Assembly (NCBI RefSeq): GCF_023721835.1
Contig: NZ_JAMKFE010000009.1
Coordinates: 124,001 to 188,000 of the forward strand
DNA: 64,000 nucleotides
Origin: Caldimonas mangrovi
GTDB taxonomy: Bacteria; Pseudomonadota; Gammaproteobacteria; Burkholderiales; Burkholderiaceae_C
Direction: 5' to 3'
Under the pieces are notes generated by a model. That model searched no databases and had not been told where the DNA came from. It was given only the letters and a program-made list of their open reading frames with translations. The stretch's first letter is position 1, and each line of letters opens with the position of its first letter. Both the position numbers and the translations under genes were made by a program. This document shows positions 1 to 64,000 of the stretch, in pieces.

Positions 1-1
1 G

Positions 2-913
<912 letters not shown>

Positions 914-936
914 TGACCAGACGGTGCTGACGAATC

Positions 937-962
937 AGGGCGACTTCACCGTCGCCCTTTTT
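937..962 (+). terminator. Rho-independent terminator after lpdA
   Basis: Arms AGGGCGAC (937-944) and GTCGCCCT (951-958) form an 8-bp stem with a TTCACC loop, followed by TTTT. It lies 24 bases after the lpdA stop and before zapE, so zapE probably needs its own promoter or read-through. Confidence 0.8.
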
Positions 963-979
963 CTTGAGATGCGAGGCGG

Positions 980-2080
980 ATGTTGACGGTCACCGAGCTG
1001 TACGAGCAGATGCTGAAGGCGCGCGGCTACCGCAGCGACCCGGCACAGCAACGCGCCATCGAGGCGCTGCAGCGCTGCTACGAAGAATGGCTGGATTACA
1101 AGGCCCGCCGTTCCAATGCGATCACCAAGCTGCTGCGGCACCCGCCGCTGCCTCGCGGCGTCTACATGTACGGCGGGGTGGGGCGCGGCAAGAGCTTCCT
1201 GATGGACTGCTTCTTCAACGCCGTGCCGCTGCAGCGCAAGACACGTCTGCACTTCCATGAGTTCATGCGTGAAGTGCACCGGGAACTCGCAGACCTCAAG
1301 GGCACCGTCAACCCGCTCGACGAACTCGGCAAGCGTATCGCGCGCAAGCACCGGCTGATCTGCTTCGACGAGTTCCACGTGGCCGACGTGACCGACGCGA
1401 TGATCCTGCATCGGCTGCTGAAGGCATTGTTCGACAACCGCGTCAGCATCGTCACGACCTCGAATTTCCACCCGGACGAGCTGTATCCCCACGGCCTGCA
1501 TCGAGACCGCATCCTGCCGGCGATCGAGCTGCTGAAGGACGGACTGGAGATCATCAACGTCGACAACGGCACCGACTACCGCCGCCGCACGCTGGAGCAG
1601 GTCACGCTGTACCACACGCCGCTCGGCACGGCCGCGGATGCGGCGATGGAGCAGGCTTTCGAGCAGCTGGCCGAGGTGCGCGACGATGACCCGGTGCTGC
1701 ACATCGAGCACCGCGAGATCCACGCGCGCCGCCGAGCCGGCGGCGTCGTGTGGTTCGACTTCCAGACGCTGTGCGGCGGTCCGCGTTCGCAGAACGACTA
1801 CCTGGAGCTGGCGACCCAGTTCCACACGCTGCTGCTGTCCAACGTGCCGCGCATGCCGCCGCGGCTGGCGTCGGAGGCACGGCGTTTCACCTGGCTGGTC
1901 GACGTGCTCTACGATCGCCGCGTCAAGCTGATCATGTCGTCCGAGGTGCCGGCCGAACAGCTCTACACCGAAGGCCCGCTCGCGCACGAGTTCCCGCGCA
2001 CCGTCTCGCGCCTGCACGAGATGCAGTCGAAGGAGTTCCTGTCGGAAGCCAAGCGCGACGTCGATACGCGCTTGACCTGA
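980..2080 (+). CDS. zapE: Cell division protein ZapE (AFG1-type ATPase)
   Basis: ZapE is a cytoplasmic P-loop ATPase that associates with the Z-ring in proteobacteria, and it is homologous to mitochondrial AFG1/LACE1. The 366-residue protein has the family length. The Walker A motif GGVGRGKS covers residues 65-72 (Lys71). Walker B is ICFDEF with Asp130-Glu131, and VTTSN at about 160 corresponds to sensor 1. The ATG at 980 has a GAGGCGG Shine-Dalgarno just upstream. The gene ends 6 bases from the convergent phosphatase gene, and no terminator is visible between them. The family assignment is secure; the division role is taken from the family. Confidence 0.93.
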   Translation: MLTVTELYEQMLKARGYRSDPAQQRAIEALQRCYEEWLDYKARRSNAITKLLRHPPLPRGVYMYGGVGRGKSFLMDCFFNAVPLQRKTRLHFHEFMREVHRELADLKGTVNPLDELGKRIARKHRLICFDEFHVADVTDAMILHRLLKALFDNRVSIVTTSNFHPDELYPHGLHRDRILPAIELLKDGLEIINVDNGTDYRRRTLEQVTLYHTPLGTAADAAMEQAFEQLAEVRDDDPVLHIEHREIHARRRAGGVVWFDFQTLCGGPRSQNDYLELATQFHTLLLSNVPRMPPRLASEARRFTWLVDVLYDRRVKLIMSSEVPAEQLYTEGPLAHEFPRTVSRLHEMQSKEFLSEAKRDVDTRLT

Positions 2081-2086
2081 GCCACT

Positions 2087-2866
2087 TCAGTTGCTCAGCA
2101 GCTCCACGCGCACGATCGCAAGCGACAGGTTGTCGCCGCCGCCGCGGGCCCGTTGCCGCGCCTTGCTGACGAGCATTTCGCTCGCATCGCGCGGCGGCAG
2201 TGTGTTCACGATGGCGCCCAGCTCGCGTGGACTGAAGTAGTGCCACAGGCCGTCGCTGCACGCCATCACGGTGTCGCCGATCTCGAGCCGGTCGATGTGG
2301 TGGAGGGTCAGCGGCGGATCCTGGAAGGTGCCGAGGCAGCCTGTCAGCAAGTTGGACTGGGGGTGCACATTGGCCTCGTCCTCGGTGATCTGGCCTTCCT
2401 CGACCAAGCGCTGCACATAGGAGTGGTCCTTCGTGCGGGTGACCATCTCGGCGCCGCGAAAGTGGTACACGCGCGAATCACCGGCGTGGATCACCTCGCA
2501 TTCTCGGTTGGGGTTGATCAAAAAGGCAGCCACCGTGCTGTGCGGCTCCTCTTCTGCGGTGATCGCCGTCAGCTTGATCATCAGGTGCGATTCGAGCACC
2601 AGCTGTTTCAGCGTCTCGGTCGGTTCATCGATCGACGGAGCGTAACGGTCGAACAGCTGCTTCGCTGTCAGAACCACCTGGTCCGAGGCCTTGCGCCCGC
2701 CGCTCTTGCCGCCCATGCCGTCGGCGACCACGGCCATCACGCAGCCCGGCACGCGCGGGTGTGCCAGCACCTCGACCTGGTCCTGCTGGTACATGCGGTC
2801 ACCGCGGTGTATGCCGGTGGCCGCCGTCAGGCGATAACCCTTCGAAACTTTGGAGGGGGCGTTCAT
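2087..2866 (-). CDS. PP2C-family serine/threonine protein phosphatase
   Basis: This is a 259-residue metal-dependent PPM/PP2C phosphatase of the bacterial Stp/PrpC type. The metal-binding motifs appear in order: RGDRMYQQDQ at 21-30 (a variant of the usual R-x-x-N-E-D), ADGMGG at 48-53, a GDSR motif at about 125, CSDGLW at about 195, and GGDNLSLAIV near the C-terminus. The start at 2866 is chosen because GGGGA sits at proper spacing from it; the ATG at 2872 is too close to that site. Such enzymes usually oppose a Ser/Thr kinase, but no kinase gene lies in this window, so the target is unknown. It is cytosolic, with no signal or membrane segment. The upstream region is a repeat element rather than coding. 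Confidence 0.88.
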   Translation of the reverse strand: MNAPSKVSKGYRLTAATGIHRGDRMYQQDQVEVLAHPRVPGCVMAVVADGMGGKSGGRKASDQVVLTAKQLFDRYAPSIDEPTETLKQLVLESHLMIKLTAITAEEEPHSTVAAFLINPNRECEVIHAGDSRVYHFRGAEMVTRTKDHSYVQRLVEEGQITEDEANVHPQSNLLTGCLGTFQDPPLTLHHIDRLEIGDTVMACSDGLWHYFSPRELGAIVNTLPPRDASEMLVSKARQRARGGGDNLSLAIVRVELLSN

Positions 2867-2936
2867 GAGCATTCCCCGCTGCGCCCGGCGAGGGGAGGTC
2901 CGGGTGGCGAGAACCGGAGATGGCCGAATGGCGCCG

Positions 2937-3012
2937 TGAAGCCGGCTTTGCCGGTTCGCCGGCACCGCCCCCTCGAGGGGGTGCACGAAGTGCGTAGGGG
3001 GTGGTTCATTTC
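2937..3012. repeat. GC-rich intergenic dyad element
   Basis: This is a compact run of dyads: GCCGGC TTT GCCGG, then the perfect palindrome CCCCCTCGAGGGGG (2968-2981), then GCAC GAA GTGC (2983-2993), then GGGGGTGGTTC. I have seen this arrangement as a recurrent extragenic element in Burkholderiales genomes, where it is often mis-called as a small protein on the reverse strand. That recollection cannot be tested here. It separates the divergent phosphatase and ydcH-like genes. Confidence 0.45.
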
Positions 3013-3036
3013 ATGCCCATGAAGATGGACCAAAAC

Positions 3037-3042
3037 TATAAT
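3037..3042 (+). promoter_or_regulatory. Possible -10 element upstream of the YdcH-like gene
   Basis: A perfect TATAAT hexamer lies 73 bases before the ATG at 3115, in an otherwise very GC-rich region. No convincing -35 hexamer is present at 16-18 bases. This is a weak promoter call. Confidence 0.35.
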
Positions 3043-3114
3043 CGACGCCACCCCCTGTTCCGCCCCCTCGGATTCCCGCCCGGGGCCCGCGCGGTTCCTC
3101 ACCCACCGGCTTCC

Positions 3115-3318
3115 ATGGACGAAAACCTGCATTCCCCGCAGCGGCGCCTGATCGAGCTGCGCATGGAGCACGCCGACCTAGACTGCCTCATCGACCAGAC
3201 CGAAGGCCAGCGCCCGCTGGACGAACTGTCATTGCGGCGCCTGAAGAAGCGGCGCCTGCTGCTGCGCGACCAGATCGCGCGCCTGGAGGCGCAACTGAAC
3301 CCGCAAGAGCCTGCATGA
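3115..3318 (+). CDS. YdcH family (DUF465) small coiled-coil protein
   Basis: This is a 67-residue charged protein of the DUF465/YdcH type. It is a single helical hairpin with RLIELRMEHADLDCLID followed by LSLRRLKKRRLLLRDQIARL, which is the family pattern of a first helix, a short acidic turn and a basic second helix ending in a leucine-rich heptad. No enzymatic residue is apparent, and the family function is not established. ATG 3115 is chosen because homology begins right after it; upstream codons look non-coding. Its TGA overlaps the ATG of the helicase gene (ATGA), so the two are probably translationally coupled. Confidence 0.7.
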   Translation: MDENLHSPQRRLIELRMEHADLDCLIDQTEGQRPLDELSLRRLKKRRLLLRDQIARLEAQLNPQEPA

Positions 3319-5525
3319 GCGCCGCCCGGCCGTCCGAAGGCGCGAGATCCCTCTCGGAGGGACAGGCGCAAAGCGCCCAGGGTGTCCCGACCAGCGCCGC
3401 CCGGCCGTCCGAAGGCGCGAGATCCCTCTCGGAGGGACAGGCGCAAAGCGCCCAGGGTGTTCCGACCAGCGCCGCCCGGCCGTCCGACGGCCCGCTGGTC
3501 CAGGCGGTCCTGGAGGCATTTTCGGCCGACGGCGCGCTGGCGCACGCCGACCCTGGCTACCGAGAGCGCGGCCAGCAGACCGAACTGGCCCGCGAGATCT
3601 CCCGGGCCGTCGAAGGCCGACGCCCGATCGTCGCCGAGGCCGGTACCGGCGTGGGCAAGACCTACGCCTACCTTGTGCCGGCGCTGTTGGCCGACGGGCG
3701 GGTGCTGGTGAGCACGGCCACCAAGAGCTTGCAGGATCAGCTGTTCCTGCGCGACCTGCCTCACGTGCGCGACGCGTTGCAGATGCCCGTGCAGCTGGCG
3801 CTGCTGAAGGGGCGCGGCAGCTACCTCTGCGTGCACCGGCTGCAGCAGGCCAGACAGTCTGCGATGCTGCCTGATCGCTTCGCCGTGCGCACGCTCGCCA
3901 AGATCGAGCAATGGTCGCAATCGACGCGCAGCGGCGACCTCGCGGAGCTCGAGGGGCTGGATGACCGCTCGCCTGTCATCCCACTGGTCACGTCGTCACG
4001 CGACAACTGTCTCGGCTCCGAGTGTCCCAGTTATCGAAACTGCCATGTGATGAAGGCCCGGCGAGACGCGCTCGCGGCCGACGTCGTGGTCGTCAACCAC
4101 CACCTCTTCTTCGCCGATCTGGCCCTGCGCGAGACCGGCATGGCGGAGCTGCTGCCGAACGTCGACGTGGTCATCTTCGACGAAGCGCACCAACTGGCCG
4201 AAGCCGGCGTGCAGTTTCTCGGCGCGACCCTCGGCACGGCGCAGGTGATCGACTTCGGCCGCGACATGCTGGCGGCGGGCCTCCAGCATGCCCGCGGGCT
4301 TGCGCCATGGTCGGACTTGGCCGGCGCCTGCGATCGCGCGGCGCGAGATCTGCGGCTGTCGGCTGCCGGCCCATTGCGCGACGTGCGCGGCATTGTCAAG
4401 CTGCGCTGGCAGGAACGCGCCGGGCGTCCAGAGTTTACTGACGGCTTGCAATCGCTGGCCGGTCAACTCCGGGAGGCGTCTGCCGCGCTCGAACGGGTCA
4501 GCGAGACAGCTCCCGACTTCCCCAAGCTGCAAGAGCGCGCCGACCAGTTGGTAGGCCGCGCAAGCGCCTTCCTGAAGGACGCACCCACCGGCTCGGTGCG
4601 CTGGATCGACATCAGCCCGCAGCAGGCACGGTTGGTCGAGTCACCGCTGGACATACGCGAGACCATGCGCGAGCAGATCGAGGCCCAGCCCAAGGCCTGG
4701 GTGTTCACCTCGGCGACGCTGGGCGACGACGAGAGGCTGAGCTGGTTCACCGAGCCGACGGGGCTGGACGACGCGCAGACGCTGCGCGTCGGCAGCCCTT
4801 TCGACTACCCGGAGCACGCGCGCGTCTATGTACCGCGCACCTTCCCGAAGCCGAACGAGCCGGGGCATCCGCGTGCAGTCGCCGCGTTGGCCGCCCGCCT
4901 GGCAGGAGCGCTCGGTGGGCGCACCTTCGTGCTGACGACCACCCTGCGCGCGCTGCAGCAGATCGGCGACCAGCTGCGTGAACGCTTCGAGGCCGAAGGC
5001 CAGCCGATCGACGTACTGGTGCAGGGCGCAGCGCCGAAGCGGCAGTTGATGCAGCGCTTTCTGGAGCAGCATGCCCCGGCTCACGCGGTGCATCTGAGCG
5101 CATGGCCCGGCGTTCCAGTGATCGCCGACGCTCAGCGCCGCGGTGCGGTGCTGGTCGGGTCCCAGACCTTCTGGGAAGGCATCGACGTGCCGGGCGATGC
5201 GCTGCAATGTGTCGTGATCGACAAACTGCCGTTTCCGCCACCGAACGACCCGCTGGTCGAGGCGCGGGTGAAGCGGCTGGAGAGCGAGGGCCGCAATGCG
5301 TTCAACGAGTATTTCGTCGCCGAGGCGGCGGTGGCATTGAAGCAGGGGGCGGGGCGGCTGATACGCACCGAGAGCGACCGCGGCCTGCTCGTGGTTTGCG
5401 ATCCGCGCATGGTGGGCATGGGCTATGGCCGCCGCCTGCTCGCGGCCTTGCCGCCGATGCAACGCCTCGCTTCGGAGGACGAGGCGCTCGAGTGGCTTAC
5501 CCGATTGCGCGAAGACGCTGCTTGA
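3315..5525 (+). CDS. dinG: DinG/YoaA-family ATP-dependent DNA helicase (XPD-like, Fe-S)
   Basis: This is a superfamily 2 helicase of 736 residues that is likely to unwind DNA during repair. Walker A GTGVGKT covers residues 110-116, and the Walker B DEAH box is at 289-292. Four cysteines (172, 232, 237, 243) lie where XPD-type helicases hold their 4Fe-4S cluster. The C-terminal helicase half contains FTSATLG, GSQTFWEGIDVPG and the motif VI region QGAGRLIRTESD. The first 58 residues are unusual: two exact 25-residue repeats and part of a third, encoded by 75-bp DNA repeats. The conserved domain starts near LVQAVLEAF. The start ATG overlaps the previous stop, and the 3' end is 6 bases from convergent bamD. 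It could equally be called YoaA. Confidence 0.9.
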   Translation: MSAARPSEGARSLSEGQAQSAQGVPTSAARPSEGARSLSEGQAQSAQGVPTSAARPSDGPLVQAVLEAFSADGALAHADPGYRERGQQTELAREISRAVEGRRPIVAEAGTGVGKTYAYLVPALLADGRVLVSTATKSLQDQLFLRDLPHVRDALQMPVQLALLKGRGSYLCVHRLQQARQSAMLPDRFAVRTLAKIEQWSQSTRSGDLAELEGLDDRSPVIPLVTSSRDNCLGSECPSYRNCHVMKARRDALAADVVVVNHHLFFADLALRETGMAELLPNVDVVIFDEAHQLAEAGVQFLGATLGTAQVIDFGRDMLAAGLQHARGLAPWSDLAGACDRAARDLRLSAAGPLRDVRGIVKLRWQERAGRPEFTDGLQSLAGQLREASAALERVSETAPDFPKLQERADQLVGRASAFLKDAPTGSVRWIDISPQQARLVESPLDIRETMREQIEAQPKAWVFTSATLGDDERLSWFTEPTGLDDAQTLRVGSPFDYPEHARVYVPRTFPKPNEPGHPRAVAALAARLAGALGGRTFVLTTTLRALQQIGDQLRERFEAEGQPIDVLVQGAAPKRQLMQRFLEQHAPAHAVHLSAWPGVPVIADAQRRGAVLVGSQTFWEGIDVPGDALQCVVIDKLPFPPPNDPLVEARVKRLESEGRNAFNEYFVAEAAVALKQGAGRLIRTESDRGLLVVCDPRMVGMGYGRRLLAALPPMQRLASEDEALEWLTRLREDAA
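3318..3489 (+). repeat. Tandem 75-bp repeats inside the dinG 5' coding region
   Basis: Copy 1 covers 3318-3392, copy 2 covers 3393-3467, and the first 22 or so bases of a third copy run to 3489. Copies 1 and 2 differ by one silent base (C at 3386, T at 3461). Each unit holds two small hairpins, TCCCTC TCG GAGGGA and GGCGC AAA GCGCC. Its length is a multiple of three, so it reads through in frame. Confidence 0.9.
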
Positions 5526-5531
5526 AACCGT

Positions 5532-6347
5532 TCACCAGAGCTGCCACCAGGGCTTGTCTTTGGCCTGGAAGCCGCGCGTCAGGTAGGCACTGTCCGGGAA
5601 GCTGGTCTTCAGCACGCGCTCCGCATCGTCGCGCAGTTGCGTCAGGCCGAGGCGCTCGTAGCTGCGCGCCATGATGTAGAGCGCTTCCTCGATCGCCGGC
5701 GACTCCTGGTAGCCCTGCACAGCAGCCTGGGCACGGTTGGCGGCGGCGAGATAGGCGCCACGCCGGTAGTAATAGCGAGCCACATGCACCTCGTACGCCG
5801 CCAGCGAGTTGACGATGTAGTTCATGCGCAGTCGCGCATCGGAGGCATAGGTCGAGGCCGGAAACTGCTCGACCAGCTGCTTGAACGACTGGTACGCCTC
5901 TTTCGCGGCTTGCTGATCGCGTTCGGACAAGTCCTGACGGGACAGACTGCCGAACAGGCCGAGGTTGTCGTTGAAGTTCACGAGCCCGCGCAGGTACAGC
6001 GCATAGTCGAGCGCCGGGCTGCCCGGATGCAGCTTGATGAAGCGGTCGAGCGTCGCGAGCGCCTGCGCCCTCTCGTTGCCGCGGTAGTAGGCGTAGGCCA
6101 GTTCGAGCTGCGCCTGCTGCGACAGCAGCGTGCCGGCAGCGCGGCCTTCCAGGCGCTCGTAGAACCTGATCGCGCGCTCGTAATTGCCCGCTGCGGCCTC
6201 GTCGCGTGCCTCTGAATACAATTTCTCGTTCGACATGCCGGCCGTCTCGTCCTTGGCCGTGGTCGAGCAGCCTGCCAGCAAGGCCAGCGCGAGGACGGCG
6301 CTCCAGGCGGAAATCGACACGCCAGGCACCCGTTTCACATCACCCAT
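5532..6347 (-). CDS. bamD: Outer membrane protein assembly factor BamD
   Basis: BamD is the essential lipoprotein of the BAM complex, which binds BamA in the periplasm and helps insert beta-barrel proteins. The start at 6347 gives 271 residues with a signal peptide ending in the lipobox LLAGC, so Cys27 is the lipidation site. The rest is a TPR-like helical repeat domain (for example AIRFYERLEGR, AYYRGNERAQALATLDRFIKLHPGSPALDYALYLRG) matching the family. Upstream in-frame codons are rejected because a signal peptide must be at the N-terminus. It is transcribed divergently from rluD, as is common in proteobacteria. BamA and BamB are also encoded in this window. Confidence 0.95.
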   Translation of the reverse strand: MGDVKRVPGVSISAWSAVLALALLAGCSTTAKDETAGMSNEKLYSEARDEAAAGNYERAIRFYERLEGRAAGTLLSQQAQLELAYAYYRGNERAQALATLDRFIKLHPGSPALDYALYLRGLVNFNDNLGLFGSLSRQDLSERDQQAAKEAYQSFKQLVEQFPASTYASDARLRMNYIVNSLAAYEVHVARYYYRRGAYLAAANRAQAAVQGYQESPAIEEALYIMARSYERLGLTQLRDDAERVLKTSFPDSAYLTRGFQAKDKPWWQLW

Positions 6348-6403
6348 ATGCACCACGCAGGCGGCAGGCTTTGCCGCCGTCAAAGAAGGATCGCGGATTT
6401 TAT

Positions 6404-7399
6404 ATGCTTCCCCCTGATCGCCCCGGCGCACCGGAGGGCTTGGACACCGAAGCCGAAGAGGATCAGCCGGACGCGGCCGCGGTCGAGCGGCGCGAGGTCG
6501 AGGTCGGCATCCCCCAACACGGGCTGCGGCTCGACAAGCTGCTGGTCGAAATCGCCGGCGAGTTCTCGCGCAGTCACCTGCAGCACCTGATCGATGAAGC
6601 CTGCGTGCAGGTCGACGGGCGTGTCACGCAGACCGCCAGCCGCAAGGTGCACGTGGGGCAGCGGGTGGTGGTGGAGTTGCGCCCGACGCCCGAGAGCCGG
6701 GCGTTCCGTCCTGAGGCAATACCGCTCGACGTTCGCTTCGAGGACGAGCATTTGCTGGTGCTGCACAAGCCGGCCGGCCTGGTCGTGCATCCTGCGGCCG
6801 GGCACTGGTCCGGCACGCTGCTCAACGGTCTGCTCGCCCATCATGCCGCTGCAGCCCGTCTGCCGCGCGCCGGGGTCGTGCACCGGCTCGACAAGGACAC
6901 CAGCGGCCTGATGGTGGTCGGCAAGACCCTCGAGGCAGTGACGCAACTGGTGCGCGCGATCGCTGCGCGCGAGGTGCGCCGCGAATATCTGGCGGTGGCT
7001 CAGGGCGAGATTCGTCAGCCAGCGGCGCTGGCCACGATCGAGGCACCCATCGGCCGCGACCCGCAGTCACGGGTCCGAATGGCGGTCGTCGCGGGCGGCA
7101 AGCCGGCCCGCACCGAAGTCGTGCTGGTGGCCGCGTCGCAAGGCTGTTCCGCCGTGCTGTGCAAGCTGCACACCGGACGCACGCACCAGATCCGGGTGCA
7201 TCTGGCCGCGCGGGGGTTTCCGTTGATCGGCGATCCGCTCTACGGCGGGCGACCGGCGCTTGGCATGCAGCGGCAGGCGCTGCATGCATTCCGGCTCGGC
7301 CTGGCCCACCCCGTGACGGGCGAGCCGCTGGCTTTCGAGGCGGCTCCACCGGACGATTTCGCTCTGGCGTGGGCGACCGTGGCCGGTGCGACTGTGTGA
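6404..7399 (+). CDS. rluD: 23S rRNA pseudouridine(1911/1915/1917) synthase RluD
   Basis: RluD isomerises uridines in helix 69 of 23S rRNA. The 331-residue protein has an N-terminal S4 RNA-binding domain ([22 protein letters not shown], about 40-95). The catalytic domain follows, with [10 protein letters not shown] carrying the nucleophilic Asp163 and with the [11 protein letters not shown] motif. E. coli RluD has 326 residues. ATG 6404 is chosen because anything longer would run back across the divergent bamD start region. The Shine-Dalgarno is poor (GAAGGA, 13 bases away). The bamD-rluD divergent arrangement is a familiar one. Confidence 0.93.
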
Positions 7400-7428
7400 C
7401 ACATGGGACACATTCGGCAAGAAGTGTC
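7398..7428. promoter_or_regulatory. Direct and inverted GACAC repeats after rluD
   Basis: GACACAT occurs twice (7398-7404 and 7407-7413). The second copy forms a dyad with GAAGTGTC (7421-7428), with one bulged A. No T-run follows, so it is not a standard terminator. It sits about 20 bases upstream of a TACAAT -10 candidate and could be an operator, but this is inference. Confidence 0.3.
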
Positions 7429-7449
7429 TCGCCGCGGGTCAGGCTTGGA

Positions 7450-7455
7450 TACAAT
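7450..7455 (+). promoter_or_regulatory. Candidate -10 element for scpB-rluB
   Basis: A TACAAT hexamer is found in the 281-base gap between rluD and scpB, with no good -35 at standard spacing. If it is used, the scpB transcript would have a leader of about 220 bases in which I see no recognisable riboswitch. Confidence 0.35.
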
Positions 7456-7680
7456 GGGGCCGAGGTATTCATTCACCGCCAGCCCGCAGCCATCCGGAAA
7501 AGACCCGGCAGGCCTTGCGAGGCGAGGGCGACCGCCAACAGCCTTGGCGCGTCGCGGCGGATCCCTGGCACGCATCGCAGACCTTACGCACCAGCGCGCG
7601 GCACGTTGGACGCTCGCTGCAACCTCTGCGCAAGGCGCGCCCGGCCGCACGACCCGGTTGAGGACGACAAACGACTATCC

Positions 7681-8679
7681 ATGAACACGCAGGATGCAAA
7701 GCGCGTCCTCGAGACCGCGCTGATCTGTGCTCACCAGCCCTTGCCGCTGCGCGACATGCGGACCCTGTTCGACGACGAGCTCGGCGCCGACACGATCCGC
7801 ATGCTGCTCGACGAGCTGACGCGCGACTGGGAGGACCGAGGGGTCGAACTGGTGGCGCTGTCGACCGGTTGGCGCTTCCAGAGCCGGCCGGAAATGCGCG
7901 AGTACCTCGACCGCCTGAACCCCGAGAAGCCGCCGAAGTACTCCCGGGCGACGATGGAGACGCTGGCGATCATTGCCTACCGTCAACCGGTCACGCGGGG
8001 CGACATCGAGGACATCCGCGGCGTGACCGTCAGCAGCCAGATCGTCAAGCAACTCGAAGACCGGGGCTGGATCGATGCGATCGGCTACCGCGAGGCGCCC
8101 GGCCGCCCCGCGCTGTATGCAACCACCAAGCAATTCCTCGACGACCTCGGGCTTGCCTCGCTCGATCAGTTGCCGGCCCTGGAAGGGGCGCCCATCCACG
8201 CCGAGCTGCTCACCGAGGGCTTGCCGGAGCAGGCTTCGCTGCTGGACGCAGCACAGGCGGCGGGCGCGGACGGCGAAACATCCGCGACTGTCGAGCCGGC
8301 GCCGGACGCGGACGCAGACATTTCCGGGCAGGAGCACCTGCTGGGCACGGATGATGCCGGAGTCCGGGTGTCAGCGGATGCGGCGACCGAAGATGGCGCC
8401 GTTGCGCCGGGCAAGAGCGTCGACCATGGCGAGCCAGCCATCGTGCGTGCGACCTCCATGGTCCCCGGCGAGCCTCCCGGCTCCGGTGACGAACCCGTTG
8501 CCGATCCGGCGGTTTCATACGCCCACGCCGAGGGCTCCGAGCCAGACGCCGAACCGCATCCGGTGGCAGACGAATCGGCGAACGAGATTGCCGTGACCGA
8601 ACCCGCTACGGAGAACGACCGCAGCGACCCGAACGACCAAGACCCCAGCGCTCCTGAAGCGACTCGCCATGAATTCTGA
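7681..8679 (+). CDS. scpB: Segregation and condensation protein B, with long acidic tail
   Basis: ScpB is the winged-helix kleisin partner of ScpA in the SMC condensin complex. The conserved part is about residues 1-175: [19 protein letters not shown], then the second winged helix [30 protein letters not shown], which is the family hallmark, and [18 protein letters not shown]. The protein has 332 residues, while typical ScpB has about 200. The remaining 150 or so residues are Glu/Asp/Ala/Pro-rich and probably disordered. The ATG at 7681 is the first before the conserved helix. The stop overlaps the rluB start by 11 bases. scpA and smc are not in the window. Confidence 0.92.
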
Positions 8680-10519
8680 TCCGCACGACCTGCCTTCGAC
8701 GCCCGAGCCGGACAACGCCGTCGCCTCTCCCAACGAGACCGCCGGCGAAAAGCCGAAGCGTCGCAGCCCTCGCAAGCCGAAGGCCGTGCCGGCACCGAGC
8801 GAAGCTTCGGCCGAAGGTTCCGCAGCGGCCATGGCGGCCGAGGACGCGCCAGCTGAAGCGCTCCCGCCAGCCGCGAAGAAGACCCCGCGCCGTCGCAAGC
8901 CGGTTGCGCAGGCCGCTGAGCAGGCGGTCGATGCGGAAGCGGGCGAGGCCCGGGCCTCGCTCCCGGCTGAGCCGTCGGCCGCCATGGTGGGGGTGGACGC
9001 CGCCGCGTCGCCGGAGGTGGTCGCACAGACCATTGCGGCATCGCGGCCAGAGGACGAAGCGGCTGCTGAGCCCGGCAACGAAGGCGGCCCGCGTCGCCGC
9101 CGCGACCGGCGTGGGCGCCGCGGCGAGCGGGGCGAGCGAGGCACGAGCGAGGCCCCGCAGGAGGCCCGCAACGACGACCGCGCTGGGGGCGCGCAACATG
9201 GTCGCAAGGGGCCGAAACCGGGCCAGCCGCCGGCGGCGCAGCAGGCGGTGCAGGAGCGTTTCGCCGAGGTGCTCGCCGGCCATTTCGACACCGAGGACGA
9301 GCCGGAAGACGCCGAAGCGCAGCCAGCCAAGCGCGTGCTGCAGCCGGAGCCCGACGCGCCGAAGCTGCACAAGGTGCTGGCCCAGGCCGGCATCGGCTCG
9401 CGACGCGACATGGAGCAATTGATCCTCGAGGGGCGCATCTCGGTCAATGGCGAGCCGGCGCATATCGGCCAGCGCATTTCCTTCGGTGACCAAGTGCGCG
9501 TCAACGGCAAACCGATCAAGGTGCGCATTGCGCCGCCGCCACCCCGCGTGCTGGCCTATCACAAGCCGGCCGGCGAGGTCGTCTCGCACGACGACCCGCA
9601 GAACCGGCCGACGGTGTTCCGCCGCTTGCCGAAATTGCAACAGGGGAAATGGCAGTCGGTCGGTCGCCTCGATATCAACACCGAGGGGTTGCTGCTGTTC
9701 AGCAATTCCGGCGAGCTGGCCAACCAACTGATGCACCCGCGCTTCGGCGTCGAGCGAGAGTACGCGGTGCGCGTGCTCGGCACGCTGGACGACGGTTCGC
9801 GCGCCAAGCTGCTCGAAGGGGTCAAGATCGATGGCCAGCCGGCGAGTTTCAAATCGATCGAGGATGGCGGCGGCGAGGGTGCCAATCACTGGTATCGCGT
9901 GATCATTACCGAAGGGCGCAACCGTGAGGTGCGCAAGCTGTTCGACGCCGTCGGCCTGACGGTCAGCCGCCTGATCCGTATCCGCTACGGCACGGTCGTG
10001 CTTCCACGTGGTCTCAAGCGCGGCGTCTGGGTCGAGCTGGAAGACAACGACGTTCGTACCATCCGGCGCCTGGCCGGCGGCGACGTCACTCGTCCGGCCG
10101 AAGGCGACGGCAGGGGCGCCAAGGGTGGAAACAAGCGGCAGGGCGGCGGCAAAGACCGTCGAGGCAGCAAGGAACGGGGCCCCGGCCGTCCCGCCGGGCC
10201 GGACCCGTTGCAGCAAACATTCGACAAACGCTTTCGTTCGGCGGGCAGCGGGCCGGTCGGAGGCCGCGGCAATTCCGGCCCTGACCCGCTGGAGCAGACC
10301 TACGACAAGCGATTCGCGCAGTCAACCAAGGCCAAGGCGGCGGGCAACACTCCGCGCCAGCCCGATCCAATGCAGACCAGCGTCGGTTACATCGGTGGCG
10401 ACGCGTTCTACCGCAAGACCCATGGCAACAAGGGTGGGGGCGGTGGCGGGGGAGGCGGTGGCCGCAACAAAGGCTTCGGCGGTGGCGGTGGCCCGAAGCG
10501 CGGCGGCCGGGGACGCTGA
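8669..10519 (+). CDS. rluB: 23S rRNA pseudouridine(2605) synthase RluB, oversized
   Basis: This is an RsuA-family pseudouridine synthase. The core is at about residues 230-470: an S4 domain ([21 protein letters not shown]), then the catalytic [14 protein letters not shown] with Asp335, and [27 protein letters not shown]. At 616 residues it is about twice E. coli RluB. The extra length is an Ala/Glu/Arg-rich N-terminal arm of 225 residues and a basic, Gly-rich C-terminal arm of about 140 residues. The C-terminal arm contains three 27-residue repeats and a poly-Gly stretch. Such arms would be expected to contact RNA or ribosomes, which is inference. The gene is translationally coupled to scpB. 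Confidence 0.9.
10199..10441 (+). repeat. Three 27-codon repeats in the RluB tail
   Basis: PDP motifs begin exactly at residues 511, 538 and 565. The first two units share PDPL-Q/E-QT-F/Y-DKRF; the third starts PDPMQTS and has diverged. The spacing is exactly 81 bp each time. Confidence 0.75.
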
Positions 10520-10570
10520 GGCCCGACGGCTTCATGCCCTTTCGAGCCATTGGAATTAGCGGGCCGGGCT

Positions 10571-10599
10571 GGGGAAAACCCCGGTTCGAGAGCTACAAT
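10571..10599 (+). promoter_or_regulatory. Putative ndk promoter with GGGGAAAACCCC dyad
   Basis: TACAAT (10594-10599) lies 38 bases before the ndk ATG. The perfect palindrome GGGGAAAACCCC (10571-10582) occupies the place where the -35 hexamer would be. It could be an operator or a weak stem closing rluB; neither can be decided from sequence. Confidence 0.35.
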
Positions 10600-10637
10600 C
10601 GAAGGCTTTGCCAAGTACTTGATTCAGGAGAACTTTC

Positions 10638-11063
10638 ATGGCGGTCGAACGCACTCTGTCGATCATCAAACCCGATGCCGTGGCCAAGAACGTGATCGGC
10701 CAGATCTACTCGCGCTTCGAAGGCGCGGGTCTCAAGATCGTCGCGGCCCGGATGGCGCATCTGTCCCGTGGTGAGGCCGAGCAGTTCTATGCTGTCCACA
10801 AGGCTCGTCCTTTCTTCAAGGATCTGGTCGACTTCATGATCTCCGGCCCGGTCATGATCCAGGTGCTCGAAGGCGACAACGCCATCGCGAAGAACCGCGA
10901 GCTGATGGGTGCTACCGACCCCAAGAAGGCCGAGAAGGGCACCATCCGCGCCGACTTCGCCGACAGCATCGATGCCAATGCCGTGCACGGTTCCGACGCC
11001 CCCGAGACGGCTGCCGTCGAAGTGGCTTTCTTCTTCCCGGGCATGAACGTCTACAGCCGCTGA
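10638..11063 (+). CDS. ndk: Nucleoside diphosphate kinase
   Basis: Ndk transfers the gamma phosphate between nucleoside tri- and diphosphates through a phosphohistidine. The 141-residue protein has the exact family length. The N-terminus [12 protein letters not shown] and the active-site segment [10 protein letters not shown] are both present, with His117 as the phosphorylated residue. The ATG at 10638 has AGGAG upstream (TTCAGGAGAACTTTC). It precedes rlmN by 34 bases, a neighbour relation conserved in many proteobacteria. Confidence 0.97.
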
Positions 11064-11097
11064 GCGCGGTTGTAGCTTTCGCGTCCTCGAACGAGGA

Positions 11098-12240
11098 ATG
11101 CACGTGGCCGCCAACCTTCTCGACTTCGATCTCGACGGGCTGGCGGCCTACTGCGAGCAGCTGGGCGAAAAGCGCTTCCGCGCCACGCAGCTGTTCCGCT
11201 GGATCCATCAGAAAGGCGCGTCGGACTTCTCGCAGATGTCCGATCTCGCCAAGTCGCTGCGCGAGAAACTCGCCGGTGCCGCTGAGGTGCGGCCGCTGTC
11301 GGTACTGACCGAGCAGGCGTCCGCCGACGGCACGGTCAAGTGGCTGTTCGACGTCGGCAGCGGCAACGCCGTCGAATCGGTGTTCATTCCCGAGGACGAT
11401 CGCGGCACACTGTGCGTGTCCTCGCAAGCGGGCTGCGCGGTCGGCTGCCGCTTCTGCTCCACGGGCCATCAGGGCTTCAGCCGCAATCTCACGACCGGCG
11501 AGATCGTCGCGCAGCTCTGGTACGCGGAGCACCAGTTGCGCCGCCGCCTCCGGCTCGCACCGGGTGAGCGCGCGATCACGAACGTCGTGATGATGGGCAT
11601 GGGCGAGCCGCTGCAGAACTACGCCGCGCTCGTGCCAGCGCTGCGTGTGATGCTTGACGACCATGGCTACGGGCTCTCGCGGCGCCGGGTGACGGTTTCC
11701 ACTTCGGGTGTCGTGCCTATGATCGACCGTCTGCGTCAGGACTGCCCGGTGGCGCTCGCCGTGTCGCTGCATGCGCCGAACGATCCGCTGCGCGATGAGC
11801 TCGTGCCGCTGAACCGCAAGTACCCGACCAGCGAATTGCTCGATGCCTGCAACCGCTACCTGGACACCGCTCCGCGCGACTTCATCACCTTCGAGTACTG
11901 CATGCTCGACGGCGTCAACGACACCGAGCGGCATGCTCGCGAGCTGGTCGCGTTGCTGAAGGGGCGCGTGTCGTGCAAGCTGAACCTGATTCCGTTCAAT
12001 CCTTTCCCGGCGTCCGGCTTGAAGCGTTCTTCGCGCGGGCAGGTGCAGGCTTTTGCCAAGGTGCTGATGGATGCTGGTATCGTCACCACCGTTCGCAAGA
12101 CGCGCGGGGACGACATCGACGCGGCTTGCGGTCAGTTGGCCGGCGAAGTGCAGGACCGCACCAACGTGCAGCAGCGTCTGACGCGCCAGCCGATTCGCAT
12201 CCACGCAACGACCGGCTCGAGCCGGCAGGAGACGAAATGA
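11098..12240 (+). CDS. rlmN: Dual-specificity 23S rRNA (A2503)/tRNA (A37) C2-methyltransferase RlmN
   Basis: RlmN is a radical SAM enzyme that methylates C2 of adenine in 23S rRNA and certain tRNAs. The 380-residue protein carries the radical SAM cysteines C113-x3-C117-x2-C120 in [13 protein letters not shown], and a GEPL motif (MGMGEPLQN) for SAM. The conserved C-terminal cysteine expected to form the methyl-carrying thiolate appears in the DAACGQL segment near residue 345. The TGA overlaps the ATG of pilW (ATGA), which suggests coupled translation. Confidence 0.96.
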
Positions 12241-13055
12241 TCACGTTGGGTCGGTCCGGGTCCCGGGGGGTATGGCATCTGGCCGCATGGATCGTTGCGA
12301 GCGCGCTGGCAACGGGCTGCGCGACGTCGCCGTCGGCCGGCGAGTCGCGCGAGATTCCCACCGCTTCAGACCAGACCGATGCGCAGAAGCGCGCACGCAT
12401 CCGGCTGGAGCTGGCGTCGGCGTACTTTGCACAAGGCCAGGCGACCACCGCGCTGGACGAAGTCAAGCAGGCGCTGCAAGCCGATCCTTCGATGCCGCAG
12501 GCCTACAACCTGCGCGGCCTGATCTACGCCAGCCTCAGCGAGGATCGCCTTGCCGAGGAGAGCTTTCGCCGTGCGCTGCAGCTCGACAGCCGCGATGCCG
12601 ACGTGATGCACAACTATGGCTGGTTCTTGTGCCAGCGCAACCGCTATCCCGAAGCGTATGCGCAGTTCGACGCGACGCTTGCCGTGCCGCAATACCGCGA
12701 CACCACACGCACGCTGTTCGTCAAGGGCGTGTGCCAGGCACGTGCCGGCGCACTCGGTGAGGCCGAGAAGAGCCTGATGCGGGCCTACGAACTCGACCCT
12801 GCCAGTCCCGCTATCGCGGTCAACCTCGCCGACGTGCTGTATCGCCGTGGCGAGCTCGAGCGTGCGCGCTTCTATATCCGTCGCGTCAACAACTCGCCCC
12901 AGTTCACCAACGCCGAGACGCTGTGGCTGGCCGCGCGCATCGAGCACAAGATTGGCAACACCTCTGGCGCGATGGATTACGGCAATCAGCTGAAGCGGCG
13001 CTACCCGAATTCACGCGAGGCCGCGGCGTTCGAGCGAGGAGCGTTCAATGACTGA
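12237..13055 (+). CDS. pilW: Type IV pilus biogenesis/stability lipoprotein PilW (PilF)
   Basis: This is an outer-membrane lipoprotein that stabilises the PilQ secretin of type IV pili in the families where it has been studied. It has 272 residues. The signal peptide ends SALATGC, so Cys28 is the likely lipidated residue. TPR repeats follow ([27 protein letters not shown] and [28 protein letters not shown], among others), with the family signature [22 protein letters not shown]. The start is fixed by the signal peptide and the ATGA overlap with rlmN. The rlmN-pilW-rodZ-ispG order is common in proteobacteria. No other pilus gene is present in this window. Confidence 0.9.
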
Positions 13056-13956
13056 GGCGGACCGCAGCACGGTGTCGACCGCCGAGACGGCGGCAGGGGG
13101 GCAGACCGCCGGCGAAATGCTGAAGGCCGCGCGGCTGGCGCATGGCGTGCACATCGCCGCGTTGGCGGCGTCGATCAAGGTGTCGATACAGAAGCTCGAG
13201 CTGCTCGAGGCCGATCGTTTCGACGAACTGCCCGATCCGACCTTCGCGCGTGCGCTGGCACAGACCGTGTGTCGCTTCCTCAAGATCGATCCGGTGCCGG
13301 TGCTCGCGCGCCTGCCTGAGCCGGGCACACCGTCCAAGCTCGAACACGTTGCGCGCGGGCTGAACCAGCCCTTCCGCGACAGCACGTCGCGCGCGGGCGA
13401 CGGCGTGAAGCTGTCAGCGCTGTCGCGACCGACGGTGTGGCTGCCGCTGCTGATCGTCGTCGCCGCGGTCGTGCTGTGGCTGCTGCCACCCGGGATGCTG
13501 AAGCTGCCGCAGGGCTGGGGTTCCAGCGAAACGGCTGCGCCCCGCGGCGAGGGGACGACCGTCACGACGCCGGTGCCGGTGATGCCGCCGGCGGAAGCCG
13601 CCTCCGAGACGGTTCATTCCGCGCCGCTGGTGGTGGCCCCGCCGCTGCAGGAAGCCGCGTCCGAACCTGCGGCTGCTGCTGCACCGACGTCTGCCGCGCC
13701 GGCAGCGCCCGTTTCGACGGACGCCCCCCTGGTCGTGCGCACAACGGCCGAAAGCTGGCTGGAGGTGCGCGACGCGAACGGCCGCGTGCTGGTGTCGCGT
13801 CTGGTGGCTCCCGGCGAAACGCTCGCGCTGAGCGGCAGTTTCCCGATGCGCGTGCGTGTCGGCAACGCGGGAGCGACGCAGCTCGTCGTGCGCGGCCAGC
13901 CCTTCGACATCGCTCCGTTCGTGCGCGACAACGTGGCGCGATTCGACGTCAAGTAG
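13048..13956 (+). CDS. rodZ: RodZ-like helix-turn-helix membrane protein
   Basis: RodZ is a bitopic inner-membrane protein that links MreB to the cell-wall machinery. The 302-residue protein has a cytoplasmic HTH_25 domain (GEMLKAARLAHGVHIAALA to about residue 90), a single transmembrane helix (WLPLLIVVAAVVLWLLP, about 131-147), a Pro/Ala/Thr-rich periplasmic linker, and a C-terminal DUF4115 beta domain (TTAESWLEVRDANGRVLVSRLV). This is the standard RodZ architecture. The start overlaps pilW by 8 bases. Assignment as RodZ rather than a generic HTH protein is supported by the ispG neighbour. Confidence 0.87.
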   Translation: MTEADRSTVSTAETAAGGQTAGEMLKAARLAHGVHIAALAASIKVSIQKLELLEADRFDELPDPTFARALAQTVCRFLKIDPVPVLARLPEPGTPSKLEHVARGLNQPFRDSTSRAGDGVKLSALSRPTVWLPLLIVVAAVVLWLLPPGMLKLPQGWGSSETAAPRGEGTTVTTPVPVMPPAEAASETVHSAPLVVAPPLQEAASEPAAAAAPTSAAPAAPVSTDAPLVVRTTAESWLEVRDANGRVLVSRLVAPGETLALSGSFPMRVRVGNAGATQLVVRGQPFDIAPFVRDNVARFDVK

Positions 13957-13989
13957 TCGCAACGCCTGTACGCCATCAGGTTCCATTCC

Positions 13990-15273
13990 ATGCAGCCGCT
14001 CACTCCCGACCTCGACCATTTCACCGAAGCCGCGTCCCCGGCGCCGAGGCGCGCGCGCCAGGCGGTCGTGCGCTGGGGTGAGCGGATCGTGACGATCGGC
14101 GGTGACGCCCCGGTGCGGGTGCAGTCGATGACGAACACCGACACCGTCGACGTGATCGAGACAGCGGTGCAGGTCAAGGAGTTGGCGCTGGCCGGCTCCG
14201 AGATGGTGCGCATCACGGTCAACACACCGGAGGCGGCTCAGGCGGTACCGGCGATCCGCGAGCAGCTCGATCGCATGGGTGTGGACGTGCCCCTGGTCGG
14301 CGACTTCCACTACAACGGCCACACGCTGCTGACGCAGTTCCCCGGCTGCGCCGAGGCGTTGTCGAAGTACCGCATCAACCCCGGCAACGTCGGCAAGGGC
14401 GACAAGCGCGACCGCCAGTTCGCGCAGATGATCGAAGTCGCGATGCGGCACGACAAGCCGGTGCGCATCGGCGTCAATTGGGGCAGCCTCGACCAGGAGC
14501 TGCTGGCTGAACTGATGGACGAGAACGCCGGCCGTGCCAAGCCATGGGACGCGCAGCAGGTGATGTACCAGGCGCTGATCACCTCGGCCATCGAGTCGGC
14601 CCGCCGCGCCGAGGCGCTGGGCATGAACGGCGACCAGATCATCCTGTCGTGCAAGGTCAGCGGCGTGCAGGATCTGGTCTCGGTCTATCGCGGGCTGGCT
14701 CGGCGTTGCGACTATCCGCTGCATCTCGGCCTGACCGAGGCCGGCATGGGTACCAAGGGCACCGTGGCGTCCACCGCCGCCTTGGCGATCCTGCTGCAAG
14801 AGGGCATCGGCGACACGATACGCGTGTCGCTGACGCCGCAGCCGGGCGAGGCGCGTACACAAGAGGTGGTCGTCGCCATGGAGATTCTGCAGTCGCTGGG
14901 CCTGCGCGCGTTCGTGCCGAGCGTGACCGCCTGCCCGGGCTGCGGGCGGACCACCAGCACCGTGTTCCAGGTACTCGCCAAGCAGATCGACGACTACCTG
15001 CGCGCACAGATGCCGCTGTGGAAGGCGCGCTATCCCGGCGTCGAGACGATGAAGGTCGCGGTGATGGGCTGCATCGTCAATGGCCCCGGCGAGAGCAAGC
15101 ATGCCGACATCGGCATCAGCCTGCCGGGCACGGGCGAAAGCCCCGCCGCACCGGTATTCATCGATGGCGAGAAGGCGTTGACGCTGCGCGGCGAAGGCAT
15201 TGCGCGGGAATTCCAGAAGATCGTCGAGGATTACATCGAGCGGCGCTATGGCAGCGTCACGGCCGCGCATTGA
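13990..15273 (+). CDS. ispG: 4-hydroxy-3-methylbut-2-en-1-yl diphosphate synthase (flavodoxin)
   Basis: IspG (GcpE) performs the penultimate MEP-pathway step, reductively opening the cyclodiphosphate with a 4Fe-4S cluster. The 427-residue protein has the N-terminal TIM-barrel part ([19 protein letters not shown]). The cluster-binding region is CPGCGRTTS followed by [16 protein letters not shown]. The length is typical of betaproteobacterial IspG, which has a small insertion relative to E. coli (372). It lies in the conserved rodZ-ispG-hisS order. Dxr, of the same pathway, is encoded at 39100. Confidence 0.96.
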
Positions 15274-15324
15274 ACCAGGCGCCGCCGAGACCGTCCCTGC
15301 CTTCCAACTTCCAACGCGGCCCAC

Positions 15325-16650
15325 ATGGCTGCCTACGACATGGCTGAAATCCTGCGTGCCGTCAAAGGCATGAACGACATCCTGCCGGCCAGCGTGCCGC
15401 GCACCGAGAAGCTGCCCGATTCCGCGCTGTGGCAATGGTTCGAGGTTACCGTGCGCAAGGTGCTCTCGCGCTATGGCTACCAGTACGCGCTGATGCCGAT
15501 CGTGGAGCCGACCGCGCTGTTCGTGCGGGGCCTCGGAGAGGTGACCGACATCGTCGAGAAAGAGATGTACTCCTTCGTCGACTCAATGAACGGTGACAAG
15601 CTCACGCTGCGCCCTGAGGCGACTGCCGGCATCGTGCGCGCGATGATCGAGCACAACGCGCTCTACAACGGGCCGCTGCGCGTATGGACCATGGGCCCGA
15701 TGTTCCGTCACGAGAAGCCGCAGAAGGGACGTTACCGGCAGTTCCACCAGCTCGACGTGGAGGCGTTGGGGTTTCCGGGCCCCGACGTGGACGCCGAAAT
15801 GATCCTGATGATACGTAGCCTCTGGCGCGAGTTGGGGCTGCTCGAAGGGCGGCATGTCCGCCTGGAACTCAACAGCCTTGGCCAACTGGAGGAGCGCAAG
15901 CAGCACCGCGATGCGCTGGTGTCCTACTTTGAGCGCCACGCCGTCCAACTGGACGCCGATTCACAGCGCCGGCTGCACAGCAATCCGCTGCGTATTCTCG
16001 ACAGCAAGAATCCGGCAATGCAGGCGCTGATCGAAGCGGCGCCGAAGCTGATGGACTTCCTCGGCGACGCCTCGCTTGCGCACTTCGACGGGGTGCGTTC
16101 CGCGCTGGATGCAGCCGGTCTCGAATACCGCGTGAACCCGCGCCTGGTGCGCGGCATGGACTACTACAACCTCACCGTGTTCGAGTGGGTAACCGATCAA
16201 CTCGGATCCCAGGGGACGGTGTGCGGCGGTGGCCGTTACGACGGGCTGATTGAGCAGTTGGGTGGCAAGCCGGCGCCCGCGGTAGGCTTCGGTCTGGGCA
16301 TTGAACGGCTGCTTCTGCTGGTTCAAGAGCTGGCGTTGCCCGTGCCGGCAGCTGCGCCGGTCGCGTATGCGGTCGTGCCGTCGCCGCAGCAGATGCCGCA
16401 AATCCTGCCCGCGCTGGAAACGCTGCGCGCCGCGGGGGTGTCGGTGCAGATGCATGCCGGCGGCGGCAGCATGAAATCGCAGTTCAAGAAGGCTGACACC
16501 AGTGGAGCCCGCTACGCACTCGTATTCGGCGAGGCGGAGGTCGCGCAAGGCATGGTGGCCGTGAAACCGCTGCGCGACGCGGCCGCGCCCCAAGTCATCC
16601 GGCCGATTGCCGATGCAGGCGCCTGGGCGCGCGAACTGCTCGACGCATAA
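15325..16650 (+). CDS. hisS: Histidine--tRNA ligase
   Basis: This is a class II aminoacyl-tRNA synthetase charging tRNA-His. The 441-residue protein has KGMNDILP near the N-terminus, motif 2 ([17 protein letters not shown]), the histidine-specific signatures [15 protein letters not shown] and [10 protein letters not shown], motif 3 ([11 protein letters not shown]), and a C-terminal anticodon-binding domain. The ATG at 15325 adds MAAYD before a second ATG at 15340; either could be used. HisZ, a catalytically inactive paralogue, is encoded at 24122. Confidence 0.96.
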
Positions 16651-16704
16651 TTCCGCCTTTCGGCCGCGTCCTGCGGTCCCGCCTCTTTCTCTGGAACGCC
16701 CTGT

Positions 16705-17379
16705 ATGGCCACCCAACTCGACCTCGAAGAACAAGAGCAGCTTGAGAACATCAAGCACTTCTGGAAGCAGTACGGCAGCCTGATCACCTGGGTGGTGATC
16801 CTGGTCCTGGCCGCCTTTGCCGGATGGAACGGCTGGAACTGGTGGCAGCGGGACCAGGCAGTCAAGGCCAGCGCGCTGTACGACGAAGTCGACAAGGCGG
16901 CGCAAGGCAACAGCGCCGACCAGGCTTTGCGCGCCTTCAATGATCTGAAAGACCGCTATCCCCGCACCGTTTTCGCAGCGCAGGCGGGGCTGCTGGCCGC
17001 CAAGGTGCTGCATGACCAGGACAAGAGCGAAGAGGCGCGCACGGCGCTCGCCTGGGTCAGTGACCACGCGAGCCAGGATGCATACGGTGCCATCGCACGG
17101 CTGCGCCTGGCCGGCTTGCTGCTCGATCAGAAAGCGTACGACGACGCGCTGAAACGGCTGTCTGGCTCGATGCCGAAGGAGTTCGAGGCGCTGGCCGCCG
17201 ACCGCCGCGGTGATGTCTACCTGGCGCAGGGTCAGCAGGCCGAGGCGCAGGCTGAATACGAAAAGGCCTACAAGGGCATGCCGGCCACCGCAGAGTACCG
17301 CCGTCTGGTCGAGGCCAAGCTGACCGCGCTCGGCAAGGCGCCCGCACCAGAGACCCCCGCCTCGGAGGTGACGCAGTGA
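16705..17379 (+). CDS. yfgM: YfgM family protein (ancillary SecYEG translocon subunit)
   Basis: This is a bitopic inner-membrane TPR protein that, in E. coli, associates with SecYEG and PpiD. It has 224 residues. A short cytoplasmic N-terminus ATQLDLEEQEQLENIKHFWKQYG is followed by one membrane helix (SLITWVVILVLAAFAGWNGW, about 28-48). The remainder is a periplasmic TPR-like domain (ARTALAWVSDHASQDAYGAIARLRLAGLLLDQ). The hisS-yfgM-bamB-der order is the conserved one. Its stop overlaps the GTG start of bamB by 4 bases. Confidence 0.9.
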   Translation: MATQLDLEEQEQLENIKHFWKQYGSLITWVVILVLAAFAGWNGWNWWQRDQAVKASALYDEVDKAAQGNSADQALRAFNDLKDRYPRTVFAAQAGLLAAKVLHDQDKSEEARTALAWVSDHASQDAYGAIARLRLAGLLLDQKAYDDALKRLSGSMPKEFEALAADRRGDVYLAQGQQAEAQAEYEKAYKGMPATAEYRRLVEAKLTALGKAPAPETPASEVTQ

Positions 17380-18527
17380 ACGGTCGCGCAGCGGGACAGG
17401 GTGGGCGCATCGCGGTCGTGCGCCTGGTGGGGGCCGTGGCGTTGCTTGCGCTGGCGGCATGTTCGAGCGCGCCGAAGAAGCCCGATCCGGCGCCTCTGAT
17501 CTCGCCGGCGCCGAGCGCCATGCCCGTGCAGACGGTCTGGAGCGAGCGCATCGGCGACGTCAAGCTGCCGCTGCGCGTTGCGGTGGCCGGTGACGGCGTG
17601 ACCGTCGCCGCCAGCGACGGTAGCGTGGTCCACTTCGATGCTGCCACCGGCAAAGTGCGCTGGCGCGGCCACATCGATGCGACGCTCGTTGCCGGAGTCG
17701 GCAGCGATGGGCGCTTCACGGCCGTCGTTACCGAGGGCAACGAAGTCGCGGTGCTGGAGCAGGGCAGGCTGCTCTGGCGCGAACGCATCGGGTCACGCGT
17801 CGTCACCGCGCCGCTGGTCGCGGGCGAGCGCGTGTTCGTCTACGGCTCCGATCGTTCCGTGCACGCCTACGATGCCCAGGCCGGCGGCAAGCTCTGGACG
17901 CAACGCCGACCCGGCGACCCGCTGACCCTGTCGCAGCCGGGTGTGCTGCTGCCCGTGCGTGACACCCTGGTGGTCGGACAAGGGCCGCGGTTGGCGGGAC
18001 TCGACCCCCTGCGCGGTTCGGTCCGCTGGGAAGCGTCGGTGGCGTCTCCGCGCGGGACCAACGAGGTGGAACGGTTGGCAGACCTGGTCGGGCCCGCGGG
18101 ACGCGACGGCGACACGGTGTGCGTGCGTGCCTTCCAGTCTGCTGTCGGCTGTGTCGACGCGCTGCGCGGCGGCCTGCTGTGGAGCAAGACGAGCAGCGGC
18201 GGGCTGGGCGTCTCCCTGGACGACCGCCACCTCTACGGCGTCGATGCGACCGACAAGGTGACCGCCTATCGACGTGCCGACGGCGAGGTGGCGTGGAATG
18301 TCGAGAGCTACCGTTTTCGAGGGCTGAGCGCGCCTTTTGCGGTCGGGCGCAGCGTCGTTGTCGGCGACGCCGAAGGCTATGTGCACTTCCTGTCGGCCCA
18401 TGACGGTACACCGCTGGCGCGCGTCGCGACGGACGGTTCTCGCATCATCGCTCAGCCGGTGCTGGCCGCCGGTCTGCTCATCGTCGTGACCAGCTCAGGC
18501 AGCGTCCATGCGCTGCGGGCGCAGTGA
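17376..18527 (+). CDS. bamB: Outer membrane protein assembly factor BamB
   Basis: BamB is a PQQ-type beta-propeller lipoprotein of the BAM complex. The 383-residue protein starts at GTG 17376, overlapping the yfgM stop (GTGA), with GGAGGTGA just upstream. The signal peptide ends in LALAAC, giving Cys29 as the lipidation site. Several propeller-blade signatures are visible, such as VVHFDAATGKVRWRG, VHAYDAQAGGKLWTQR, LDPLRGSVRWE, VDALRGGLLW and VTAYRRADGEVAW. It acts in the periplasm at the outer membrane together with BamA and BamD. Confidence 0.94.
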   Translation: MNGRAAGQGGRIAVVRLVGAVALLALAACSSAPKKPDPAPLISPAPSAMPVQTVWSERIGDVKLPLRVAVAGDGVTVAASDGSVVHFDAATGKVRWRGHIDATLVAGVGSDGRFTAVVTEGNEVAVLEQGRLLWRERIGSRVVTAPLVAGERVFVYGSDRSVHAYDAQAGGKLWTQRRPGDPLTLSQPGVLLPVRDTLVVGQGPRLAGLDPLRGSVRWEASVASPRGTNEVERLADLVGPAGRDGDTVCVRAFQSAVGCVDALRGGLLWSKTSSGGLGVSLDDRHLYGVDATDKVTAYRRADGEVAWNVESYRFRGLSAPFAVGRSVVVGDAEGYVHFLSAHDGTPLARVATDGSRIIAQPVLAAGLLIVVTSSGSVHALRAQ

Positions 18528-18557
18528 CTGCCGCGGCGCAGCATCGAGGCTGATTCC

Positions 18558-19901
18558 ATGAAACCCGTCATCGCCCTGGTCGGACGGCCCAACGTCGGCA
18601 AGTCGACGTTGTTCAACCGCATGACGAAATCGCGCGACGCGATCGTCGCCGACTTCGCCGGGCTGACCCGCGACCGTCACTATGGCGATGGCCGCCTCGG
18701 CGAGCACGACTTCATCGTCATCGACACCGGCGGCTTCGAGCCCGATTCGTCGACCGGCATCGTCAAGGAAATGGCCAAGCAGACGCGCCAGGCCGTGGCC
18801 GAGGCTGACGCGGTGGTCTTCGTCGTCGACGTGCGTGCCGGTTTATCGGCCCAGGACCACGACATCGCGCGTTACCTGCGGACCGTGAACAAGCATGTGA
18901 TCCTCGCCGCCAACAAGGCCGAGGGCATGAAAGACGCGCCGCAACTGGCCGAGTTCTTCGAACTGGGCATGGGCGAGCCGATGGCCGTATCGGCCGCACA
19001 CGGGCAGGGCGTGCGCAGCCTGATCGAGACTGCGCTCGAGCCATTCGTGTTCGACGAGCCCGACGAGGACGTATCGGACGAAGAGCGCGCGCTTGTCGTC
19101 CGGCTGGCCGTGGCTGGCCGGCCCAATGTCGGCAAGTCCACGCTGATCAACACGTGGCTGGGTGAGGAGCGCCTGGTCGCCTTCGACATGCCGGGCACGA
19201 CGCGCGACGCAATCTCGGTGCCTTTCGAGCGCAACGGCCAGCGCTTCGAGCTGATCGACACTGCCGGGCTGCGCCGCAAAGGCAAGGTGTTCGAGGCCAT
19301 CGAGAAGTTCTCGGTGGTCAAGACGCTCCAGGCGATCGCCGAATCCAACGTCGTCGTGCTGTTGCTCGATGCGACGCAGGGCGTCACCGACCAGGACGCT
19401 CATATCGCCGGCTACATCCTCGACAACGGCCGCGCCGTGGTGCTGGCCGTCAACAAGTGGGATGCGGTGGACGACTACCAGCGGCAGATGCTGCAGCGGT
19501 CGATCGAGCAGCGGCTGGCTTTCCTGAAGTTTGCGCCCATCCTGCATATCTCGGCGCTCAAGCGCCAAGGGCTCGGGCCGCTGTGGAAGGCGATCAGCGA
19601 GGCGCATGCCTCTGCCTTCAAGAAGATGTCCACACCGGTGCTCACGCGTCTGGTGCACGAGGCGGTGGAGTTCCAGGCGCCGAAGCGTGCCGGCATGTTC
19701 CGGCCCAAGTTGCGCTATGCACACCAGGGCGGCATGAACCCTCCGATCATCGTGATCCACGGCAACTCGCTGGAACACGTCACCGATGCCTACAAGCGCT
19801 TCCTGGAGGGCCGCTTCCGCGAGCACTTCAAGCTGGTCGGCACCCCCTTGCGTGTGGAGATGCGTTCGTCCCGCAACCCCTTCACGGACAAGGATTCCTG
19901 A
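18558..19901 (+). CDS. der: Ribosome biogenesis GTPase Der (EngA)
   Basis: Der is an essential double GTPase needed for 50S subunit assembly. The 447-residue protein has two G domains, each with GRPNVGKST (residues 8-16 and again at about 190), a DTGG or DTAG G3 motif, and NKAE or NKWD G4 motifs. A C-terminal KH-like domain follows ([28 protein letters not shown]). Its position after bamB is conserved. No terminator is seen before hfq. Confidence 0.97.
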
Positions 19902-19968
19902 CTTTTACCCGGCCCCTGTAGGGCTGTGTTAACGTGCAGGTTCCAAAACTTTCAACACGGAGCATATC

Positions 19969-20211
19969 GTGAGCAATAAAGGGCAGCTTTTACAAGACCC
20001 CTTTCTGAACCTGCTGCGCAAGGAACACGTGCCGGTGTCGATCTACCTCGTCAACGGCATCAAGCTGCAGGGCCACATCGAGTCTTTTGATCAGTATGTG
20101 GTGCTTTTGCGCAATACCGTGACCCAGATGGTGTACAAGCACGCCATTTCCACGGTGGTCCCCGGCCGGGCGGTGAATTTCCACGCCGGTGAATCGGCCG
20201 ACTCCAACTGA
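19969..20211 (+). CDS. hfq: RNA-binding protein Hfq
   Basis: Hfq is a hexameric Sm-like RNA chaperone for small-RNA regulation. The 80-residue protein has the full Sm1 motif ([27 protein letters not shown]) and Sm2 motif ([11 protein letters not shown]), with a short C-terminal tail ([15 protein letters not shown]), as in other betaproteobacteria. GTG 19969 is the start: the protein begins [13 protein letters not shown] as in known Hfq, and CGGAG lies upstream. It is followed by hflX, hflK and hflC in the classical arrangement, with a hairpin in the 58-base region before hflX. Confidence 0.97.
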
Positions 20212-20218
20212 AGTGCAT

Positions 20219-20240
20219 GAGGGTCCGGCGACGGACCCTC
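20219..20240 (+). promoter_or_regulatory. Perfect 9-bp hairpin between hfq and hflX
   Basis: Arms GAGGGTCCG (20219-20227) and CGGACCCTC (20232-20240) enclose a GCGA loop of the stable GNRA type. No T-run follows, so intrinsic termination is not expected. It could slow transcription, limit hflX translation or stabilise the hfq 3' end; the role is inferred only from position. Confidence 0.55.
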
Positions 20241-20269
20241 CATGCGAACGCCTGGCGGCGGCAAAGACT

Positions 20270-21517
20270 TTGACTCCTTCCGACAACGAGAGCCTTCCCC
20301 GTACCATCCTGGTGGGCGTGGACCTTGGTCCCGGCTCGCCGTTCGACCCCACCCTAGACGAACTCGCGTTGCTGGCCGAATCGGCCGGCGACGAGCCCGT
20401 GGCCCGCCTGACGGCGCGGCGCAAGGCCCCAGATGCCGCGCTGTTCGTCGGCGAGGGCAAGGCCGACGAGATCAAGCTGCTGGTCAGCGAACATGACGCT
20501 GCATCGGTGCTGTTCGACCAGGCGCTGTCGCCCGCGCAGCAGCGCAATCTCGAGCGCCACCTCGGTGTGCCAGTGGCCGATCGCACGATGCTGATCCTGG
20601 AGATCTTCGGGCAGCGCGCCAAGAGCCATGAAGGCAAGCTGCAGGTCGAGCTTGCACGGCTTCAATATCTTTCCACTCGCCTGGTGCGCAGGTGGACCCA
20701 CCTGGAACGTCAACGCGGCGGCGTGGGCCACCGCGGTGGCCCGGGCGAAACCCAGATCGAACTCGACCGTCGCATGATCGGGCAGCGTATCAAGGCGCTG
20801 AAGCTGCAGCTCGAGAAGGTCAAGCGCCAGCGCAGCACGCAGCGGCGCTCACGCGCTCGCAACAACACCTACAGCGTTTCGCTGGTCGGCTATACGAACG
20901 CCGGCAAGTCGACGCTGTTCAATGCACTGGTCAAGGCGCGCACCTATGCGGCCGACCAGCTGTTCGCAACGCTGGACACCACCACTCGCCAGCTCTATTT
21001 GTCGGAAGCTGCGCGCTCCGTGTCTCTGTCCGACACGGTCGGCTTCATCCGCGACCTGCCGCACACCTTGGTCGAAGCCTTCCAGGCGACCTTGCAGGAG
21101 GCCGCCGATGCCGACTTGCTGCTGCACGTCGTCGATGCCGCCAGTTCGACTTGGCGTGAACAGCTCGACGAGGTGCAGCGAGTGCTGCACGAGATCGGCG
21201 CTGAACGGGTGCCGCAGCTTCTGGTGTTCAACAAGCTGGACGCGTTGGAGGCCACGCAGCGGCCACGCAACCTCGTGGACGCCTTCGAGATCGAGGGCGG
21301 CCGCTCCGTGCCACGTGTCTTCCTCAGCGCGGCCAAGGGCGAGGGCCTGGATGAATTGCGCCATATCATTGCGCAGGCGGCAGTGGGGGCGTTCTCGGCG
21401 CTGGCCGGTCATGCCGACGAGGGAACCTCCGCCACCGAAGGCAGTTCACAAGAAATCGCCGTGACGCAAGACTCCAACGCCGCGACGCAGAATTCCGTTT
21501 CTTTTGCACGAGCATGA
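20270..21517 (+). CDS. hflX: GTPase HflX
   Basis: HflX is a ribosome-associated GTPase that splits stalled 70S ribosomes. It has an N-terminal HflX domain (APDAALFVGEGKADEIK, ALSPAQQRNLERHLGVPVADRTMLILEIF), a coiled GGRGPGE-like linker (RGGPGETQIELDRR), and a G domain with GYTNAGKSTLF, DTVGF and FNKLD motifs. The start is uncertain. TTG 20270 is chosen because the conserved sequence (TILVGVD) starts 11 residues later. The GTGs at 20189 and 20213 would require reading through the perfect hairpin, and they also lack a Shine-Dalgarno. The stop overlaps the hflK ATG (ATGA). Confidence 0.93.
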   Translation: MTPSDNESLPRTILVGVDLGPGSPFDPTLDELALLAESAGDEPVARLTARRKAPDAALFVGEGKADEIKLLVSEHDAASVLFDQALSPAQQRNLERHLGVPVADRTMLILEIFGQRAKSHEGKLQVELARLQYLSTRLVRRWTHLERQRGGVGHRGGPGETQIELDRRMIGQRIKALKLQLEKVKRQRSTQRRSRARNNTYSVSLVGYTNAGKSTLFNALVKARTYAADQLFATLDTTTRQLYLSEAARSVSLSDTVGFIRDLPHTLVEAFQATLQEAADADLLLHVVDAASSTWREQLDEVQRVLHEIGAERVPQLLVFNKLDALEATQRPRNLVDAFEIEGGRSVPRVFLSAAKGEGLDELRHIIAQAAVGAFSALAGHADEGTSATEGSSQEIAVTQDSNAATQNSVSFARA

Positions 21518-22908
21518 ACACAAGCACCTCTCACGCAACCCCCGGTCCCGCAGACAGCGGTTTTCCCGCGCGACTGTCGGACGTTGCCGTCTCCTTCGTG
21601 AGAGCCGTCGGTGCGACCGCGAGCCGCGGCGCCCAGCGCATGTTCAATCTCAACGACTCGCGCTGGGGTCGCAGGATCGAGCCGCAAGAGAACGAACCCA
21701 CGCGCAACCAGGGGTCGGGTGGCGGCGGCCGCAATGACGGCCCGCCGGATCTCGACGAGCTGTGGCGCGACTTCAACCGCAAGCTCTCCGGTCTGTTCGG
21801 CGGCAAGGGCGGTGGCTCGCGTCCTGGAGGGCCGGACGGTGGCGGATCGTTCCAGCCGGACATGAAGGGCGCCGGCCTGGGAGCGGTGCTGATCATCGGT
21901 GTCGTCGTGCTGATCTGGCTGGGCAGCGGCTTTTTCATCGTGCAGGAAGGTCACCAGGCGGTGGTGATGTCCTTCGGCAAGTACAGCCACACGGCCGAAG
22001 CGGGGTTCAAGTGGCGCATGCCCTATCCGTTCCAGTCGCACGAAGTGGTGCCGGTCACGCAACTGCGCTCCGTGGACGTGGGCACGTCGTCGGTTGTGCA
22101 GCAGACAGGGTTGCGCGATTCGTCGATGCTGACGCAGGACGAGAACATCGTCGATATCCGCTTCACCGTGCAGTACCGTCTGAAGGACGTGAAGCAGTAC
22201 GTCTTCGAGAACCGCCGCCCTGACGACGCGGTCGTGCAGGCGGCCGAGTCTGCCGTGCGCGAAATCGTCGGCCGCAGCCAGATGGATTCGGTGCTGTACG
22301 AGCAGCGTGATGCCATCGCCGCGGACTTGGTGAAGTCCATTCAAGCCCAGCTCGACCGGCTCAATGCCGGCATCCTGATTTCCAATGTCAACGTCCAGAG
22401 CGTGCAGCCGCCGGAGCAGGTTCAATCTGCCTTCGACGACGCCTTCCGTGCGACGGCCGACCGCGAGCGCCTGAAAAACGAGGCGCAAGCCTATGCCAAC
22501 GAGGTGATCCCGCGTGCGCAGGGCTCCGCCTCGAGGTTGCGGGAAGAAGCCGAGGGCTATCGGGCGCGCGTCGTTTCGCAAGCTGAGGGCGATGCAGACC
22601 GCTTTCGCAGTGTGTTGGTCGAATACGAGAAGGCACCGGGTGTCACCCGTGACCGCCTCTACATCGAGACCATGCAGCAGATCTACTCGAACGCGACCAA
22701 AGTGCTGATCGACACGCGCAGCAACAGCAATCTGCTGTATCTGCCGCTCGACCGGCTGATGCAGCAGGCCGCAGGGACCGACGGCGGCGCCACCTACGCT
22801 CCGCCCGGTGGCTCCTCGCCTGCGTCGACGGATCCCACGGCAGTGCCGTCGGGGGGCGACATCCGCTCACGCGACAATCAGCGCAGCCGCGAGCGCGAGA
22901 GCCGCTGA
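21514..22908 (+). CDS. hflK: FtsH protease activity modulator HflK
   Basis: HflK is an inner-membrane SPFH/prohibitin-family protein that, with HflC, encloses and modulates the FtsH protease. The 464-residue product from ATG 21514 has a Gly-rich cytoplasmic segment, one membrane helix (GAVLIIGVVVLIWLGSGFFIV, about 128-148), the SPFH domain (VVMSFGKY, ENIVDIRFTVQYRL), and a coiled coil (NEVIPRAQGSASRLREEAEGYRA). HflK homologues usually begin near SLNDPxWG, which matches FNLNDSRWGRR after the ATG at 21640. The first 42 residues may therefore not be translated, although the ATGA overlap with hflX supports the earlier start. Confidence 0.93.
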   Translation: MNTSTSHATPGPADSGFPARLSDVAVSFVRAVGATASRGAQRMFNLNDSRWGRRIEPQENEPTRNQGSGGGGRNDGPPDLDELWRDFNRKLSGLFGGKGGGSRPGGPDGGGSFQPDMKGAGLGAVLIIGVVVLIWLGSGFFIVQEGHQAVVMSFGKYSHTAEAGFKWRMPYPFQSHEVVPVTQLRSVDVGTSSVVQQTGLRDSSMLTQDENIVDIRFTVQYRLKDVKQYVFENRRPDDAVVQAAESAVREIVGRSQMDSVLYEQRDAIAADLVKSIQAQLDRLNAGILISNVNVQSVQPPEQVQSAFDDAFRATADRERLKNEAQAYANEVIPRAQGSASRLREEAEGYRARVVSQAEGDADRFRSVLVEYEKAPGVTRDRLYIETMQQIYSNATKVLIDTRSNSNLLYLPLDRLMQQAAGTDGGATYAPPGGSSPASTDPTAVPSGGDIRSRDNQRSRERESR

Positions 22909-22945
22909 CCCGCCAGAACAAGACCAAGATACAGAGGCGCTCCTC

Positions 22946-23830
22946 ATGAACCGCATCGGATTGATTGTTTCGACCTTCCTGCTGCTCGTCGTCATTGCCG
23001 GCTCGACGCTGTTCGTCGTCGACCAGCGCCAGGCGGCAGTGGTCTACGCCCTCGGCGAGATCAAGGAGGTCGTGGTGGACCCGGGTCTGAAGGTCAAGAT
23101 GCCGCCGCCGTTCCAGAACGTCGTGTTCCTGGACCGCCGCATCCAGACACTCGACAGCCCTGAAACCCGCCCCATCTTTACCGCTGAAAAGAAAAGCCTG
23201 GTGATCGACTGGCTGGTGAAGTGGCGCATCGTCGACCCGCGGCAGTTCATTCGCAACAACGGCGTCGACATGCGCAACGCCGAGATCCGGTTGGCGCCGA
23301 TCGTCCAGGCTGCTTTCAACGAAGAGGTGACGAAGCGCACCGTGCGCGAGGTGTTGGCGACGCAGCGTGAGCAAGTCATGCAAGGGGTGCACGCGCGCTT
23401 GGCCGATGACGCCAAGAGCTTCGGCATCGAGATCGTGGATGTGCGCACCAAGCGTGTCGACTTCCATACCAACATCACCGAGTCGGTGTACCGGCGCATG
23501 GAATCGGAGCGCAAGCGCGTGGCCAGCGAACTGCGCTCGACGGGGGCGGCCGAAGGCGAGCAGATCCGTGCCGACGCCGACAGGCAGCGCGACGTCATCA
23601 TCGCTCAGGCCTACCGCGACGCGCAAAAGATCAAGGGTGAGGGCGACGCCAAGGCGTCAGCTCTTTACGCGGGCGCCTTTGGCCGCGACCCGCAGTTCGC
23701 CCAGTTCTACCGCAGCCTGGAAGCCTACCGTCAGAGCTTCCGCAACCGTTCAGACGTGCTGGTGCTCGACCCGGCCACGAACGATTTCTTCCGGGCCATG
23801 CGCGGCGGCTCACCAGTACCGCGCAAGTGA
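22946..23830 (+). CDS. hflC: FtsH protease activity modulator HflC
   Basis: HflC is the partner of HflK in the periplasm-facing SPFH complex around FtsH. It has 294 residues, close to family length (334 in E. coli). It starts with a membrane anchor (RIGLIVSTFLLLVVIAGSTLFVV) immediately followed by DQRQAAVVYALGEIKEV. The SPFH core includes KSLVIDWLVKWRIVDPRQFI, and the tail includes RMESERKRVASELRSTGAAEGE. The ATG at 22946 is fixed by the membrane anchor and preceded by GAGGCG. It lies 37 bases after hflK. Confidence 0.95.
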   Translation: MNRIGLIVSTFLLLVVIAGSTLFVVDQRQAAVVYALGEIKEVVVDPGLKVKMPPPFQNVVFLDRRIQTLDSPETRPIFTAEKKSLVIDWLVKWRIVDPRQFIRNNGVDMRNAEIRLAPIVQAAFNEEVTKRTVREVLATQREQVMQGVHARLADDAKSFGIEIVDVRTKRVDFHTNITESVYRRMESERKRVASELRSTGAAEGEQIRADADRQRDVIIAQAYRDAQKIKGEGDAKASALYAGAFGRDPQFAQFYRSLEAYRQSFRNRSDVLVLDPATNDFFRAMRGGSPVPRK

Positions 23831-23840
23831 CACGCGCCCG

Positions 23841-24029
23841 ATGAGCGAGGTGCTCTGGACGGCAGTTGCGTTGGTGTTCGTTCTGGAAGGACTGCTGCCT
23901 TTCCTGAGCCCGGGCAGCTGGCGGCGGGTGTTCGAGCAGGCGCTGCGGCTCACCGACGGCCAGTTGCGCTTCCTGGGACTCGCCAGCCTGCTGAGCGGCT
24001 TGCTGTTGCTGTGGCTGCTTGCGTCTTGA
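23841..24029 (+). CDS. yjeT: YjeT family (DUF2065) small membrane protein
   Basis: This is a 62-residue protein with two hydrophobic helices (LWTAVALVFVLEGLLPFLSP and LRFLGLASLLSGLLLLWLL). The DUF2065 signature EGLLPFLSPGSWRRVF is present. Function is unknown in the family, which is often found right after hflC, as here (10-base gap). It probably shares the hfl transcript and sits in the inner membrane. Confidence 0.82.
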   Translation: MSEVLWTAVALVFVLEGLLPFLSPGSWRRVFEQALRLTDGQLRFLGLASLLSGLLLLWLLAS

Positions 24030-24088
24030 GTGCGCCTTTCCTAACTTGAAGATGCGCCAGGTGAGGCGGCTGGCTTCCGGCACGCCGG

Positions 24089-24094
24089 TACAAT
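24089..24094 (+). promoter_or_regulatory. Candidate -10 for hisZ-purA
   Basis: TACAAT lies 27 bases before the hisZ ATG, in the 92-base gap after yjeT. No clear -35 is seen. The same hexamer occurs upstream of scpB and ndk. Confidence 0.35.
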
Positions 24095-24121
24095 CGCGGT
24101 TTTAATCCCCCGGTGGTTTTT

Positions 24122-26687
<2,566 letters not shown>

Positions 26688-26747
26688 TCGGGTGGCTGCT
26701 TTGATCGCTTGAACATCACGGCTTTACGCCCCGCGCTAGGAACTCGC

Positions 26748-27269
26748 ATGCTGACCGATGACGGCAAACACCTTTATGTCTCCTGGGACGAGTACCACAT
26801 GCTGATCGAGCGCCTTGCGCTCAAGGTCCACAACTCGGGCTGGCAATTCGATCAGATCTTGTGCCTGGCACGCGGGGGCATGCGTCCAGGGGATGTGCTG
26901 TCACGCGTGTTCGACAAGCCACTGGCCATCATGTCGACCAGTTCCTACCGGGCCGAAGCAGGCACCATCCAGGGCCGGCTCGACATGGCAAAGTACATCA
27001 CGATGCCCAAGGGCGAGCTTGCGGGCCGAGTGCTGCTCGTCGACGACCTCGCCGATTCGGGGATCACGTTGCGCGCGGTGGTCGACCGCTTGCGCGGCAT
27101 GCCGGCGATCGCCGAACTGCGTTCCTCGGTGATCTGGGTGAAGGGGGTGTCCAGCTACACGCCCGACTATTTCGTCGAGACCTTGCCTACGAGCCCCTGG
27201 ATTCACCAGCCTTTCGAGGAGTACGACAATCTTCGCCCCGAAGGGCTGGCGAAGAAGTACGAGGTCTGA
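26748..27269 (+). CDS. Purine-type phosphoribosyltransferase
   Basis: This is a 173-residue type I phosphoribosyltransferase. The PRPP-binding loop VLLVDDLADSGIT lies at 95-107, and the segment CLARGGMRPGD at 39-49 is a typical pyrophosphate loop. The hypoxanthine, guanine or xanthine specificity cannot be read from the sequence. Location right after purA supports a purine-salvage role. ATG 26748 has AGGAA 6 bases upstream; an in-frame ATT/TTG extension back to 26709 is unsupported. It is cytosolic. Confidence 0.85.
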   Translation: MLTDDGKHLYVSWDEYHMLIERLALKVHNSGWQFDQILCLARGGMRPGDVLSRVFDKPLAIMSTSSYRAEAGTIQGRLDMAKYITMPKGELAGRVLLVDDLADSGITLRAVVDRLRGMPAIAELRSSVIWVKGVSSYTPDYFVETLPTSPWIHQPFEEYDNLRPEGLAKKYEV

Positions 27270-27471
27270 GCCGCCATCGCCCCAACATCGTCTGCCACGC
27301 AACACGTTGCATCTGCCAGTCGTCGCAAAGCTGGCCGTCCCCGCAGGGGGCACCGGCTTTGCTTGCTTTGGGCGGAACTCCTGGGGCACGATGGATGCAT
27401 GTCGATGCGCATGTGCCACGATGCCGAACCGAGGCTCGCAGCAATCGCCGGATGGGAAGGGCCCAAGCGGA

Positions 27472-27501
27472 AAGGCCTCGCATCTTGCGATGCGAGGCCT
27501 T
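27472..27501 (-). terminator. Perfect-stem terminator downstream of tRNA-Leu
   Basis: Arms AAGGCCTCGCATC (27472-27484) and GATGCGAGGCCTT (27489-27501) form a 13-bp perfect stem with a 4-base loop. On the minus strand it lies 6 bases past the CCA end and is followed by TTTCC, which is a short U-tract. Confidence 0.8.
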
Positions 27502-27507
27502 CGTATC

Positions 27508-27592
<85 letters not shown>

Positions 27593-27623
27593 TTTTGCCT
27601 GACCGACAATTCGAATATCTCTA

Positions 27624-29885
27624 GTGCCGAACAGAGAAGGAGATTCTATCATCAAAAATTCAAACGTATCAAGTCCTCCCGCCGGCCCCTCGCTGATGAG
27701 CGAAGTCGAAGGCACCGTGCAAGGCCATCGAGACGGGCATGGTTTCCTGTTGCGCGACGATCGTGAAGCCGACGTCTACCTGTCGCCGCAGGAAATGCGT
27801 GCGGTACTGCACCGCGACCGCGTGCGGGTGCGCATCATCCGCTATGACCGCAAGGGGCGCCCCGAGGGTCGTGTCCTGGAAATCCTCGATCGCCGCAAGG
27901 CGCCGATCATCGGGCGACTGTTGCACGAGAACGGCGTCTGGGTTGTGGCCCCGGAGGACAAGCGCTATGGCCAGGACATCCTGATCCCAAAGAACGCCAC
28001 TGCGAAGGCGCAGGCGGGGCAGGTGGTGGCAGTCGAACTGACCGAACCGCCATCGCTGTATTCGCAGCCGGTGGGTCGCGTCACCGAGGTGCTGGGTGAG
28101 ATCGACGATCCCGGCATGGAAATCGAGATCGCTGTACGCAAGTACGAAGTGCCGCACCAGTTCTCGCCCGAGACGATAGCCGAGACCGCGAAGCTGCCCG
28201 ACAGCGTTCGCCCTGTCGATTGCAAGCATCGCGTTGACCTGACCGACGTGCCGCTCGTCACCATCGATGGCGAGGACGCCCGCGACTTCGACGACGCCGT
28301 GTACTGCGAGCCGGTGAAGGTAGCTCGAGGCAAGGGCTGGCGGCTGGTGGTCGCGATTGCCGACGTCAGCCACTACGTGAAACCTGGCGAGCCGCTCGAC
28401 GTCGACGCCTACGAGCGCGCGACGTCGGTGTACTTCCCGCGCCGGGTGATTCCGATGCTGCCCGAGAAGCTCTCGAACGGCCTGTGCTCGCTCAACCCCG
28501 AGGAAGATCGGCTCTCGATGGTGTGCGACATGCTCGTCAATGCGAAGGGCGAGATTCACGCCTACCAGTTCTTCCCCGCCGTGATCCGCTCGCATGCGCG
28601 GCTCACGTACACCGAGGTCGCGGCGATCCTGGCGAATACGCGCGGCCCTGAAGCGACGCGACGCGAAGTGCTGGTACCGCACCTGCTGAACCTGCATGAG
28701 GTCTACCGGGCGCTGCTGCGTGAGCGCGGCGAGCGCGGTGCCGTCGACTTCGAGACCACCGAGACCCAGATCGTCTGCGACGACAACGGCCGCATCGAGA
28801 AGATCGTGCCACGCGTGCGCACAGAGGCGCACCGGCTGATCGAGGAGGCGATGCTCGCGGCCAACGTCTGCTCGGCCGATTTCATCGCGCGTGCCAACCA
28901 CCCGGCGCTGTACCGGGTACACGAGGGCCCCACGCCCGAGAAGCGCACCATCCTGCAGAACTATCTGCGCGCGCTCGGCATCGGCATGGGGATCAGTGAC
29001 GACCCGAAGCCCGGCGAGTTCCAGGCAATTGCAGCTGCCACCAAGGAGCGGCCCGACTCGGCGCAGATCCACATGATGCTGTTGCGCTCGATGCAGCAGG
29101 CGATCTACACGCCTGCCAACAGCGGCCACTTCGGGCTGGCCTACGAGGCCTACACCCACTTCACGAGCCCGATCCGGCGCTATCCGGACTTGCTGGTGCA
29201 CCGTGTCATCAAGGCGTTGCTCATCGGCAAGCGCTATCAACTGATCGGGGTGGCCGAGGAAGAGCATCCGAAGCGGACAGGCCGCAAGCCGGCGGCCGTG
29301 AATGAACTCGCGCAATGGGAGGCCGCCGGCATCCATTGCAGTGCGTGCGAGCGGCGCGCCGACGAAGCCTCGCGCGATGTTGAAGCCTGGTTGAAGTGCC
29401 GCTTCATGCGCGAGCATCTCGGCGAGGAGTACAGCGGCACCATCAGTGCTGTCACGAGCTTCGGGCTGTTCGTGCAACTCGATGCGCTGTATGTCGAGGG
29501 ACTGATTCACATCACCGAGCTTGGCGGCGAGTACTACCGCTTCGACGAGGTGCGACAGGAGCTGCGCGGCGAGCGCACGGGGGTGCGCTACGTCGTCGGC
29601 GGCCGGGTGCGCGTACAGGTCAGTCGGGTCGACCTCGACGGACGCAAGATCGACTTCCGCATGGTGCGGGACACCGCGGACGAGCGGCTCGTGGCACGTG
29701 CGTTGCGGGACAAGGGGGCCACCGGCAAGGTGGCCGAGCTGAAGGGCGTCCAGGAGGCCGATCGTGAGGTCAAGTCACGCACGCGTGCCACGGCACGCAA
29801 GAGCCCAGGCCGCACGAATGCGAAAGCTCATCCGGTGAAAGCGGCAAAAAGCGCCGCCAAGAAGTCGCGCCCGCGGCGCAGCTGA
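27624..29885 (+). CDS. rnr: Ribonuclease R
   Basis: RNase R is a 3'-to-5' exoribonuclease of the RNB/RNase II family that degrades structured RNA. The order is a cold-shock domain (GTVQGHRDGHGFLLRDD), CSD2, the RNB catalytic core (TIDGEDARDFDDAVYC, with the metal-binding aspartates), HFTSPIRRYPDLLVHR, and an S1 domain (GEEYSGTISAVTSFGLFVQL). The C-terminus is a basic Lys/Arg/Ala tail. The length of 753 residues fits. The start is problematic. GTG 27624 is the longest canonical choice, ATG 27696 lies at the edge of the conserved domain, and the only strong Shine-Dalgarno (GAAGGAG, 27636-27642) precedes ATC codons at 27648 and 27651. Confidence 0.93.
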   Translation: MPNREGDSIIKNSNVSSPPAGPSLMSEVEGTVQGHRDGHGFLLRDDREADVYLSPQEMRAVLHRDRVRVRIIRYDRKGRPEGRVLEILDRRKAPIIGRLLHENGVWVVAPEDKRYGQDILIPKNATAKAQAGQVVAVELTEPPSLYSQPVGRVTEVLGEIDDPGMEIEIAVRKYEVPHQFSPETIAETAKLPDSVRPVDCKHRVDLTDVPLVTIDGEDARDFDDAVYCEPVKVARGKGWRLVVAIADVSHYVKPGEPLDVDAYERATSVYFPRRVIPMLPEKLSNGLCSLNPEEDRLSMVCDMLVNAKGEIHAYQFFPAVIRSHARLTYTEVAAILANTRGPEATRREVLVPHLLNLHEVYRALLRERGERGAVDFETTETQIVCDDNGRIEKIVPRVRTEAHRLIEEAMLAANVCSADFIARANHPALYRVHEGPTPEKRTILQNYLRALGIGMGISDDPKPGEFQAIAAATKERPDSAQIHMMLLRSMQQAIYTPANSGHFGLAYEAYTHFTSPIRRYPDLLVHRVIKALLIGKRYQLIGVAEEEHPKRTGRKPAAVNELAQWEAAGIHCSACERRADEASRDVEAWLKCRFMREHLGEEYSGTISAVTSFGLFVQLDALYVEGLIHITELGGEYYRFDEVRQELRGERTGVRYVVGGRVRVQVSRVDLDGRKIDFRMVRDTADERLVARALRDKGATGKVAELKGVQEADREVKSRTRATARKSPGRTNAKAHPVKAAKSAAKKSRPRRS

Positions 29886-29894
29886 GGTGCTGCT

Positions 29895-31445
29895 TCATGG
29901 AGGGTACCCGGCCAGCAGCTCGATCAGGCGACTGGCCGGGAGGGGGCCTTGGTGTCCGTGTGACGCTACCCAGCGGTCGGCTGCCGCACCATGGGCGTGT
30001 GTCGCGAGCTGTGCAGCGAGCAGCGCGTCCCGTCCCTGAGGCCACAACCCGGCCATCCAGCCGGCCAGCACGTCGCCGGTGCCAGCGCTTGCCAGCGCCG
30101 CATTGCCCGTGAAGTTGATCGATGGCACGGTGTCCGGAGCGGCGACAACGCTGCCTGAACCCTTGAGCACCACGACGCTGCGGTAGCGATCGGCCAGTTG
30201 ACGCGCCGCTCGCAAGCGATCGCTCTGCACCGTTGCCGCTTCCTCGACGCCAAGCAGTCGTGCGGCTTCCAGCGGATGGGGGGTGAGGATAGTGGCTGCG
30301 CCACGCCGGCCGCGGCCCTCGAGCAGCGACTGCAGCATCGGGTCGGCGGCGATGGCATTGAGCGCGTCGGCGTCGAGAACGAGCCGGCCGGCGTGACTCA
30401 GCGCACGTGGCAGCATCGCGCGCACGACGGTGCCGCCGCCGCAGCCGCACACCAGCGTCAGCGGCGCCCAGTTCATCGCTTCAACGGCGGCGGCATCGCG
30501 GAACATGAGTTCTGGCGTCATCGTGTCGACGGGCCATGCCGGATCACCGAGCGTGTGAACGAAGACCCGCCCCGCCCCCGCCACGAGAGCGGCTCGGCCG
30601 GCCAGCAATGCTGCGCCCGTCATGCCTGCTGCACCACCGAGCACCAGCACGTCGCCGAAGCTGCCCTTGTGTTGTGAATGCCGCCGCCCGGGTTCGATCG
30701 ACGCACTTTTCGAGAACAGCCACGCCGTGGGCGGCTCGCGCAGACCCGTCTGCAGGTCGTCGAACCACACCTGTCCAGCGTGGTCACGCCCCGAGCCGGT
30801 GAAGAGGCCCGGTTTCAACGTCAGCAGCGACACCGTATGGTGGCCACGCACGACATCGCCGCTCTCCTCGAAAGCTTGCCCCGTGTCGGGGTGCAGACCA
30901 CTTGGCAAGTCGACGCACAGCACCGTGCCGGGCCAGTGGCGCAAATGCATGACTGCTGCCGCCAGTGCGCCTTGGGGCGCACGGGCGCCGCCCACGCCGA
31001 GCAGCGCATCGATCGCGAGATCGTGGCAGCTGGGGACAGTCGGGGGGCTGGCGCTGTCGGTGATCGGCACGCCGGCAGCCTGCGCCCGCCGCAGCGACGC
31101 CGCCGCATCCGGGGGCAGGCGCGTCGGGTCGCCGAGCAGGCCGACCTGTACCCGCTTGCCCGCCCGGTGCAGGTGCATCGCCGCTTCGAGGCCGTCTCCG
31201 CCATTGTTGCCGGGGCCGCACGCGACCCAGATGCCCCTCGCATGCGGCGCGATCGCCAGCGCAAACCGGGCGACCGATGCGCCGGCGCGCTGCATCAAGG
31301 TATGAGTGGGCAGGCCCTGCTGTGCGTGTTGCTCGATCAGCCGGCTGAGCGCCGCGCCATGCAGTGGCCACGGAGGTCGACCATGGGCCGCGACGCGCAG
31401 CGGCGCGCGGGAGGCGGGAGCGGTGCCTGCGGAACAATCATCCAT
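29895..31445 (-). CDS. nnr: Bifunctional NAD(P)H-hydrate epimerase / ADP-dependent NAD(P)H-hydrate dehydratase
   Basis: This enzyme repairs hydrated NADH and NADPH. The N-terminal YjeF_N half (about residues 25-240) has VACGPGNNGGDGLEAAMHL and epimerises NADHX/NADPHX. The C-terminal ribokinase-like half (about 260-510) has GSFGDVLVLGGAAGMTGAALLAGRAAL, LTPHPLEAARLLG and the GTGDVLAGWMAGLWPQG catalytic motif of the ADP-dependent dehydratase. The length of 516 residues fits the fused form in E. coli. The 3' end is 9 bases from the end of rnr (convergent). It is the last gene of a minus-strand group with the flavoprotein and the amidase. Confidence 0.92.
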   Translation of the reverse strand: MDDCSAGTAPASRAPLRVAAHGRPPWPLHGAALSRLIEQHAQQGLPTHTLMQRAGASVARFALAIAPHARGIWVACGPGNNGGDGLEAAMHLHRAGKRVQVGLLGDPTRLPPDAAASLRRAQAAGVPITDSASPPTVPSCHDLAIDALLGVGGARAPQGALAAAVMHLRHWPGTVLCVDLPSGLHPDTGQAFEESGDVVRGHHTVSLLTLKPGLFTGSGRDHAGQVWFDDLQTGLREPPTAWLFSKSASIEPGRRHSQHKGSFGDVLVLGGAAGMTGAALLAGRAALVAGAGRVFVHTLGDPAWPVDTMTPELMFRDAAAVEAMNWAPLTLVCGCGGGTVVRAMLPRALSHAGRLVLDADALNAIAADPMLQSLLEGRGRRGAATILTPHPLEAARLLGVEEAATVQSDRLRAARQLADRYRSVVVLKGSGSVVAAPDTVPSINFTGNAALASAGTGDVLAGWMAGLWPQGRDALLAAQLATHAHGAAADRWVASHGHQGPLPASRLIELLAGYPP

Positions 31446-31500
31446 GGTGGGCGAACGATAGCGCCAAGCGTCCGGCTGTCCAAGCGAGGACGCGCGTTGT

Positions 31501-32820
31501 TCAGGTCGCGCGCAGCCGTTGCAGGCCGAAACCCGTCAGCGGCAGCTCAGTGCCTCGGCCAGCAAGTGCGTCTGCCAGCAGCCGTGCCGCGGCGCAAGCC
31601 GTGGCCCAGCCCTGGTTGGCGTGGCCGAGATTCAGCCACACCCCTGTCGCACCGCTTTCGCCGATCAAGGGCAGGCCATCGGGCAGTTGCAGGCACGTTC
31701 CTTTCCAGGTCTGTGCGTGCGCCTTGTGAGCTGCCCCTGGGAACCAGCGGTCGAGCACGGCATACAGCGAGCGCAGCATCGATTCGTGGTGATCGTGCAC
31801 CGGGGTGCCGATTTCCAGGCCGCCGCCGATGCGCACGCGTTGCCCGAACCGCACGATGCTGACGCCGCGATCCGCGTCGGTGATCGCCGCGCGCGGGCAC
31901 CGTTCCAGGTGGCGCAGATTGGCGGTGACGGTGTAGCCGTGCACCGGCATCAGCGGCAAGGACAGGCCGAGTGCACTCAACAACCTGGTCGACTGCGCCC
32001 CGGTGCACAGCATCACGACGTCGAAGTCGTCCTGGTCCGGGTGGTTCACAGGTGCCGAAGATCGAGAACTGCCGCCGGGGGCATGCCGACTGACGAAGCT
32101 CGTGGCTGCGGCCTGTGCCGCGCTGTGCACCCTCGGTGATCGGCCGGTTTCGATGCGGGTGACTTCGGTGGCGAAGCGGAACTCGGCGCCCATGCGCTCG
32201 CATGCTTCCTTCATCAGGTGGGCGATCTGACGGCAGTTCGCGGCCTCGTCCGAAGGAAACAGGATGGCCGCCGACAGTCTCGCTTCGCGCTCGAGGCCGG
32301 GCTCCATGGCGCGGCACTCCTCGGCGCTGAGCCATTGCGCCGCGTGCCCTTGTGCACGCAGCGCGTCGAAAGTCTGGCGGGCGCCCGGAAGCTGAGCCGG
32401 GTAGCGCAGCAGCACGATATGGCCTCGGCACGCCTCAAACTCGACCCGCTGCATCGCGACGAAGCGGGCGTGCTCGCGGTGCCCGCAGGCCGCCAGCTCG
32501 CGCAGTGCCGGCTGCAGTTCGGATCGCCGCGCCATGGACTGCCGCGTCTGCCAGAGCCAACGCCAGTTCGCGAGCCGCCAGCCAGGACGGACATGGGCTT
32601 CGCGAGGCAACCTCCACCAGCTTCGCGACGCGATCGATGCGAAGGGCGACAGCAGGCCCGGGCCCGCGAGGCTGGGCGCCACCAGTCCCAACTGCGCATA
32701 GCTGGCTTCCGCCGCGACGCTGCCGCGGCGTTCATACACCGTCACCTGATGGCCTTCGCTGGCCAACACGTGCGCAGCGCTGACTCCGGCGATGCCGGCG
32801 CCGACAATCGCGACACGCAT
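31501..32820 (-). CDS. FAD-dependent oxidoreductase, D-amino acid dehydrogenase-like
   Basis: This is a 439-residue DAO-family flavoprotein similar to DadA. The FAD-binding Rossmann motif MRVAIVGAGIAGVSAAHVL is at the very N-terminus, which fixes the start at 32820. DAO-type features include EASYAQLGLVAP, PVHGYTVTANL and GVWLNLGHANQGWATACAAARLLADAL (the C-terminal FAD contact). DadA oxidatively deaminates D-amino acids at the inner membrane; the substrate here is not readable from sequence. Its start is 2 bases from the amidase stop, so the two are very likely co-transcribed. Confidence 0.85.
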   Translation of the reverse strand: MRVAIVGAGIAGVSAAHVLASEGHQVTVYERRGSVAAEASYAQLGLVAPSLAGPGLLSPFASIASRSWWRLPREAHVRPGWRLANWRWLWQTRQSMARRSELQPALRELAACGHREHARFVAMQRVEFEACRGHIVLLRYPAQLPGARQTFDALRAQGHAAQWLSAEECRAMEPGLEREARLSAAILFPSDEAANCRQIAHLMKEACERMGAEFRFATEVTRIETGRSPRVHSAAQAAATSFVSRHAPGGSSRSSAPVNHPDQDDFDVVMLCTGAQSTRLLSALGLSLPLMPVHGYTVTANLRHLERCPRAAITDADRGVSIVRFGQRVRIGGGLEIGTPVHDHHESMLRSLYAVLDRWFPGAAHKAHAQTWKGTCLQLPDGLPLIGESGATGVWLNLGHANQGWATACAAARLLADALAGRGTELPLTGFGLQRLRAT

Positions 32821-32822
32821 GA

Positions 32823-34172
32823 TCAGGCGCCTTCCAGCAAGAGGGCGGCCTCGATGGCGAGCGACACGGCCAGCACCGTGTCGTCGTGCAGGGCCGACGA
32901 CCAAACCATCAGTCCGACGGGCAGTTGGTCGGGGGCATGACAGGGCAGTGACAAGGCGCACCCGTCGAGCATATTGACGATGGACGGATTGCGCAGCAAC
33001 AGCGCGTTGACCCGAAAGAATTCGGCGTCGTCATCGGCGATTGCGGCGATCGGTGGAGCGACGATCGGCACGGTGGGCGAAAGGACGGCGTCAAAACCTT
33101 CGAGCTGCCGTTCGACCTGCGCAATCCATGCACGCCGCGCGTGCACAAGGTCGATGTAGTCCGCCGCGCTCATCTGGGCGCCGCGCCGGATCCGCTGTGC
33201 GACGCGCGGGTCATAGCGTTCGCCGTCGACTTCCAGACGCACTCGGTGCCAGGCCCAGCTTTCGGCGGCTGAAAAACCCCCGGTCGCCTGGATCCGGCTC
33301 AGCTGAGACAGTTCGGGGAGGCCGATCTGCTCGATCTGGGCGCCTTGATTGCGCAGCCGTTGCAGCGTCGAGTCGAAGGCGTTTGCGACGGTGCCATCGA
33401 GCCCGTCCTGCATCGTGTCGCGTGCGATGGCCAGGCGCCAGGCGCGCAACGGGCGGCGGTTGGCGCGCACCTGCCTTGCGGCCAGTACTTCATGCAACAG
33501 GACCGCATCGCGCACGCTTTTCGTGATGGCGCAGGCGGTATCGAGTGTGGTCGACAACGGAATTGCGCCTTCGAGCGGCGTCAGCCGGGCGGTGTTCTTG
33601 AATCCGACCAAGCCCTGCAGTGCGGCCGGGATGCGGATCGAGCCGCCGGTGTCCGAGCCGAGCGCTGCCCAGGCGGCGCCGGTCGCGACCGAGACCGCTC
33701 CGCCCGAGGTCGAGCCGCCCGGGATGCGGGGCACATCAGGATCGGCCGGGTTTGGCGGTGTGCCGTGGTGCGGGTTCCAGCCGACGCCGGAGAACGCGAA
33801 CTCCGTCATGTTGGTGTGACCGGTGAGTGCCGCGCCTGCGGCTCGCAGGCGTGCGACGGCTGCAGCGTCTTGCGCCGCGGGTGCACCGTCTTGCAGCACC
33901 CGTGAGCCGCCGGTCGTCGGCTGGCCGGCCACGTCGAACAGATCCTTCACGCTCACGGCGAGGCCGGCAAGCGGTAGGCAGGGCAGTGCGGCGCTGCCGG
34001 CAGCAAGATCCGCGGCCCTGGCGGCAGCCTCGGCCTGCTCCCAGAAGGTGCGCACGAAGGTATGCCGGTTCGCGGGAGTGTCGGACGCCATGCGCGCTGC
34101 GTCCAGCAGGCCCACGGCGCTGCGCTCGCCGGAGTGCACCGCGGAACGCGCCGCGATCAGATCGAAGTGCAT
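32823..34172 (-). CDS. Amidase-signature family hydrolase
   Basis: This is a 449-residue Ser-cisSer-Lys amidase. The catalytic Lys76 lies in LAVSVKDLFDV, the cis-Ser156 in PGGSTSGGA and the nucleophile Ser178 in GSDTGGSIR. The family includes GatA, but no gatB or gatC is adjacent, and the length and neighbours favour a catabolic amidase. ATG 34172 is chosen because it begins directly before the usual N-terminal helix. No clear Shine-Dalgarno is present. It is tightly linked to the flavoprotein gene. The substrate is unknown. Confidence 0.85.
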   Translation of the reverse strand: MHFDLIAARSAVHSGERSAVGLLDAARMASDTPANRHTFVRTFWEQAEAAARAADLAAGSAALPCLPLAGLAVSVKDLFDVAGQPTTGGSRVLQDGAPAAQDAAAVARLRAAGAALTGHTNMTEFAFSGVGWNPHHGTPPNPADPDVPRIPGGSTSGGAVSVATGAAWAALGSDTGGSIRIPAALQGLVGFKNTARLTPLEGAIPLSTTLDTACAITKSVRDAVLLHEVLAARQVRANRRPLRAWRLAIARDTMQDGLDGTVANAFDSTLQRLRNQGAQIEQIGLPELSQLSRIQATGGFSAAESWAWHRVRLEVDGERYDPRVAQRIRRGAQMSAADYIDLVHARRAWIAQVERQLEGFDAVLSPTVPIVAPPIAAIADDDAEFFRVNALLLRNPSIVNMLDGCALSLPCHAPDQLPVGLMVWSSALHDDTVLAVSLAIEAALLLEGA

Positions 34173-34386
34173 GGGAGTGATATACTCTTCGGGTTTATCT
34201 GGAGGCCGATGGACTGTCGTCTTGCGGTCCTCTTGCGCCAGGGTACCGATGCATAGCATCGCAGGGCCGTGGCGGCCAGATGAGCAAATCGCGAACCCGG
34301 CGGTTTGAAGGTGTTGCAGCGCGCGTTCTCTTGTAAGTGCGGTTGCAATCTGCGCCGGATTCTAGACCCAACCTTTGGAGTACTCC
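34173..34386. promoter_or_regulatory. Divergent amidase/rpsB control region
   Basis: This 214-base gap is AT-richer than its surroundings. It contains TGATATACT (34177-34185), an extended -10-like sequence on the plus strand, with TATATC reading on the minus strand. The rpsB Shine-Dalgarno TTTGGAG ends at 34380. rpsB leaders in other bacteria bind S2 for autoregulation. I cannot recognise a specific fold here. Confidence 0.35.
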
Positions 34387-35136
34387 ATGTCCGTCACCAT
34401 GCGCGAAATGCTGGAAGCCGGTGTCCATTTCGGGCACCAGACCCGCTTCTGGAACCCCAAGATGGCCCCATATATCTTCGGCCATCGCAACAAGATCCAC
34501 ATCATCAACCTCGAGAAGACGCTGCCGCTCTTCGAGGACGCGATGAAGTACATCCGCCAGCTCTCGGCCAAGCGTGGCACGGTTCTGATGGTGGGTACCA
34601 AGCGCCAGGCCCGTGAAGTGGTCGCCCAGGAGGCACAGCGCGCTGGCGTGCCCTTTGTCGACCAGCGTTGGCTGGGTGGCATGCTGACCAACTTCAAGAC
34701 GGTCAAGACCTCGCTGAAGAAGCTCAAGGACATGCAGGCCCAGGCAGAAGCCGGCCTCGAGCAAATGAGCAAGAAGGAAGCCCTGCTGTTCCAGCGCGAG
34801 ATCGCCAAGCTCGAAAAGGACATCGGCGGCATTCAGGACATGAACGCGCTGCCTGACGCCATCTTCGTGATCGACGTCGGCTATCACAAGATCGCCATTG
34901 CCGAAGCCAAGAAACTCGGCATCCCGGTGATCGGCGTGGTTGACAGCAACCACTCGCCGGCCGAGATCGACTACGTGATCCCGGGCAACGACGACTCCTC
35001 CAAGGCCGTCGCGCTCTACGCCCGTGCCGTGGCCGACGCCGTGCTCGAAGGCAAGGCCAACGCCGTGAACGAGGTGGTGCAAGCCGCGTCGCCCGGCGGT
35101 GAAGACGAGTTCGTGGAAGTCAACGAAACCGCCTGA
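34387..35136 (+). CDS. rpsB: 30S ribosomal protein S2
   Basis: S2 is a 30S subunit protein near the mRNA exit. The 249-residue protein has signatures [38 protein letters not shown] and [36 protein letters not shown]. The length is typical. ATG 34387 follows GGAG with a 6-base spacer; an in-frame ATG at 34375 is unsupported. A strong terminator separates it from tsf. Confidence 0.97.
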
Positions 35137-35155
35137 GCCCTGCCGCGGTGCTGAA

Positions 35156-35183
35156 AGAGGGGGCTGCTACAGCCCCTTTTTTT
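35156..35183 (+). terminator. Terminator/attenuator between rpsB and tsf
   Basis: GGGGCTG (35160-35166) pairs with CAGCCCC (35170-35176) around a short loop. The stem is extended by A-U/G-U pairs, and it is followed by seven T residues (35177-35183). It reads as a full intrinsic terminator, so S2 and EF-Ts levels can differ. Confidence 0.88.
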
Positions 35184-35256
35184 CAACGCGGTCCGAATTG
35201 ATGCTGATACCGGTCCTCCGAACGGCCCGGGGTCCCTGAAGAACTGGAGATACGAG

Positions 35257-36165
35257 ATGCCCGCAATTACCGCAAGCATGGTCGCCGAACTGCGTGCCAA
35301 GACCGATGCCCCGATGATGGAATGCAAAAAGGCGCTGACCGAAGCAGACGGCGACATCACCAAGGCCGAGGAGCTGCTGCGCGTGAAGCTCGGCAACAAG
35401 GCGAGCAAGGCCGCCTCGCGCGTGACTGCTGAAGGTATCGTGGCCGCCTACATCGACGGTACGACCGGCGCCCTGATCGAACTGAACTGCGAGACCGACT
35501 TCGTTTCGAAGAACGACGACTTCCTGGCCTTCGGCAAGTCCCTGGCCGAGCTGGTCGCGAAGCAGAACCCGGCCGACGTCGCCGCGCTGTCCGCGCTCGA
35601 CCTGAGCGGCAACACCGTCGAGGTGACCCGCACCACGCTGATCGGCAAGATCGGCGAGAACATGTCGATCCGCCGCTTCAAGCGCTTTGCCGGCGGTGGC
35701 AAGCTGGTGAGCTACCTGCATGGCACCCGCATCGGCGTGATGGTCGAGTACGAAGGCGACGACGTGGCCGCCAAGGATGTCGCCATGCACGTTGCGGCAA
35801 TGAAGCCGGTGTCGCTGGCCGCCAGCGAAGTGCCTGCCGAGTTGATCGAGAAGGAGCGCAATGTCGCTGCCGGCAAGGCAGCCGAGGACGCGAAAGCGGC
35901 CGAAGCTGCTGGAAAGGCGCCCCAATCTGCCGAGATCGTGGCCAAGCGCATCGAAGGTTCGGTGCAGAAGTACCTCAAGGAGGTCTCGCTGCTGAACCAG
36001 ACGTTCGTGAAGAACGACAAGCAGACCGTCGAGCAGATGCTCAAGGCTGCGAACACCGCGGTCAAGGGCTTCACGCTCTATGTGGTCGGCGAGGGCATCG
36101 AGAAGAAGCAGGACGACTTCGCCGCCGAGGTGGCTGCCCAGGTGGCTGCAGCCAAGGGTCAGTAA
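35257..36165 (+). CDS. tsf: Elongation factor Ts
   Basis: EF-Ts is the nucleotide-exchange factor for EF-Tu. The 302-residue protein has the N-terminal UBA-like domain ending [24 protein letters not shown], the core signature [15 protein letters not shown] (the conserved TDF motif), and a C-terminal [31 protein letters not shown] precedes the ATG. It follows rpsB in the universal order. Confidence 0.97.
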
Positions 36166-36222
36166 GTCGCTTCGAACTACACTTTCACTCAACCTCAGCG
36201 CTGCACCACTGGAGAGAATTGC

Positions 36223-36933
36223 ATGCCGGCCTACAAGCGCATCCTGCTGAAGCTTTCGGGTGAAGCCCTGATGGGCGACGATGCGTACGGCATCAACCGT
36301 GCCACCATCGTCCGGATGGTGCGCGAGATCCAGGACGTGACCGCGCTGGGCTGCGAAGTGGCAGTGGTGATCGGCGGGGGCAACATTTTCCGTGGCGTGG
36401 CCGGCGGCTCGGTCGGCATGGACCGGGCCACCGCCGACTACATGGGCATGTTGGCCACCGTGATGAACGCGTTGGCGCTGGCCGACACGATGCGCCAGGA
36501 AGGCATGACCGCGCGGGTGATGTCGGCCATCGGCATCGAACAGATCGTCGAGCCTTATGTTCGGCCGAAGGCGTTGCAGTACCTCGAGGAAGGCAAGGTG
36601 GTGATCTTCGCCGCCGGCACCGGCAACCCGTTCTTCACCACCGATACGGCGGCTGCGTTGCGTGGGGCCGAGATCGGTGCGCAGATCATGCTGAAGGCAA
36701 CCAAGGTGGACGGTGTCTACAGCGCCGACCCGAAGAAGGACGCCAGCGCAACCCGCTACACGAACATCAGCTTCGACGAAGCCATCATCAGGAATCTGCA
36801 GGTGCTGGACGCCACCGCCTTTGCGCTGTGCCGCGACCAGAAGTTGCCGATCAAGGTGTTCAGCATCTTCAAGCCGGGCGCGCTCAAGCGTGTGGTGCTC
36901 GGCGAAGACGAGGGGACCCTCGTCCACGTTTGA
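36223..36933 (+). CDS. pyrH: UMP kinase
   Basis: PyrH phosphorylates UMP to UDP and is allosterically controlled by GTP and UTP in the family. The 236-residue amino-acid-kinase fold has [14 protein letters not shown] (phosphate loop), [26 protein letters not shown] and [19 protein letters not shown]. The product is essential and cytosolic. The GAGAG upstream of the ATG is a normal site. It lies 16 bases before frr. Confidence 0.97.
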
Positions 36934-36947
36934 GGAGTATGAAGCAC

Positions 36948-37508
36948 ATGAGCATTGCAGACATCAAGAAGACGACCGAACAGAAGATGCAGAAGTCGGT
37001 CGAGGCCTTCAAGCATGAACTGACCAAGATCCGCACCGGCCGCGCTCACCCCGGTTTGCTGGATCAAGTGCACGTCGAATACTACGGCTCGCCGGTGCCC
37101 ATCAGCCAGGTGGCCAACGTCACGCTGCTCGACGCGCGTACGATCAGCGTGCAGCCGTGGGAAAAGGGCATGGGGCCCAAGATCGAAAAGGCCATTCGAG
37201 AGTCCGACCTCGGCCTCAACCCGTCGTCGCAAGGCGATTTGCTGCGGGTGCCGATGCCGGCGTTGACCGAGGAACGCCGCAAGGAACTCACCAAGGTGGT
37301 CAAGCATGCCGGCGAGGAGGCCAAGGTGGCCGTGCGCAATCTGCGCCGCGATGCCAACGAGCAGGCGAAGAAGCTGACGAAGGACAAGCAGATCACCGAG
37401 GACGACGAGCGCCGGTCTCAGGACGAAGTGCAGAAACTGACCGACCGGACGATCGCCGAGATCGACAAGCTGATCGCCGGCAAGGAAGCCGAGATCCTTG
37501 CGGTCTGA
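36948..37508 (+). CDS. frr: Ribosome recycling factor
   Basis: RRF dissociates post-termination ribosomes with EF-G. The 186-residue protein matches the family length (185). Signatures are [40 protein letters not shown] and [19 protein letters not shown]. Of two ATGs (36939 and 36948), 36948 is taken because the GAGGAG is too close to the first and well spaced for the second. Confidence 0.96.
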
Positions 37509-37530
37509 TTCGTCACCGCATGCTGCAGCC

Positions 37531-38259
37531 GTGAGCGGCGTCATCCCTCGACATGTGGCCATCGTGATGGATGGCAATGGCCGCTGGGCCAACCGGCGCA
37601 AGAGGCCGCGCGTGTTCGGCCACGAGCAGGGCGTCGAGGCGCTGGTGCGCACCGTGCGTGCCTGCGTTGAGCGAGGCATCGAGTACCTGACGGTATTCGC
37701 CTTCTCTTCCGAGAACTGGAAGCGGCCCGAAGAAGAAGTCTCCGGCTTGATGAGCCTGGTGCTTGTCGCGGTCTCCAGGCACGTCGCCAAGCTGGCGGAG
37801 GAGGGCGTGCGCATCCGTATCGTCGGCGACCGAACGGCGGTATCCGAGAAGGTGCGTGCCTCCTGGGACAAGGCCGAAGCCGCCACGCGCGACAACCATC
37901 GCCTGGTTCTTTCGGTCGCGTTCAACTACGGCGGACGCTGGGACATCGTCCAGGCCTGTCGCCGTGCCGTTGCCGACGGGCTCACGTCGGACACGCTGAC
38001 CGAAGCGGCGCTCTCGCGCTATATGGCGTTGAGCCATGCGCCCGACCCAGACCTTTTCATCCGCACAGGCGGCGAGTTGCGCATCAGCAATTTCCTCCTT
38101 TGGCAGGCGGCGTATTCCGAGCTGTACTTCACCGACTGTTTATGGCCCGATTTCGACGCTGCTCAGCTCGACGCCGCTCTGGCAGCATTTGCCGCTCGCG
38201 AGCGTCGTTTCGGCGACGTGCAGGCGGCGGCTCCTGCGTCAGCCCCCGAGGAGGCCTGA
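37531..38259 (+). CDS. uppS: Isoprenyl transferase (undecaprenyl diphosphate synthase)
   Basis: UppS makes the C55 lipid carrier for peptidoglycan and O-antigen from FPP and IPP. The 242-residue protein carries AIVMDGNGRWANRR (catalytic Asp), ENWKRPEEEV, SVAFNYGGRWDI, DLFIRTGGELRISNFLLWQAAYSEL and FTDCLWPDF. GTG 37531 is chosen since homology starts directly after; a TTG at 37498 would overlap frr. The Shine-Dalgarno is weak, so coupling to frr is possible. Confidence 0.95.
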   Translation: MSGVIPRHVAIVMDGNGRWANRRKRPRVFGHEQGVEALVRTVRACVERGIEYLTVFAFSSENWKRPEEEVSGLMSLVLVAVSRHVAKLAEEGVRIRIVGDRTAVSEKVRASWDKAEAATRDNHRLVLSVAFNYGGRWDIVQACRRAVADGLTSDTLTEAALSRYMALSHAPDPDLFIRTGGELRISNFLLWQAAYSELYFTDCLWPDFDAAQLDAALAAFAARERRFGDVQAAAPASAPEEA

Positions 38260-38263
38260 AACC

Positions 38264-39103
38264 ATGCTCAAGCAGCGCGTGATCACCGCTGTGCTGCTGC
38301 TGGCCGTGCTGCTGCCCGCCTTGTTCGCGCGGCCGGTGTGGCCGTTCGCGGTGCTCAGCCTGGTCGTGGTTGCCACGGCGGGCTGGGAATGGGGGCGCCT
38401 GAACGGGCTGGGCTTCGCGCCTGCGGCCGTCATGGGAGGCGCGGTCGTGCTCGTTTGCCTTGCCACCTGGTGGGTCGGGTTCCCGGTCTTGCAGTCCGCG
38501 CCGCTATGGTGGCTCGTGACCGGTGCCTGGGTGCTGGGCGGGGCCTATGTGCTGAGTTGCGGGCCTGCGAAGTGGCCGGAGTTGCCGGCAGCTCTGAGGC
38601 TGTCGTTGGGCGTCGTTGCACTCTGGTTGACGTGGACCGCACTGACCCAGTCGAAGGCGCTGGGCCTGAATTTCCTGTTGTCGGTGTTCTGCCTCGTCTG
38701 GGCAGCGGACATCGCGGCCTACTTTGGCGGGCGAGCCTTCGGACGCCGCAAGCTGGCGCCTGCGATCAGCCCGGGCAAGAGCTGGGAGGGCGTCTGGAGT
38801 GGCATGGTGGGCGTGCTGGTGCTGGCAGTCGCCTGGATCGCGGCCGACGGGCGCTGGGATCTCGGCGGCGACAGCCTGTTCACCGGGGTGCGGTCGAGCT
38901 TCGGTTGGGTGGGCCTGATCGTCGCCTGTGCCTTCCTGGCGGCAATGAGCGTGGTCGGTGACCTCTTCGAATCCCTGATGAAGCGTAGCGTGGGCGCCAA
39001 GGACAGCAGCCAGCTGTTGCCGGGCCACGGTGGCGTGCTCGATCGCATCGACGCCTTGCTGCCGGTGTTCCCGATTGCTTTGACCTTGAGCCTGTTCCGA
39101 TGA
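38264..39103 (+). CDS. cdsA: Phosphatidate cytidylyltransferase
   Basis: CdsA is an integral inner-membrane enzyme that makes CDP-diacylglycerol, the precursor of all phospholipids. The 279-residue protein has 6-8 hydrophobic helices and the signature SVVGDLFESLMKRSVGAKDSSQLLPGHGGVLDRIDAL near the C-terminus. ATG 38264 follows GAGGAGG. It overlaps dxr by 4 bases (ATGA), in the standard uppS-cdsA-dxr order. Confidence 0.95.
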   Translation: MLKQRVITAVLLLAVLLPALFARPVWPFAVLSLVVVATAGWEWGRLNGLGFAPAAVMGGAVVLVCLATWWVGFPVLQSAPLWWLVTGAWVLGGAYVLSCGPAKWPELPAALRLSLGVVALWLTWTALTQSKALGLNFLLSVFCLVWAADIAAYFGGRAFGRRKLAPAISPGKSWEGVWSGMVGVLVLAVAWIAADGRWDLGGDSLFTGVRSSFGWVGLIVACAFLAAMSVVGDLFESLMKRSVGAKDSSQLLPGHGGVLDRIDALLPVFPIALTLSLFR

Positions 39104-40302
39104 CCGGACCGTCCACGGCGCGCCAGCAGGTGTGCATTCTCGGCTCGACGGGGTCGGTCGGCGCCAACACGCTGGACGTCATTGCACGCCACCCACAGCG
39201 CTACCAGGTCTTCGCGCTCACTGCGCACCGCCGCGTCGACGACTTGGAGGGGCAGTGTCTGCGCTTTCAGCCTCGCTACGCGGTCATGTCCGACGAACCG
39301 GCCGCCGCGTCTCTGCGAGCGCGTCTACGCAGCGCCGGAAGCCCCACCGAAGTGCTGGGCGGGGTGGACGCGCTGACCGAGATCGCGGCTCACCCGGACG
39401 TCGACACGGTGATGGCCGCCATCGTCGGTGCTGCCGGGCTGGCGCCTTGCCTCGCTGCCGCACGTGCGGGCAAGCGGCTGCTGCTGGCCAACAAGGAGGC
39501 GCTCGTCGTCGGCGGCGGCTTCTTCATGCAGGCGGTGCGTGCCGGCGGGGCACAACTGCTGCCGATCGATAGCGAACACTCGGCGATCTTCCAATGTTTG
39601 CCCGAGGACCCGGCGACCTGGCGCGAACGCATCGAACGCATCATCCTCACGGCGTCCGGCGGGCCGTTCCGCGACCGAGACCCCGCGAGTCTGTGCGACG
39701 TCACGCCCGAGCAGGCCTGCGCGCACCCCAACTGGGTCATGGGACGCAAGATCTCGGTCGATTCGGCAACCATGATGAACAAAGCGCTCGAGGTGATCGA
39801 GGCCCGATGGCTGTTCAGCCTCGAGCCCGAGGACATCGAGGTCGTGATCCACCCGCAAAGCATCGTGCACTCGATGGTGGTGTGCCGCGACCGGTCGGTG
39901 CTGGCTCAGTTGGGCACGCCCGACATGCGGGTGCCGATCGCATTCGGCTTGGCCTACCCCGAGCGCATCGAGTCAGGGGCGGCCCACCTGGACTTCACTC
40001 GATTGTCCGGGCTCACCTTCGAGGCCCTCGATCGGCGCCGCTTTCCGGGGCTGCAACTGGCCTGGGACACTTTGCGTGCGGCAGCGGGCAGTACGGCAGT
40101 GCTGAATGCCGCCAATGAAGAAGCGGTCGCCGCTTTCCTTGCGGGAACCATCCGCTTCGACCAGATTCACACGGTGAACGCGCGCACACTGGACGAAGTC
40201 GTCCCGGGGGCGGATGCCGCCGGCTCCCTTGAAGCACTTCTGGAGCTCGACGCCGGCGCCCGTCGCCGTGCGCGAGACTTCGTGAAAGGGTTGGCCGCAT
40301 GA
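39100..40302 (+). CDS. dxr: 1-deoxy-D-xylulose 5-phosphate reductoisomerase
   Basis: Dxr (IspC) makes MEP, the committed step of non-mevalonate isoprenoid synthesis, with NADPH and a divalent metal. The 400-residue protein has the N-terminal NADPH motif ILGSTGSVGANTLDV, LLANKEALVVGG, PIDSEHSAIFQCL (metal and substrate loop), ILTASGGPFRD and MGRKISVDSATMMNKALE. The pathway's IspG is also in this window. The 3' end overlaps rseP (ATGA). Confidence 0.97.
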   Translation: MTGPSTARQQVCILGSTGSVGANTLDVIARHPQRYQVFALTAHRRVDDLEGQCLRFQPRYAVMSDEPAAASLRARLRSAGSPTEVLGGVDALTEIAAHPDVDTVMAAIVGAAGLAPCLAAARAGKRLLLANKEALVVGGGFFMQAVRAGGAQLLPIDSEHSAIFQCLPEDPATWRERIERIILTASGGPFRDRDPASLCDVTPEQACAHPNWVMGRKISVDSATMMNKALEVIEARWLFSLEPEDIEVVIHPQSIVHSMVVCRDRSVLAQLGTPDMRVPIAFGLAYPERIESGAAHLDFTRLSGLTFEALDRRRFPGLQLAWDTLRAAAGSTAVLNAANEEAVAAFLAGTIRFDQIHTVNARTLDEVVPGADAAGSLEALLELDAGARRRARDFVKGLAA

Positions 40303-41666
40303 TCACCGTTCTCGCCTTCTTGCTGACCATTGCAATCCTGATCGTCGTGCACGAATGGGGTCACTACCGCATGGCGCTTGCCTGCGGCGTCAAGGTGCTG
40401 CGTTTCTCCGTGGGTTTCGGCCAGGTGCTGTGGCGCCGCCAGCGGACGCCGGACAGCACGGAATTCGTCGTCTGCGCACTGCCGCTGGGCGGCTATGTGC
40501 GCATGCTGGACGAGCGCGAAGGAGCAGTGCCGCCGGCGCTGGCGCACCAGGCCTTCAATCGCAAGCCACTGCGCTCTCGCGCTCTGATCGTCGCTGCGGG
40601 CCCGGCGGCCAACCTGGTCCTCGCGGTGGCGCTCTATGCGGTGGCCGGCTGGATCGGAACCGACGAACCGAAAGCGGTGCTGGGCGCGCCGGTGGCCGCC
40701 AGTCTGGCCGACCGTGCCGGCATGCGCGCCGGCGACTGGGTGCAAGCGGCGCAGGAGCCCGATGGCGATACGGTGGAGATCCGCTCGTACAACGATCTGC
40801 GCTGGTACGTCACCGACGCCACCGTGCACGGCCGCGACCTGACGCTGCAACTGACGGATGCACAAGGGCATCGCCCGCGTGACGTGACCCTGTCGCTGGC
40901 CGAACTCGGTTCCCGTTCTGTCGACGCAGGGCTGTTGCAGAAGATCGGCATCGGCCTGCCGTACAGCGAGCCGGTGCTTGGTCGTGTGATTCCGGGGGGA
41001 CCGGCCGAGAGGGCCGGTTTGCGTACCGGAGACAGTGTGCTTTCGATCGATGGTGAACCGGTGTTCGATGCGGCGCGGCTGCGACAGCGCATCCGATCGG
41101 CAGTGCGGGGCGACGCTGCCGTCCCCATGAAGTGGCGCGTCGAGCGCGGTGGCCAGGCCATGGACCTGATGGTCGAGCCCACGCTCGTCGAAGAGCAGGG
41201 CAAGCGTTTCGCACGTATCGAGGCCGAGGTCGGGCGACCGATCGAGTTCGTCACCGTCTCCTACGGGCCTTGGGAAGGCGTGGTCTATGGGATGCGCCGC
41301 ACCTGGGAGGTCGCTGCGCTGAGCCTGCGCATGCTGGGCAAGATGTTGATCGGCGAAGCATCGATCAAGAATTTGAGCGGGCCGCTGACGATCGCGGACT
41401 TCGCGGGGCAGTCGGTGCAGCTCGGGCTGTCCTACTACCTGGGCTTTCTGGCGCTCGTCAGCGTCAGCCTTGGCGTGCTGAATCTGCTTCCGCTGCCCGT
41501 CCTCGATGGGGGGCACCTGATGTATTATCTTTTCGAGGGAGTGACTGGGCGGCCGATCTCCGACGCGTGGCTTGATCGGCTGCAGCGTGGTGGGGTGGCG
41601 ATCATGCTCGTGATGATGTCACTCGCTCTCTACAACGACGTGGCCCGATTCCTGGGTCTGCACTGA
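40299..41666 (+). CDS. rseP: Site-2 zinc metalloprotease RseP
   Basis: RseP is an intramembrane protease that releases the anti-sigma-E factor domain in envelope stress. The 455-residue polytopic protein has the zinc-binding HEWGH (residues 18-22) in its first helix. The periplasmic PDZ part includes GRVIPGGPAERAGLRTGDSVLSIDGEPV. The C-terminal signature LNLLPLPVLDGGHLMYYLFEG, with LDG for the third zinc ligand, is present. It lies in the dxr-rseP-bamA order, consistent with an envelope-homeostasis operon. Confidence 0.96.
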   Translation: MITVLAFLLTIAILIVVHEWGHYRMALACGVKVLRFSVGFGQVLWRRQRTPDSTEFVVCALPLGGYVRMLDEREGAVPPALAHQAFNRKPLRSRALIVAAGPAANLVLAVALYAVAGWIGTDEPKAVLGAPVAASLADRAGMRAGDWVQAAQEPDGDTVEIRSYNDLRWYVTDATVHGRDLTLQLTDAQGHRPRDVTLSLAELGSRSVDAGLLQKIGIGLPYSEPVLGRVIPGGPAERAGLRTGDSVLSIDGEPVFDAARLRQRIRSAVRGDAAVPMKWRVERGGQAMDLMVEPTLVEEQGKRFARIEAEVGRPIEFVTVSYGPWEGVVYGMRRTWEVAALSLRMLGKMLIGEASIKNLSGPLTIADFAGQSVQLGLSYYLGFLALVSVSLGVLNLLPLPVLDGGHLMYYLFEGVTGRPISDAWLDRLQRGGVAIMLVMMSLALYNDVARFLGLH

Positions 41667-41671
41667 GTTCC

Positions 41672-43999
41672 ATGCTGCCTTCCTCCCGTTCGCGCCTGCG
41701 TCCGTCTTCGCTTCGCACCCCTACTCTCATCGCTGCTGCCGTTGTCGCCGCTCTTCATGCGGGATGGGCTTGGGCGGTCGAGCCGTTCACCCTCAGCGAC
41801 ATCCGCGTCGAAGGTCTGCAGCGCACCGAGCCGGGAACGGTCTTCGGGTCGCTGCCCTTTCGCATCGGCGATACCTACAACGACGAGAAGGGGGCGGCCG
41901 CGTTGCGCGCATTGTTCGCGACGGGCCTGTTCTCCGATGTTCGTATCGAAGTCGACGGCAATATCGTTGTGGTACTGGTCGAGGAACGTCCGATTGTCTC
42001 GATGGTGGAGTTCGTCGGCACCAAGGAGTTCGACAAGGACGTGCTCACGAAGGCGTTGCGTGATGTCGGTATTGCCGAAGGACGCCCTTTCGACAAGGCG
42101 CTCGTCGATCGCGCCGAGCAGGAACTGAAACGGCAGTACCTGGCCAAGAGCCTTTACGGCGCCGAGGTGATCACCACCATCACCCCGCTGGAACGCAACC
42201 GCGTCAACGTCACGTTCACCGTGACAGAAGGCGGGGTTGCCAAGATCCGGGAGATACACATTGCCGGTGCCAAGGCCTTCTCTGAAAGCCGGCTCCGGAG
42301 TCTGTTCTCGCTGACCGACGGCGGTTGGCTGACCTGGTACACCAAGTCGGACCGCTACTCACGCGCCAAGCTGAACGCCGACCTCGAACAGCTGCGTTCG
42401 TTCTACTTGAATCGCGGCTACCTCGAATTTGCGGTGGAATCGACGCAGGTGGCGATCTCGCCGGACAAGCAGGACATCTCCATCACGGTGAACATCCGTG
42501 AGGGGCAGCCCTATGTGGTCACTGCCGTCGAGCTCGAAGGCGAATACCTCGACAAGGAGGCGGACTTCAAGTCGCTGGTGACGATCAAGCCGGGCGAGCC
42601 CTACCGGGCCGAGGACGTGGCCGAGACCGTTCGTGCCTTTACCGAGCGTTTCGGCGCCTTCGGGTACGCCTTCGCGCGCATCGAGCCGCGCACCGACATC
42701 AATCGTGAGACGGGCCGTGTTTCGGTGGCCTTGGTGGCAGAACCCCAGCGGCGGGTCTATGTGCGTCGCATCAACCTTTCCGGCAACGCACGTACGCGTG
42801 ACGAGGTCATCCGGCGCGAGTTCCGGCAGTTCGAGTCGTCCTGGTACGACGGAGAGCGGATCCGCCTGTCGCGCGACCGGGTCGACCGGCTCGGCTACTT
42901 CAATGAGGTCAACGTCGAGACCAATGAAGTGCCCGGCACCAACGACCAGGTCGACTTGACGCTCAACGTCGTCGAGAAGCCTACCGGCAACCTGCTGCTC
43001 GGCGCGGGCTTTTCGAGCGCTGAAAAGCTGACGCTGACGGCGTCGATCAAGCAGGACAACATCTTCGGCTCGGGCAACTATCTTGGCGTCGAGTTCAATA
43101 CAAGCAAGTACAACCAGAACTTCGTCATCAGCACGATCGATCCCTACTTTACGATTGACGGAATTTCGCGTTCGTTCGACCTTTACTACCGCACGACGCA
43201 GCCTTTGTCGAGCCAAGGCTCGGACTACAAGTTAGTGACCCCCGGTGTCGCCATTCGATTCGGAGTGCCTTTCACCGAATACGACACGGTGTATTTTGGT
43301 ATCGGCGTGGAAAGCACCGAAATTAAAGGTGACGAAAGTGGCATGCCGTTCGCGTACTCCGAGTATCGTGACAAGTTCGGGGCGAAGAGTGTTGCTTTGC
43401 CATTGACACTGGGGTGGACCCGAGACGGCCGCGACAGCGCTTTGGTGCCGACGCGAGGCAGGTATCAGCGGTTGAACGCCGAGATGAGCTTGGCCGGAGA
43501 CGCGCGCTACATCAAGACGAACTATCAATTCCAACAATATATTCCACTGAGCCAGTCATTCACTTTGGCGTTCAATGCTGAACTGGGTTGGGGGAAGGGG
43601 TTGTCAGGAAGACCGTTTCCCGTGTTCAAGAATTTCACGGGTGGAGGGTTGGGATCAGTCCGCGGATTCGAGCAGAATTCGTTCGGGGCGCTTGACAACA
43701 CTACCGGTGGGCGTGTGGGTGGACACAAGCGGCTGAATCTGAATACCGAACTGTATGTTCCGTTTCCGGGCTCCGGAACCGACCGCACGCTTCGCCTGTT
43801 TGGATACTTTGACGTAGGAAACGTCTTCGACGACAAGTTCGAAAAGGTGAGCGTCGACAACCTTCGGGCCTCAACAGGCATCGGCTTCAGCTGGGTTTCA
43901 CCGGTCGGCCCGTTGAAGCTCGCCTACGGCATTCCGGTGCGTGCAAAGTCCGGAGATAGAATCGAACGTCTGCAATTTCAGATTGGGACTGCCTTCTGA
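41672..43999 (+). CDS. bamA: Outer membrane protein assembly factor BamA
   Basis: BamA is the central Omp85 beta-barrel insertase of the outer membrane. The 775-residue protein has a signal peptide ending AWA before VEPFTLSDIRVEG, and five POTRA domains to about residue 430. A 16-stranded barrel follows, with KFTGGGLGSVRGFEQNS (the conserved VRGF of the lid loop) and a C-terminal FQIGTAF ending in Phe. The barrel-coding part (from about 43080) has clearly lower G+C than the POTRA part and the flanking genes. The stop overlaps the start of the skp gene by one base (TGATG). Confidence 0.96.
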   Translation: MLPSSRSRLRPSSLRTPTLIAAAVVAALHAGWAWAVEPFTLSDIRVEGLQRTEPGTVFGSLPFRIGDTYNDEKGAAALRALFATGLFSDVRIEVDGNIVVVLVEERPIVSMVEFVGTKEFDKDVLTKALRDVGIAEGRPFDKALVDRAEQELKRQYLAKSLYGAEVITTITPLERNRVNVTFTVTEGGVAKIREIHIAGAKAFSESRLRSLFSLTDGGWLTWYTKSDRYSRAKLNADLEQLRSFYLNRGYLEFAVESTQVAISPDKQDISITVNIREGQPYVVTAVELEGEYLDKEADFKSLVTIKPGEPYRAEDVAETVRAFTERFGAFGYAFARIEPRTDINRETGRVSVALVAEPQRRVYVRRINLSGNARTRDEVIRREFRQFESSWYDGERIRLSRDRVDRLGYFNEVNVETNEVPGTNDQVDLTLNVVEKPTGNLLLGAGFSSAEKLTLTASIKQDNIFGSGNYLGVEFNTSKYNQNFVISTIDPYFTIDGISRSFDLYYRTTQPLSSQGSDYKLVTPGVAIRFGVPFTEYDTVYFGIGVESTEIKGDESGMPFAYSEYRDKFGAKSVALPLTLGWTRDGRDSALVPTRGRYQRLNAEMSLAGDARYIKTNYQFQQYIPLSQSFTLAFNAELGWGKGLSGRPFPVFKNFTGGGLGSVRGFEQNSFGALDNTTGGRVGGHKRLNLNTELYVPFPGSGTDRTLRLFGYFDVGNVFDDKFEKVSVDNLRASTGIGFSWVSPVGPLKLAYGIPVRAKSGDRIERLQFQIGTAF

Positions 44000-44514
44000 T
44001 GAAGAAGATTTACATGAAGTCTGCGCTGTGTGCCGGCTTGCTCGCGCTGACGATGCAAGGGGCGCAGGCCCAGGAACTGAAGATCGGCTATGTGAGCAGC
44101 GATCGTGTGATGCGCGACTCGGAGCTTGCCAAGGCTGCCGAGGCACGTCTGCGCCAGGAGTTCTCCCGTCAGGAGAAGGAACTTGCCGACATGGCCGCGA
44201 AGCTCAAGACCGCTTCCGACAAGCTCGACAAGGAAGCTCCGACCCTGGCCGAATCGGAGCGTGGACGGCGCCAGCGTGATCTGGTCGACATGGACCGCGA
44301 ATTCCAGCGCAAGCGCCGCGAGTACCAGGAAGACGCCAGCCGGCGGCGCAACGAGGAGTTGTCTGCGATCATCGACCGCGCCAACGGGGTGATCAAGCGC
44401 ATCGCCGAGCAAGAGAAGTACGACCTGATCATCCAGGAGGCCGTCCACTGGAGCCCACGCGTCGATATCACCGACAAGGTCATCAAGGCGTTGAACGCCA
44501 ACGGTGGCAAGTGA
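43999..44514 (+). CDS. skp: Periplasmic chaperone Skp/OmpH
   Basis: Skp is a trimeric 'jellyfish' chaperone that holds unfolded outer-membrane proteins. The 171-residue protein has a signal peptide ([23 protein letters not shown]) cleaved before [15 protein letters not shown] long charged coiled coil follows ([48 protein letters not shown]), and [24 protein letters not shown] closes it. It overlaps lpxD by 11 bases and follows bamA as usual. Confidence 0.93.
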
Positions 44515-45553
44515 ATCTTCGGCCGTGAACGATGTTGCCCTCGGCGAAATCGCGCAAGCACTTGGCGGAGAACTGATCGGCTCCGCCGCATTGCGCATCA
44601 CCCGGATCGGCCCCCTGGAAGGCGCAACGCCTTCCACGCTCTGTTTCCTTTCCAACCCGCGATACACCTCACAGTTGGCGGCTTCCCAAGCCGGCTGCGT
44701 CATCGTTGCGCCGGCGTTTCGCGAGCAGGCGGTGCAGCGTGGTGCGGCCATCGTGGCCGACGACCCGTACGTCTATTTCGCCAAGCTGACGCAGTGGTGG
44801 GCGCGTCGGATGCTGCCCACCGTGCCGGCAGGCATCCACCCGTCGGCGGTGGTGGCTGCTACGGCGAGGATCGGGCAGAACGTTCGCATCGAGGCGCTCG
44901 CGGTGATCGATGACGAAGCGGAAATCGGTGACGGTGCCATCATCGGCGCGCACAGCGTGGTCGGGCGGGGCACCCGCATCGGTGCGAGGACACGACTGGC
45001 GCCCCATGTGTCGGTGCTGGACGGCTGCTCGCTCGGCGAGCGTTGCATTGTGCACTCGGGCGTCGTGATCGGCGCGGACGGCTTCGGCTTCGCTCAAGAG
45101 CAAGGCCGCTGGGTCAAGATCGAGCAGCTGGGCGGCGTGCGCATCGGCAACGATGTCGAGATCGGCGCGAACACCTGCGTCGACCGTGGCGCACTCGGCG
45201 ATACCGTGATCGAGGACGGCGTCAAGCTCGACAACCTCATCCAGATCGCGCACAACGTGCACATTGGCGCGCACACCGCGATGGCGGGCTGCGTCGGCGT
45301 TTCGGGCAGCACGCGGGTTGGTGCGCATTGCACCATCGCCGGCGGGGTCGGTATCGCCGGGCACCTGACGATTGCCGACAACGTGCATGTGACCGCCATG
45401 AGCCTCGTGAGCCGTTCGCTGCTCAAGGCCGGCGTCTACAGCGGCGCGTTTCCCATCGACGACAATAAGGACTGGGAGAAGAATGCCGCGACACTGCGGC
45501 AACTCCATGCGCTGCGCGAACGAGTGCGCGCACTGGAAAAGAAGCTCAAGTGA
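44504..45553 (+). CDS. lpxD: UDP-3-O-(3-hydroxymyristoyl)glucosamine N-acyltransferase
   Basis: LpxD adds the N-linked acyl chain in lipid A synthesis. The 349-residue protein has an N-terminal uridine-binding domain ([24 protein letters not shown]). A left-handed beta-helix follows with hexapeptide repeats ([22 protein letters not shown]), and the catalytic His is in [24 protein letters not shown]. It starts at GTG 44504, within the skp 3' end; GTG 44525 is equally possible. Neither has a good Shine-Dalgarno, suggesting coupled translation. Confidence 0.95.
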
Positions 45554-45996
45554 TGATGGACATCCACAAGATACTGAAGAAGCTGCCGCACCGCTATCCC
45601 ATCCTGCTGGTGGACCGTGTGCTCGAACTCGAGAAGGGCAAGCGCATCCGGGCGCTGAAGAACGTCACGATCAACGAACCGTTCTTCATGGGGCACTTTC
45701 CGAACCGGCCGGTGATGCCGGGCGTGCTGATGCTCGAGGCGCTCGCGCAGGCTTCTGCGCTGCTGGCCTTCGATGCCGGCGATGCCGAACTCGATCCACG
45801 CGCGGTGTACTACTTCGTCGGCATCGACGGTGCAAGATTCAAGCGCCCGGTCGAGCCAGGCGATCAACTGGTGCTCGAGGTCTCGCTGGAACGCGCGCGT
45901 GCGGGCATCTACAAGTTCAAATGCCAGGCGCTCGTCGATGGCGAGCTGGCGGTCGAGGCCGAGTTGATGTGCACGATGCGCATCGTCGAGGACTGA
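45553..45996 (+). CDS. fabZ: 3-hydroxyacyl-ACP dehydratase FabZ
   Basis: FabZ dehydrates 3-hydroxyacyl-ACP in fatty-acid elongation. Its substrate pool is shared with LpxA and LpxD, which explains the gene order. The product from ATG 45553 has 147 residues with [13 protein letters not shown] and the hot-dog-fold active site [24 protein letters not shown] (His and Glu). Two further starts (GTG 45550, ATG 45556) are adjacent. It overlaps the lpxD stop by one base. Confidence 0.95.
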
Positions 45997-46009
45997 CCAG
46001 GGGCAGTCG

Positions 46010-46798
46010 ATGGCTGAGGTTCACCCTACTGCAATCGTCGATCCCAAAGCCGAGCTTGCCGCTGGCGTTGCCGTCGGCCCGTATGCCGTGATCGGTGCCG
46101 GCGTGCGCATCGGCGAAGGCACGAGCGTCGGTGCACATTGCACGATTGAAGGTCCGACGACCATCGGTCGCGACAACCGCATCTTCCAGTTCGCGTCGCT
46201 CGGTTCGGCGCCGCAGGACATGAAGTACCGCGGCGAGCCGACCGAACTGCATATTGGCGATCGCAACACGATACGCGAGTTCTGCACCTTCAGCCGCGGC
46301 ACCGTGCAGGACACCGGCGTGACATCGATCGGCGACGACAACTGGATCATGGCTTATGTCCATATCGCGCACGACTGCGCTGTCGGCAACCGGACCATCC
46401 TTGCGAACAACGCGACGCTTGCCGGGCACGTTCATCTGGGCGACTGGGTGTTCATCGGCGGACTGACCGGCATACATCAGTTCGTGAAGGTGGGTGCTCA
46501 TGCGATGGCCGGCTTCGGCAGCCATGTGTCGCAGGACATCCCCCCGTTCATGACGGTCGCAGGCAACCCGCTGTCGGTGCATGGGCTGAATGTCGAGGGC
46601 CTGCGCCGCCGCGGCTTCTCGCGCGAGCGGATTGCGCATCTGAAGCAGATCCACCGGCTGCTCTACCGACAAGGGCTGACGCTCGAAGAGGCCAAGCAGC
46701 AGATTGCAGGCTTGCCGGGTGGCGATGCCGAGATGCGAGGCGACGTCGAGACGATGCTTGCCTTCCTCGCCCAGTCGTCGCGCGGCATCGTCCGCTGA
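46010..46798 (+). CDS. lpxA: UDP-N-acetylglucosamine acyltransferase LpxA
   Basis: LpxA transfers the 3-O-acyl chain to UDP-GlcNAc, the first lipid A step. The 262-residue protein matches E. coli LpxA in length. Hexapeptide repeats run from [12 protein letters not shown] onward. The catalytic His lies in [14 protein letters not shown], and [22 protein letters not shown] and a C-terminal helical domain follow. It lies 13 bases after fabZ and 10 before lpxB. Confidence 0.97.
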
Positions 46799-46808
46799 AC
46801 CTCCCGCC

Positions 46809-47951
46809 ATGCCGACCTTTCCCCGTCTGGCCATGGTGGCCGGTGAGGCCTCGGGCGACTTGCTCGCTGGCTTGCTGATGGGCGGCCTCAAGCAGCGTTG
46901 GCCCGACGCGTCGACCTATGGCATCGGCGGGCCGCGCATGGCAGAGCATGGATTCGCCGCCTGGTGGCCGCACGAGAAGCTGGCGGTCCGGGGCTATGTG
47001 GAGGTGCTGCGGCACTACCGGGAGATCGCGGGCATCCGTTCCCAGCTGTGCGAGCGGTTGCTGTGTGACAAGCCCGATGCCTTCATCGGCGTGGACGCAC
47101 CCGACTTCAACCTCGGTCTTGAGGAACGGCTGCGAGCCGCCGGCGTCCGCACGATACAGTTTGTCTGCCCGTCGATCTGGGCCTGGCGCGGCAAGCGCGT
47201 GCACAAGATCCGGCGCTCGGCCGATCACGTGCTGTGTCTGTTTCCGTTCGAGCCCGAACTCCTCGCCGGTCATGGCATCGAGGCGACGTACGTGGGGCAT
47301 CCGCTGGCCGACAGCATCGCACTCGACGTACCACGTGCTGCGTCGCGCGAGGTGTTGGGCATCGATCTCGAAGCCGCGGTGGTGGCCCTGCTGCCTGGCA
47401 GTCGGCGTAGCGAGATCCAGTACAACGCTCCCAAGATCATCGCTGCGGCGGCCGAACTGCACCGTCGCCGGCCCGGTCTGAACTTCCTGCTGCCGGTCGT
47501 ACCCGGCTTGCGCAGCATGCTCGAACCGCTGCTCGCCGAATATGGTGCGGGGTCACCTATCAGGCTGCTGGACGGTCGCTCGCACGAGGTGATGGCCGCA
47601 AGCGACGTGGTGGTCATCGCCAGCGGAACCGCGACGCTGGAGGCCGCCCTGTTCAAGAAGCCGATGGTCATCACTTACAGCATGCACTGGCTCAGCGCGA
47701 TGATGATGCGGCGCATGGGATACCTGCCATGGGTCGGGCTGCCCAACATCCTGTGCAAGGACTTCGTCGTGCCCGAATTGCTGCAGGAAGCAGCCACGCC
47801 GACGACACTCGCGGATGCTACGCTTGCATGGCTCGACGACCCGGCTCGCTGCCAGGCGCTGGTCGGGCGCTTTACAGAACTGCACCAACGCCTGCGTTGC
47901 GACACTGCGCAAGCCGCCACCCATGCGATCGCGAAAGTCCTCCAAGCTTGA
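46809..47951 (+). CDS. lpxB: Lipid-A-disaccharide synthase
   Basis: LpxB condenses lipid X and UDP-2,3-diacylglucosamine to the beta-1,6 disaccharide. The 380-residue glycosyltransferase family 19 protein has [14 protein letters not shown] at its N-terminus, [40 protein letters not shown] and [23 protein letters not shown] 46809 starts right at the AGEASGD region. The 3' end overlaps rnhB by 29 bases. Confidence 0.96.
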
Positions 47952-48546
47952 ACAACTGCCGCTGAGCTGGGACGTTCCCGGCTTGCTGGCGGGGGTCGAC
48001 GAGGCCGGTCGCGGACCTCTGGCGGGGCCGGTCGTGGCCGCCGCAGTGATCCTCGATGACGAGAACCGCATCGAGGGCTTGGCCGACTCCAAGCAACTGA
48101 GCGAGCGTACGCGTGAGCGTCTGTTCGACGAGATCCGTGCCAGGGCTTTGTGCTGCGCGATCGCCGAGGCGAGCGTCGAGGAGATCGATCGGCTCAACAT
48201 TCTGCAGGCGACGATGCTCGCGATGAGGCGTGCGGTCGAGTCGTTGCGTCTCAAACCCGCGAAGGTGCTGGTCGACGGCAACCGCCTGCCGGTATTGAAG
48301 GTGGCAGCCGAGGCCATCGTGCAGGGCGATGCAAAGGTCCAGGCGATTTCGGCTGCGTCCATCCTCGCCAAGGTGCACCGCGACCGGCTGTGCCTGCAGC
48401 TGCACGAGCTTCACCCTCAATATGGCTTTGCCGAGCACAAGGGCTATCCGACGCCTGAGCATCTTGCAGCACTGCAGGCCCACGGCGCTTGTGCGGTGCA
48501 CCGCCGCAGCTTCGCGCCGGTGCGTGCGGTGCTCCGGGTGGACTGA
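47923..48546 (+). CDS. rnhB: Ribonuclease HII
   Basis: RNase HII cuts RNA in RNA-DNA hybrids and removes single misincorporated ribonucleotides. The 207-residue protein has the active site [20 protein letters not shown] (DEAG), the second Asp in [10 protein letters not shown], and [16 protein letters not shown] 47923 lies inside lpxB. The conserved domain starts about 23 residues later, so a shorter form is possible. The lpxB-rnhB order is conserved. Confidence 0.94.
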
Positions 48547-49322
48547 TGTTGGTGCAGCAAGTCACATCACGAGACAACCCACTGGTTGTCAGGCTGCGCA
48601 AGCTTGTGCAGGAGGCAGCGGCCTACCGCAAGCTCGGCGAAGTCTGGCTGGAAGGCGAGCACCTGTGCTCTGCCTACCGGCAGCGCGGAGGGCAGGTGAT
48701 GCTGGCGGTGGCATCGCAGGCAAGTTGGGAAGACGCGAGCGTCCGCGGGCTGTGCGCCGCGGTTGGCAAGGTCACGCTGTTGCCGGACAGCTTGTTCAAG
48801 TCGGTCAGCGGCCTGGAGTCGCCGGGGCGTGTGGGCTTTGTCGTCCCGTGGAGCGGCCCCGTGGCCCCGCAGTCCGGCATCGCGACGGTGGTGCTCGACC
48901 GCTTGCAGGACGCGGGCAACGTGGGCTCCATTTTGCGTAGCGCCGCGGCCCTGGGCATCGGTCAGGTGATCGCTCTGCGTGGAACCGCTGCGCTGTGGTC
49001 GCAGAAGGTACTGCGCGCCGGCATGGGGGCGCATTTCGGCCTGCGGCTGGTGGAGGCAGCAGGCGCCGATGCTCTGGATAGCCTTGGCCTCCCGCTCATC
49101 GGCACCAGTTCGCACACCGAAACCGAACTGCATGCGACGCGGCTGCCGTCACCATGTGCCTGGGTGCTGGGCCACGAAGGGCAGGGGGTCGATCCGGCCG
49201 TACAGCAGCGCTGCCAATGGACCGTGCGTATCCCACAGCCTGGCGGAGAAGAATCGCTGAACGTCGCGGCCGCCGCCGCCATCTGCTTCTACGAGGGCTT
49301 GCGGCAGCAACTCAATAGATGA
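48546..49322 (+). CDS. TrmH/SpoU-family RNA methyltransferase
   Basis: This is a 258-residue SPOUT methyltransferase. An N-terminal substrate-binding segment (TSRDNPLVVRLRKLVQEAAAYRKLGEVWLEGEHL) resembles RlmB/TrmH-like proteins. The knotted catalytic domain has LDRLQDAGNVGSILRSAAALGIG, GWVLGHEGQGVDP-like WVLGHEGQGVDPAVQQRC, and QPGGEESLNVAAAAAICFYE. It is probably a 2'-O-ribose methyltransferase of rRNA or tRNA; the exact nucleotide is not inferable. The start overlaps the rnhB stop (TGATG). The 3' end overlaps convergent ppsR by 11 bases. Confidence 0.86.
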   Translation: MLVQQVTSRDNPLVVRLRKLVQEAAAYRKLGEVWLEGEHLCSAYRQRGGQVMLAVASQASWEDASVRGLCAAVGKVTLLPDSLFKSVSGLESPGRVGFVVPWSGPVAPQSGIATVVLDRLQDAGNVGSILRSAAALGIGQVIALRGTAALWSQKVLRAGMGAHFGLRLVEAAGADALDSLGLPLIGTSSHTETELHATRLPSPCAWVLGHEGQGVDPAVQQRCQWTVRIPQPGGEESLNVAAAAAICFYEGLRQQLNR

Positions 49323-50133
49323 GCCTGTCCGGGCGTATGTCGCGCAGGATGGTGGTTGCGATCTCTTCGATGGACTTGTGCGTCGACGACAACCAGGAGA
49401 TGCCTTCGCGTCGCATCAACGCCTCGGCAGCGGCCACTTCATAGCGACAGTTCTCAAGGCTGGCGTACTTGCTGCCAGGCCGTCGCTCGTGCCGTATTTC
49501 GGCGAGCCGGTCCGGCGCGATCGTCAACCCGAAGCACTTCATCTTGTGCGGCACGAGCGACGACGGCAGGCAGTTGCGTTCGAAGTCCTCGGGAATCAGC
49601 GGGTAGTTCGCGGCTTTGATGCCGTGCTGCATTGCCAGATACAGCGACGTCGGCGTTTTGCCGCTGCGGCTTACGCCGACCAGAATCACGTCGGCTTCCT
49701 GCAGGTTTTTTGCCGATTGACCGTCATCGTGAGCCAACGAGAAGTTGATGGCCTCGATCCGGTTGTGATACTCCTGGCTCTTGGCGATGTCGGAAAATCG
49801 ACCCACGCGGTGGTTGGACTTCATCGCGAACTCGAGCTCGAGCGGTTCGACGAAGGTCATGAACATGTCGAGCACCAGGCCCTTGCACCCGAGCTTCACG
49901 ACCGACAGCACTTCTTCGTCGACGAGTGTCGTGAAGACGATCGGCTTGCGCCCTTCGACGTCCGCGGTTCGGTTGATCTCGTTGACCGCCTGATTCGCCT
50001 TTTCCACCGAGTCGATGAAAGGCATTCGGACGTGCCGAGGCTGGATGGCAAATTGTTTGAGAATCGAATTTCCAAACGTTTCGGCGGTGATGCCGGTGCC
50101 ATCGGAAACGAAAAAGACGGTGCGGGTAGGCAT
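49312..50133 (-). CDS. ppsR: Phosphoenolpyruvate synthase regulatory protein
   Basis: PpsR is a bifunctional DUF299 kinase/phosphorylase. It inactivates PEP synthase by ADP-dependent phosphorylation and restores it with phosphate. The 273-residue protein has the family's [16 protein letters not shown] start, the P-loop [19 protein letters not shown], and a C-terminal [15 protein letters not shown]. It is transcribed divergently from ppsA, its target, which is the standard arrangement. The start is set by ATG 50133. Confidence 0.95.
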
Positions 50134-50339
50134 GTCGCGGATTGTTTAGCCTTTGTTCAGCGCCCGGCCGGAAAAGCCCCGTAGAATTCTCTGGATTACC
50201 TCTCGTCCATACGCATGCGCGCCACACCACACGAACCAGAATCCACAAAGTGGGTCGGCCAGCGTGCGCCTCGGCGGCCGGAAACGGCACCGCGCGGGGA
50301 CTCGGGAGCACCGGTTTCTCAACATCACGGAGCTTTCCC

Positions 50340-52739
<2,400 letters not shown>

Positions 52740-52760
52740 TTTCGCTTTTTCTTCCTTCCT

Positions 52761-52788
52761 GCAAATGGCTCCCACGGGAGCCATTTGC
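52761..52788 (+). terminator. Terminator after ppsA
   Basis: GCAAATGGCTCC (52761-52772) pairs with GGAGCCATTTGC (52777-52788) around a CACG loop. ATTTG follows, with only a poor T-run. The perfect 12-bp stem still makes a terminator likely. Confidence 0.65.
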
Positions 52789-52906
52789 ATTTGTGGCTCT
52801 AGGGTAAGTCCTGATCGGGCTTTCCTTCCGCGGAGCGGTTCTGTCAGAAAGGCGTAAGGCCCCCGCCAAGAATGGCTTGCAAGGTTCACGTAAAGAAAGG
52901 TTTCTA

Positions 52907-53203
52907 ATGCTGCTGCTGGCCTCGGCGGTCAAATTGATCGCGGAGATCGCCTTGCTGGCGTTCTTGGGGCAATGGGTGCTCGGTCTCATCGCCGGTCGTC
53001 ATCGTGAGACCAACCTGTTTTATCAGCTGCTGAGCATCCTGACCCGTCCTTTCGTGAAAGCGGCGCGATTCATCACGCCCAAGGTGGTGATCGACGCGCA
53101 TGTCCCGTTGGTGGCGTTCCTCCTGCTTTCAATTGCGTGGGTGGCGGCGACGCTGACGGTCATCAGCATCTGTATCGAGATCGGAGTGCAGGCATGTCGA
53201 TGA
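52907..53203 (+). CDS. Unknown small membrane protein
   Basis: This 98-residue protein matches no family I can name with certainty. It has two hydrophobic segments, LLLASAVKLIAEIALLAFLGQWVLGLI (2-28) and VPLVAFLLLSIAWVAATLTVISI (about 65-90). A basic loop RHRETNLFYQLLSILTRPFVKAARFITPKVVIDAH lies between them. The TRPFVK...ITP...D pattern is faintly like YggT, but too weak to assign. ATG 52907 follows AAGG. The stop overlaps the next gene by 10 bases, so the pair is probably an operon. Confidence 0.65.
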   Translation: MLLLASAVKLIAEIALLAFLGQWVLGLIAGRHRETNLFYQLLSILTRPFVKAARFITPKVVIDAHVPLVAFLLLSIAWVAATLTVISICIEIGVQACR

Positions 53204-53787
53204 ACACCGCGACGAGTTCGCGTCGCAGCCTTCGATACCGGCTTCTCAGGTGGCGGGCGATCCTGTGGCTCGTGGTCGGGCGCAATGCCCGGGCGCGGGC
53301 GCTGTTCGATCGCATGCTCGACGAATATCCGGGCGATGCCTATGGGTTGTCGAGCAGGGGCCACCTGCTGGCAAGCTCCGGGAGGCGCGACGCGGCCCTG
53401 GCCGATTACCGAGAACTGACCAGTCGGCATCCACAGCACAGCGCCGCAGCCTGGTTCAACCAAGCCTTCCTGCTCGATGAGGCCGGCCGCTATGACGAGG
53501 CGGAGCAGTGCTTCCGCCGGGCGGTCGAACTCGATCCGAAGCTTGATCGTGCATGGTACGGCCTGGGTCTGGTGCTTATCCGTGCGCACCGCTTTGACGA
53601 AGCCGTTGCGGCCCTGAAACGCAACACCGAACTGCAGCCCATGAGTCCGTACGCCTGGTACCAACTGGCGCGGGTCCATGTGGATCGTCACGAGCCCGAA
53701 GAGGCGACGAAGATCATTCGCCATCTCAAGGGTTTCGAGCCCAAGGTCGCAGCTCAGCTCGAGCGCGAAACGGGCTTGGCCGTGTGA
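53194..53787 (+). CDS. Tetratricopeptide repeat protein
   Basis: The 197-residue protein has a short basic N-terminus (RRSLRYRLLRWRAILWLVVGRNARARALFDRML) and then at least three TPRs. Examples are YGLSSRGHLLASSGRRDAALADYREL, AAWFNQAFLLDEAGRYDEAEQCFRRAVELDPK and AWYGLGLVLIRAHRFDEAVAALKRNTELQP. A hydrophobic stretch (AILWLVVG) is too short for a secure membrane helix. TPR proteins usually scaffold partners. The linkage to the membrane protein (10-base overlap) suggests these two act together. Function is not assigned. Confidence 0.75.
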   Translation: MSMNTATSSRRSLRYRLLRWRAILWLVVGRNARARALFDRMLDEYPGDAYGLSSRGHLLASSGRRDAALADYRELTSRHPQHSAAAWFNQAFLLDEAGRYDEAEQCFRRAVELDPKLDRAWYGLGLVLIRAHRFDEAVAALKRNTELQPMSPYAWYQLARVHVDRHEPEEATKIIRHLKGFEPKVAAQLERETGLAV

Positions 53788-53927
53788 CGTGGCGGCTGGC
53801 TGCACCGGCGACGGTGCGGCGGCCGCCCAGCGACAGCCCGGCTGCAGGTTTGCAAAGGAGACGCAAGCGGGCTGTTTTCGTGCTTCGGGTTCACCGCCCG
53901 GGGTGTGCATCAGAGGAGACCACTGCC

Positions 53928-54185
53928 ATGCAGTTGACGAGCAAGCATGAGGAGTACTGGCGAAAGAACTTGAGGATCACCGGCATCTTGCTGGCCCTGT
54001 GGTTCTTCGTCACCTTCGTGATCGGCTATTTCGCACGGGATCTGAATTTCAGCTTCTTCGGCTGGCCATTCAGCTTTTGGGTCGGCGCGCAAGGTGCGCT
54101 GATCGTCTATGTCGTGATCATCTGGTTCTATGCACGGTACATGAACCGGCTGGATCAGGAACACGGCGTTGCCGAGGAGGAATGA
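53928..54185 (+). CDS. DUF4212 small subunit of sodium/solute symporter
   Basis: The 85-residue protein has two membrane helices (ITGILLALWFFVTFVIGYF and FWVGAQGALIVYVVIIWFYA). The DUF4212 signature RDLNFSFFGWPFSFWVGAQGA is present. The family is almost always encoded directly before a VC_2705-type symporter, as here, and is thought to be its accessory subunit. ATG 53928 follows GAGGAG, 9 bases away. The stop overlaps the AUG region of the next gene. Confidence 0.87.
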   Translation: MQLTSKHEEYWRKNLRITGILLALWFFVTFVIGYFARDLNFSFFGWPFSFWVGAQGALIVYVVIIWFYARYMNRLDQEHGVAEEE

Positions 54186-54187
54186 GC

Positions 54188-56305
54188 ATGGCTGGATTCT
54201 CACCCGCCGCAAGCGGCACATCGGGGGCAGCGGCCAATGCCGCGTTCAAGAAGCAGCTCAACAAGGTGTACGGCTGGTACACCGGCGGCTTCGTCATCTT
54301 CGTGGTCGTCCTCGCCATCCTCGAGCAGATGGGGCTGCCGCGGAACTGGATCGGTTTCATCTTCCTGCTCGCGACCGTGGCCCTGTATGCCGGCATCGGC
54401 ATCATGAGTCGCACCAGCGACGCCGCCGAGTACTACGTGGCAGGCCGCCGGGTGCCGGCGATCTACAACGGCATGGCGACCGGTGCCGACTGGATGTCGG
54501 CGGCCTCCTTCATCGGCATGGCCGGCACGCTCTACCTCACCGGCTACAACGGCCTGGCCTTCATCATGGGCTGGACCGGCGGCTACTGCCTGGTCGCGCT
54601 GTTCCTCGCGCCCTTCCTTCGCAAGTTCGGGCAGTTCACGATTCCTGACTTCCTGGGGGCACGGTACGGCGGCAATCTGGCCCGCTTCATCGGCATCTGT
54701 GCGGCGATCCTGTGCTCCTTCACCTACGTGGTGGCGCAGATCTACGGGGTGGGCATCATCACTGCACGCTTGTCCGGCCTGGCATTCGAGATCGGCATCT
54801 TTGTCGGTCTGGGCGGCATTCTGGTGTGTTCCTTCCTCGGCGGCATGCGTGCCGTCACCTGGACGCAGGTCGCCCAGTACATCATCCTGATCATTGCCTA
54901 CCTCCTCCCGGTGGTCTGGCTGTCGGTCAAGCAGACCAGCGTGCCGGTGCCGCAGGCCATCTACGGCTACCAGCTCGAGAAGGTATCTGCGGCGGAGAAG
55001 CGGCTGCGTGAGGACCCGAAGGAACTCGAAGTCATCGAGCTGTTCAAGCAGCAGGCCGCCGCGGCCGACGCCAAGCTGAAGGACGTGCCGGCCGCGATGG
55101 CGGCCGACAAGGCTGCTGCCGAGCAGAAGCTGGCCGACCTGAAGGCACAGAACGCCGCCCTGGCAGACATTCAAGCGGCGGAAAAGGCACTTGCCGGCTT
55201 GCCGCAGACGGAAGCTGACGCCCGCAAGGCCTATACCGCGGCGAAGACGGGGGCCGAAGGACGTGCCAAGCCGCTGGCCGGCATGCCGGCCCATGCACAG
55301 ATCTTCGCAGGAGACCCGAACGGAGACGCGGCAGCGCAAAAAGCGTTCGACACGTCGCGGCGGAACTTCCTGGCGCTGATCTTCTGTCTGATGGTCGGTA
55401 CTGCGGCCCTGCCACACATCTTGATGCGCTACTACACGACGCCATCGGTGAAGCAGGCCCGCGAGTCGGTGTTCTGGTCGTTGTTCTTCATCTTCTTGCT
55501 GTATTTCACCGCGCCTGCGCTGGCCGTGCTCGTCAAGTACGAGATCTTCACGGCGCTGGTCGGTACGCCGTTCGACAGATTGCCTGACTGGATCGCTGCC
55601 TGGAACAAGGTCGACCCGGCGCTGCTGTCGGTGACCGACATCAACAAGGACGGCATCTTCCAGCTCGGCGAGATGAAGATCGGTGGCGACATCATCGTGC
55701 TGGCGACGCCCGCGATCGGCGGCCTGCCGTACGTGGTTTCGGGCATGGTCGCTGCGGGCGGCCTGGCGGCTGCGTTGTCGACTGCCGACGGCCTGCTGCT
55801 GACGATCGCCAATGCGCTGTCGCACGACCTGTACTACAAGATGATCGACCCGAACGCACCCACCTCCCGCCGCGTCATGATCTCCAAGATCCTGCTGCTG
55901 GTGGTGGCCCTGTGCGCTGCATACGTGGCAGCGCAGAAGCCGGCGGACATCCTGTTCTTGGTCTCTGCGGCGTTCTCGTTTGCTGCGGCAGCGTTCTTCC
56001 CGGCGCTCGTGCTCGGCATCTTCTGGAAACGGGCTTCGAGCATCGGCGCGGTGTTGGGCATGGTCAGCGGCCTGGGCATCACCTTCTACTACATGGCGAC
56101 GACCCAGCCCTGGCTGCGCAGCATCTTCGGCGTCACCTCGCCGGTCGAACTGTGGTTCGACATCCAGCCGATTTCGGCCGGCGTCTTCGGCGTGCCGCTG
56201 GGCTTCGCGGTCATCGTGCTGGTGAGCCTGGTGACCCCGGCACCGAAGAAGGACGTTCAGGAGCTGGTCGAACACGTCCGCTATCCGAACCTCAAGTCGG
56301 CCTGA
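54188..56305 (+). CDS. Sodium:solute symporter (VC_2705-type) with long inserted loop
   Basis: This is a 705-residue SSS-family transporter, longer than the usual 550-600. Signatures are [63 protein letters not shown] and [33 protein letters not shown]. Residues about 247-390, between two membrane helices, are an Ala/Lys/Glu-rich loop predicted to be coiled coil. An EF-hand-like [12 protein letters not shown] lies at 484-495. The start is ATG 54188, since GAGGAGG is 7 bases upstream; ATG 54182 is too close. Acetate or a related monocarboxylate is a plausible substrate, by family only. Confidence 0.88.
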
Positions 56306-56354
56306 CACCGACGCGCGCACCCCTGGCCGCCCGAGTTTGAAGGCGGCTCCTGAG

Positions 56355-56382
56355 GCCCGCTCCACCCGGAGCGGGCTTTTTT
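56355..56382 (+). terminator. Terminator after the symporter
   Basis: GCCCGCTCC (56355-56363) pairs with GGAGCGGGC (56368-56376) around an ACCC loop, followed by six T residues (56377-56382). Confidence 0.92.
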
Positions 56383-56395
56383 GCTTCCGATGCGC

Positions 56396-56401
56396 TATAC
56401 T
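56396..56401 (+). promoter_or_regulatory. Candidate -10 for the rpsF operon
   Basis: TATACT lies right after the symporter terminator and 143 bases before the rpsF ATG. No convincing -35 is seen at standard spacing. Confidence 0.35.
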
Positions 56402-56543
56402 TTCGGGCTTTCCTTGCCGCACCCGGTATTGCTTGTGCCTTGTCGTTCCCCTGAAGGGAGGACGGGTCTGCCAAGCGATGCGACGCCCCGGGGCGGCTTC
56501 ATGCGCGGCGATTTCTCGTCGCGTGAACCCACAAGGAGTGTCG

Positions 56544-56906
56544 ATGCGTCACTATGAAATCATTTTGCTGATCCATCCGGATCAAAGCGAGCAGGTCAAC
56601 GCCATGGTCGAGCGCTACAAGGGCGCCGTGACCGCGGCCGGTGGCAAGGTCCACCGCGTGGAAGACTGGGGCCGCCGTCAGCTGGCCTACATGATCCAGA
56701 AGCTTGCAAAAGCCCATTACATCTGCATCAACATCGAATGCAGCAAGGAAACGCTGGAAGAGCTCGAGACCGGCTTCCGCTTCAACGACGCCGTGCTGCG
56801 CCATCTGACGGTGCAGAAGAGCAAGGCCGAAACCACTCCGTCCGTCATGATGAAGATGGTGGAGAAGGAAGAAGCCAAGAAGGCGCAACAGGAAACTACG
56901 GCTTAA
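56544..56906 (+). CDS. rpsF: 30S ribosomal protein S6
   Basis: S6 is a 30S platform protein that pairs with S18. The 120-residue protein has [48 protein letters not shown] and a Glu-rich C-terminus. AAGGAG precedes the ATG. It leads the conserved rpsF-priB-rpsR-rplI operon. Confidence 0.97.
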
Positions 56907-56943
56907 AGGTGTTCGCGGCCGTTCGCCTGCACGACCTCGCTGA

Positions 56944-57225
56944 ATGAACCGCCTGGTTCTGACCGCGGCGATCGTCGAACGCAGTGCGATGCGCTACACG
57001 CCCGCCGGCCTTGCGGCCCTGGACCTGCGCCTGGCGCACGAGTCGATGGCTGCGGAAGCCGGGCACCAACGACAGGTTCGCATGGAACTGAGGTCGGTGG
57101 TGATCGGGCCGATGGCGGAGCAACTGAACCGTGTGGAACTGGGCGTCGCCCGGGATTTCGCCGGTTTCCTCGCTTCGCAGCGCAACGGCCGAGGTGTGGT
57201 GTTTCACATCACCGAGCTGCCCTAG
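56944..57225 (+). CDS. priB: Primosomal replication protein PriB
   Basis: PriB is an OB-fold single-strand DNA-binding protein in PriA-dependent replication restart. The 93-residue protein has NRLVLTAAIVERSAMRYTPAGLAALDLRLAHES, QVRMELRSVVIGPMA and FAGFLASQRNGRGVVFHITEL. Its position between rpsF and rpsR is diagnostic. The Shine-Dalgarno is weak; no start other than 56944 fits. Confidence 0.93.
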   Translation: MNRLVLTAAIVERSAMRYTPAGLAALDLRLAHESMAAEAGHQRQVRMELRSVVIGPMAEQLNRVELGVARDFAGFLASQRNGRGVVFHITELP

Positions 57226-57271
57226 AACGTTCGTTTTGTATTCGGATCGATAGACATTTAAGGAGGTCATC

Positions 57272-57556
57272 ATGCCCCCGCCCCGTGGTAAGTTTTCCAA
57301 GGACCGTAAAGGCAAGCGCAACCAGCAATCGCTGCTGTTCAAGCGCAAGCGCTTCTGCCGCTTCACCGTCGCCGGTGTTGAAGAGATCGACTACAAGGAT
57401 GTCGACACGCTGCGTGACTTCGTCGGCGAGAACGGCAAGATCATCCCGGCCCGCCTGACCGGCACCCGTGCGATCTACCAGCGCCAGCTGTCCACCGCGA
57501 TCAAGCGTGCCCGCTTCCTCGCCATGCTGCCGTACAGCGACCAGCACAAGGTCTGA
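57272..57556 (+). CDS. rpsR: 30S ribosomal protein S18
   Basis: S18 binds S6 in the 30S platform. The 94-residue protein has [27 protein letters not shown] and [34 protein letters not shown], with the universal RRKFCRF-like motif. A near-perfect Shine-Dalgarno AAGGAGGT (57260-57267) precedes the ATG. It lies 11 bases before rplI. Confidence 0.97.
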
Positions 57557-57567
57557 GGAGCCAGAAC

Positions 57568-58020
57568 ATGCAAGTGATCCTGCTCGAAAAAGTGGCCAAC
57601 CTCGGCAACCTCGGTGATGTCGTCAAGGTCAAGGACGGCTACGCGCGCAACTACCTGATCCCGACTGGCCATGCCCGTCGCGCGACGGAAGCCGCCATCA
57701 AGCAGTTCGAAGCCAAGCGCGCCGAACTCGAGAAGGCCGCCGCCGACAAGCTGGGCGCTGCCCAAGCGCAAGGCGAGAAGCTGGCTGGCAAGACGGTCCA
57801 GATCGCGCAGAAGGCCGGTGTCGACGGCCGCCTGTTCGGCTCTGTGACCAACTTCGACATCGCTCAAGGCCTGGCCAAGCTGGGCTTCGAAGTGGCCAAG
57901 TCGCAGGTGCGGCTGCCCAACGGTCCGGTGAAGACCGTCGGCGAGCACCCGGTGTCGGTGGCACTGCACACCGACGTCGTCGTCGACATCACCGTCAACG
58001 TGGTGGCCGAAGCCGACTGA
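57568..58020 (+). CDS. rplI: 50S ribosomal protein L9
   Basis: L9 is the elongated 50S protein that helps hold reading frame. The 150-residue protein has the N-terminal signature [36 protein letters not shown], a long Ala/Lys/Glu helix, and a C-terminal domain with [14 protein letters not shown] strong terminator follows. Confidence 0.97.
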
Positions 58021-58047
58021 AGCCGGCAGCGGCGTTGTTCCGCGATG

Positions 58048-58082
58048 AAGGCCGGTCGAAAGACCGGCCTTTTGTCTTTTTT
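58048..58082 (+). terminator. Terminator after rplI
   Basis: AAGGCCGGTC (58048-58057) and GACCGGCCTT (58062-58071) enclose a GAAA loop, followed by TTGTCTTTTTT. It closes the rpsF operon and leaves dnaB with its own promoter. Confidence 0.93.
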
Positions 58083-58127
58083 CATGGCGTCGGAGTTGTC
58101 CTCCGCCGTCCCCTGGCTGTCCAGCGG

Positions 58128-58136
58128 TTTTCCACA
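58128..58136. promoter_or_regulatory. DnaA-box-like 9-mer upstream of dnaB
   Basis: TTTTCCACA matches the relaxed DnaA-box consensus TTWTNCACA. It lies 49 bases before the dnaB ATG, in a 102-base promoter region. A single box could be chance or a DnaA-controlled promoter. Confidence 0.3.
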
Positions 58137-58184
58137 GACTTGTCCCTTGCCTTGGGCGGGGGGCCGCCCTAATCTTCGTCGCTT

Positions 58185-59612
58185 ATGTCTGCCATTCTGA
58201 GCGGTTCAGAGTTTTCCGGGGCCCCACGGCGGGTCGACGACGAAGTTGCACGCCTGCGCGTGCCGCCGCACTCGATCGAGGCTGAGCAGAGCGTGCTCGG
58301 TGGCCTGCTGCTCGACAATGGCGCCTGGGACCGTGCCGGCGATCTGCTCACAGACAGCGACTTCTATCGGTTCGAGCACCGCATGATCTACGCGGCGATC
58401 GGCAACCTGATCAACGCGACCAAGCCTGCCGACGTGATCACTGTCTACGAACAGCTGCAGAGCCTCGGCAAGGCGGACGAATGCGGCGGGCTGCAGTACC
58501 TGAACGCGCTCGCCCAAAGCGTGCCGAGCGCCGCCAACCTGCGCCGCTACGCCGAGATCGTCCGAGAGCGCGCCGTGCTGCGCAAACTGGTCGCCGCCAG
58601 CGACGAGATCGCGACGGCCGCCTTCAACCCTCAGGGGCGGCCGGTCTCGCAGATCCTCGACGAGGCCGAGGGCAAGATCTTCAAGATCGGCGAGGAAGGC
58701 TCGCGCTCCAAGCAGGGCTTTCACTCGATGGACTCGCTGGTGGTCGACCTGCTCGACCGCGTGCAGGAGCTGGCCGAGAACGGCGCGGAAGACGTGACCG
58801 GCGTTCGCACCGGCTTCTTCGACCTGGACCGCATGACGGCGGGGCTGCAGCCGGGCGACCTGATCGTCCTCGCTGCCCGCCCGTCGATGGGCAAGACGGC
58901 CTTTGCGCTCAACATCGGTGAGCATGTCGCGGTGAGCGAAGGCTTGCCGGTGGTGGTGTTCTCGATGGAAATGGGGGCTTCACAGCTCGCGCTGCGTGTG
59001 GTCGGCTCCCTAGGCCGCATCGACCAACAGCACCTGCGCACCGGTGCATTGCGCGACGACGAATGGTCGCGCCTTTCCGAGGCGGTCGAGAAGCTGCGCA
59101 ATGCCAGCATTTTCATCGACGAGACCCCCGGCCTGTCACCGAGCGAGCTGCGCGCCCGCGCGCGACGGCAGGCGCGGCAATGCGGGCAGCTGGGCCTGAT
59201 CATCGTCGACTATCTGCAGCTGATGAGCGGCAGCGGCGGGGCCAGCGAAGAAAACCGGGCCACCGTGATCGGCGAGATCTCGCGCGGCCTCAAAGCGCTG
59301 GCCAAGGAGCTGCGCTGCCCGGTGATCGCGCTGTCGCAGCTGAACCGCAGTGTCGAAACCCGCACCGACAAGCGTCCGATGATGAGTGACCTGCGCGAAT
59401 CCGGCGCCATCGAGCAGGACGCGGACGTCATCATGTTCATCTACCGCGACGAGTACTACACCAAGGAAGCCTGCAAGGAGCCCGGGGTGTCGGAGATCAT
59501 CATCGGCAAGCAGCGTAACGGCCCTGTCGGGACGGTGAAGCTCGCCTTCCTGAAGCCGTTGACGAAGTTCGAGAACCTGGCGCCGGGCAGCTTCGGCGGC
59601 GACGAATACTGA
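58185..59612 (+). CDS. dnaB: Replicative DNA helicase DnaB
   Basis: DnaB is the hexameric 5'-to-3' fork helicase. The 475-residue protein has the N-terminal primase-interacting domain (PPHSIEAEQSVLGGLLLDN), a linker, and the RecA-like C-terminal domain. Walker A is ARPSMGKT with Lys237, and further motifs are VVFSMEMGASQLALR, LIIVDYLQLMSG, LSQLNRSVETRTDKRPMMSDLRESGAIEQDAD and GPVGTVKLAF. Intein insertion, sometimes found in DnaB, is absent. The N-terminus has about 20 extra residues (SEFSGAPRRVDDEVARLR). Confidence 0.97.
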   Translation: MSAILSGSEFSGAPRRVDDEVARLRVPPHSIEAEQSVLGGLLLDNGAWDRAGDLLTDSDFYRFEHRMIYAAIGNLINATKPADVITVYEQLQSLGKADECGGLQYLNALAQSVPSAANLRRYAEIVRERAVLRKLVAASDEIATAAFNPQGRPVSQILDEAEGKIFKIGEEGSRSKQGFHSMDSLVVDLLDRVQELAENGAEDVTGVRTGFFDLDRMTAGLQPGDLIVLAARPSMGKTAFALNIGEHVAVSEGLPVVVFSMEMGASQLALRVVGSLGRIDQQHLRTGALRDDEWSRLSEAVEKLRNASIFIDETPGLSPSELRARARRQARQCGQLGLIIVDYLQLMSGSGGASEENRATVIGEISRGLKALAKELRCPVIALSQLNRSVETRTDKRPMMSDLRESGAIEQDADVIMFIYRDEYYTKEACKEPGVSEIIIGKQRNGPVGTVKLAFLKPLTKFENLAPGSFGGDEY

Positions 59613-59634
59613 GCGTTGCGATCGCTCCCGGACA

Positions 59635-59669
59635 AGAAAAAAGCGGCTCCCTCGGAGCCGCTTTCTTTT
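59635..59669. terminator. Bidirectional terminator between dnaB and phoH
   Basis: AAGCGGCTCC (59641-59650) pairs with GGAGCCGCTT (59654-59663) around CTC. It is flanked by an A-run on the left and TCTTTT on the right, so it works for both convergent genes. Confidence 0.9.
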
Positions 59670-59687
59670 CGGCCGACGTGGCCTTGC

Positions 59688-61328
59688 TCAGAGCACCTCG
59701 CTGGCGAAGTCCGCCAGCCGCGAGCGTTCGCCGCGCGCGAGGGTGACGTGGCCGCTGTGCGGCCAACCCTTGAAACGGTCTACCGCGTAGGTAAGGCCCG
59801 AGCTGCCCTCGGTGAGGTAGGGCGTGTCGATCTGAGCCAAATTGCCCAGGCAGACGATCTTGGTGCCGGGCCCGGCGCGGGTGATCAGCGTCTTCATCTG
59901 CTTGGGCGTCAGGTTCTGCGCCTCGTCGATGATCACGAACTTGTTCAGAAAGGTGCGGCCGCGCATGAAGTTCAGGCTTTTGATCTTGATCTTCGAGCGC
60001 ACCAGTTCGTTGGTGGCCGCACGTCCCCATTCGCCGGCACCGGAGTCCGAGCGTGCCAGCACTTCGAGGTTGTCATCGAGCGCGCCCATCCAGGGCGACA
60101 TCTTTTCCTCCTCGGTACCGGGCAGATAGCCGATGTCCTCACCGACCGGCACCGTGACGCGCGTCACGATGATCTCGGTGTAGCGCCGCTCGTCGAGCAC
60201 CTGGCTCAGGCCGGAGGCCAGTGTCATCAGCGTCTTGCCGGTGCCGGCCGTGCCTGTCAGAGTCACGAAATCGCACTCAGGATCCATCAGCAGGTTCAGC
60301 GCGAAGTTTTGCTCGCGGTTGCGACCCACCACGCCCCAGACCGCGTTCTTCTGGTGGGTGTATTCCTTCACCGTGCGCAGTACGGCGGTCTTGCCGGTGA
60401 TCTCGGTGACCTTGGCATACAACGGCGCAACGCCTGGCGCTTCAAGGTAGACGAACTGGTTGACGAGCAATGCCGGCACCAGCGGTCCGCTGATGCGGTA
60501 GAAGGTCAGGCCGCCTTGCTGCCAGCTTTCCATGGTCTTGCCGTGCCGCTCCCAGAAGTCCCCAGGCAACGCAAGCACGCCGGTATAGAGCAGGTCGACG
60601 TCGTCGAGCGTCTTGTCGTTGTAGTAGTCCTCTGCAGGCAGCCCGAGCGCACGCGCCTTGATGCGCATGTTGATGTCCTTGGACACCAGCGCGACATCGC
60701 GCTCAGGATGCTGCGCGCGCAAGGCCTGCACCACGCCGAGTATCTGGTTGTCGGCCTTGCCCTGTGGCAGCCCTTCCGGCAATTCGATCTTCAGCAACTG
60801 CGTCTGGAAGAACAGGCTGCCAGCGGCTTCGCGATGGCCGGTCTTGGCCAGCGGGATGCCGTCCGGCATCGCTCGCGGGCTGTCGGCGACGAGCGCGTCC
60901 AGCTCGCGGCTGACCTGCCGGGCATTGCGGGCCACTTCCGACATGCCGCGCTTGTGGCTGTCGAGCTCCTCCAGCGTGATCATCGGCAGATAGATGTCGT
61001 GCTCGTCGAAGCGGAACAGCGACATCGGGTCGTGCATCAGCACATTGGTGTCCAGCACGAACAGGCGTTTCGGCCCGGCCGGCGTGGAACGTCTGGGAGT
61101 CACTGCCTTGTTCGGTGCAGGGCGTGCCGGGACCGCGGTGACCGTCTTCGCCTGAGGCTTGGCGGTCGCGGGAGCTGGTTTGTCTTGGGGGTCGAACAGA
61201 TCGAGCACGGCCGGCGAAGCAGGCTCGGCCTTGGAGGAGCGTTTCGCCGGCCGGGGGGCAGCTTGCGCGTCGATGTCGGCGAGGGAAAGGACGGTGGCTT
61301 TCTTGGCGGGTGGCTTCGGCAGTGGCAT
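59688..61328 (-). CDS. PhoH-family ATPase with PIN domain (YlaK type)
   Basis: The 546-residue protein has a basic, Pro/Ala-rich N-terminal stretch. A PIN nuclease domain follows (RLFVLDTNVLMHDPMSLFRF, and VALVSKDINMRIKA), then a PhoH ATPase domain with Walker A TGTAGTGKT (Lys365) and Walker B FVIIDEAQNLTP. PIN-PhoH proteins are RNA-linked helicase/nuclease candidates in family studies; the exact substrate is not established. ATG 61328 is chosen as the first Met before the low-complexity arm. It follows the bcp gene and its terminator, so it is probably separately transcribed. Confidence 0.88.
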   Translation of the reverse strand: MPLPKPPAKKATVLSLADIDAQAAPRPAKRSSKAEPASPAVLDLFDPQDKPAPATAKPQAKTVTAVPARPAPNKAVTPRRSTPAGPKRLFVLDTNVLMHDPMSLFRFDEHDIYLPMITLEELDSHKRGMSEVARNARQVSRELDALVADSPRAMPDGIPLAKTGHREAAGSLFFQTQLLKIELPEGLPQGKADNQILGVVQALRAQHPERDVALVSKDINMRIKARALGLPAEDYYNDKTLDDVDLLYTGVLALPGDFWERHGKTMESWQQGGLTFYRISGPLVPALLVNQFVYLEAPGVAPLYAKVTEITGKTAVLRTVKEYTHQKNAVWGVVGRNREQNFALNLLMDPECDFVTLTGTAGTGKTLMTLASGLSQVLDERRYTEIIVTRVTVPVGEDIGYLPGTEEEKMSPWMGALDDNLEVLARSDSGAGEWGRAATNELVRSKIKIKSLNFMRGRTFLNKFVIIDEAQNLTPKQMKTLITRAGPGTKIVCLGNLAQIDTPYLTEGSSGLTYAVDRFKGWPHSGHVTLARGERSRLADFASEVL

Positions 61329-61359
61329 TGCGGGGCGACGTGGCTAACGTCAGGCTGCG

Positions 61360-61393
61360 AAAACAAAAAGCCGCACAGCAAGCTGTGCGGCTT
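61360..61393 (-). terminator. Terminator after bcp
   Basis: AAGCCGCACAGC (61368-61379) and GCTGTGCGGCTT (61382-61393) form a stem. On the minus strand it is followed by TTTTTGTTTT. It lies about 112 bases past the bcp stop and before the phoH start. Confidence 0.85.
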
Positions 61394-61504
61394 CGCGGTT
61401 TATGCAGGAGTCCAACTCAACGGCATGGACCCATTATGCACAAGTCAGATGGCTGATCAACGATGGTGTCGGCGGGGACCGCGACAGCGGTTGCCTGCGC
61501 GGTA

Positions 61505-61981
61505 TCAGGCCGACTTCTTGAGTGCCTTGACGGCCTTCAGCACGTCGTCGACATGGCCTGCGACCTTGATGCCACGCCATTCGTGGCGCAGGACTCCATC
61601 ACTGTCGACCACAAACGTGCTGCGCTCGATCCCCTTGACCTTCTTGCCGTACATGATCTTGTTCTTGACCACGCCGAACATGTGACACATCTTTTCTTCC
61701 GTGTCGGCGATCAGGTCGAACGGCAGTTCCAGGCTTTGCTTGAACTTGTCGTGCGAGGCCATGTTGTCGCGCGAAACGCCAAATACCACCGCACCGGCCT
61801 TCAAGAAGTCCTTGTGCTTGTCGCGGAATTGCATCGCCTCGGTGGTGCAGCCTGGGGTATTGTCTTTGGGGTAGAAGTACAGGACGACGGTTTGCCCCGC
61901 AAAACCCTGCGGGGTGTACTTCACACCGCCGGTCGCGAGCGCTTCAAATTCCGGGAGGGGTTTATTGAGAGCTGGCGTCAT
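61505..61981 (-). CDS. bcp: Peroxiredoxin, Bcp/PrxQ type
   Basis: This is a thioredoxin-dependent thiol peroxidase that reduces peroxides in the cytosol. The 158-residue protein has the peroxidatic Cys45 in PKDNTPGCTTEAMQF, within the PXXX(T/S)XXC motif. The resolving cysteine at the usual +5 position is Met50, so this looks like a 1-Cys variant or one using Cys99 (EEKMCHMFG). Other conserved residues include the Arg in GIERSTFVVDSDG. The start at 61981 is the first ATG and gives family length. Confidence 0.92.
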   Translation of the reverse strand: MTPALNKPLPEFEALATGGVKYTPQGFAGQTVVLYFYPKDNTPGCTTEAMQFRDKHKDFLKAGAVVFGVSRDNMASHDKFKQSLELPFDLIADTEEKMCHMFGVVKNKIMYGKKVKGIERSTFVVDSDGVLRHEWRGIKVAGHVDDVLKAVKALKKSA

Positions 61982-62100
61982 GTAGATTTTGGAAGTGGTG
62001 CGCCCGGTAGGCGTAGCCCCTCATTATACGGGCACCTGTCAATTCCCCCGACGTGCGGGCCCTTTGCAGGCCTGCCAGAAACGCCAGTTGCGCGGGCGTT

Positions 62101-62475
62101 TCAACTTGCGATCAGCAGTGCCGCCACCACGGTGCGGCCTTCCGACACGAGGATGTTGTAGGTACGGCACGCCGCGCCTGTGTCCATCGTCTCGACACCG
62201 ATGCCCCGCTCGATGAGCGGGCGCAACGCTTCCGGGCTTGCGAAGCGCAGTCGCGCGCCGCTGCCGAACAGCACGACTTCGGGTTCCAGCCGTGCCACCT
62301 GCTCGAAGTGCTCTGCGCGGAGGTCCTCGATCCGCTTGCAGGACCAATCGACCACGTCGCCCTTGGATGGCACGACCACGCTGGCGTGGTGCACCCGCCC
62401 GTTGATCGTCACGCCGCCCGGGCCGTGGGCGCCTATGACGTTGGCTGAATCGATGCGGTCGGGCTGAAGTTTCAC
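62101..62475 (-). CDS. Mth938-like domain protein (DUF498/NDUFAF3-like)
   Basis: The 124-residue protein has the Mth938 fold signatures GPGGVTINGRVH, VVLFGSGARLRFASPEALRPLIERGIGVETMDTGAACRTYNILVSEGRTVVAALL. A human homologue is a complex I assembly factor; the bacterial function is not established. ATG 62475 is the first. It is transcribed divergently from the aminotransferase gene, and a minus-strand TATAAT (62559-62564) lies upstream. Confidence 0.82.
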   Translation of the reverse strand: MKLQPDRIDSANVIGAHGPGGVTINGRVHHASVVVPSKGDVVDWSCKRIEDLRAEHFEQVARLEPEVVLFGSGARLRFASPEALRPLIERGIGVETMDTGAACRTYNILVSEGRTVVAALLIAS

Positions 62476-62558
62476 GTCGAGATTGCAACTGGGGTGAAGT
62501 ACTGCGGCCGGACACGCGTGTCCATTTCGGGCCGGTGACGAGCGAAGCGTGTGGTTAA

Positions 62559-62564
62559 ATTATA
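62559..62564 (-). promoter_or_regulatory. Minus-strand -10 element for the Mth938-like gene
   Basis: A perfect TATAAT on the minus strand lies about 85 bases upstream of the start. TTTACA lies 21 bases further upstream, so the spacing is off and the call is weak. Confidence 0.3.
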
Positions 62565-62630
62565 GGTTTTGCACTGCAGCAAACCTGTAAATCCTTGCTG
62601 CCACCGATTTTTCCGTCTGCGGAGGTTCTT

Positions 62631-63857
62631 TTGAAACCCGTCTCCAAATCCGCCAAGCTGGCCAATGTCTGCTACGACATCCGGGGGCCGGTGCTGGAGA
62701 AGGCTCGCCAGATGGAAGAAGAGGGCCAGAAGATCATCAAGCTGAACATCGGCAATCTGGCCGTGTTCGGCCTGGAGCCGCCCGACGAGATCGTGCAGGA
62801 CATGATCCGTAACGTGCCGCATACGGCCGGCTATACCGATTCGAAGGGTCTCTTCGCGCCACGCAAGGCGGTGGTGCACTACACGCAGGAGAAGAACGTG
62901 CGTGGCGTGACGGTCGACGACGTGTTCCTCGGCAACGGGGCGTCGGAGTTGATCGGCATGTCGATGAACGCGCTGCTCAACGACGGTGACGAGGTGCTGA
63001 TCCCGGCGCCGGACTATCCGCTGTACACGGCGGTGGTGGCGCTGTCGGGCGGCAAGCCGGTGCACTACATGTGCGACGAGCAGGCAGACTGGATGCCGGA
63101 CGTTGCCGACATCAAGAGCAAGCTCACGTCCAACACGAAGGCCATCGTCGTCATCAATCCGAACAACCCGACCGGCGCGCTGTACCCCGATACGCTGCTG
63201 CTCGAACTGGTCGAGATCGCTCGTGAGCACCAGCTGATCGTGTTCGCCGATGAGATCTACGACAAGACGCTGTACGACGGCCACACGCATACCAGCATCG
63301 CTTCGCTGGCCGACGACGTGCTGTGCGTCACGTTCAACGGCCTGTCGAAGAACTACCGTTCCTGCGGCTATCGCGCCGGCTGGATGGTGGTGTCGGGCGA
63401 AAAGAAGCATGCGCGCGACTACATCGAGGGCCTGAACATGCTGGCTTCGATGCGCCTGTGTGCGAACACGCCGGGGCAGTTGGCGATCCAGACGGCGCTC
63501 GGGGGCTACCAGAGCATCAAGGACCTGGTGGCGCCGGGCGGCCGACTGTGCCGCCAACGTGATCTGGCGCACCAGTTGCTGACCGACATCCCAGGCGTCA
63601 GCTGCGTCAAGCCGAAGGCCGCGTTGTACATGTTCCCGCGGCTCGACCCGAAGCTGTATCCGATCGAGGACGACCAGCAGTTCGCCTACGAGCTGCTGGC
63701 CGAGGAGAAGGTACTGATCGTGCAGGGCACCGGCTTCAACTGGCCGCAGCCCGACCACTTCCGGCTGGTGTTCCTGCCGAACTCGGACGACCTCACGGAG
63801 GCCGTTGGCCGCATCGCACGTTTCCTCGAGCACTACCGCAAACGTCATTCCTACTGA
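62631..63857 (+). CDS. alaA: Pyridoxal-phosphate aminotransferase, AlaA type
   Basis: This is a fold-type I aminotransferase closest to E. coli YfbQ/AlaA (glutamate-pyruvate). The 408-residue protein has DIRGPVLEKARQMEEEGQKIIKLNIGN, the cofactor segment IVVINPNNPTGALYP, FADEIYD, and the PLP lysine in NGLSKNYRSCGYRAGWMV. TTG 62631 is chosen because GGAGG is 5 bases upstream; an earlier TTG at 62595 has no such site. Downstream is hom, so alanine/threonine-branch amino-acid metabolism is grouped. Confidence 0.9.
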   Translation: MKPVSKSAKLANVCYDIRGPVLEKARQMEEEGQKIIKLNIGNLAVFGLEPPDEIVQDMIRNVPHTAGYTDSKGLFAPRKAVVHYTQEKNVRGVTVDDVFLGNGASELIGMSMNALLNDGDEVLIPAPDYPLYTAVVALSGGKPVHYMCDEQADWMPDVADIKSKLTSNTKAIVVINPNNPTGALYPDTLLLELVEIAREHQLIVFADEIYDKTLYDGHTHTSIASLADDVLCVTFNGLSKNYRSCGYRAGWMVVSGEKKHARDYIEGLNMLASMRLCANTPGQLAIQTALGGYQSIKDLVAPGGRLCRQRDLAHQLLTDIPGVSCVKPKAALYMFPRLDPKLYPIEDDQQFAYELLAEEKVLIVQGTGFNWPQPDHFRLVFLPNSDDLTEAVGRIARFLEHYRKRHSY

Positions 63858-63875
63858 ATCACTGATCGAGTTCCT

Positions 63876-64000
63876 ATGAATCCCATCCGCATCGGGTTGC
63901 TGGGCGCCGGCGTCGTCGCCAGCGGTGTCGTGAACGTCCTCAGCCGGAATCAGGCCGAAATCAAGCGCCGTGCCGGGCGTGGCATCGAGGTCGCGCGCAT
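63876..64000 (+). CDS. hom: Homoserine dehydrogenase, N-terminal fragment (cut by window edge)
   Basis: This is the NAD(P)-dependent enzyme making homoserine for threonine and methionine. Only about 41 residues are visible, MNPIRIGLLGAGVVASGVVN then VLSRNQAEIKRRAGRGIEVAR. They include the Rossmann GLLGAGVVASG and the family's NQAEIKRRAGRGIEV. The start is ATG 63876, 18 bases after the aminotransferase stop. The rest lies beyond the window. Confidence 0.85.
   Translation, partial: MNPIRIGLLGAGVVASGVVNVLSRNQAEIKRRAGRGIEVAR

Follow-up and report, generated by a model that had tools for sequence, protein, structure and literature searches.

Small repeats are usually thought to avoid genes. Published text brings the repeat described here closest to the Beta-proteobacterial repeat element (BRE) of Bordetella and Comamonadaceae, whose copies stand in tandem, with little or no spacer and in variable number, according to the sections consulted of the report on it (PMC3110155). 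The consulted part of PMC2817692 depicts REP/BIME sequences with RAYT, like our elements, as short, GC-rich, palindromic and interspersed, and as possibly moved in trans. Pneumococcal BOX elements resemble ours in being interspersed and in giving stops to upstream genes and starts to new open reading frames (ORFs; PMC3049150, excerpts). Rickettsia palindromic elements are small repeats too, and by entering genes in frame they give additional peptide to proteins that are otherwise unrelated (PMC10969869, excerpts), an effect that recurs below.

The window, the 64,000-nucleotide stretch of Caldimonas mangrovi DNA that was analysed, contains on its plus strand an ORF of 736 codons (3315-5525), whose product has Pfam Helicase_C_2 and DEAD matches and which we take to be DinG. 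The gene upstream on the same strand (3115-3318; DUF465, PF04325, E 4.9e-13) ends in a TGA (3316-3318) that shares bases with the dinG ATG at 3315, forming an ATGA overlap. At this overlap begin two 75-nt units (3318-3392 and 3393-3467) that differ by a single silent mismatch, GTC/GTT; a third is present for 27 nt (3468-3494), which match the full units at 93%. The array shares its reading frame with the ORF. TRF, run on the window, places 3318-3491 at the top of its four rows (period 75, 2.3 copies, score 334). Unit comparison and TRF thus agree with the original prediction that the DinG N-terminus consists of in-frame 75-bp repeats, two of them near-identical, followed by part of a third.

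When the register is set by the start codon, the plus-strand repeat units, each of 75 bp, are 3315-3389, which begins at the start codon, and 3390-3464, which has ACC in its place; the shortened third unit (3465-3491, plus strand), joined to dinG sequence, also carries ACC there. R1, a covariance model made from 14 copies and including the element ends, matches unit 1 at 3315-3388 (79.0 bits), unit 2 at 3390-3470 (91.1 bits, E 1e-19) and the third unit at 3471-3491, where model positions 7-27 are covered (17.2 bits, E 0.019). Codons 1 to about 57 of dinG are element-derived, a gain of 50 codons over the closest relative. Unit 1 contains, on the plus strand, hairpin A (3319-3343; GCGCC/GGCGC with inner CGG/CCG), predicted by folding and on its core part by family covariation; hairpin B (3348-3362; TCCCTC/GAGGGA), predicted by covariation and absent from the minimum-energy fold of unit 1 alone; and hairpin C (3365-3377; GGCGC/GCGCC), predicted by both. 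Hairpins had been foreseen in each unit, and that part stands, but they number three rather than two. A CAGGG at 3378-3382 (plus strand) sits where the family has a Shine-Dalgarno-like site, and a start codon at the usual spacing 3' of it is absent. An Rfam search of positions 2850-3650 at E up to 5 gave two matches, both far under the gathering score and off the array.

Between the upstream in-frame stop at 3039 and the GTG of the Walker A motif at 3651, ATG 3315 is the only in-frame ATG, GTG or TTG, so only the use of a rarer start codon, the first of them being CTG 3495, would leave the repeat untranslated. A true start beyond 3489 had been named as the case against a coding repeat, and inspection of the ORF found no fitting downstream ATG, GTG or TTG. 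We infer from the sequence that the array is translated as part of the helicase. A structure model of the product (22 homologues) has a mean pLDDT of 80.6, with residues 1-54 below 50 and the first helix starting at residue 60; by this model, the element-encoded tail of the helicase is probably disordered.

Relatives of dinG were examined at 89 loci, comprising 80 named loci and nine loci from eight congeners. R1 found no element at dinG in any of the 89, its one weak match (E 0.0065) lying elsewhere in locus L075, and none of the 82 loci in which a Walker A motif with at least 60 preceding codons was readable has an element-like peptide before that motif. The closest relative (L112 of genome G008, 82% identical) has the same ATGA overlap as dinG, bare and with the insert absent; at the position where the array ends it reads MTDRHPDDGPLVQAVLDAF vs MSAARPSDGPLVQAVLEAF in dinG, and after excision of 3318-3467 the alignment of the two is left with two 3-base gaps. 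L112 appears to be the empty-site counterpart of the dinG insert. The proposal that repetitive DNA has been turned into coding sequence at a start codon is upheld, given that the unit recurs in the genome, that dinG relatives are without it and that no later start fits.

The recurrence was established by a genome pattern search with a 27-mer core at up to 3 mismatches. The core occurs six times in the genome of the window (the own genome). Two occurrences lie in dinG and two ahead of a histidine kinase gene; the others mark the 3' ends of two genes, one cheA-like and one that precedes an araC-like gene (names assigned by eye). The reversed pattern has no match in this genome. The comparison of the unit with the whole genome that had been suggested thus places it outside dinG as well. 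The pair before the kinase gene (C1:88796-88951, minus strand; L002 1486-1641) is a period-75 tandem directly upstream of that gene, with a short ORF running from ATGAGC to an ATGA overlap with the kinase start and no recognised gene ending at the first ATGA; the cheA-like and pre-araC copies are partial and form the ends of genes. Another copy in the same genome (L299) is of the standard 74 bp and ordinary form. Within the window, 2936-3012 (plus strand) is weakly related to the element (R1, 19.4 bits, E 0.0057), its hairpins being CCCCCTC/GAGGGGG and TGCACGAAGTGCG; it lies between a divergent PP2C-type gene (2087-2986, minus strand) and the DUF465 gene.

The 27-mer occurs in one of eight congeners, with 3 mismatches, and at up to 2 mismatches in 3 of 399 family genomes, including one (G206) with a 75-bp tandem pair. 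The rarity that these counts suggested was dropped when covariance models showed the pattern to be too narrow: R1, at E of 1e-3 or lower, has matches in 214 of 299 family genomes, and in 110 of 141 genera, when 15 candidates are scored in each genome. A second, end-blind model (R2) was trained on 20 cores from which the RTGAGC ends, the AGGG site and the second start had been left out, these cores having first been found via R1, which included the ends. R2 has matches in 32 of 34 genomes chosen from the host genus and high scorers, with 8 copies in the own genome and a maximum of 88 in G206, and in 25 of 31 genomes behind named loci, including Rubrivivax pictus, Variovorax, Piscinibacter defluvii and Pseudorhodoferax. 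To judge from its named members, the host's family is Burkholderiaceae. In a sample across the order, R2 at E 1e-4 matched 7 of 160 genomes, namely the own genome and six labelled f3, f4, f30 and f44. Loci L324, L326, L328 and L331 of this sample share the element design; L325, L327 and L332, from f30 genomes, look like a different tandem hairpin repeat, with a period of about 79 bp. Plasmid searches gave matches in two Variovorax records only, with no annotation under the matches. Tandem arrays are common among the family's elements. Aquabacterium sp. A7-Y (G423), with 47 R2 matches, has a 60-62 bp tandem variant (L311-L313) in which the same first hairpin is followed by GGAGGT and RTGAGC.

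To describe where the elements lie, we used 100 R2 loci with flanks of about 700 bp, the best-ranked of the matches listed, taken one per tandem cluster; 21 of the 100 come from G206, and own-genome rows, a contig-start row, a row for a locus already covered and the lowest rows were left out. A codon score, for which 39,600 dinG codons served as training set, was used to call gene ends. Coding sequence flanks the element on both sides, in the element's direction, at 92 of the 100 loci, and RTGA stands at its 5' end at 90. By codon score, the first TGA of the element is the stop of the upstream frame at 78 loci and is not at 22. A downstream start (ATG, GTG or TTG) lies 10-14 nt beyond the core at 76 loci and is missing from this place at 24; upstream stop and downstream start occur together at 62. 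The base after the downstream start is A in 74 of the 76, and AGGG, AGGGG or AGGGGG stands 4-7 nt ahead of 71. When two sets of matches (119 and 74) were merged by identical sequence and flanks, 172 distinct elements remained, with RTGA at the 5' end in 151, at the 3' end in 133 and at both in 123; RTGA occurs 11-13 nt past the core 129 times, as against 0.78 per other position. The window has seven RTGA junctions with coding sequence on both sides, dinG's included, in its 64 kb; the class of site in which most copies lie thus covers well under 0.1% of that DNA. The original prediction of an extragenic-type repeat was right about the repeat and wrong about the setting: most examined copies occupy stop/start overlaps, where they read as a mini-ORF or as an extension.

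The lengths of the elements follow a reading-frame rule. In the 123 elements with RTGA at both ends, start-to-start length takes 13 values from 60 to 83 bp, of which 62, 65, 68, 71, 74, 77, 80 and 83 leave a remainder of 2 on division by 3 and account for 98 elements; 60, 63, 75 and 81, with remainder 0, account for 24, and 76, with remainder 1, for a single element, these being best-ranked matches, many from few genomes and related lineages. Counted once per genome and length, the three classes hold 43, 12 and 1 (41 genomes or records). Length varies in the 5' part, in the core and in the tail, and the variations compensate one another; shuffling of cores and tails among elements gives 38.6 elements with remainder 1 (minimum 23 in 5000 shuffles) vs the one observed. 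Read in the frame set by the first start, none of the 123 elements contains a stop, and the other two frames contain stops in 14 and 20. An element of 3n-1 nucleotides would accordingly be a small reading frame closed by a TGA that the next start overlaps, with RTGA overlaps at both ends, and one of 3n would be an N-terminal extension of the next protein. The encoded peptide is not conserved, the MSPARPPEGAHSLSEGQARSAKG and MSAARPLRRRSLPLGGTARSAKG types differing through compensated mid-element shifts. The constraint on the elements, as these alignments suggest, is readability and not peptide sequence.

The three hairpins are predicted from covariation across the family and not from single-copy energies. 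In the alignment of 20 cores, 94.4% of cells are paired, and 24 cells carry double changes vs 6.4 after shuffling, a number reached in none of 500 shuffles; the covariation score is 0.225 vs 0.072 for shuffled and at most 0.066 for slid versions. An earlier alignment of 14 copies gave a weaker signal (8 double-change cells vs 3.3; 4 of 500 shuffles). Folded alone, the dinG units do no better than their shuffles (z -1.13 and -0.50; whole array, -1.28), and seven single copies (z from +0.29 to -2.03) fold weakly better or no better than theirs.

Copies other than that of dinG also enter proteins. In G244, an element lies within the overlap between lptB and the preceding gene, an overlap that is bare in four congeners (GTGA in G311 and G370, ATGA in G163 and G038); in all five genomes the frame upstream of lptB is open for at least 215 codons and ends at the overlap TGA. 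The second start in G244 is ATC, and LptB, in which Pfam matches an ABC domain, begins MSTARPPEGAQLPLGGTARSAKGAQIATAATCGSRL. Here a different gene, in a different genus, offers a second example with empty sites, and it appears to have taken the same course as dinG. N-terminal extensions, with an upstream overlap and 5' start but no start in the usual 3' place, make up 7 of the 100 R2 loci; apart from the ABC domain of LptB, the names are ours by eye, and the proteins are presumably an ABC permease, a deacetylase-like, an LptE-like, a DctQ-like and a PqqD-like protein, LptB and one left unnamed. The last (L246) has ATGA 19 nt past the core, making an 81-bp element, and keeps its inner start. 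At 6 of the 100 loci (L234, L242, L282, L283, L286 and L295), the element is in frame inside a gene, in L282 with RTGA at both ends too. Two of these in-gene copies fall, going by names assigned by eye, in a histidine kinase ATPase domain and in a flavoprotein-like gene. Since most examined copies read either as mini-ORFs or as extensions in frame with the next gene, fusion with the protein downstream is a regular result.

We think it likely that these copies are interspersed elements of one family, GC-rich and with three hairpins each, which in Burkholderiaceae-type bacteria occupy RTGA overlaps between operon genes, and that one copy has been fused in frame to dinG. A typical copy, as the sequences show, keeps the upstream stop, has RTGA first, and closes with an AGGG-type Shine-Dalgarno-like site and a second RTGA at the start of the downstream gene; its length is 3n-1 or 3n. 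A ribosome finishing the upstream gene could restart at the element's first RTG and, in reading the element, open its hairpins; in a 3n-1 copy it would terminate on the TGA within the second RTGA, to restart on the downstream gene, and in a 3n copy it would continue into the downstream protein. The element would cost its operon little, because the ribosome passes through it by restart or by read-through. Both translation through the elements and their mobility are inferred from sequence. Counting against this reading are the 22 loci that lack the upstream stop, the 24 that lack the usual downstream start, the kinase, cheA-like and pre-araC copies of the own genome, and the weak folds of single copies. 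Candidate routes of spread are conversion of one copy by another and the action of a site-specific enzyme on the hairpins. We give even weight to the further suggestion that the elements are mobile mini-cistrons specific to ATGA/GTGA overlaps, which would rebuild the overlap at both ends, bring their own restart site, keep to 3n-1 or 3n, spread at almost no cost and occasionally supply new N-termini or loops, those of DinG and LptB among them.

At dinG, a 75-bp (3n) copy would have entered the DUF465/dinG ATGA overlap and doubled in tandem, for which step, from one unit to two, slippage is likely; the inner start codons would then have been lost (ACC at 3390 and 3465). A deletion or recombination near CCGA(A/C)GG of the third unit may have joined it to GACGGCCCGCTG, at about codon 8 of dinG, which would be why that unit ends where it does. 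In DinG, an element of 3n type, its inner starts lost, thus seems to have become part of a helicase.

Among the other explanations, it is a real possibility, if a somewhat doubtful one, that the repeat is the published BRE, in which case only the coding-side rules would be new. A search of the open-access literature for the same element yielded PMC3110155 as the only candidate (PMC2864759 was set aside as irrelevant), and the placement at RTGA and the frame rule were not found in that literature; from sequence and text, BRE is the nearest published description. As the consulted sections of PMC3110155 present it, BRE measures 75-91 bp, forms tandem arrays, has Comamonadaceae hosts, overlaps ORF ends slightly and has some coding copies, which speaks for this reading. 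The size range overlaps the start-to-start range found here (60-83 bp), which is partly shorter. According to the same sections, BRE copies are for the most part intergenic and in some cases lie between convergent genes; the text gives neither start/stop placement nor a frame rule nor a Shine-Dalgarno-like site, BRE and our elements being compared by description. The intergenic trait is not seen here, 78 of 100 loci lying in stop/start overlaps by codon score, although most of an element so placed would be labelled intergenic by an annotator. Polaromonas JS666 heads the BRE list in those sections, whereas R2 has 0, 0 and 5 matches in three Polaromonas genomes, JS666 not among them. The two families may overlap, as far as descriptions can be compared.

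We consider it rather unlikely that the element is an intercistronic control element selected by the host, whose hairpins and coupled mini-ORF tune or protect the downstream message and which is retained for that function rather than tolerated as a selfish repeat. The covariation of its stems, the AGGG-type site at a fixed distance and the frame rule would suit a working RNA element, as would the BRE-derived transcripts of Bordetella in the consulted sections of PMC3110155, provided that BRE is the same family; but copies precede unrelated genes, form tandem arrays and vary among congeners at one junction, some lie in frame within genes, and their peptide is unconserved. That the elements are REP/BIME of the RAYT-mobilised kind is very improbable. 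They are short, GC-rich, palindromic, interspersed and often tandem, as such sequences are, yet the RAYT domain PF01797 was not found in the own genome, is lacking in G206, which has the most copies, and occurs in 5 of 13 element-bearing genomes searched vs 9 of 11 without detected elements, a distribution on which we reject a link to RAYT. REPs are tied to RAYT genes and intergenic sites (PMC2817692, consulted part), whereas the elements here have no such link and sit in gene overlaps. That the array is nothing but native dinG N-terminal sequence duplicated by slippage, with neither a mobile nor an interspersed element involved, is scarcely credible and untenable as a full account, for although units one base apart imply that the last doubling was recent or homogenised, the unit stands elsewhere in the genome, is widespread in the family and is in no dinG relative examined.

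If the preferred reading, an overlap-dwelling element family with one copy fused to dinG, is true, repeats fixed at a four-base gene overlap and bound to a length rule would be a clear case of repeats shaped by translation. The question of how a repeat becomes protein would also become directly testable, dinG and lptB being occupied genes with empty relatives. For annotation there is a warning, in that start codons and N-termini adjoining these elements are easily miscalled.

Pneumococcal BOX differs from these elements in being a composite of boxA, boxB and boxC; its ORFs are without good Shine-Dalgarno candidates, and the excerpted text of PMC3049150 describes no fixed RTGA placement. The Rickettsia palindromic elements are about 150 bp and lie within ORFs (PMC10969869, excerpts), whereas ours occupy RTGA overlaps with lengths of 3n-1 or 3n. 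Compared by description, they are nonetheless nearest in effect: in-frame insertion into unrelated proteins, as known from Rickettsia, is found here in six in-gene and seven N-terminal cases among 100 loci, in addition to the empty sites of dinG and lptB.
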